Positions 1-32,611 of a stretch of 32,611 nt of DNA are shown here, piece by piece. The stretch's first letter is position 1. Each line of letters opens with the position of its first letter. The stretch is from assembly GCA_005881895.1 (NCBI GenBank), contig VBCG01000155.1, forward strand, positions 1 to 32,611, in the 5' to 3' direction. This stretch comes from Betaproteobacteria bacterium. GTDB lineage: Bacteria; Pseudomonadota; Gammaproteobacteria; Burkholderiales; Casimicrobiaceae. Position numbers and translations under genes: made by a program. The notes under the pieces were generated by a model. The model saw only the letters and a list, made by a program, of their open reading frames with translations. It was not told the DNA's origin and searched no databases.

Positions 1-925
1 CAGCGTACGTCGTCACGCCGGTGCCGCCGCCGGCACCGGCGACGATCGTCGCCAGACCATCTCCCAGAAACGCTCGCCCGAGATAAGGGTCGAGATTTCG
101 TCCGGTCATCGCTGCAACGGCTTTGACGTGACCCAGATTTTCCGCGACCAGCACGATCGCGACGGGCACGATCAGCACGATCGCATTTCCATCGAAGACC
201 GGGGACGAAAGCTTTGGCAGTCCGATCCACGGCGCATTGACGACGGTAGAAAAATCAATCGGCTTGCCCAACCCGGCGCCGTTGGTGAGCAATGCGTAGA
301 GCAGATAACCGATGATTCCGCCAACGAGGATCGGCAGCCGGCGCGCAAGGCCGGGCGCTCGCACTGCCACGAGGCCCACCGCGAGGATCGTCGCGATGCC
401 GATCCACGTGTCGAGCGAGTTTGCGGAGATTCCTTTCACGGCGATCGGCGCGAGATTGAGCCCGATCACGGCGACCACCGAGCCGGTCACGACCGGCGGC
501 ATCAGCCGCTCGATCCACTGATAGCCGACGAGCATGACGGCAACGCCGATCGCCGCGTAGAGCACGCCCGCGCTCACGATGCCGCCGAGCGCAACCGGGA
601 GGTTGGCGTTGAGCCCACTGCCTGCGTAGCCGGTCGCGGCGATTACGACGGCGATGAAGGAGAAGCTCGACCCGAGGTAACTCGGAACGCGTCCGCCGAC
701 GGCAACAAAAAATATCAGCGTGCCGATGCCCGAAAACAGGATCGCCACGTTGGGATCGAAGCCCATCAACAACGGCGCAAGCACGGTGGCGCCGAACATG
801 GCAACGACGTGCTGCAAGCCGAGCAGAACAGTCTGCGACGTCGGCAGGCGTTCGTCAGCCGCAATCACGCCGTCACGGCGCAGGGTCCAGCGAGGGAAAT
901 AGCCGGCAACGTCGTGCGGGTTCAT
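1..925 (-). CDS. NCS2 family uracil/pyrimidine permease (partial, C-terminus off the left edge)
   Basis: An open frame runs leftward from ATG 925-923 to the edge without a stop, giving 308 visible codons. GAGGA lies 5 nt before the ATG. The protein begins MNPHDVAGYFPRW and has many hydrophobic segments, including LLGLQHVVAMFGATVLAPLL near residue 35, the region conserved at the start of nucleobase:cation symporter-2 proteins. The last visible residues, GAGGGTGVTTYA, match the conserved glycine-rich segment of UraA/RutG-type permeases. The family imports uracil, pyrimidines or xanthine by proton symport in the inner membrane. Substrate cannot be fixed from this fragment; UraA/RutG-like is the closest resemblance. 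It is divergent from the SolA-like oxidase with 110 bp between them. Roughly the last quarter of the protein lies outside the window. Confidence 0.85.
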   Translation of the reverse strand, partial: MNPHDVAGYFPRWTLRRDGVIAADERLPTSQTVLLGLQHVVAMFGATVLAPLLMGFDPNVAILFSGIGTLIFFVAVGGRVPSYLGSSFSFIAVVIAATGYAGSGLNANLPVALGGIVSAGVLYAAIGVAVMLVGYQWIERLMPPVVTGSVVAVIGLNLAPIAVKGISANSLDTWIGIATILAVGLVAVRAPGLARRLPILVGGIIGYLLYALLTNGAGLGKPIDFSTVVNAPWIGLPKLSSPVFDGNAIVLIVPVAIVLVAENLGHVKAVAAMTGRNLDPYLGRAFLGDGLATIVAGAGGGTGVTTYA

Positions 926-1035
926 GATCGTCCTCGAGTAGGAGACGGCGCATTGAACACCGAAACGGGCGCGCTGTCAGCGAATTCGGTGACGCCCTTG
1001 ACCGACAAGCTGTGTACGATGGATATCGATACGCC

Positions 1036-2211
1036 ATGGATCAATTCGACACCATCGTTCTCGGCCTCGGCGCGGTCGGCAGCGCGGCCGTCTATCAGCT
1101 CGCTGCGCGAAAGCACAACGTCCTCGGCATCGATCAATTCTCGCCGCCGCACACGTACGGCTCATCGCACGGCGATACCCGCGTGACGCGGCTCGCCATC
1201 GGCGAAGGCGCGCAGTACACGCCGCTCGCCCTCCGATCGCAGGAGATCTGGCGCGACCTCGAGAAGCGGACCGACGCGTCGCTGCTGACGATAGACGGCT
1301 TGTTGATCATCTCCAGCGCCGCGAAGACATCGATCACGCACGTCGACAACTTCTTTGCCAACACGCTCGCGGCAGCGGAACAGTTTGGCATCGACCATGA
1401 AGTTTTGGATGCACCAGAGATCCGGCGCCGATTCCCTGCCTTCAACGTCGCTGATGATGAGGTCGGCTACTTCGAGCGCGACGCCGGCTTCTTGCGACCC
1501 GAAGAATGCATTCGGACACAGCTTGCATTGGCGCAGCAAGGCGGCGCAACGATTCATCGCGACGAAAAAGTGCTCAGGTTCGACGCATCGGATTCGGCCG
1601 TCACCGTGACGACCGATCAAGGCATGTACGCCTGCGGACACCTGATCGTGGCCGCCGGAGCGTGGCTGCCGCAGTTGGTCGGCCGCGACATCGCGAAGCT
1701 TTTCAGCGTCTACCGCCAGGTGCTCTACTGGTTCGATATTCAGGGCGACGCGAGCGCATTTGCGCCGCAGCGCTTTCCCGTTTTCATTTGGGAGTTGCAA
1801 GAGAAGCCGCAAGGCGTCTACGGCTTTCCGGCGATCGATGGGCCTGACGGCGGCATCAAGATCGCGACGGAAACATATGGTTCAACGACAACGTCGGAAA
1901 CCGCCGACCGCCGTGTTCTCCCCGAAGAAATCGCTGCGATGTACCGAGACTACGTCGCACCGTATATCGTCGGTGTCGCGAGCAGATGTCGCAGGACCGC
2001 GACGTGCCTCTACACGGTGACACCCGACTTCGGGTTCGTCATCGATCGGCACCCGCAGTCGAAGCGCGTGATCGTTGCGTCACCGTGCTCAGGTCATGGC
2101 TTCAAGCACTCCGCAGCGATAGGCGAAGCGCTTGCGCAGTGGATCGTCGACGGTCGCTCGCACATTGATCTCGGATCGTTCAATCTTCGCCGATTCCGGA
2201 TCGATTCTTGA
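1036..2211 (+). CDS. solA: FAD-dependent amine oxidase, SolA / monomeric sarcosine oxidase family
   Basis: The 391-residue protein opens with an FAD-binding Rossmann motif, GLGAVGSAAVYQLA, about 10 residues from the start. SSHGDTRVTR follows, a segment conserved in monomeric sarcosine oxidase and N-methyltryptophan oxidase. Near the C-terminus CLYTVTPD (Cys324) corresponds to the cysteine that covalently holds FAD in this family, and CSGHGFKHS follows. The expected reaction is oxidative demethylation of an N-methyl amino acid, giving formaldehyde and hydrogen peroxide, in the cytoplasm; the actual substrate is unknown. ATG 1036 places the Rossmann motif at the usual distance; a GTG at 1012 would add eight residues. 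It abuts the nfeD gene: its TGA ends at 2211 and the nfeD RBS starts at 2214. The gene symbol reflects family, not proven substrate. Confidence 0.85.
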   Translation: MDQFDTIVLGLGAVGSAAVYQLAARKHNVLGIDQFSPPHTYGSSHGDTRVTRLAIGEGAQYTPLALRSQEIWRDLEKRTDASLLTIDGLLIISSAAKTSITHVDNFFANTLAAAEQFGIDHEVLDAPEIRRRFPAFNVADDEVGYFERDAGFLRPEECIRTQLALAQQGGATIHRDEKVLRFDASDSAVTVTTDQGMYACGHLIVAAGAWLPQLVGRDIAKLFSVYRQVLYWFDIQGDASAFAPQRFPVFIWELQEKPQGVYGFPAIDGPDGGIKIATETYGSTTTSETADRRVLPEEIAAMYRDYVAPYIVGVASRCRRTATCLYTVTPDFGFVIDRHPQSKRVIVASPCSGHGFKHSAAIGEALAQWIVDGRSHIDLGSFNLRRFRIDS

Positions 2212-2222
2212 ACGGGAGGATA

Positions 2223-3617
2223 ATGGCCACCGGCAGAAGCGCTTGCATTTCCACGTCCGCACCGTTCGCGCTAGCCGTCGCCATGCTCCTTTCGCGACTC
2301 ATTGGTGTTCTCGTATTCGCGTCGACGCTCGCCGTCGCTGCGCCGCCGCCGGTATTGACGCTGTCGATCGACGGCGCGATCGGACCCGCAACCGTCGACT
2401 ATGTTCATCGCGGCCTCGCACGCGCGGCGAGCGACGGCGCACAACTGGTTGTGCTGACGCTCAACACGCCCGGTGGGCTCGATACGTCGATGCGGCGCAT
2501 CATCCAGGATATTCTGGCGTCCCCCGTTCCCGTCGCTGCATACGTTTCACCGTCTGGCGCACGCGCGGCGAGCGCCGGCGCCTTCATCTTGTATGCGTGT
2601 CATCTGGCAGCAATGGCGCCGGGCACCAATGTGGGTGCTGCATCACCTGTGCAGATCGGCATCGGCGGCACCGCACCGGAGCCGTCATCGGGCTCGGACG
2701 CCACGAAAAAGAAGGAGCCGGGCCCGACGAACACGCATGAGCGCAAAGCGTTTTTCGATGCTGCCGCGTACATCCGCAGCCTGGCGCAACTTCGCGGCCG
2801 CAATGCCGAATGGGGCGAAAAGGCCGTCCTCGAGGCAGCAAGTATTTCCGCGAACGAGGCGCGCGATCAGAAAGTGATCGAAGTGACCGCGTCCGACGTC
2901 ACCGACCTGCTGCGCCAGGTCGATGGCCGCAAGGTCATGGTTGCCAACGGCGAGCACACGCTGCAAACCGCCGGCGCCCCTGTCATCGCATTCGAGCCGG
3001 ATTGGCACGATCGGCTGCTTGCGGTCATCACCGATCCGAGCATGGCGCTGATCCTGATGATGCTCGGCATTTATGGTCTGTTGTTCGAGTTCGGCCATCC
3101 CGGATTGGTGTTTCCCGGTGTCGTCGGCGCTCTTTGCCTGCTGGTCGCGCTCTATTCTCTCCACATGCTGCCCGTCAACTATGCGGGTCTCGCGTTGATC
3201 GCCGTGGGAATCGCGTTCATCGTCGGCGAAGTATTCTTTCCATCGTACGGCTCATTGGGCGTTGGCGGCGTCATCGCGTTTGCCGTCGGCGCGCTGATGT
3301 TGATCGACACCGAGTTGCCGGGCTACGGCATCCCATGGCCGCTGATCGTGACGGTTGCCCTCGTCACGTTGGGGTTCATTCTCATCGTCGGCCGGATGGC
3401 GCTGCGCGCGCGCCGCGCACCGCTCGTGAGCGGCGTCCAATCGCTCGTCGGCGCGGACGGCGAGATGGTCGAGGATTCCGACGAAATCGGTTGGGCGAAC
3501 ATCCGCGGCGAGACGTGGAAGGTGCGGACGTCCAGTCATCTCGCTCGAGGCCAGAAGATCCGCGTCGTTGCGGTCGATGGCATGTTGCCGCGCGTCGCGC
3601 CCGCCGAAGGAGCTTGA
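2223..3617 (+). CDS. nfeD: NfeD family membrane-bound serine protease (ClpP-class)
   Basis: The 464-residue protein has an N-terminal export signal, a ClpP/crotonase-like protease domain (about residues 45-240), several membrane segments (about 265-390) and a C-terminal NfeD OB-fold. The ClpP part shows [17 protein letters not shown] and [11 protein letters not shown]; Ser117 in AASAG is the expected nucleophile. In characterised relatives a Ser-Lys dyad cleaves the C-terminal tail of a partner stomatin. The next gene is indeed a stomatin/slipin, starting 1 nt after this stop, so the two form the classic pair. ATG 2223 follows GGAGGA closely; ATG 2283 is an alternative that would leave a compact signal peptide ([20 protein letters not shown]). 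The partner gene is broken, so the function here may be compromised. Confidence 0.88.
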
Positions 3618-3618
3618 G

Positions 3619-4370
3619 ATGGCCCTTATCCCGCCGCTGATCCTGGTCGTCATCATCGTCGTACTCGTCGCGTCGTCGCTGCGCATTCTGCGCGAATACG
3701 AGCGCGGTGTTGTCTTCCAATTGGGCCGATTCTGGAAGGTCAAGGGTCCGGGACTGGTCATCCTTGTGCCGTTCATCCAGCAGATGGTGCGCGTCGAATT
3801 GCGCACCGTCGTGCTCGATGTGCCGAGCCAGGACGTGATCACGCGCGACAACGTCTCGGTCAAGGTCAACGCTGTCGTCTATTTCCGCATCGTCGATCCG
3901 CAGAAGTCGATCATCGAAGTGCGACGAGCCAGCTCGCGCAGACGACGTTGCGCTCGGTGCTCGGCAAGCACGCTTTGGACGAGATGCTCTCCGAGCGTGA
4001 AAAGCTCAATCTCGACATCCAGCAAGCGCTGGACACGCAAACGTTGTCATGGGGCATCAAGGTCGCGAACGTCGAAATCAAGCACGTCGATATCAACGAG
4101 TCGATGATCCGCGCGATCGCCCGGCAAGCGGAGGCCGAACGGGAGCGGCGCGCCAAAGTGATCCACGCCGATGGTGAGTTCCAGGCGGCGCAGAAGCTCC
4201 TCGAAGCCGCGCAGGTGCTGTCGCAGCAGCCACTGGCGATTCAGCTCCGCTACCTGGAGACGTTGACGGTCATTGCCGCCGACAAGAATTCCACGATCGT
4301 CTTTCCGTTGCCGATGGACATCATTCAGCCGCTGCTGAACGCGCTGCCCAAGAGCCGGCCAGCGGAGTGA
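3619..4370 (+). pseudogene. Stomatin/slipin (SPFH/band 7) gene, frameshifted
   Basis: Codons from ATG 3619 (with GGAG about 6 nt upstream) encode an N-terminal membrane segment and the first half of an SPFH domain: [20 protein letters not shown], then [16 protein letters not shown]. After position 3921 the frame is lost. The family sequence resumes one frame over at 3924 with [20 protein letters not shown] and continues to a normal C-terminus ending at 4370. Slipins usually have about six residues (of the type ENFRYA) between these parts, where only 2 nt remain, so about 16 nt appear to be missing. Restoring them would give about 255 residues, normal for the family. As it stands the first frame reads on to a stop at 4107 (162 residues). 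It is adjacent to nfeD, its usual partner. It may be a true pseudogene or an assembly error. Confidence 0.8.
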
Positions 4371-4423
4371 TCACCGGCGTCATTCGATGATTTGATGATT
4401 GCCATCGCGCCGTCCTGACCCCG

Positions 4424-4780
4424 ATGCCGCGATCGTCGGCGACCATTCAATTTCGCGTCCGCATCACCAAAGGCGACGACATCGCCATCGGTCCGGGCAA
4501 GGTCGATTTGCTCGAAGCGATCGCAGCGACAGGATCAATCACCGCCGCGGCGAAAAGGCTCGGGATGTCGTATCGACGCGCGTGGATGCTCGTCGACACG
4601 ATGAACCGTTGCTTCAAGACTCCGATCGTCGAGGCGGAAGCCGGCGGCAAACGCGGTGGCGGAACGCGGCTTACGACGACGGGTCGGCACGTGGTCCGGC
4701 TCTATCGCTCCATCGAGCGAAAAGCGGCGAAAGCGGGAATCGCCGATCTCGCCGATCTGGCGAAACTGATCATCGGCTGA
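4424..4780 (+). CDS. modE: ModE-type molybdate regulator, N-terminal winged-helix domain only
   Basis: The 118-residue protein matches the DNA-binding half of ModE. A LysR-like winged helix spans about residues 25-90, with LLEAIAATGSITAAAKRLG, MSYRRAWMLVDTMNR and the basic GGKRGGGTRLTTTG wing. Full ModE (about 260 residues) carries two C-terminal Mop/TOBE domains that bind molybdate; these are absent here, and the stop follows AKLIIG. It lies directly upstream of modABC and a ModE-like operator sits before modA, so it is the obvious candidate to bind there. How it senses molybdate without Mop domains is unclear. HTH-only ModE proteins are known in other bacteria. ATG 4424 is the first plausible start; 53 bp separate it from the slipin remnant. 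Confidence 0.88.
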   Translation: MPRSSATIQFRVRITKGDDIAIGPGKVDLLEAIAATGSITAAAKRLGMSYRRAWMLVDTMNRCFKTPIVEAEAGGKRGGGTRLTTTGRHVVRLYRSIERKAAKAGIADLADLAKLIIG

Positions 4781-4817
4781 CGATTCGCGGTACTCGGAAG
4801 GACGACCGCGTATGACG

Positions 4818-4847
4818 TTGGCATGGGCTTCGTTTCTGCGCTATAGT
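4818..4847 (+). promoter_or_regulatory. Sigma-70-like promoter of modABC
   Basis: TTGGCA (4818-4823) and TATAGT (4842-4847) each match the -35 and -10 consensus at 5 of 6 positions, with an 18-bp spacer. Transcription would start near 4854, right at the edge of the ModE-like operator. The promoter lies between modE and modA, so modABC can be transcribed separately from modE. Confidence 0.6.
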
Positions 4848-4855
4848 TGGGGGTG

Positions 4856-4879
4856 CGCAATATACCGCCGTATATGGCG
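4856..4879 (+). promoter_or_regulatory. ModE-type operator (inverted repeat) at modA
   Basis: The site reads CGCA-ATATA (4856-4864), a 6-bp spacer CCGCCG (4865-4870), then TATAT-GGCG (4871-4879). The ATATA/TATAT arms are perfectly inverted and are flanked by CGC/GCG. This closely follows the known ModE box, CGnTATATA-N6-TATATAnCG. It begins at the predicted transcription start, as in the E. coli mod operon, and covers the likely modA start codon (4874). Binding of a ModE-type repressor here would block modABC when molybdate is plentiful. Confidence 0.72.
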
Positions 4880-5653
4880 AGGCCCGTCACGGCGCGATGG
4901 GCGATATGCATTCTGGTGTTTGCCATCGCGGCGCCGCTCATTCTTGCCAGCGCGTCGCCGGCGAGTGGCGCTGAATTGGTGGTCTCCGCCGCGGCGAGCT
5001 TGACGAACGCCTTCCGCGACATCGGCAAGGTATTCGAAGCGAAGCATGTGGGTAGCCGCGTCGTATTCAATTTCGCCGCAACCGACGTCTTGCTCGCGCA
5101 AATTGCCAAGGGCGCGCCCGCCGACGTCTTTGCCGCGGCCGATGAGCATGCGATGGACCGGGCCGAACGCGAAGGACTGCTCCTGGACGGATCGCGCCGC
5201 GATTTTGCCGGCAATCGACTCGTGCTGATCGTGCCGGTCGGTCGTCAACAAATGTCGAGCCTCGGCGAACTCGCGCTGCCGCCCTTTGGTCGGATCGCGA
5301 TGGGCAGTCCACGTACCGTTCCGGCCGGCCGTTATGCCAAAGCAGCGCTGGTCCGCGCACAACTATGGGACAGGATCGAGCCGAGATGCGTCTTTGCGTT
5401 GAACGTGCGGCAGGTGCTCGATTACGTCGCTCGCGAAGAAGCGGACGCCGGTTTTGTCTACGCGACCGACGCTGCCGTCATGGGTGGCAAGGTCAAGATC
5501 GCGATCGAGGTTTCTACCCCGATGCCTGTTCGCTACCCGGTGGCGATCCTGCGAGGCAGTCGCTACACCGACGAAGCACGCGCGTTTGTCGCCCTGCTCG
5601 GCAGCGAAGCAGCAAGAAAGATTCTCGCTTCCTACGGCTTTGCTTCGCCCTGA
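4874..5653 (+). CDS. modA: Molybdate ABC transporter, periplasmic binding protein
   Basis: The 259-residue protein has a signal peptide (MARPVTARWAICILVFAIAA, with likely cleavage near ASPASGA) followed by the ModA start ELVVSAAASLTNAFRDIGK. The serines in AAASL and the FAATDVLLAQIAKGAPADVFAAAD stretch are the oxyanion-binding signatures of ModA. Other family segments include GSPRTVPAGRYAKAAL and DAGFVYATDA. It binds molybdate or tungstate in the periplasm and delivers it to ModBC. Start choice is uncertain: ATG 4874 gives a normal signal peptide but has no clear Shine-Dalgarno and lies inside the operator; GTG 4853 and TTG 4847 are in-frame upstream alternatives. modB starts 4 nt after the stop. 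Confidence 0.9.
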   Translation: MARPVTARWAICILVFAIAAPLILASASPASGAELVVSAAASLTNAFRDIGKVFEAKHVGSRVVFNFAATDVLLAQIAKGAPADVFAAADEHAMDRAEREGLLLDGSRRDFAGNRLVLIVPVGRQQMSSLGELALPPFGRIAMGSPRTVPAGRYAKAALVRAQLWDRIEPRCVFALNVRQVLDYVAREEADAGFVYATDAAVMGGKVKIAIEVSTPMPVRYPVAILRGSRYTDEARAFVALLGSEAARKILASYGFASP

Positions 5654-5657
5654 TGCC

Positions 5658-6338
5658 ATGTCTTCCGTACTGATCCCGCTGTTGCTGACGCTCAAAGTCG
5701 CGGTTTGCGCGACGCTGATCGCCGGCGTGCTCGGCATCGGCGCCGGCTACTGGCTCGCTCGCACGCGAATGCCGGGACGCGATACCGCGGACGCGCTGTT
5801 GATCCTTCCGCTCGTGTTGCCACCAACCGTGCTCGGCTACTACCTGCTCGTTGCGTTCGGGCGCAGCAGCGCTTTCGGAGCATGGCTCGAGGGAACCCTC
5901 GGCATCCATTTGGTCTTCACATGGGAAGGCGCCGCGCTAGCCGCAGCGATCGTCGCATTTCCGCTGGTATTCAAGGCGTCGCGAGCCGCATTCGAAGCGG
6001 TCGATCCGACGCTCGAACAGGCGGGTCGCTCGCTTGGTTACAACGGCTGGACCGTCTTCAGCCGTGTGACACTGCCGCTCGCCTGGCGCGGCGTCATCGC
6101 CGGAGCGATGCTGGCCTTCGCGCGCGCGATGGGCGAATTCGGCGCGACGCTGATGGTCGCCGGCAACATTCCCGGACGTACGCAGACCGTCTCGATCGCG
6201 ATCTACGAAGCGGTGAACGCGGGCGACGACACGCTGGCCGGCGCGCTTGTCGTCATCGTTTCGCTGGTCTGCGTCTCGCTGCTGATCGCCGCAAATCTGT
6301 TCGCACGGCGCGGCCACATGCGCATCGCCCCGGTGTAA
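5658..6338 (+). CDS. modB: Molybdate ABC transporter, permease subunit
   Basis: The 226-residue protein is almost entirely hydrophobic with about five or six membrane segments, the usual ModB size. The cytoplasmic EAA loop that docks on the ATPase is visible as EAVDPTLEQAGRSLGYNGW followed by RVTLPLAWRGVIAG. FARAMGEFGATLMVAGNIPG is a strong ModB signature near the C-terminus. It forms the inner-membrane channel for molybdate received from ModA. ATG 5658 lies 4 nt after the modA stop, and modC begins 2 nt after this stop, so the three are one transcriptional unit. Confidence 0.92.
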   Translation: MSSVLIPLLLTLKVAVCATLIAGVLGIGAGYWLARTRMPGRDTADALLILPLVLPPTVLGYYLLVAFGRSSAFGAWLEGTLGIHLVFTWEGAALAAAIVAFPLVFKASRAAFEAVDPTLEQAGRSLGYNGWTVFSRVTLPLAWRGVIAGAMLAFARAMGEFGATLMVAGNIPGRTQTVSIAIYEAVNAGDDTLAGALVVIVSLVCVSLLIAANLFARRGHMRIAPV

Positions 6339-6340
6339 CG

Positions 6341-7099
6341 ATGCACATCGACGTCCACATCGAAAAGCAAGTCCGGGCGGCCCGCCGGCGGTTCGATCTC
6401 TCGGTCCAGTTCTCCGCGGACACCACGCGCCTCGCGCTCTACGGTCCATCAGGCGCCGGCAAGACGCTGACGCTGCAGATGCTGGCGGGGCTCGTGCGGC
6501 CCGCCAAAGGCCGCATCGTCGTCGACGGCAAGACCTGGTTCGACTCGAATCGCGGCATCGACGTGCCGCCGCGCGATCGCCGCGTCGGCTATGTATTCCA
6601 GGACTACGCGTTGTTTCCCCACTGGACGGTCGCACAAAACGTCAGCGGCGCGTTTGCGCGCGGTTGGCCGCGACCGTTGAGCGCGTCGCAAGCGCGTCGC
6701 GTTGAACGCGTGCTGCTTTCGTTCGATTTGAGCGATATCCGGGACAGCTACCCGTCGCAACTTTCCGGCGGTCAGCGGCAGCGCACGGCTGTCGCGCGCG
6801 CGCTCGTCGGGCGCCCGCGGGTCTTGCTGCTCGACGAGCCTTTTGCCGCGCTCGACGGCATGCTGAAGAACCGTCTTCGCGCCGAGCTTCTGGCGATCCA
6901 GGCGCACTATGAAATCCCGATGATTCTGATCACCCACGATCCCGACGATCTCGCTGCATGCGCCGACGTTGTCGTCTCGCTCGACGCCGGACGTGTCATT
7001 GATGTCGCCATCGGAAATCGGCCCGCGCCGCAATCGTCGGCTCCATTCGCGCCGCCCGCAGCCAACAGTCTCGTCGCGCACGACGCAATGCAGACCTGA
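6341..7099 (+). CDS. modC: Molybdate ABC transporter, ATP-binding subunit lacking the Mop/TOBE domain
   Basis: The 252-residue ATPase shows Walker A GPSGAGKT (residues 35-42), a Q-loop (VFQDYALFP), the ABC signature LSGGQRQR, Walker B VLLLDEPFAALD and the switch histidine in ITHD. Typical ModC proteins are about 350 residues because of a C-terminal Mop/TOBE molybdate-binding domain. Here the protein ends soon after the nucleotide-binding domain with a low-complexity proline/alanine tail, so that domain is missing. It powers molybdate uptake with ModA and ModB. Assignment to Mo rather than sulfate rests on the modA-modB context. ATG 6341 immediately follows the modB stop. Confidence 0.88.
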   Translation: MHIDVHIEKQVRAARRRFDLSVQFSADTTRLALYGPSGAGKTLTLQMLAGLVRPAKGRIVVDGKTWFDSNRGIDVPPRDRRVGYVFQDYALFPHWTVAQNVSGAFARGWPRPLSASQARRVERVLLSFDLSDIRDSYPSQLSGGQRQRTAVARALVGRPRVLLLDEPFAALDGMLKNRLRAELLAIQAHYEIPMILITHDPDDLAACADVVVSLDAGRVIDVAIGNRPAPQSSAPFAPPAANSLVAHDAMQT

Positions 7100-7175
7100 T
7101 TCGAAGCGGTCGCGTAATCGGTTAGCATGAGCGCCGCAAGCGTGGGGTTCAAATAACGCACCGGACCGATCATCC

Positions 7176-8117
7176 ATGGATTTCGCCTTCGTCGTCGATC
7201 CGCTGCCGCATCTCAAGGCGTACAAAGACTCGAGCGTGGCGATGATGCGCGCGCTCGCTGCGCGCGGTCATCGCATCTTCGCGATCATGCAGCAGGACGT
7301 GTACTGGGAGGACGGCGTCACGAGCGCGCGCGCGACACCGCTCACGCTCAAAAGCGACGACCACGACTGGTACGAAGCCGGCGAAGTCCAGGAACGCGCG
7401 CTCAAGGATTACGCGGCCGTCATCATGCGCAAGGATCCGCCGTTCGACATGGAATATGTCTATTCGACGTATCTGCTCGAGGCCGCCGAGCAAGAAGGTG
7501 CGCGCATTTTCAATCGACCGCGGGCGATCCGCGACTACAACGAAAAAATGGCGATTGCGCGGTTTCGCGATTTCATTGCGCCGACGATGGTGACGCGCGA
7601 CGGATCACGCGTCTCGGAATTCATCGACGAGCACGAGGACGTGATCGTCAAGCCGCTCGACGGCATGGGCGGCGTTTCTGTGTTCCGCGTCCGCGAAGGC
7701 GATCCCAACCGCAATGTCATCATCGAAACGGTCTCGCATCACGGCGCCCGCACGGTGATGGCGCAGCGCTATCTCCCTGAGATCATCGACGGCGACAAGC
7801 GGATCATCCTGATCGCCGGCGAAGTCGTGCCCTATTGTCTGGCTCGAATTCCGAAGCCCGGCGAGACGCGCGGCAACCTCGCCGTCGGCGGACGCGGCAT
7901 CGCGCGACCCTTGACCTCGCGCGATCGCGAAATCGGTGTGGCGCTTGCGCAGGACCTGTGGTCCGAAGGCATGCTCGTCGTCGGCCTCGACGTGATCGGC
8001 GATTACCTCACTGAGGTCAACGTTACGAGCCCGACTTGCTTTGTCGAGATCGCCGAGCAGTCGGGATTCGATGTCGGCGGCATGTTCGCGGACGCGCTGA
8101 TCGAGGGGATTGCGTAA
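7176..8117 (+). CDS. gshB: Glutathione synthetase
   Basis: The 313-residue protein has the length of proteobacterial GshB. It begins MDFAFVVDPLPHLKAYKDSS, where the DP-x-x-x-L-x-x-x-K-D-S pattern is characteristic. The ATP-grasp domain shows PRAIRDYNEKM, VKPLDGMGGVSVFRV (ATP-binding lysine and glycine-rich loop), AQRYLPEIIDGDKRI and the metal-binding end EVNVTSPTCFVEI. It joins gamma-glutamylcysteine and glycine to make glutathione in the cytoplasm. gshA is not in the window. In Betaproteobacteria gshB commonly precedes the EIIA-HPr-EI genes, as here. The 76 bp after modC contains no obvious terminator. Confidence 0.95.
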   Translation: MDFAFVVDPLPHLKAYKDSSVAMMRALAARGHRIFAIMQQDVYWEDGVTSARATPLTLKSDDHDWYEAGEVQERALKDYAAVIMRKDPPFDMEYVYSTYLLEAAEQEGARIFNRPRAIRDYNEKMAIARFRDFIAPTMVTRDGSRVSEFIDEHEDVIVKPLDGMGGVSVFRVREGDPNRNVIIETVSHHGARTVMAQRYLPEIIDGDKRIILIAGEVVPYCLARIPKPGETRGNLAVGGRGIARPLTSRDREIGVALAQDLWSEGMLVVGLDVIGDYLTEVNVTSPTCFVEIAEQSGFDVGGMFADALIEGIA

Positions 8118-8276
8118 TCATAAAATGCACGGTCGTCGGATAGAAAGTGAACGTTTACTCGCGAGGATCACAGCGCCCAGCATGGACGCACGACGCGAAT
8201 GGCTGTCAGCGGCTTCGCCGATCCGCGTGCTACTATGTCGAGCGAGACCGGTACTGGATCCCCGGCGGATCTTTCG

Positions 8277-8690
8277 ATGATCGGCGTCCTGATCGTTGCG
8301 CACGACACCCTGGGCGACAGCCTGATCAGGGCGGTGACCCATGTGCTGGGCGCGCGGCCGCAGCAATTCGAAGCGTTCTCCGTGAAGGCGACCGACGATC
8401 CGCTGGCGCTTCTGCCAAAGGCACGCGCTGCGGTTCAAGCGCTCGACACCGGCGATGGCGTCCTCGTGTTCTCGGACATTTTCGGCGCGACACCATGCAA
8501 CCTCGCGGTCAAATTGTTGCAGCCGGGACACATTGAGGGCATTGCGGGCGTGAACCTGCCGATGCTGGTGCGCGCATTCACCTATCGAACGAAGGGGATG
8601 GACACGCTGATCAAAAAGGCCGTCTCAGGCGGCTGCGAAGGCGTGTTGCAGTTCGAAACGGTACCCGTCTATGCACCAGCGCGAAGTTGA
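8277..8690 (+). CDS. PTS EIIA component, mannose/fructose family
   Basis: The 137-residue protein begins MIGVLIVAHDTLGDSLI. His9 is the phosphorylated histidine of the EIIA-Man family, and VFSDIFGATPCNLA is the second conserved block. The family accepts phosphate from HPr and normally passes it to EIIB. No EIIB or EIIC sugar permease is nearby, so this looks like the incomplete, regulatory PTS of Betaproteobacteria. ATG 8277 places His9 as in relatives; ATG 8235 and ATG 8199 are in-frame upstream alternatives giving extra residues with no family match. The 3' end overlaps the HPr gene by 20 bp, suggesting translational coupling. Confidence 0.88.
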   Translation: MIGVLIVAHDTLGDSLIRAVTHVLGARPQQFEAFSVKATDDPLALLPKARAAVQALDTGDGVLVFSDIFGATPCNLAVKLLQPGHIEGIAGVNLPMLVRAFTYRTKGMDTLIKKAVSGGCEGVLQFETVPVYAPARS

Positions 8691-8940
8691 GATCGTCAAC
8701 AAGCTCGGCCTGCACGCGCGGGCATCAGCGAAGCTGACGCAACTCGCCGCCAAGTTTCAGAGCGAGGTGCAGATCTCGCGCAACGGGCGCAAGGTCAACG
8801 CGAAGAGCATCATGGGCGTAATGATGCTCGCCGCCGGCAGGGGATCGAAGGTGATGCTCGAAATCGAGGGCCCTGATGAAGATCAGGCGATGGCGGCGAT
8901 CTGCGCGTTGATCGGTGATAATTTCGGCGAGGGCGAATGA
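8671..8940 (+). CDS. ptsH: Phosphocarrier protein HPr
   Basis: The 89-residue protein is a standard HPr. His15 lies in NKLGLHARASAK and is phosphorylated by enzyme I. Ser46 lies in AKSIMGVMMLAAG, the site used by HPr kinase where that enzyme exists. The C-terminal GPDEDQAMAAICALI helix is typical. It relays phosphate from PtsI to the EIIA encoded just upstream, with which it overlaps by 20 bp. A second HPr-like gene follows 334 bp downstream. This copy keeps both phosphorylation sites and is likely the main one. Confidence 0.94.
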   Translation: MHQREVEIVNKLGLHARASAKLTQLAAKFQSEVQISRNGRKVNAKSIMGVMMLAAGRGSKVMLEIEGPDEDQAMAAICALIGDNFGEGE

Positions 8941-9274
8941 GCGTGCCGGCGAGGCAAGGCCGAGCAGGGACCGGCCGACGTGCAGCGCTGGTTTTCAACA
9001 GGACGACCAATGAGGCCGCGCGTCGGCACGCGATTGAGTGAGGCCGACACGCATGCATCACATTCCGCTGCGATAATCCAATGAGCCCGAGGAATGAGGG
9101 CTCCGGCGGACGAATGAGGGCTCCGGCCAAGGAATGCGCGTGCCGGGCGAAGGCCACGACTCGCGACCAGTTACAAAGGACGATGGAACCATTCGATGAC
9201 AAGGTCGCTCCATAAGGAACTTCGGCTACGGGGGTGTCGGGGATTTTCTTGTTACACCGAGCGGATCCGTCATC
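8941..9274 (+). other. Non-coding stretch between the two HPr genes
   Basis: No convincing gene was found in these 334 bp. The section 9092-9151 holds a short tandem repeat with a 20-bp period (listed separately). A few ATG-containing frames exist, but none has family-like content. Confidence 0.5.
9092..9151 (+). repeat. Short tandem repeat, 20-bp period
   Basis: GAATGAGGGCTCCGGC occurs at 9092-9107 and again at 9112-9127, exactly 20 bp apart. A decayed third unit starts with GAATG at 9132. Function is unknown. Confidence 0.6.
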
Positions 9275-9547
9275 ATGCAAATACGCGAAATCGAGATTAC
9301 CCACCGGCTGGGCCTTCACGCACGCGCTTGCGCCCGCATCGTGCAACTGGCCTCGCGCTTTCGCTGCAATGTTGCGCTGGTATGCCGACGAAGACGGGCA
9401 AGCGCTCGCAACATCGTCGAGATGATGCTGCTCGCGGGCGCGTTCGGCAGTACGGTTCGCGTCGAAACGGACGGCCCGGACGAATCCGCGGCGATGGCCG
9501 CGATCGTGCGTTTATTGAAAGACGGACTTGGCGGCGCGCCGGCCTAG
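9275..9547 (+). CDS. HPr-like phosphocarrier paralogue without Ser46
   Basis: The 90-residue protein aligns along its length with the HPr encoded at 8671-8940. It starts MQIREIEITHRLGLHARACA, so the active-site His15 and its LGLHAR setting are preserved. The GPDESAAMAAIVRLL C-terminal helix is also kept. Position 46, serine in the first copy, is asparagine here (SARNIVEMMLLAG), so HPr kinase could not phosphorylate it. The middle region is arginine-rich (CRRRRASAR) where the first copy has SRNGRKVNAK. It probably arose by duplication and may act as a second phosphoryl acceptor for PtsI or as a specialised regulator like NPr. Whether it is expressed and active is not known. Confidence 0.8.
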   Translation: MQIREIEITHRLGLHARACARIVQLASRFRCNVALVCRRRRASARNIVEMMLLAGAFGSTVRVETDGPDESAAMAAIVRLLKDGLGGAPA

Positions 9548-9612
9548 CGCCGCGGACCAGAGCACCCTCACCCCCGTCCCCTCTGCCACTCTCGCGGGCG
9601 CGGAAGAGCTTG

Positions 9613-9639
9613 ATGGAAATGGTCGTCAACCATTTCCAT
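9613..9639 (+). promoter_or_regulatory. Perfect hairpin immediately upstream of ptsI
   Basis: ATGGAAATGGT (9613-9623) and ACCATTTCCAT (9629-9639) form a perfect 11-bp stem around a CGTCA loop. No T-run follows, so it is not a standard terminator. It ends 11 nt before the ptsI ATG and directly abuts the AAGG (9640-9643) that could serve as the ribosome-binding site. A role in translation control, mRNA processing or protein binding is possible. Confidence 0.6.
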
Positions 9640-9650
9640 AAGGCTGTGTA

Positions 9651-11387
9651 ATGGTCAGCTTCGCGCTCCACGGCGTCGGCGTTTCGGCCGGCGTCGCGAT
9701 TGGGCGCGCCCAGCTCGTGTCACACGCGACGCTCGAGGTCGCGCACTACGCGGTTGCCACCAAACAAGTCCCCGCCGAGATCGAGCGTTTCGAGCTTGCG
9801 GTAAAGGAAGTGCAGCGCGAGCTCGAAACGCTGCACGCCGCGATGACGTCCGGCGATGTACCGGGCGAATTCGGCGCGTTTCTCGACGTCCACTGGATGA
9901 TCTTGAACGATCCGACGCTGTCCGAAGCGCCGAAGAAGATCATCGCCGAGCAGCATTGCAACGCCGAATGGGCGCTGACGCAACAGATGGGCGTCCTGGT
10001 CGAGCAGTTCGAGCAGATCGAGGACTCCTATCTGCGCGAGCGGAAGAACGACGTCGTGCAAGTGGGCGAGCGGGTCCTCAAGCGGTTGATGGGTAGGCCG
10101 GGCACGTTGCCGGTGACGAAAGCCGAAGAGCAAACGATTCTGGTGGCCCACGATCTCTCGCCGGCCGACGTCATCCAGTTCAAGCATCATCATTACGGCG
10201 CTTTCCTGACCGACCTGGGCGGCGTCACGTCACACACCGCGATCGTCGCGCGAAGCCTTAATGTGCCGGCGGTTGTCGCGACGCATAACGCGCGACAACT
10301 GATCCGCGACGGCGAGTTGCTGATCGTTGACGGCACGAACCACGTCGTCATCGTCAATCCGGACCGCGCCGTGTTGTCCGAATATCGGCTGAAGCAGAAC
10401 GAGCTCGATATCGCGCGGCAGAAGCTGAAGCGCCTGCGGACGAAGCCGGCGGAAACGATCGACGGCGTCCGCGTCGAATTGCAGGCGAACATCGAGCTTC
10501 CTGACGATCTCGAGCAGGCGCTGGAAAACGGCGCCACCGGCGTAGGACTTTTCCGCTCCGAATTTCTGTTCCTCAATCGCGCGGGCCTCCCTTCGGAGGA
10601 CGAGCAGTTCGAGGCGTATCGCGCGGTCGCGGACGGAATGGACGGCAAACCGGTCACGATACGTACGTTCGATCTCGGCGCCGACAAACACAAAGAAGGA
10701 TTGGACGGTTTGGCGCGCGTTGCGCCCAATCCCGCGCTGGGACTGCGGGCGGTCCGCTTCTGCCTCGCGGAGCCGCGGCTTTTTCTGACTCAGCTTCGCG
10801 CGATCCTCCGCGCGTCGCATTACGGCAACGTGCAAATCCTGGTCCCGATGCTCGCGTCGGCCAGCGAAATCGATCAGACGCTCGCCATGCTGGCGCAGGC
10901 GAAGGAGACGTTGCGCGAGCAAGGAGTGCCGTTCAACTCCCGCGTCGCGGTCGGCGGCATGATCGAGATTCCGGCGGCGGTGCTTGCCATGGACGCGTTC
11001 CTGAAGAGACTGGATTTCTTGTCGATCGGCACCAACGACCTGATCCAGTACACGCTCGCCGTCGATCGTGCCGACGAGGCGGTATCGCATCTTTATGATC
11101 CATTGCATCCGGCGGTCATGCGGCTCCTCTCGCTCGCGATCGGCACGGCGAAAAAGGCGAAGGTGTCGATTGCCGTTTGCGGCGAGATGGCGGGCGACCC
11201 GCTGTTGACGCGGTTGTTGCTTGGCATGGGGCTCACGAACTTCTCGATGCATCCGGCGCATCTTTTGAACGTCAAGCAGCGCGTCCTGCAAAGCGATGTG
11301 AGCGCTGCAAAACCAATCGTCGATCGGATTCGGCGTGCCGGCGAGCCGCGCAAGGTGCTGGCACTGATCGAGAAGCTGAACGCGTGA
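9651..11387 (+). CDS. ptsI: Phosphoenolpyruvate-protein phosphotransferase (enzyme I)
   Basis: The 578-residue protein is full length for enzyme I. It contains the N-terminal HPr-binding region, the phosphohistidine domain with GGVTSHTAIVARS (His195, equivalent to E. coli His189), and a C-terminal PEP-binding barrel. The barrel shows GLFRSEFLFLNR, SIGTNDLIQYTLAVDR and the active-site cysteine in VCGEMAGD. It autophosphorylates from PEP and phosphorylates HPr in the cytoplasm. It is the last gene of the gshB-EIIA-HPr-HPr2-ptsI series. A hairpin lies directly before its start. No sugar-specific EIIB/EIIC is present, so the pathway is probably regulatory. Confidence 0.95.
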   Translation: MVSFALHGVGVSAGVAIGRAQLVSHATLEVAHYAVATKQVPAEIERFELAVKEVQRELETLHAAMTSGDVPGEFGAFLDVHWMILNDPTLSEAPKKIIAEQHCNAEWALTQQMGVLVEQFEQIEDSYLRERKNDVVQVGERVLKRLMGRPGTLPVTKAEEQTILVAHDLSPADVIQFKHHHYGAFLTDLGGVTSHTAIVARSLNVPAVVATHNARQLIRDGELLIVDGTNHVVIVNPDRAVLSEYRLKQNELDIARQKLKRLRTKPAETIDGVRVELQANIELPDDLEQALENGATGVGLFRSEFLFLNRAGLPSEDEQFEAYRAVADGMDGKPVTIRTFDLGADKHKEGLDGLARVAPNPALGLRAVRFCLAEPRLFLTQLRAILRASHYGNVQILVPMLASASEIDQTLAMLAQAKETLREQGVPFNSRVAVGGMIEIPAAVLAMDAFLKRLDFLSIGTNDLIQYTLAVDRADEAVSHLYDPLHPAVMRLLSLAIGTAKKAKVSIAVCGEMAGDPLLTRLLLGMGLTNFSMHPAHLLNVKQRVLQSDVSAAKPIVDRIRRAGEPRKVLALIEKLNA

Positions 11388-11443
11388 GCTGGAATGCGGC
11401 GCGCCACACGCTGTTTGCCTGAGCGTCGCAACATCCTTCCGCC

Positions 11444-11947
11444 ATGATTTCGATGCGCACGTGGCGTGCCTGTGCACTTGCCTGCAGTGCACTTGTTTCG
11501 ACGATCGCCGCTGCCGTCGGCGTGGGCGAACGTGCGCCGCCGTTTGCGCTGCCGACTGCCGCTGGCGATACGGTCGCGCTCGAGCGATTGCGCGGAAAAG
11601 TCGTCTACGTCGATTTCTGGGCGTCGTGGTGCGGCCCGTGCCGGCGCTCGTTTCCCTGGATGAACGCAATGAATCGCAAGTATGGCGCCCAAGGCTTGGC
11701 GATCGTCGCGATCAATGTCGACAAGAAGCGTGACGACGCGATGCAATTCTTGGGCGAAATGCCTGCCGAATTCACCGTCGTCTACGATGCGCCGGGCGCT
11801 GTCCCGGCTGCCTATGCGGTCAAAGGCATGCCGAGCTCGTACGTGATCGACCAAAGCGGAAACGTGTCGGCCGTCGAGCAAGGTTTCCGCGACGAAAGCC
11901 CCACGATGCTCGAGCAAAAGATTCGTGCGTTGCTGGCTCCGCGTTGA
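11444..11947 (+). CDS. TlpA-family thioredoxin-like protein, exported
   Basis: The 167-residue protein has a signal peptide (MISMRTWRACALACSALVST) and a thioredoxin fold beginning at GERAPPFALPTAAGD. The redox motif is WCGPC (Cys63 and Cys66) in VYVDFWASWCGPCRRSF, and the cis-proline loop is GMPSSYVID. It resembles periplasmic TlpA/ResA reductases that keep cysteines reduced, for example during cytochrome c assembly. Its stop overlaps the start of the DUF4266 lipoprotein gene (TGATG), so the two are translationally coupled. It heads a set with DUF4266, DUF3570, cytochrome c and ApbE genes, suggesting a shared envelope redox function. ATG 11453 is an alternative start three codons in. Confidence 0.88.
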   Translation: MISMRTWRACALACSALVSTIAAAVGVGERAPPFALPTAAGDTVALERLRGKVVYVDFWASWCGPCRRSFPWMNAMNRKYGAQGLAIVAINVDKKRDDAMQFLGEMPAEFTVVYDAPGAVPAAYAVKGMPSSYVIDQSGNVSAVEQGFRDESPTMLEQKIRALLAPR

Positions 11948-12192
11948 TGCGCGCGCGCGTGGGAGTCGTTCAGGCCGGCCTCTGGACGCTGTGCGTCTTG
12001 GCGCTGCTCGCGACGGCGGGTTGCGCGACGATAAGCCCTCCGCAGCCCTGGGAAAAGGGCCAGCTTGCGAAGCGCGAGATGCAATTCGATGCCGATCCAC
12101 TCGACGCGAAAGCGACGCAGCACATCTACACCAGCAAGGAAGGGGCTGGCGGCGGCTACGGTATCGGCGGGGGCGGATGTGGCTGCAATTGA
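11947..12192 (+). CDS. DUF4266 small lipoprotein
   Basis: The 81-residue protein has a signal of the lipoprotein type, GLWTLCVLALLATAGC, with Cys near residue 26 as the likely lipidated residue. The mature part contains QPWEKGQLAKREMQFD and ends in a glycine-rich tail with two cysteines (GGGGCGCN), features of the DUF4266 family. Function is not known. The ATG at 11947 overlaps the TlpA stop by one base. DUF4266 genes, to my knowledge, often sit beside DUF3570 and ApbE genes, as here. The tail cysteines could be substrates for the neighbouring thioredoxin, which is inference only. Confidence 0.78.
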   Translation: MRARVGVVQAGLWTLCVLALLATAGCATISPPQPWEKGQLAKREMQFDADPLDAKATQHIYTSKEGAGGGYGIGGGGCGCN

Positions 12193-12271
12193 AATAGGGT
12201 CAGACTCGACTTTTCCGCACATGGCGCCGATTCCGCGAGCGATCGAAGAAAAGTCGAGTCTGACCCTATTT
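12192..12271. repeat. REP-like palindromic element overlapping the DUF3570 start
   Basis: Two perfectly inverted 24-bp arms (12192-12215 and 12248-12271) flank a 32-nt loop. The arm core is TAGGGTCAGACTC, a motif common in palindromic repeats of Betaproteobacteria and also found at 24387-24486 in this window. The left arm overlaps the DUF4266 stop codon by one base. The DUF3570 ATG (12221) lies in the loop and the right arm is translated as part of its signal sequence. No transposase is nearby. Confidence 0.85.
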
Positions 12272-13351
12272 TCGGCGGCGCTCGCGCTTCCCGGCATGTT
12301 GCCGCTGGCCGTCGCGGCGCAGACCGCGCCGGATCAGGGCGTGATCGCACTCAAGTATTTCGATTATCGCGATTGGCAACCCGGCGCTAACCGGATGAGC
12401 GTACGGAGCCCGTCACTGTATGTGCTGCGGCCGCTGTCCGACGATCTCGCGCTCGAGGGGACGGTCGTTTACGACAGCATGTCGGGTGCGTCACCGCTGG
12501 CGTTCAACACGCTGTCGGGCGCGTCGGGACTCGGCGTCACCGATTACCGGACCGCCGGCGACGTGAAGGTGACCAAGTATTTCGATCGCTTCGCGCTCGG
12601 CGTCGGCGGCGCCTATTCGCGTGAGCGCGACTACATCTCGCACGCATTGTCGGTGGAAGCGCGCACGTGGACCGCGGACAAGAATCGCACATTTGCGTTC
12701 GGACTGGCCGGCACGAGCGATGCGATCCATCCCACCGATCGTCCGATCGACAACGGCCAGCGTCGAACGCTCGATTTCCTGGTCGGTGTAACCCAAGTCA
12801 TGAATGCGAATGCGATCGTGCAATCGAATATCACCTATTCGGCCGGCCACGGTGATTACTCGGACCCGTACAAATTGCTCGATACGCGGCCCGATCATCG
12901 CCGGACACTCGCGTGGCTCACGCGATTCAATCAATACGTATCGTCGGCCGACGCGACGCTCAAGCTCTTGTATCGCTATATCCACGACTCGTTCGGCGAT
13001 CACTCGCACACATTCGAGCTCGCGTGGTATCAGCCGCTGCCGAACGCGTTCGCGGTGACGCCGAGCCTCCGCTATTACACGCAAAGCGCCGCCGATTTCT
13101 TTTTCGGGCCGCCGTTCGGCAACGGCTTGGTTCCCGGCGAGCCGTACACGGCCGACACCCGGCTCTCGGCGTTTGGTGCACTGACGCCATCCATTCGCGT
13201 CGACAAGCAGTTCGATCACGGGTGGAGCGCCGATGTCTCGTTCAGCTATTACCAGCAGCGCTCGAGCTGGCGCTTGGGAGGCAGCGGCAGTGGAGGCTTG
13301 CTGCCGGTTTCAGCGCGCTGGATTTCGATCGGCGTTGCGAAGACGTTCTGA
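12221..13351 (+). CDS. DUF3570 protein, probable outer-membrane beta-barrel and possible ApbE substrate
   Basis: The 376-residue protein begins in a palindromic repeat (MAPIPRAIEEKSSLTLFSAA). A hydrophobic stretch, LALPGMLPLAVAAQ, resembles the end of a signal peptide. The rest is rich in alternating polar/aromatic strands, such as SLYVLRPLSDDLALEGTVVY and TFELAWYQPLPNAFAVTPSL, and it ends in a terminal phenylalanine (SIGVAKTF), both typical of outer-membrane barrels. DSMSGAS at residues 85-91 fits the D-x-x-(S/T)-G-A-(S/T) pattern flavinylated by ApbE, and NTLSGAS follows at 96-102. An apbE gene lies just downstream, so covalent FMN attachment is a reasonable inference. The original start may have been displaced by the repeat; ATG 12221 is the only clear nearby start. 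Confidence 0.8.
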   Translation: MAPIPRAIEEKSSLTLFSAALALPGMLPLAVAAQTAPDQGVIALKYFDYRDWQPGANRMSVRSPSLYVLRPLSDDLALEGTVVYDSMSGASPLAFNTLSGASGLGVTDYRTAGDVKVTKYFDRFALGVGGAYSRERDYISHALSVEARTWTADKNRTFAFGLAGTSDAIHPTDRPIDNGQRRTLDFLVGVTQVMNANAIVQSNITYSAGHGDYSDPYKLLDTRPDHRRTLAWLTRFNQYVSSADATLKLLYRYIHDSFGDHSHTFELAWYQPLPNAFAVTPSLRYYTQSAADFFFGPPFGNGLVPGEPYTADTRLSAFGALTPSIRVDKQFDHGWSADVSFSYYQQRSSWRLGGSGSGGLLPVSARWISIGVAKTF

Positions 13352-13359
13352 TCGCGCCT

Positions 13360-13872
13360 TTACTTCGGCCATTGGATCAGCGGAGCCGCCGGCGTTTTTT
13401 CGGGTGGCACATACGCCGGCGCAGCTTCGCCGGGAGAGCCCAGGCTCCGCACGTATTTGTAGAATGCGCGCAGGTCCGCGTCGGTCCATTGATTGAGGTT
13501 GAACCATGGCATCGGTGGGCGCGTCTTCAGGTCCTTCACGTATCGCACCCACTGGGTCTCGGTCATCGTCGACAGCACGAGACGAAGGTTGGATCCGTAT
13601 GTCGTGCCCCAAGGGCCGCTGAACCCGAGCTTCCCACTGCCCTTCAGCCATTCCCGTTCGGGAACATCGCCCGCGCGCGCCGTGAAATCCGCCGTATGGC
13701 AGTCATTGCAACCGCCGACGATGAGCATGTATTTGCCGCGGTCGATCGCGTTGAGGCTGGTCGACGCGGCAGGCTTCTTCGCGGGCGCGGTCTCCGCGGC
13801 CGTGCCGACGTTCGACGCGGTGGCGAGGGCGACCGTTGCAGCGATTGTCACGAAAGGGCAATTCATGGTCAT
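13360..13872 (-). CDS. Exported c-type cytochrome, single haem
   Basis: The 170-residue protein has a signal peptide (PFVTIAATVALATASNVGTA), a spacer rich in alanine and proline, and one haem c motif, CNDCH (Cys55, Cys58, His59). The possible distal haem ligand is Met in TRPPMPWFN. The C-terminal WTDADLRAFYKYVRSLG helix is typical of class I cytochromes. It would carry electrons in the periplasm. It runs opposite to its neighbours, ending 8 bp from the DUF3570 stop and diverging from apbE. Its placement inside the DUF3570-ApbE cluster suggests a related redox role. ATG 13872 or ATG 13866 are both possible starts. Confidence 0.88.
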   Translation of the reverse strand: MTMNCPFVTIAATVALATASNVGTAAETAPAKKPAASTSLNAIDRGKYMLIVGGCNDCHTADFTARAGDVPEREWLKGSGKLGFSGPWGTTYGSNLRLVLSTMTETQWVRYVKDLKTRPPMPWFNLNQWTDADLRAFYKYVRSLGSPGEAAPAYVPPEKTPAAPLIQWPK

Positions 13873-13923
13873 GGCAATTGTACGTCGCCGGCCCCACTCC
13901 TAGATTAGGTGCGTGTGACGCTG

Positions 13924-14847
13924 ATGGAATCGCCGAGATTATTTCGTTTCAAATTCCACGCGATGGCGGCGGAGCACGACCTCCAGCTGTTCGCATCGTC
14001 GGGACAACTCGCGGAGCGCGTGGCGGAGGCGGCGATTGCCGACGTCGCGCGAATCGAGGCGAAGTATTCGCGCTATCGCGATGACAGCGTTACAACACGG
14101 ATCAATCGCGCGGCAGGTCGCGAACGCGTCGCCATCGATGCCGAAACCGCCGCGCTCCTGCGTTACGCCGATCAATGTTTCCGGTTAAGCGAGGGCCGAT
14201 TCGACATCACATCGGGCGTGTTGCGGCGGGTCTGGGATTTTCGGGCGAAGCCTGCTCGCGTCCCGTCGGCCGATGCCCTGGCGGCGGCGCGGGCATCCAT
14301 CGGATGGTCGGATATCGAATGGGACGACCACGGGGTTCGCCTGCCGCGAGAGGGAATGGAGATCGACTTCGGCGGTATCGGCAAGGAATACGCGGCCGAC
14401 CGTGCGGCAACGATTTGTTCCGCGCGCGGCATCGCGCACGCATTGGTGAATCTCGGCGGTGACGTTCGCACGATCGGCGGCCAACCCGATGGCTCGCCGT
14501 GGCTTGTCGGTATTCGCGATCCCCGCGCGCCCTATCGCGCAGTTGCGCTGCTCGAAGTCGACGACGGTGCTGTTGCCACCAGCGGCGATTACGAGCGCTA
14601 TTTCGATCTCGACGGCCGGCGTTACTGTCATATCCTGGATCCGCGCAGCGGCATGCCGGTCACGCATTGGCAAAGCGTCAGCGTCGTTGCACCGCTCTGC
14701 GTCGTGGCGGGAAGCTGCGCGACGATCGCGATGCTGTTCGAAGAACGCGCGCCGGCGTTTCTCGATGCGCAATCGTTCGACTATCTCGCAATCGACGCTG
14801 CGGGCAAATTGCACCGGTCCGCACGCGCTAAGGCGGCGAGCACATGA
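13924..14847 (+). CDS. apbE: ApbE-family FAD:protein FMN transferase
   Basis: The 307-residue protein shows ApbE motifs in order: YSRYRDDSVTTRINRAAG, GRFDITSGVLRRVWDF, DFGGIGKEYAADRAA, ALVNLGGDVRTIGG, TSGDYERYF and HILDPRSGMPV. ApbE moves FMN from FAD onto a Thr/Ser of a target protein with magnesium. The usual metal-binding motif near the C-terminus (A-D-A-L-x-T) appears here as AGSCAT, so the aspartate is a glycine. No signal peptide is evident, although most ApbE act outside the cytoplasm. ATG 13924 is chosen; GTG 13909 and GTG 13915 are alternatives. The DUF3570 protein upstream carries a candidate target motif. The 3' end overlaps the convergent cytochrome/DUF5648 gene by 20 bp. Confidence 0.85.
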   Translation: MESPRLFRFKFHAMAAEHDLQLFASSGQLAERVAEAAIADVARIEAKYSRYRDDSVTTRINRAAGRERVAIDAETAALLRYADQCFRLSEGRFDITSGVLRRVWDFRAKPARVPSADALAAARASIGWSDIEWDDHGVRLPREGMEIDFGGIGKEYAADRAATICSARGIAHALVNLGGDVRTIGGQPDGSPWLVGIRDPRAPYRAVALLEVDDGAVATSGDYERYFDLDGRRYCHILDPRSGMPVTHWQSVSVVAPLCVVAGSCATIAMLFEERAPAFLDAQSFDYLAIDAAGKLHRSARAKAAST

Positions 14848-15705
14848 TGACGCCGAGCGGACCGTATCCTTCCGGGATCCAGCCCTGCGCGATCATCTGC
14901 ATGCGAATCGCTGCGTCGGTCGTGTAGCGATGATTGGGCGCTGCGCCCTGACCATTGTTGTAGAGCCGATAGACCGCAAGCGCGTTGGCCGGACACGAGC
15001 CATCGGCGAGCACAGCCGGCATGACGTTGAACACGTCGCCCTCGTAGAGCCAATCGGGATTGCTCTTGACGATCGCGCATTCGCTCGCTGCGGGCGTATA
15101 GAAGTGCGAGCTCTTGGGTGCGAACGACGTGCTGAAAAAACGGCAGACCGGCACACTTCCCATCGGCGCGCTCGTCGACGGATAAACGTTGAATGAGCGG
15201 CCGGTGCGCGACCAGCCGGTGAACGTGCCGTTGCCGAGCTTCGTGATCTCGTCGGCAATCGTCGTGACGAAGTAGTGATCGAAGCTCGTGTGGTGGTACT
15301 CGACCACAGCGACGGTCGGCGGCGCGACGCCGAAGACCTGGCCGAGGTAGGCTGCAATGTCGGCGATCATCGCGTCCCATTGCGTCGTATTTTGGATGTA
15401 CAGCGGATAGAGCAGGTCGTACATGTCCGTCTTGCCGTCGGTGTAGGCACCCGGCGTCGTGATCCCGCCGATGATGAGATCGGCGCGATTCGCGCCGGAC
15501 TTGACGCCCCCCGACCCCGTGTCGCGGTATTGGTCCTTCGTGGGATCGGGGTTGTGGCAATCCGCGCACGATGTGGAAACGATTGGTAATAGATTGCGCC
15601 ATTGGCGGCGTTTTGCGCATCTGACGAGAAACCCGTGATGAGCGATAGCATCGCAACGATGCGGGCCACCGAGCGAACCGCGGCGATTTCCCAATCGCGG
15701 GGCAT
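14828..15705 (-). pseudogene. Cytochrome c-like / DUF5648 fusion gene, frameshifted
   Basis: Reading leftward from ATG 15705, the first frame gives a signal-like start and a cytochrome N-terminus (SSDAQNAANGAIYYQS). Near 15580 the frame is lost, and the haem motif CADCH (15554-15568) appears in another frame as VSTSCADCHNPDPTKD. That frame stays open to the stop at 14828. A single missing base would restore QS-VSTSCADCH and give about 292 residues. The second half (VVEYHHTSFDHYFVTTIADE, SHFYTPAASECAIV, WIPEGYGPLGVIMC) matches the DUF5648 repeat, an extracellular domain of unknown function common in Betaproteobacteria. It is either a recent pseudogene or a one-base sequence error. It overlaps the 3' end of apbE. 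Confidence 0.78.
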
Positions 15706-15763
15706 CCGAGCTAAAATCCTTTCTGCGCCGATTTGAGCCAGCTTGCGGGCGCGTTACAAATAC

Positions 15764-15831
15764 GGCTAAAGCGGTGTGGTCAAGGATAAATCCCTGCCAA
15801 CCCGATTAGCCAGCCGCTGGTCGGGTTTTTT
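15764..15831 (+). promoter_or_regulatory. Attenuator-like leader before metX (candidate riboswitch or attenuator)
   Basis: A terminator hairpin is formed by AACCCGA (15799-15805) with TCGGGTT (15821-15827) and CCAGC with GCTGG inside it, followed by six T (15826-15831), ending 17 nt before the metX ATG. A competing fold is possible: GGCTAA (15764-15769) with TTAGCC (15806-15811) and GGTGTGG with CCAACC (15797-15802, one bulge). The two folds share bases and exclude each other. A possible promoter, TTGAGC (15733) and TACAAA (15755), would start transcription near 15767, which would weaken the second fold. I cannot match the leader to a known riboswitch class. Confidence 0.5.
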
Positions 15832-15848
15832 GTTCCCGGTTGTTGCCC

Positions 15849-17666
15849 ATGATGCCGTCGTTTTCCGCCACCACCGTCGCATCCGATACGCCACTATCCG
15901 ACGCGTCTGCTGCGCACAGCGTCGGCATCGCGCGCCCGCAGATCGCCCGCTTTGAAACGCCGCTGCCGCTGGCATGCGGTCGCGCGCTTTCGCAGTACGA
16001 GCTCGCTTATGAGACCTACGGCGAGCTGAATGCCGCGCGCAGCAACGCCGTGCTGGTCTGCCATGCGCTGAACGCGTCGCATCACGTTGCCGGTTACTAC
16101 GCCGACGACCCGAACAATGTCGGTTGGTGGGACAACATGATCGGCCCCGGCAAGCCGCTCGACACCAATCGCTTCTTCGTCGTCGGCGTCAACAATCTAG
16201 GGAGTTGCTTCGGTTCGACTGGCCCGCAATCGATCGATCCGCAAACCGGACGGCCGTATGGCGCCGATTTCCCGCTCGTCACCGTCGAGGATTGGGTCGA
16301 TGCGCAAGCGCGCCTCGCCGACCATCTCGGAATCGAGCGTTGGGCCGCCGCCATGGGCGGCAGCCTCGGGGGAATGCAAGCGCTGGCGTGGGCGACGCGA
16401 TTTCCGACACGCATTCGCCACGCGCTGGTCATCGCGGCTGCGCCCAATTTGTCCGCCGAGAACATCGCGTTCAATGAAGTGGCGCGCCAAGCGATCATGA
16501 CCGACCCCGATTTCCACGGCGGCGACTATTACGCGCATCGCGCGACGCCGCGCCGAGGACTGCGCGTTGCCCGCATGATCGGCCACATCACGTACTTGTC
16601 GGATGAGCAAATGGAGGCGAAATTCGGGCGCCAGCTGCGCGACGGCATCAATTTTTCGTTTGCGCCCGAATTCCAGATCGAATCGTACCTCCGTTATCAA
16701 GGCGAGAAATTCGCCGACTACTACGATGCGAACACGTACCTGCGCATCACCAAGGCGCTCGATTACTTCGACCCGGCGAGTGCGCACGGCGGCGATCTGG
16801 CGCGCTCGCTGTCGACGGCGACGTGCGAATTTCTGGTGGCGGCATTTACCACCGATTGGCGCTTCCCGGCTGCGCGATCGCGCGAAATCGTGAAAGCGCT
16901 CGTCCGCAACAAGCGCCGCCTTTCCTACGCGGAGATCGTCGCGCCGCACGGTCACGACGCGTTCCTTCTCGACGACCGTCACTATCACGCTGTCGTGCGC
17001 GCGTATTTCGATCGAATCGCCGCCGAGACTGAGCCTTCGTCGCCGAAGCCGCGCCGACTATCGCGATCGATGCAGACCAATGGCGTTGCGCGCGCTGATT
17101 ACGCGACGATCGCGCAATGGATCGGCTCGGGTGCGCGCGTGCTGGACCTCGGGTGCGGCGACGGGAGCCTGCTTGCGTACCTGCGCACCGCGCGTGGCGC
17201 GACGGGCTATGGGATCGAAATCGCCAATGCCGGCGTGCTCGCCAGCCTCGAAAACGGTATCGATGTCATCCAGAGCGACTTGGAGCGCGGGCTTGCCGGC
17301 TTCGACGATGCGTCATTCGACTGCGTGATTCTGTCGCAGACATTGCAGGCGATGCGCCATGTCGAGGTCATCGTCGCGGAAATGCTGCGCGTCGGGCGCG
17401 AAGCGATCGTGACCTTTCCCAATTTCGGACACTGGTCGCATCGCGCGCAAATCATGCGCGGCCGGATGCCAGTGTCGAAATCGTTGCCGTATCAGTGGTA
17501 CGACACGCCGAATATCCATTTGTGCACGGTGGCGGACTTCGATGCATTCCTCGCGGCGCGCAAATACGTTCTGCAAGACCGTGTCGTGCTCGCCGGCCGC
17601 AAGCGCGTGCGCATGCTTCCCAACTTGCTTGGCGAGCTCGCAATCTATCGTTTCCGGCGCGGCTAG
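15849..17666 (+). CDS. metX-metW: Homoserine O-acyltransferase fused to MetW methyltransferase-like protein
   Basis: One uninterrupted frame of 605 residues joins two proteins usually encoded separately. Residues about 30-390 are MetX, an alpha/beta hydrolase with nucleophile Ser172 in [13 protein letters not shown], conserved [12 protein letters not shown], and the histidine block [12 protein letters not shown]. It acylates homoserine in methionine synthesis; acetyl- versus succinyl-CoA use cannot be told by eye. Residues 408-605 are MetW, with SAM-binding [12 protein letters not shown] and [20 protein letters not shown]. An in-frame ATG at 17070 begins a stretch of exactly normal MetW length (198 residues), so a separate MetW could also be made by internal initiation. 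ATG 15849 or 15852 starts the protein, without a clear Shine-Dalgarno. An attenuator-like hairpin precedes it. Confidence 0.9.
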
Positions 17667-17704
17667 AACCTTGACGTGCGTCGCGTTGCCGCGGATAACC
17701 GGCG

Positions 17705-17732
17705 TTAACGTTCGTTGATCCGCGGCTACAAT
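17705..17732 (+). promoter_or_regulatory. Possible promoter for ampG
   Basis: TACAAT (17727-17732) matches the -10 consensus at 5 of 6 bases. TTAACG (17705-17710) is a partial -35 with a 16-bp spacer. It would place the transcript start almost at the ampG ATG (17739), giving a near-leaderless mRNA, which makes the call weak. Confidence 0.3.
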
Positions 17733-17738
17733 GGCGCC

Positions 17739-19073
17739 ATGCCAGCGCCGCCCACCGCCTCCGTAACCGACACGTCAATTCCGCGACTTGACCCTGTAAC
17801 CAGCGCTTCCCGCATCGCACCCGCTACGCCATCATGGCGCGACGCGATCTTCAACCGGCGGATGCTTATCTGCGTGTTCACCGGTTTTTCGTCCGGCCTG
17901 CCGCTGTGGCTGCTCATCAATCTTCTTCCGGCGTGGCTTCGCTCCGAACAAGTCGATCTGACGTCGATCGGTCTGTTCACGCTGATGCAGCTGCCGTACA
18001 CGTGGAAGTTCCTGTGGTCGCCGCTGATGGACCGCTACGCGTTGCCGGTGCTGGGCCGCCGGCGCGGCTGGATGCTGATCACGCAAATCGCGCTGCTCGT
18101 ATGCATTCCGATGTTCGGCGCGCTCGATCCGCGGTTCGATTTGTGGACGATCGCATGGCTCACCGCGGTGGTCGCGTTCCTCTCCGCCAGCCAGGACATC
18201 GTGCTCGATGCCTATCGCCGGGAGCTTCTGCCCGACGCCGAGCTGGGGCTCGGCAATTCCATCCACGTGCAGGCGTACCGCGTGTCGAGCCTGATACCCG
18301 GCGCGCTCGCGCTGATCCTCGCCGACCACATCGCGTGGCAAAGCGTGTTCACGATCACCGCGCTGTTCATGCTGCCCGGCATCGTCAACACGCTTGTCGT
18401 GAACGAGCCTCGGCTTGCGCGGAGCGCGCCGCGAACGCTCGCCGAGGCGGTCGTCGAGCCCTTTCACGAATTCATCACGCGCGCGGGGTGGCGTCAGGCG
18501 CTGCTGATTCTGACCTTCATATTCCTGTACAACTTAGGTGCGAGCATGTCGACGGCGCTGGCGACGCCGTTTTATCTCGACACCGGTTTCACCAAATCCG
18601 AAATTGGTTTGATTGCGAAGAATGCGGGACTCTGGGCGAGCGTCGCCGGCGGATTGCTCGGCGGTCTCTGGATGATCCGGATCGGCATCAATCGCGGATT
18701 GTGGTTGTTCGGCGCCGTGCAGCTCGTATCGATCCTGGGCTTTGCGTTGCTTGCGCATGAGCATCGCGCCGACCGCGTGCTGCTCGCGCTCGTCATCGGC
18801 TTCGAAGCGCTCGGGGTCGGTCTCGCCACCGCCGCTTTCATCGCCTTCATCGCGCGCACGACCGATCCACGCTACACGGCGACCCAGTTCGCGCTCTTCA
18901 CGAGCCTCGCCGTGGTTCCGCGCACGTTGATCAACTCGACGACAGGCTGGATCGTCGAGCGTATCGGCTGGTTCGATTTTTTCCTGCTGTGCGCGCTGTT
19001 GGCGCTTCCGGGAATGGCGTTGCTGTGGCGTGTTGCGCCGTGGAGAGAACCCTTGACGAAAATCGACCGATGA
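17739..19073 (+). CDS. ampG: AmpG family muropeptide permease (MFS)
   Basis: The 444-residue protein is a 12-plus-segment membrane transporter. Family features include FTGFSSGLPLWLLINLLPAW near the first segment, WKFLWSPLMDRYALPVLGRR in the first cytoplasmic loop, and SASQDIVLDAYRRELLPDAE, the conserved aspartate-containing helix of AmpG. It imports anhydro-muropeptides released during cell wall turnover into the cytoplasm, and in bacteria with AmpC regulation it feeds the inducing signal. No ampC or ampR is visible. ATG 17739 gives an approximately 35-residue polar tail before the first segment. Its stop overlaps the next gene's start (ATGA), so the methyltransferase is probably co-translated. 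Confidence 0.9.
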   Translation: MPAPPTASVTDTSIPRLDPVTSASRIAPATPSWRDAIFNRRMLICVFTGFSSGLPLWLLINLLPAWLRSEQVDLTSIGLFTLMQLPYTWKFLWSPLMDRYALPVLGRRRGWMLITQIALLVCIPMFGALDPRFDLWTIAWLTAVVAFLSASQDIVLDAYRRELLPDAELGLGNSIHVQAYRVSSLIPGALALILADHIAWQSVFTITALFMLPGIVNTLVVNEPRLARSAPRTLAEAVVEPFHEFITRAGWRQALLILTFIFLYNLGASMSTALATPFYLDTGFTKSEIGLIAKNAGLWASVAGGLLGGLWMIRIGINRGLWLFGAVQLVSILGFALLAHEHRADRVLLALVIGFEALGVGLATAAFIAFIARTTDPRYTATQFALFTSLAVVPRTLINSTTGWIVERIGWFDFFLLCALLALPGMALLWRVAPWREPLTKIDR

Positions 19074-19828
19074 ACCGGCAGAAATTCAGCGCGATCGCGC
19101 ACCGCGACCACGATTATTGCAATCCGATCTCTCCCACGAAGGTCGAGCGCCTGCTCGATCTGCTGCCGCTCGACGCCTCTTCACGCGTGCTCGACCTTGG
19201 CTGCGGCCGGGCCGAGCTTTCGTTGCGGATCATTGAGCGCTTTGGCTCGACCGTCGTCGCCGTCGACAATTCCTCGATGATGCTCGACGCCGCGCGCGAG
19301 CGAGCCGAATGGACCGGCGCACTGGCCAAGTTGCACCTGGACGACATCGACATTCGTGAGTTTCGCGCCGACCCCGAGACGTTTCATCTTTCGGTGATGC
19401 TGGGCGGCGGCGGAATCGCCGGCGGCATGGCGGGGGTCTGCAACCAGCTCAAGGTCTGGACCAAATCCGGCGGCTACGTGTTGATCGGCGAGGGATTCTG
19501 GCGGAAAAAGCCGCCTGCGGAATACCTGGCGCTGCTCGACGGCAGCGAAGGCGAGTTTCTCGATCACCGCGGCAACGTTCGCGTCGGTATCGACGCCGGT
19601 CTCATTCCGATGCACGCGACGACCGCTTCGCTCGACGAATGGGACGAATACGAATGGAAATACTGCCGGTCGATCGAGCGCTACGCGCGCGAGCAGCCGG
19701 AGGATCCTGACACGCCGGCGTTTCTCGAGCGCGTTCGCCGTTGGCGCGATGGTTATCTGCGCTGGGGACGTGACACGCTGGGTTTCGGGCTCTACCTGTT
19801 CTACCGGCCCGGACCGTTCGTCGGTTAG
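19070..19828 (+). CDS. SAM-dependent methyltransferase, class I, unknown substrate
   Basis: The 252-residue protein carries a class I methyltransferase core. Motif I is [16 protein letters not shown] (residues 39-54), and the acidic end of strand 2 is AVDNSSMMLD. GGYVLIGEGFWRKKPP follows, reminiscent of cyclopropane/ubiquinone-type methyltransferases, and the C-terminus is rich in aromatic and charged residues. It starts with NRQKFSAIAHRDHDYCNPIS, a pattern seen in small stand-alone methyltransferases. The target is unknown. The ATG overlaps the ampG stop by four bases, so it belongs to the ampG transcript, though a functional link is only a guess. Confidence 0.8.
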   Translation: MNRQKFSAIAHRDHDYCNPISPTKVERLLDLLPLDASSRVLDLGCGRAELSLRIIERFGSTVVAVDNSSMMLDAARERAEWTGALAKLHLDDIDIREFRADPETFHLSVMLGGGGIAGGMAGVCNQLKVWTKSGGYVLIGEGFWRKKPPAEYLALLDGSEGEFLDHRGNVRVGIDAGLIPMHATTASLDEWDEYEWKYCRSIERYAREQPEDPDTPAFLERVRRWRDGYLRWGRDTLGFGLYLFYRPGPFVG

Positions 19829-20069
19829 GCCGGATGTTTCACCGGAGCGCGGGAATTTGGCGAGATGGTTTGCGGCCTGGATCGGTTGCAGCCAACGAAG
19901 CCAATAGCAGAGACTATTGGCGAGGAGGGCAAGCCCGAGCCAGGTGCAAAGCGGCCGCCAAAAACCGCGCAGGCCAAATGTGCGAGCCGCACGTCTGGCG
20001 TAGAGGGAGAGAGCGCTGAATTGACAAAGGCTTCCATCGAAGGGTGGCCGGTCTGGTGAGATATCCGGG
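19829..20069. other. Non-coding gap with a short perfect hairpin
   Basis: The 241 bp between the methyltransferase and the convergent ABC-F gene contain no credible gene. GCCAATAG (19900-19907) and CTATTGGC (19914-19921) form a perfect 8-bp stem with a 6-nt loop. No T-run follows on either strand, so terminator function is doubtful, though its place between two converging genes would suit one. Confidence 0.45.
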
Positions 20070-21995
20070 CTAGGCCTGTCGCTCCAGCGCTTCGGCGAGC
20101 TCGAGCCATTCCGCTTCGAGACGCGCCAGCTGCCAGGTGAGCTCGCCTTGCCGCGCAAGCGTGGTCTTGAGCGTTTCACGCGCGTTGCCGGCGTAAGCGT
20201 CGCTGCTCGCGAGCCACGTGTCGATCGTCTTCTTCTCGGCGTTCAGTGTGTCCATCTCGCGCTCAAGCGCTCGCTGCCGCGTGAGCAGCGGCTTGCGCGC
20301 CGATGAACGCCGCGCTCGCGCATCGGCTTCGGCACGTTTTTGCGCACGGCGGTCGTCGCTCGGGCGGGTGTCTGCGCGCGAATCCGGTTGCGTGCGCCGC
20401 TGTCGTCCCAGCACCCAATCGGCATAGTCGTCGAGATCGCCTTCGAACGGCGCAACGCGTCCATCCGCGACGAGCCAAAGCTCATCCGCGGTGGCGCGCA
20501 GCAGGTGCCGGTCGTGCGCGACGACAATCAGCGCGCCGTCATAATCCTGCAGCGCCTCGGTCAGCGCTTCGCGCATCTCGATGTCGAGATGGTTTGTCGG
20601 CTCGTCAAGGAGTAGCAGATCCGGACGGTTGCGGACGATCAATGCAAGCGTCAATCGCGCTTTCTCTCCGCCGGAAAGGCGCTCGACTGACGCCGTCGCC
20701 ATGTCGCCGCGAATGTCGAAACCGCCGAGATAGTCGCGCAGCGCCTGCTCGCGGGTCGCGGGCTCGAGCCGCTGCAAATGCCCAAGCGGCGAGTCGTCGA
20801 TGCGCAGCGCATCGACCTGATGCTGCGCGAAATAGCCGATTCGCAGGTTCTGGTGCGCGATCCGTTTGCCCGCCTCGAGTGGAAGCGCGCCCGCGATCCC
20901 TTTCAACAGCGTCGATTTGCCGGCGCCGTTGGGCCCGAGCAATCCGATGCGTGCGCCGGCCAGAATGCTCCATTCGACATCCGCCAGTACCGGCGCATTA
21001 TCGGCGTAGCCGAGCGTCGCGTGATCCAGGCGTACGAGCTGGTGCGCAGCAATGGTCGCCGGCGCGAAGGAAAATTCGAACGGACTGTCGACGTGCGCCG
21101 CGGCGATCAGCTCCATTCGTTCGATGGCTCTGATGCGGCTTTGCGCCTGCTTCGCCTTCGTCGCTTTGGCGCGAAAGCGATCGACGAACGCCTGCAGATG
21201 CGCAATCTGCCGTTGCTGCTTCGTGTACGCGGCCTGTTGCTGCGCGAGCACTTGCGCGCGCTCGCGCTCGAACTGCGTGTAGTTGCCGGCGTAAACGCGC
21301 AGCTTGCGCGCATCGACATGAACGATCGAACGCACGACGGCATCAAGGAAGTCGCGGTCGTGCGTAATGAGAAAGAGCGTACCGGGATAGCGGACGAGCC
21401 AGTCTTCGAGCCATAGCACGGCGTCGAGATCGAGATGGTTCGTGGGCTCGTCCAACAGCAGCAGATCGGACGGACACATCAGCGCCTGCGCGAGATTGAG
21501 CCGCATCCGGAACCCGCCGGAGAACGTTGCCACGGGATCGCTTTGTCGATGCTCGGGTACGCCGAGACCCGCGAGCAGCGTGGCTGCGCGAGCGCGCGCG
21601 CTGTAGCCGTCGAGTACTTCGTATCGATGATGCAGCTCGGCCAAACGGCTGCCGTGCCCTAGATGGTCATGTTGCGGTTGATGATCCGCGCTCGCTGCGG
21701 CCAGCGCGCGTTCGACGTCGCGGAGCTCGCGATCGCCGTCGATCACATAATCGATCGCGGGAATTTCGACGGCCGGCGTCTCCTGCGCCACGTGCGCGAG
21801 CTTCCACTTCGGCGGCAGCTCGATAGCGCCCGAATCCGGCGCGATCTCGCCGCGAATCGCAGCAAAGAGAGTCGACTTGCCACAGCCGTTAGCCCCGATG
21901 AGCCCCGTCTTGTGGCCGACGGGAAGCGTGAGATTGGCGCCGTCGAAGAGCTTTTTCGTGCCGCGCGAAAGCGTCAGATCGGTAATGCGCAGCAT
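20070..21995 (-). CDS. yheS: ABC-F family ATPase, YheS-like
   Basis: The 641-residue soluble protein has two ATP-binding domains and no membrane segments. Domain 1 has Walker A GLIGANGCGKST (residues 31-42), signature FSGGFRMRL and Walker B LLLLDEPTNHLD. A charged linker follows, then domain 2 with GLLGPNGAGKST, LSGGEKARL and LLLLDEPTNHLD. YVIDGDRELRDVE in the first domain is typical of YheS rather than Uup or EttA. A coiled C-terminal tail (RQGELTWQLARLEAEWLELA) is also present. ABC-F proteins act on ribosomes, resolving stalled translation or providing antibiotic protection. ATG 21995 begins directly at the family start, MLRITDLTLSRG. Convergent with the methyltransferase gene. Confidence 0.88.
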   Translation of the reverse strand: MLRITDLTLSRGTKKLFDGANLTLPVGHKTGLIGANGCGKSTLFAAIRGEIAPDSGAIELPPKWKLAHVAQETPAVEIPAIDYVIDGDRELRDVERALAAASADHQPQHDHLGHGSRLAELHHRYEVLDGYSARARAATLLAGLGVPEHRQSDPVATFSGGFRMRLNLAQALMCPSDLLLLDEPTNHLDLDAVLWLEDWLVRYPGTLFLITHDRDFLDAVVRSIVHVDARKLRVYAGNYTQFERERAQVLAQQQAAYTKQQRQIAHLQAFVDRFRAKATKAKQAQSRIRAIERMELIAAAHVDSPFEFSFAPATIAAHQLVRLDHATLGYADNAPVLADVEWSILAGARIGLLGPNGAGKSTLLKGIAGALPLEAGKRIAHQNLRIGYFAQHQVDALRIDDSPLGHLQRLEPATREQALRDYLGGFDIRGDMATASVERLSGGEKARLTLALIVRNRPDLLLLDEPTNHLDIEMREALTEALQDYDGALIVVAHDRHLLRATADELWLVADGRVAPFEGDLDDYADWVLGRQRRTQPDSRADTRPSDDRRAQKRAEADARARRSSARKPLLTRQRALEREMDTLNAEKKTIDTWLASSDAYAGNARETLKTTLARQGELTWQLARLEAEWLELAEALERQA

Positions 21996-22021
21996 GTTCT
22001 AAACCGGCGCCGCGTCATAGA

Positions 22022-22798
22022 TTAGCGGAGCTCGAACGCGTAATCGATCACGAGCGGCGCATGGTCCGAGAATCGCCGGTTCTTGTAGATCGAAACCGCA
22101 TGCGCCGACGCCGCAATGCCGGGCGTGGCGATCTGATAGTCGATGCGCCAGCCGACATTCTTCTTCCACGCCTGGCCGCGATTGGACCACCACGTGTACT
22201 GCTCCGGCCGCGCGTCGACACGGCGAAAGACGTCGACGAATCCCAGCTCATCGAAAACGCGCGTGAGCCATGCACGTTCGTCCGGCAGAAAGCCCGAATT
22301 CTTTTGGTTGCTGCGCCAGTTCTTGAGATCGATCGGTTGATGCGCGATGTTCCAGTCGCCGCACAAGATCACTTCACGGCCGGAACCGACGAGCCGTCCG
22401 AGATGAGGAAGAAACACTTCGAGGAAACGGTATTTCGACGCTTGTCGATGCGGTCCGCTCGACCCTGACGGCAAGTACAAGCTCACGATCGACAAGTCCG
22501 TGAAATCTGCCTGGAGGAAACGACCTTCGCGGTCGAATTCGTCGTGTCCGAATCCGGCGATGTGACGATGCGGCGATTTCGAATACAGCGCGACGCCGCT
22601 ATAGCCTTTGCGTTCGGCTGCGTGGAAGGTCGCGTGCGCTTTGCGTGGCGCGCGCAAGCTGCGCGGCACGTCGCATTCGAGACACTTGATCTCCTGTACG
22701 CAGACGACGTCCCATGGCTCGGCGCGCGCCAGCCAGCGTGCGAAGCCCTTGCGCTCGGCAGCGCGCAAACCGTTGACATTGAGCGTGATGATTCGCAT
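22022..22798 (-). CDS. xthA: Exodeoxyribonuclease III (AP endonuclease family)
   Basis: The 258-residue protein has all exonuclease III motifs in order: [13 protein letters not shown] at the start, VCVQEIK with the metal-binding glutamate, [23 protein letters not shown] with catalytic Asp and Asn, [12 protein letters not shown], and [11 protein letters not shown] with the catalytic Asp-His. It nicks DNA at abasic sites and degrades duplex DNA from 3' ends during repair, in the cytoplasm. Length is normal. ATG 22798 is 96 bp from the divergent pyrE start, so the two share a promoter region. The 26-bp gap to yheS downstream suggests co-transcription with it. Confidence 0.93.
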
Positions 22799-22894
22799 CG
22801 TGCGCTACAAATTGCAAGGGCGGGGAGTGTACATGAGCGCGGCGTTACGCCGGTTCGCTATACTCGACAGAATCGTTCAAGACGCAGTCCACGA

Positions 22895-23536
22895 ATGAGT
22901 GATTTCCGCCAGCATTTTCTCGCGTTTGCATTGGCACGCGAAGTGCTACGTTTCGGTGAATTCGTAACGAAGGCGGGGCGCAAGAGTCCATACTTTTTCA
23001 ACGCCGGTCTGTTCAGCGACGGCGAGAGTTTGCGAGAGCTCGGCCGATTTTATGCGCGGGCACTTGTCGACTCGGGCGTCGCCTGCGACGGCCTTTTCGG
23101 TCCCGCCTACAAGGGAATCACGCTGGCGGCGGCCGCTGCCATTGGACTGGCCGAAATTGGGCACAATTTGCCGTACAGCTACAACCGCAAGGAGATCAAG
23201 GATCATGGTGAAGGCGGAGTCGTCGTCGGTGCGCCGTTAAACGGACGAATCGTCATTGTCGATGACGTCATCACCTCGGGAACTTCGGTGCGCGAATCGG
23301 TCGAATTGATTCGCGCACACCGTGCAACGCCGGCCGGCGTTCTGATTGCGCTCGATCGGATGGAACGAGGACAAGGCGAGCGGTCGGCAGTGCGAGAAGT
23401 GCAGGAAACGTTCGGCATACCCGTGGTGGCGATCGCCACGCTGGACGATGTGATGACGTTCATCGCGGGACGGAGCGATTTGACGCAGCATGCGTCGCCA
23501 GTCGCGGCGTACCGCGCGCAATACGGCGCGCGATGA
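22895..23536 (+). CDS. pyrE: Orotate phosphoribosyltransferase
   Basis: The 213-residue protein matches proteobacterial PyrE in length. It begins [20 protein letters not shown], followed by [18 protein letters not shown] and [14 protein letters not shown]. The catalytic flexible loop is [12 protein letters not shown], and the PRPP-binding motif is [12 protein letters not shown]. It converts orotate and PRPP to OMP in pyrimidine synthesis. ATG 22895 gives the standard N-terminus; longer upstream reading is antisense to the exonuclease gene. A -10-like TATACT lies at 22859-22864 without a good -35. The DUF4124 gene starts 21 bp after the stop and may be co-transcribed. Confidence 0.95.
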
Positions 23537-23557
23537 ACCGCAAGAGGACGACATCAG

Positions 23558-24328
23558 ATGAACACAGATTCGCAATATCCGCAGGTTGAACGAGCGAAGA
23601 ATGACGCTCCGGCGTCTCCTTCGCGCAACGACTGGAGGCGCTCGGTCCTTCTCGCCGGCGTGTTGCTGCTGCTGGCGCTCGCCTACACCGCCTCGCGCGA
23701 CGCACACGCGGTCACATACAAATGGGTCGACGACAAGGGCATCGTCCACTATTCCGACAAGATGCCCGCCGACGCAGTCAACCGCGGTCATGTCGAGCTC
23801 GACAAGCAGGGCGTGCACCTCAAGAAGACCGATGCCGCGCTGACCCCTGAAGAATTACGCGTCCGCGCTGCCGATGTGGAACGCCAACGGCAGGAAGCCA
23901 AGGAACGCGAAGTGCTTGCCCGGCGCGATCGTGCGCTTCTTGCGTCGTATACCCGCGAAGAGGATCTCGATTTGGCCCGTCAGCGAGCGCTCACGACGAT
24001 CGACGGCCAGATGCAATCGGCGCGCGTCTACGCCGCAGCGCTCGTGAAACGGCAGCAGGAGATCCTCGAAAAGAAACCGACGGCTGGCAACAAGGGTGCT
24101 CCGTCTGCCCTCGAGCGCGAGCTCGAAAACGTCGAAGCGGAGCTGACCAAAACGAACGCGCTGATCGAGACCAAGAAGCAGGAGAGCATCGGCGTTGCAA
24201 CGAAATACGACATCGACAAACAACGTTGGCGGATGCTGCATGTGAACGCCGAGCTCGCAGGATCCATTGCAACTTCCCAGGCTGGCGGAAGCGCCGTGAA
24301 CGTGTTGCCGACAAGCGCAACCCGATAA
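23558..24328 (+). CDS. DUF4124 domain envelope protein with coiled region
   Basis: The 256-residue protein has a polar N-terminal segment of about 25 residues, one hydrophobic segment (SVLLAGVLLLLALAYTA, about residues 29-45) and then a DUF4124 domain starting VTYKWVDDKGIVHYSDKMP. DUF4124 proteins are exported proteins of unknown function common in Beta- and Gammaproteobacteria. The remainder is highly charged and probably helical or coiled (VERQRQEAKEREVLARRD, ERELENVEAELTKTNALIE). It is likely anchored in or exported through the inner membrane. It follows pyrE closely, and an intrinsic terminator lies 21 bp beyond its stop. Confidence 0.82.
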   Translation: MNTDSQYPQVERAKNDAPASPSRNDWRRSVLLAGVLLLLALAYTASRDAHAVTYKWVDDKGIVHYSDKMPADAVNRGHVELDKQGVHLKKTDAALTPEELRVRAADVERQRQEAKEREVLARRDRALLASYTREEDLDLARQRALTTIDGQMQSARVYAAALVKRQQEILEKKPTAGNKGAPSALERELENVEAELTKTNALIETKKQESIGVATKYDIDKQRWRMLHVNAELAGSIATSQAGGSAVNVLPTSATR

Positions 24329-24349
24329 GAACGTAGTCTCGCTCAGGGA

Positions 24350-24384
24350 GAGGCGGCACGAGAAATCGGCCGCCTCGTTTTTTT
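24350..24384 (+). terminator. Intrinsic terminator after the pyrE/DUF4124 unit
   Basis: GAGGCGGC (24350-24357) pairs perfectly with GCCGCCTC (24369-24376) around an 11-nt loop, and seven T follow (24378-24384). It sits just after the DUF4124 stop and just before the palindromic repeats. Confidence 0.85.
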
Positions 24385-24386
24385 GG

Positions 24387-24460
24387 TAGGGTCAGACTCC
24401 AATTTCGCTCGCCCTTCTGTGCCCTACCTAAGAGACTGTCGAAATTGGAGTCTGACCCTA
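24387..24460. repeat. REP-like palindromic element (second copy)
   Basis: Arms of 21 bp (24387-24407 and 24440-24460) are perfectly inverted around a 32-nt loop, the same loop length as the copy at 12192-12271. Both copies share the core TAGGGTCAGACTC, while the inner parts of the arms and the loops differ. It lies between a terminator and ettA. Confidence 0.85.
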
Positions 24461-24471
24461 ATTTCGCAAAG

Positions 24472-24486
24472 TGGAGTCTGACCCTA
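24472..24486. repeat. Half copy of the REP-like element
   Basis: TGGAGTCTGACCCTA repeats the outer part of the right arm of the preceding palindrome, 11 bp after it. It has no matching left arm of its own. Confidence 0.75.
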
Positions 24487-24507
24487 CTTTCACCGTGCTG
24501 CGATAAT
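24478..24507 (+). promoter_or_regulatory. Possible ettA promoter using repeat sequence as its -35
   Basis: GATAAT (24502-24507) matches the -10 consensus at 5 of 6 bases. CTGACC (24478-24483), which is part of the half repeat, matches the -35 at 4 of 6 with an 18-bp spacer. The ettA ATG follows 28 bp downstream of the -10. Confidence 0.4.
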
Positions 24508-24535
24508 TCGGCACAACACCGAAATCTCGCAAACC

Positions 24536-26200
<1,665 letters not shown>

Positions 26201-26212
26201 TAACACCGGGGG

Positions 26213-27643
26213 CTAGCCCAACTTGCGCTTCAGAATCGCGTTGACCTGCGCAGGATTGGCTTTGCCCTTCGACGCCTTCATCACCTGCCCGACGAGCGAA
26301 TTGAACGCCTTTTCTCTGCCGGCCTTCACTTCCGCGATGATGGCGGCGTTTGCCGCAAGGACGTCGTCGACGATACGCTCGATGGCGCCCTCGTCGGAAA
26401 TCTGCCGCAGCCCATTGCGCTCGATGATCAGGTCGGCATCGCCTTCGCCGGCCCACATCGCGTCGAATACATCCTTGGCCATCTTGCCGGAGATCGTATT
26501 GTCCTGAATGCGTCTCAACAGCTCGGCGAGCGTGTGGGGCGTCACCGGCGCAGCACCGATCTCGCGCTCCTCCCGATTGAGCGCGGCCGACAACGCGCCC
26601 ATGATCCAGCTTGCCGCGAGATTCGGCGCGCCGCCGAGCACGCGTACCGTGTCTTCGAAATAATGTGCAACTTCGCGGCTCGCGGTGAGCGCGGCCGCCT
26701 CGTACATACTAAGGCCGTATTGCGTGACGAAGCGCGCCTTCATCACATCGGGTAACTCAGGCAGCTCTGATTTCACGCGCTCGATCCACGCCGCATCGAT
26801 AACCAGCGGCGGCAAATCAGGATCGGGAAAATAGCGATAGTCATGCGCATCTTCCTTCGTGCGCATCGGCCGGGTTTCGTTGCGATCCGGATCGTACAGC
26901 CGCGTTTCCTGCACGACGGCACCGCCGTCCTCGATCAGCTCGATCTGCCGGCGCGCTTCGAACTCGATCGCGTGCTGAAGAAAACGAAAGCTGTTCAGGT
27001 TCTTGATCTCGCAACGCGTGCCGAGGTCATCGCTGCCCGTGGGACGCACCGACACGTTCGCATCACAGCGGAAGCTCCCTTCCTGCAGATTGCCGTCGCA
27101 GATGCCGATCCAGCGCACGAGCGCATGTAAGGCCTTGGCATAGGCGACCGCTTCGGCGGCGCTGCGCATGTCGGGCTCGGAGACGATCTCGAGCAGCGGC
27201 GTGCCGGCGCGATTCAAATCGATTCCAGTCATGCCGTGGAAGTCCTCGTGCAGGCTTTTGCCCGCGTCTTCCTCCAAATGCGCGCGCGTCAGCCGTATAC
27301 GCTTTTCCGTTTCTGCTATCGCGATCGTGACCGAGCCGCCGGCCACGATGGGGATTTCGTACTGCGAAATCTGATAACCCTTCGGCAAATCTGGATAAAA
27401 GTAATTCTTGCGCGCAAAGACGCTTCTTTGACTGATCGTGCCGCCAACGGCAACGCCGAAGCGAATCGCCCGTTCGACGGCGCCTTTGTTCAGCACCGGC
27501 AGCACGCCAGGAAGCGCGATATCGACGGCGGATGCCTGCGAGTTCGGCGCGGCGCCGAACGCCGTGGGTGCGCCGGAAAAGATCTTCGACGCGGTTGACA
27601 GTTGCGCGTGCGTCTCCAGGCCGATGACGACTTCCCACTTCAT
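26213..27643 (-). CDS. gatB: Asp-tRNA(Asn)/Glu-tRNA(Gln) amidotransferase subunit B
   Basis: The 476-residue protein starts [17 protein letters not shown], the conserved GatB opening. [32 protein letters not shown] and [20 protein letters not shown] mark the kinase-like catalytic domain. The C-terminal tail domain (YqeY-like) ends [11 protein letters not shown] and contacts tRNA. GatB activates misacylated Glu-tRNA(Gln) or Asp-tRNA(Asn) for amidation by ammonia from GatA. ATG 27643 overlaps the gatA stop by four bases (ATGA), so the two are coupled. An upstream in-frame extension to 27688 has no family similarity. Confidence 0.95.
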
Positions 27644-29127
27644 GATGACTTGGACGCATGTTCGATCGGCGGTACACGCTGATGCCAATCAGTCGCCTGT
27701 TGATAGCGATGCGCGACATCGAGAATGCGCGCCTCGTCGAAATGATTGCCCTGAATCTGCAGTCCGATCGGCAAACCGTCTCGCGTTACGCCGCACGGAA
27801 TCGAAATCGCCGGCGCCCCGGTCAAGTCCGCCGCAATCGTGAAGATATCGTTCAAGTACATTTGCACCGGATCATCCGTCTTGGCCCCGATCTTAAACGC
27901 CGCGCTCGGGGCCGTCGGTCCGACGATCACGTCGCATTCGCCATAAGCTCGCCGAAAATCGTCGGCAATCAGGCGCCGCACCTGCTGCGCCTTCAGGTAG
28001 TACGCATCGTAGTAGCCGTGTGACAGCACGTACGTACCCGTGAGAATGCGGCGCTTGACCTCGGCGCCAAAGCCCTCGGCGCGCGTTTTCTTGTACATAT
28101 CGAGCAGGTCTTTGAAATCGTTCGCGCGATGGCCGTAGCGAACGCCGTCGAAGCGCGACAGATTCGACGATGCTTCGGCCGGCGCGATCACGTAATAGAC
28201 TGGCACCGAGTATTTGACGGCGGGAAGACTGATGGTCTTGAGCGTTGCGCCGAGCTTCTGCAGTTCCGCGATCGCGGCCTCGACTGCCGCAGCCACCTCG
28301 GCATCGACGCCCTCGCCGTGGAACTCTTTGGGCAAGCCGATGCGTAGACCTTCGAGCACTTTCGCAGCGCGCGGCTCGCGCAACAATTGTGCGTAGTCTT
28401 CAGGCGGCCGATCGATCGAGGTCGAATCGCGCGGATCGTGTCCCGCCATCGCCCGCAGCAAGAGCGCGCAATCCTCGGCGGTACGCCCGAACGGTCCTGG
28501 ATGATCGAGGCTCGACGCGAACGCGACCAACCCATAGCGTGAGCACGCGCCATACGTCGGCTTGAGACCGCAGATCCCTGTTAGCGCCGCCGGTTGACGA
28601 ATCGATCCCCCGGTATCCGTGCCGGTGGCTGCGGGAACGAGCCGCGCGGCCACTGCCACCGCCGATCCGCCTGAGCTACCCCCGGGTACGTACGCCGGAT
28701 CCCATGGATTTCTGACCGGACCGAACCACGATGTCTCGCTCGACGAGCCCATCGCGAACTCATCCATGTTGGTCTTGCCGACGAGGACTGTTCCCGCCTT
28801 GCGCAATTGCTCGACGACGAACGCATCGTAGGGCGCGACAAAGTCCGCGAGCATGCGCGAGCCGCACGTCGTGTTGAGACCCGCGGTCATCAGCACGTCC
28901 TTGTGCGCGAGCGGAATGCCGGTCAGCGGTCCGCCGTCGCCCTTGCGCAAGGCGGCATCGGCCGCCCGTGCCGCGGCCAGCGCGCCATCGCGATCGATCG
29001 TGATGAATGCGTTGAAACGACTTTGCGCGCGTTCGATTCGCGCCAATGCTTCGCTCGTAAGCTCTTCGCTCGAAATCCGTCGCGCATGCAGCGCCTGCGC
29101 GAGCTCGGCGATCGTGCCGTCAATCAC
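27640..29127 (-). CDS. gatA: Asp-tRNA(Asn)/Glu-tRNA(Gln) amidotransferase subunit A
   Basis: The 495-residue amidase has the Ser-cisSer-Lys catalytic set: the lysine in PLAHKDV, the cis-serine in [13 protein letters not shown], and the nucleophile in [15 protein letters not shown]. GatA hydrolyses glutamine or asparagine and channels ammonia to Gat[10 protein letters not shown] and [16 protein letters not shown] are further GatA signatures. The start is GTG at 29127, giving [19 protein letters not shown]. It lies 3 bp after the gatC stop. The gatC-gatA-gatB order and close spacing form a single operon. Confidence 0.95.
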
Positions 29128-29130
29128 AAC

Positions 29131-29418
29131 TTATTCGATCACGCGCGGCACCAGATACAGACCGTCTTCGACGGCGGGCGCACCGCGTTGGTAATCGGCG
29201 TGATGATCGGATTCGGTGATCGCATCGTCGCGCAACGGCGCGCTCACGTCTTGCGCATGCGACATCGGTTCGATGCCCGTCGTGTCGATCGCCTGGAGCT
29301 CGTTGATCAGCGTGAAGATCGCATCGAGCTTGGCGTGGACCTCGCGCGCCGCCGCCGCATCGATGTCAATTCGCGCCAGATGCGCGATCCGCAACACGTC
29401 GTCGAGGGTAAGTGCCAT
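29131..29418 (-). CDS. gatC: Asp-tRNA(Asn)/Glu-tRNA(Gln) amidotransferase subunit C
   Basis: The 95-residue protein matches GatC in size and pattern: LDDVLRIAHLARIDID at the start, INELQAIDTTGIEPMSH in the middle, LRDD, then a C-terminal DGLYLVPRVIE. GatC wraps around and stabilises the GatA-GatB pair. It is the first gene of the gatCAB operon and is divergent from mreB with 221 bp between the starts, a common betaproteobacterial arrangement. There is no clear purine-rich Shine-Dalgarno on this strand; the upstream stretch is pyrimidine-rich instead. Confidence 0.93.
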   Translation of the reverse strand: MALTLDDVLRIAHLARIDIDAAAAREVHAKLDAIFTLINELQAIDTTGIEPMSHAQDVSAPLRDDAITESDHHADYQRGAPAVEDGLYLVPRVIE

Positions 29419-29546
29419 GAAGGAGGAGGGCGGAGCACGGTTGGACCTTTACGACGAAGCGCTAAAACCACAGGCCCCGGCGTGCCGTCCGGGCCGGAAT
29501 TCGTCATAAAACCGCATCAAATCAGTGCGAAAGCAACAGGCAATAG

Positions 29547-30683
<1,137 letters not shown>

Positions 30684-30772
30684 TGTCCCGGAACAGGACG
30701 CCAGGGAGCTCAATGCGGGCCGCGCGACCGCCAGCGGGGGCATGACGGCGGCGGCATAGAGTCAAGCAGGAA

Positions 30773-31046
30773 GCAGGCTGATGCAGGACCCGACATGAGC
30801 CGCGTTTCGGACGAGATGGCCCCGGATACAAGGCGCGAACCGCAGCGAATGGCGTGCGGCTGTTCGCAAGGCGAACAACGACGTACACGGGGCCATATCG
30901 TCGAAACCCGGATAGGCAGCGGCTTGGCGGGTGATCTGCTTTGTCGCAACTTCGCTCGTGTACGCTTGGTACACGTCGCTCGCTGCTTCGCGTATACCAT
31001 CCCGCCAAGCCGCTGCGCGGCCATGCCGGGTCCTGCATCAGCCTGC
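30773..31046. repeat. 274-bp nested palindromic (MITE-like) element between mreB and mreC
   Basis: Outer 25-bp inverted ends (30773-30797 and 31022-31046) differ at one base and start GCAGGCTGATGCAGGA. Inside are two further palindromes. Palindrome A pairs CGAGATGGCCCC (30812-30823) with GGGGCCATATCG (30889-30900) at 11 of 12 positions and has TGTTCGC/GCGAACA (30861-30877) at its tip. Palindrome B pairs 16 bp perfectly (30916-30931 with 31001-31016) and contains CGTGTAC/GTACACG (30957-30975). There is no transposase and no clear target duplication; a 7-bp AAGCAGG duplication lies at the left edge. The right end stops 3 bp before the mreC ATG. The 89 bp between mreB and the element hold nothing else I can identify. 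Confidence 0.75.
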
Positions 31047-31049
31047 TAG

Positions 31050-31961
31050 ATGCATCACATCTCCGTCGAGCCGCCTGCGTTTTTTCATCGCGGCCCGAGC
31101 CCTCTATCAAGGCTCGCGCTCTTGGGCCTTCTCTCGATCGCGCTGCTTTTCGCCGACACGCGTTTTCGTTATCTAGAGGGCGTACGGCAGGTCGTCGCCG
31201 TGGCGCTCTATCCGTTTCAACGCGCGGTGCTGCTTCCCGGCGAAGCGTTCGCCTATGTCGGCGATTATTTCGGGTCGAAGCGGCAGCTGGCCGACGAAAA
31301 TTCTCGTTTGAAGGAAGCGCTGGTTGTGCAAGCGCCGGCCGTGAAAACGGCTTCGCAGCTGGAAATCGAAAACGCGCGGCTCAAGGCGTTGCTCGACACC
31401 GCGCAACGTTACCCGGGCGCTGCAGTGGCGGTCGAAGTGCTTTATATCGGCCGCGATCCGTTTACGCAAAAGCTGTTCGTCAACAAAGGGGTCGAAGCAG
31501 GCGTCAAGGCGGGCGACGCGGTCATCGACGAGCTCGGCGTCGTGGGGCAAGTGACGCGCTCTTACCCGATGATGGCGGAGGTCACGCTCGTCACGGAGCG
31601 CGATCACGCAGTGCCCGTCAGGATCGAGCGCAGCGGTATCCGCAGCGTCCTCTTCGGCAACGGCACCGGACGCTCGCCGGAGCTTCGTTTCACAGCGCCA
31701 TCGGCCGATATAAAAATCGGCGACCGGCTGCTGACGTCGGGCATCGACGGAACGTATCCGGCGGGGCTCGCGGTGGCCGAAGTCATCGACATCGATCGCG
31801 ACACCGGGCAAATGTTCGCGCGCATCGCCTGCAAGCCGCTCGCCGGCATCGATCGCAGCCAATTCCTGCTGGTGCTGGGACGCGAGGCCGCGATGCCGCC
31901 GCGTCCGGAAGAGCCCGCGGAAATCGAGTCCGCGAAGAAGGGCCGTCGGGGCCGGCGATGA
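31050..31961 (+). CDS. mreC: Rod shape-determining protein MreC
   Basis: The 303-residue protein starts with a short polar region (PPAFFHRGPSPLSRL, typical of betaproteobacterial MreC). One membrane segment (about residues 20-36, LALLGLLSIALLFAD) and a periplasmic coiled coil (about 75-115, KRQLADENSRLKEAL) follow. The MreC beta-domains include VNKGVEAGVKAGDAVIDELG and LLTSGIDGTYPAGLAVAEV. The lysine/arginine-rich tail ends KKGRRGRR. It links MreB to PBP2 in the periplasm. ATG 31050 sits 3 bp after the palindromic element, so no normal Shine-Dalgarno is present and the element forms its leader. Its stop overlaps the mreD start (ATGA). Confidence 0.93.
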   Translation: MHHISVEPPAFFHRGPSPLSRLALLGLLSIALLFADTRFRYLEGVRQVVAVALYPFQRAVLLPGEAFAYVGDYFGSKRQLADENSRLKEALVVQAPAVKTASQLEIENARLKALLDTAQRYPGAAVAVEVLYIGRDPFTQKLFVNKGVEAGVKAGDAVIDELGVVGQVTRSYPMMAEVTLVTERDHAVPVRIERSGIRSVLFGNGTGRSPELRFTAPSADIKIGDRLLTSGIDGTYPAGLAVAEVIDIDRDTGQMFARIACKPLAGIDRSQFLLVLGREAAMPPRPEEPAEIESAKKGRRGRR

Positions 31962-32500
31962 GAATGCTCCCCGGTGTGACGGCATTGAGCGCGGCGCGGT
32001 CCGAGGAGATCCTGCGCCCGATCAAGCCGTCGTTCATTCTGCTCACGCTATTTATCGCATTGCTCGCGAACATCGTTCCACTCGCGCCCTCCGCGACTGC
32101 GCTGCGCCCCGATCTACTCGCGCTCGTGCTGCTCTACTGGTGCATCCGCGAGCCACGTTACGTCGGCGTCGGCACCGCATGGTTCGTGGGGCTCGTGATG
32201 GACGTCGCCGACGCGACGCTCTTCGGCCAGCACGCGCTCGCTTATGCAGTACTTGCCTATGCAGCCGATTATTTTCGCCGCCGCGTCCTGCGTTTTCCCC
32301 TCTGGCAGCAGGCCGTGCAAGTTGCGGCGCTGCTGGGCTTGTGCGCCGCGATCGTGCTGCTTGTGCGTATTGTCGGCGGCGCGCCGCTGCCGCGGTGGAC
32401 CTACGCGGTGCCGCCGGTCGTCGGTGCGCTGCTCTGGCCGCTATTGTCGGTATTGCTGCAATATCCGCAACGGCCGACGCATTCATCGACGAAACGCTGA
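31958..32500 (+). CDS. mreD: Rod shape-determining protein MreD
   Basis: The 180-residue protein is highly hydrophobic with about five membrane segments. It shows the MreD pattern RPIKPSFILLTLFIALLANI, LRPDLLALVLLYWCIREP, GVGTAWFVGLVMDVADATLF and GQHALAYAVLAY. It is an inner-membrane member of the elongation complex with MreC and PBP2. The ATG overlaps the mreC stop by four bases. The first 20 residues are polar and slightly long for the family; ATG 31964, two codons in, is an alternative. Confidence 0.92.
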   Translation: MRMLPGVTALSAARSEEILRPIKPSFILLTLFIALLANIVPLAPSATALRPDLLALVLLYWCIREPRYVGVGTAWFVGLVMDVADATLFGQHALAYAVLAYAADYFRRRVLRFPLWQQAVQVAALLGLCAAIVLLVRIVGGAPLPRWTYAVPPVVGALLWPLLSVLLQYPQRPTHSSTKR

Positions 32501-32518
32501 AACGCGCGGACAGACGTC

Positions 32519-32611
32519 ATGGCCCGAACACTTTTTGTATCGAAGAACCGCGGCTTCGGTGCGCGCGGCGGCGGATCGGACTTTTCGACAGCCGAACGCG
32601 ACCGCTTCTAT
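32519..32611 (+). CDS. Start of next gene in the mre operon, probably penicillin-binding protein 2 (partial)
   Basis: Only 31 codons are visible, starting MARTLFVSKNRGFG and reaching the window edge. The segment is polar and glycine/arginine-rich, as a cytoplasmic tail before a first membrane segment would be. In this operon type mrdA (PBP2) follows mreD, so that is the most likely identity, but the visible residues alone do not prove it. It begins 18 bp after the mreD stop. Confidence 0.45.
   Translation, partial: MARTLFVSKNRGFGARGGGSDFSTAERDRFY

Follow-up and report, generated by a model that had tools for sequence, protein, structure and literature searches.

How does a flavin come to be attached to a protein of the outer membrane when the enzyme that would attach it carries no recognisable export signal? 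The question is raised by a gene cluster in the window, the 32,611-nucleotide stretch analysed here, which is the whole of one contig (C63) of a betaproteobacterial genome of 4.29 Mb in 260 contigs (96% complete). ApbE flavinylation of envelope proteins is usually placed outside the cytosol, with export of FAD needed. The first-pass annotation had noticed a flavinylation motif in a DUF3570 protein encoded near an apbE gene, and had proposed that this protein is a covalently flavinylated redox protein of the envelope. The features concerned are:

11444-11947, plus strand: TlpA-like thioredoxin (Redoxin/AhpC-TSA; PF08534, 85.7 bits), with the CxxC motif CGPC and a hydrophobic N-terminus
11944-12192, plus strand: DUF4266 small lipoprotein-like protein (PF14086, 79 bits), with a Gly-rich C-terminus and CGCN (CxC) as last residues
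12179-13351 (from GTG 12179) or 12221-13351 (from ATG 12221), plus strand: DUF3570 protein (PF12094), predicted outer-membrane beta-barrel
12194-12214 and 12249-12269, strand not assigned: arms of an inverted-repeat element, at the DUF3570 start and signal-peptide region
12473-12493 (residues 85-91, counted from ATG 12221), plus strand: DSMSGAS, first flavinylation motif, with FMN predicted at its final Ser; located where strand 3 ends and in the beta3-beta4 loop
12506-12526 (residues 96-102, same count), plus strand: NTLSGAS, second flavinylation motif and predicted site of another FMN, also in the beta3-beta4 loop
13360-13872, antisense to the cluster: cytochrome c-like gene, scoring under the Pfam cut-offs
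13909-14847, plus strand: ApbE flavin transferase without signal peptide (PF02424, 270 bits)

The DUF3570 protein belongs to its family with a profile score of 207.3 bits, against a curated cut-off of 25. Its two motifs lie where they had been placed in the first reading, 11 residues apart, and the downstream gene, then put at about 570 bp, is confirmed as apbE by its profile and starts at 13909, 557 bp from DUF3570. The TlpA and DUF4266 neighbours named at the same time are both matched by Pfam profiles. The genes for these two proteins share 4 bp, provided that DUF4266 begins at TTG 11944. A GTG at 12179, in frame with DUF3570, sits within the last DUF4266 codons (12179-12192, encoding the C-terminal CGCN and the stop). 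In a relative (L107), inspection by eye of the stretch from the DUF4266 stop to the hydrophobic core showed no in-frame ATG, GTG or TTG, and in that relative the start of DUF3570 likely overlaps the end of DUF4266; by comparison with relatives, GTG 12179 is a possible start in the window as well. The beginning of the gene is also occupied by a 76-bp inverted repeat (12194-12269), with arms like ATAGGGTCAGACTCGACTTTT, through which the DUF3570 reading frame stays open. The arm has 86 matches in the genome with at most three mismatches, vs none for a reversed control pattern, and many of them form head-to-head pairs about 55 bp apart. The repeat is a dispersed palindromic element that is partly read as protein, and it was not seen at that place in the relatives compared.

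Other genes of the window are recorded here for completeness. Tandem HPr-like reading frames, recognised by eye (8671-8940 and 9275-9547), stand upstream of a PTS enzyme I-like gene (9651-11387). A DUF5648 protein (14828-15694, 62 bits), encoded on the strand opposite to apbE and at the 3' end of that gene, has a haem-type CADCH motif in its N-terminal part, also seen by eye. A single open frame at 15840-17666 encodes an alpha/beta-hydrolase fused to MetW (PF07021, 222 bits); the hydrolase is presumably of the MetX type.

The flavinylation motif is not a chance product of composition: the pattern D..[ST]GA[ST] turns up in 0.7% of 20,000 shuffles of the window DUF3570 protein, and the strict form [DE]xx[ST]GA[ST] is present in 141 of the 160 DUF3570 sequences (from 163 unique ones) that align without gaps at the motif, which together rule out a chance origin. 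Among these 160, the first position is Asp in 142 and Glu in 18, and the last is Ser in 123 and Thr in 37. Two [ST]GA[ST] sites within 60 residues of each other occur in 0.1% of the 20,000 shuffles, and in 86 of the 163 unique sequences. The motif is thus conserved across the family, as the proposal of flavinylation would have it. That the motif should also track an adjacent apbE was considered and not retained: strict motifs stand mostly beside apbE (84 with, 27 without) and non-strict ones are evenly split (10 and 10), but the test is weak, as contig ends have cut some of the loci counted as lacking the gene. All 12 genomes searched among those with no adjacent apbE carry ApbE nearby or elsewhere.

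The idea that DUF3570 is flavinylated by its ApbE was already published in 2021 (PMC8238504), and the window is a further member of this group. In Chlorobium luteolum, the cognate ApbE flavinylates the DUF3570 protein at two sites of the form [S/T]GA[S/T], and both serines had to be replaced to abolish the modification (Meheust et al. 2021, eLife, PMC8238504). The pair was co-expressed in E. coli, apparently without signal peptides according to the methods, and the DUF3570 protein was found mostly in the pellet and purified under denaturing conditions (PMC8238504). Since the pelleted, denatured protein was flavinylated, neither export nor a native barrel seems to be needed. The methods speak of a signal-peptide-truncated cognate ApbE and of a similar strategy for C. 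luteolum, a wording that may imply a signal peptide in that enzyme (PMC8238504). With the motif, the operon partners and this precedent in its support, the flavinylation first proposed for the window is upheld; by analogy, its DUF3570 protein very probably carries two covalently attached flavins.

The ApbE of the window is the less expected element. Only 18 residues separate the preceding in-frame stop from its AM motif, they contain no hydrophobic stretch, and neither a signal peptide nor a lipobox was found. A signal peptide overlooked upstream was considered and rejected: the stop-to-stop frame opens at 13909, and the antisense gene is 36 bp away. For a wider comparison, N-termini were scored by hydropathy, taking the most hydrophobic 12-residue stretch that follows any possible start codon before the AM motif, with a cut-off of 2.0, and a tree was built from 183 unique ApbE domains, each with no fewer than 220 residues and 150 bits. 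A clade linked to DUF3570 takes up 124 of the 183, with moderate support (0.73). It contains all 106 DUF3570-adjacent ApbEs in the tree, outside which are those of genomes G593, G671 and G770 (the first two truncated in loci L296 and L299). The remaining 18 members of the clade all belong to genomes with DUF3570; among them are the window's own copy (L215) and an adjacent copy that was seen twice. Among the matches listed, clade hosts include Geothrix rubra and other Holophagaceae, which we take to be Acidobacteriota, Pelagicoccus, assumed to belong to the Verrucomicrobiota, and members of the Chlorobi and Pseudomonadota. None of the 124 clade members has a signal-peptide-like N-terminus, vs 43 of the 59 ApbEs outside; a relaxed cut-off of 1.6 gives 3 of 124 vs 49 of 59. 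Fewer than 30 residues precede the AM motif in 68 clade members. Of the ten outside ApbEs below 1.6, five are of a short PLLGT type that looks cytosolic too. The same test applied to neighbours reaches 2.0 in 100 of 120 TlpA and 77 of 128 DUF4266 proteins; it misses real signal peptides, as among 133 DUF3570 reading frames 52 get to 2.0 and 95 to 1.6 (the window protein has a hydrophobic core of 1.92). No second, exported ApbE was found in the window genome, which has one ApbE match only in an assembly that is 96% complete, and no mention of a signal-less DUF3570-linked ApbE was found in the open-access literature searched.

The distribution of the two genes ties this clade to DUF3570. The family (PF12094) turned up in 21 of 200 genomes from the window's order, in 29 of 398 from its phylum and in 54 of 198 from the phylum to which a Chlorobiaceae record (G577) belongs; a pattern scan for relatives gave at least 517 matches, from which 80 named loci were kept. 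Every one of the 48 DUF3570 genomes searched has at least one ApbE. In the order, 19 of the 200 genomes hold an ApbE scoring at least 330 bits against the clade profile (A3), the next being a 211-bit fragment (G163) followed by a match of 188 bits, and 18 of these 19 fall among the 21 DUF3570 genomes, including three in which the gene is unlinked (G069, G113, G189). The remaining three of the 21 (G021, G032, G077) each carry, next to DUF3570, a divergent ApbE that scores 154-166 bits, has no signal peptide and falls inside the clade in the tree. The 19th genome (G080) has a clade ApbE, and DUF3570 was not found in it in the same 200-genome search; neither DUF3570 nor DUF4266 is present in the 16 kb analysed at that locus (L330). 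In G163, of the window's own family, a partial clade ApbE lies near a contig end (L331), with no DUF3570 found, and is perhaps a relic. Exactly one ApbE is present in 14 of the 48 genomes, and it is of the clade type in 12, the window included; in the other two it has a signal peptide (G200) or falls outside the clade (G545). Profile searches of these 12 found neither FMN_bind nor DUF2271 in any, and NQR2_RnfD in one (G038, 47 bits, partial); six comparison genomes searched alongside gave FMN_bind in 5, DUF2271 in 2 and NQR2_RnfD in 4. In 11 of the 12, therefore, DUF3570 is the sole recognised substrate among the families searched, and the sole ApbE has no export signal.

This arrangement has exceptions. 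In three genomes of the GTDB phylum that includes Chlorobi, apparently Bacteroidota (G593, G671, G770), the ApbE adjacent to DUF3570 has a signal peptide, as judged by eye, so the signal-less route is not universal; the DUF3570 motif is degenerate in the first two. These are the three genomes looked at out of roughly 20 lower-scoring ones in the phylum search, and exported ApbEs may be common beside DUF3570 there. A second proteobacterial DUF3570 group (L062, L065, L080, L081, L085, L087-L090) lacks a clade ApbE within 3.5 kb, and the motif Gly is replaced by Ser or Asn in 6 of its 9 members. Most ApbEs in the genomes of this group carry signal peptides. With signal peptides on the ApbEs of these groups, two kinds of ApbE serve DUF3570. 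The clusters of the second group share genes for an HZS_alpha-domain protein (L062, L085; by Pfam) and TPR proteins (L062), and also SH3-domain and small OMP genes. A set of DUF3570 homologues of about 850-1230 residues, many from Methylococcales (L091-L093, L133, L138, L140, L143, L182, L183 and others), has long insertions, in part with extra [ST]GA[ST] sites.

The substrate, in turn, is predicted to be a barrel, as the first-pass annotation had guessed from the terminal Phe and the strand-rich sequence. AlphaFold, given an alignment of 47 of 52 DUF3570 reading frames (four very long and one split frame were excluded), models the window protein as a 16-stranded barrel with pLDDT 92.5 and pTM 0.88, a 3-residue strand at 244-246 being left uncounted. 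A Chlorobi-type homologue, 72% identical to the DUF3570 protein of the Chlorobiaceae record, gives a 16-stranded barrel as well (pLDDT 90.5, pTM 0.86). The solved structures that match the model are outer-membrane barrels, mostly aligned end to end, and include porins, PelB, BcsC and BamA (VIA Z up to 22.5). The barrel is closed with an even number of strands, and the C-terminal residue is Phe. Motif 1 is placed at the end of strand 3 and motif 2 inside the beta3-beta4 loop, where model confidence is low (model residues 59-71). The loops from odd to even strands amount to 93 residues, vs 30 for the even-to-odd turns. Both termini of outer-membrane barrels are periplasmic as a general rule, and with the termini so taken the beta3-beta4 loop would be extracellular. 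Of the 40 best-conserved residues of the window model 39 could be placed, and 35 of them are in the outer half, vs 22.6 expected (p = 0.0000 as printed, from 20,000 samplings that ignore spatial clustering); in the Chlorobi-type model the count is 31 of 39, vs 24.3 expected (p about 0.013, spatial clustering likewise ignored). Extracellular loops of outer-membrane barrels are usually variable, and conserved residues on this side therefore indicate a working site there. Both flavin sites are accordingly placed by the models, as a prediction, on the long-loop, extracellular side of the barrel. No mention of the barrel topology of DUF3570 or of the side of its sites was found in the open-access literature searched.

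The partners were surveyed around 133 DUF3570 reading frames (the window and L061-L190), among which contig ends cut some loci, two are the same contig (L095, L111) and two probably the same genome (L104, L115). DUF4266 neighbours 128 of them and a TlpA-like protein 116, and 96 have an ApbE at a distance of at most 3.5 kb. The C-terminal CxC of DUF4266 is found in 128 of 128, and a lipobox-like Cys, by a permissive pattern, in 108. No further constant neighbour emerged across 130 loci, the commonest other families being present in 21 and 20. The cytochrome c-like gene, which the first reading had counted in the cluster, does not hold its place: it is antisense, scores under the cut-offs and lies outside the conserved cluster, and apbE is usually nearer DUF3570 in relatives, with a midpoint distance of 1.0-1.2 kb vs 1.7 kb in the window. 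Given this wider spacing, the gene seems to be a local insertion outside the system. A full DsbD adjoins apbE in the genome of the Chlorobiaceae record (L332); the two DsbD_TM matches found in the window genome (66.6 and 42.8 bits) lie on contigs other than this one, and the cluster has no DsbD. Other neighbours were noted in passing: a 944-residue protein after apbE (L106:4074-6908) that combines RTX calcium-binding repeats with a Big_5 domain and to which a family in 10 loci is linked by BLAST, and a protein directly after DUF3570 in L122 without a Pfam match.

The current model proposes that the signal-less ApbE would take FMN from cytosolic FAD and attach it to the final Ser of DSMSGAS while the DUF3570 precursor is still unfolded, and that the final Ser of NTLSGAS would probably be loaded likewise. 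Sec would then export the flavinylated precursor, which would enter the outer membrane and form a 16-stranded barrel there, bringing two FMNs to the extracellular-side rim, near conserved Arg, Asp, Glu, His and Tyr residues. More speculatively, electrons might pass, in either direction, between the periplasmic TlpA-like thioredoxin and the C-terminal CxC of the DUF4266 lipoprotein, and DUF4266 might link this exchange to the FMNs across the barrel, allowing the cell to reduce or oxidise something outside; this relay is a guess from the constant neighbours. Barrel topology, outer-side site and signal-less ApbE clade together make loading before export the leading mechanism, and attachment of FMN in the cytosol, with subsequent export of the modified chain as for the protein modified by HMW1C, is by analogy the most likely course. 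In the explanation as a whole, from cytosolic loading and Sec export to the outer-side site and the TlpA-DUF4266 relay, we have moderate confidence. We also lean, a little less firmly, towards its general form, in which a dedicated signal-less ApbE clade of Pseudomonadota, Chlorobi, Acidobacteriota and Verrucomicrobiota loads DUF3570 with FMN inside the cytosol, and the flavin passes Sec and BAM on the protein to reach an extracellular-side redox site of the 16-stranded barrel.

It could be argued that ApbE reaches the periplasm without a recognisable signal, by a non-classical route or carried by a partner, and modifies DUF3570 before barrel assembly. Most bacterial ApbEs seem to be secreted (PMC12052999), and exported ApbEs are present in the DUF3570 clusters of the three apparent Bacteroidota genomes. 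However, a signal-peptide-like N-terminus is seen in 0 of the 124 clade ApbEs, 68 of which have fewer than 30 residues of room for one, and the nearby TlpA mostly passes the same test (100 of 120), so that we consider this route unlikely. A cytosolic enzyme might instead serve another cytosolic substrate and leave the window DUF3570 unflavinylated, as the cytosolic ApbE of Klebsiella pneumoniae serves a soluble fumarate reductase (PMC12052999). This is very improbable in view of the conserved DUF3570 motif, the co-occurrence of clade ApbE with DUF3570 even when unlinked, and the 0 of 12 counts for FMN_bind and DUF2271 in the genomes with a clade ApbE only.

A different objection concerns not the loading but the place of the flavins, which might face the lumen or periplasm and take part in envelope thiol redox only, for example in an oxidase for TlpA or DUF4266. 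The constancy of TlpA and of the CxC protein DUF4266 as partners, and the DsbD that adjoins apbE in L332, would fit such a role; in both models, however, the long-loop side holds the motif loop together with the majority of the best-conserved residues, and we regard such a role as somewhat unlikely. Loading in the cytosol followed by display on the outer side is thus retained as the preferred reading.

If true, cytosolic loading explains how outer-side barrel sites receive a flavin without export of FAD: the flavin would cross the inner membrane on an unfolded chain and end in the outer membrane. This would revise the view of how extracytosolic flavoproteins can be made, and a barrel with covalent FMN outside would offer a possible way, without haem, of moving electrons across the outer membrane.

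With the clusters described in 2021, the window shares the family, the two [S/T]GA[S/T] motifs and the thioredoxin-like, DUF4266 and ApbE partners (Meheust et al. 2021). Such clusters number 227 with DsbD and 316 without, their function being left open in the passages concerned, and the window, with no adjoining DsbD, resembles the 316 (PMC8238504). In the open-access literature searched, this is the sole paper naming DUF3570 and DUF4266. In the passages concerned the systems are treated as extracytosolic, with no discussion of a barrel fold, of the side of the sites or of a missing signal peptide; the words barrel and porin occur 0 times in its main text, figures excluded (PMC8238504). What the present analysis adds to that work is the predicted barrel topology, the predicted position of the sites on the outer side, and an ApbE clade without recognisable signal peptides.

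Exported ApbEs that act on NqrB, NqrC, RnfG or other FMN_bind proteins perform the same chemistry at the same D-x-x-[S/T]-G-A-[S/T] motif (PMC12052999). Those of the NqrB/NqrC/RnfG type are secreted or lipid-anchored and their substrates are not barrels, whereas the ApbE of the window is signal-less and its substrate is a predicted barrel. The cytosolic ApbE of K. pneumoniae is without a signal peptide, like that of the window, but its substrate is a soluble cytosolic fumarate reductase and not, as predicted here, an outer-membrane protein (PMC12052999).

HMW1C offers another comparison, although it adds sugar and ApbE adds flavin. The two enzymes belong to unrelated families, and no Sec substrate is known to us to take FMN with it across the translocon. 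The likeness lies in the order of events, since HMW1 is glycosylated in the cytoplasm ahead of Sec export, and in both cases a cytosolic enzyme modifies, or in the window would modify, a protein that is later exported by Sec (PMC3983070).
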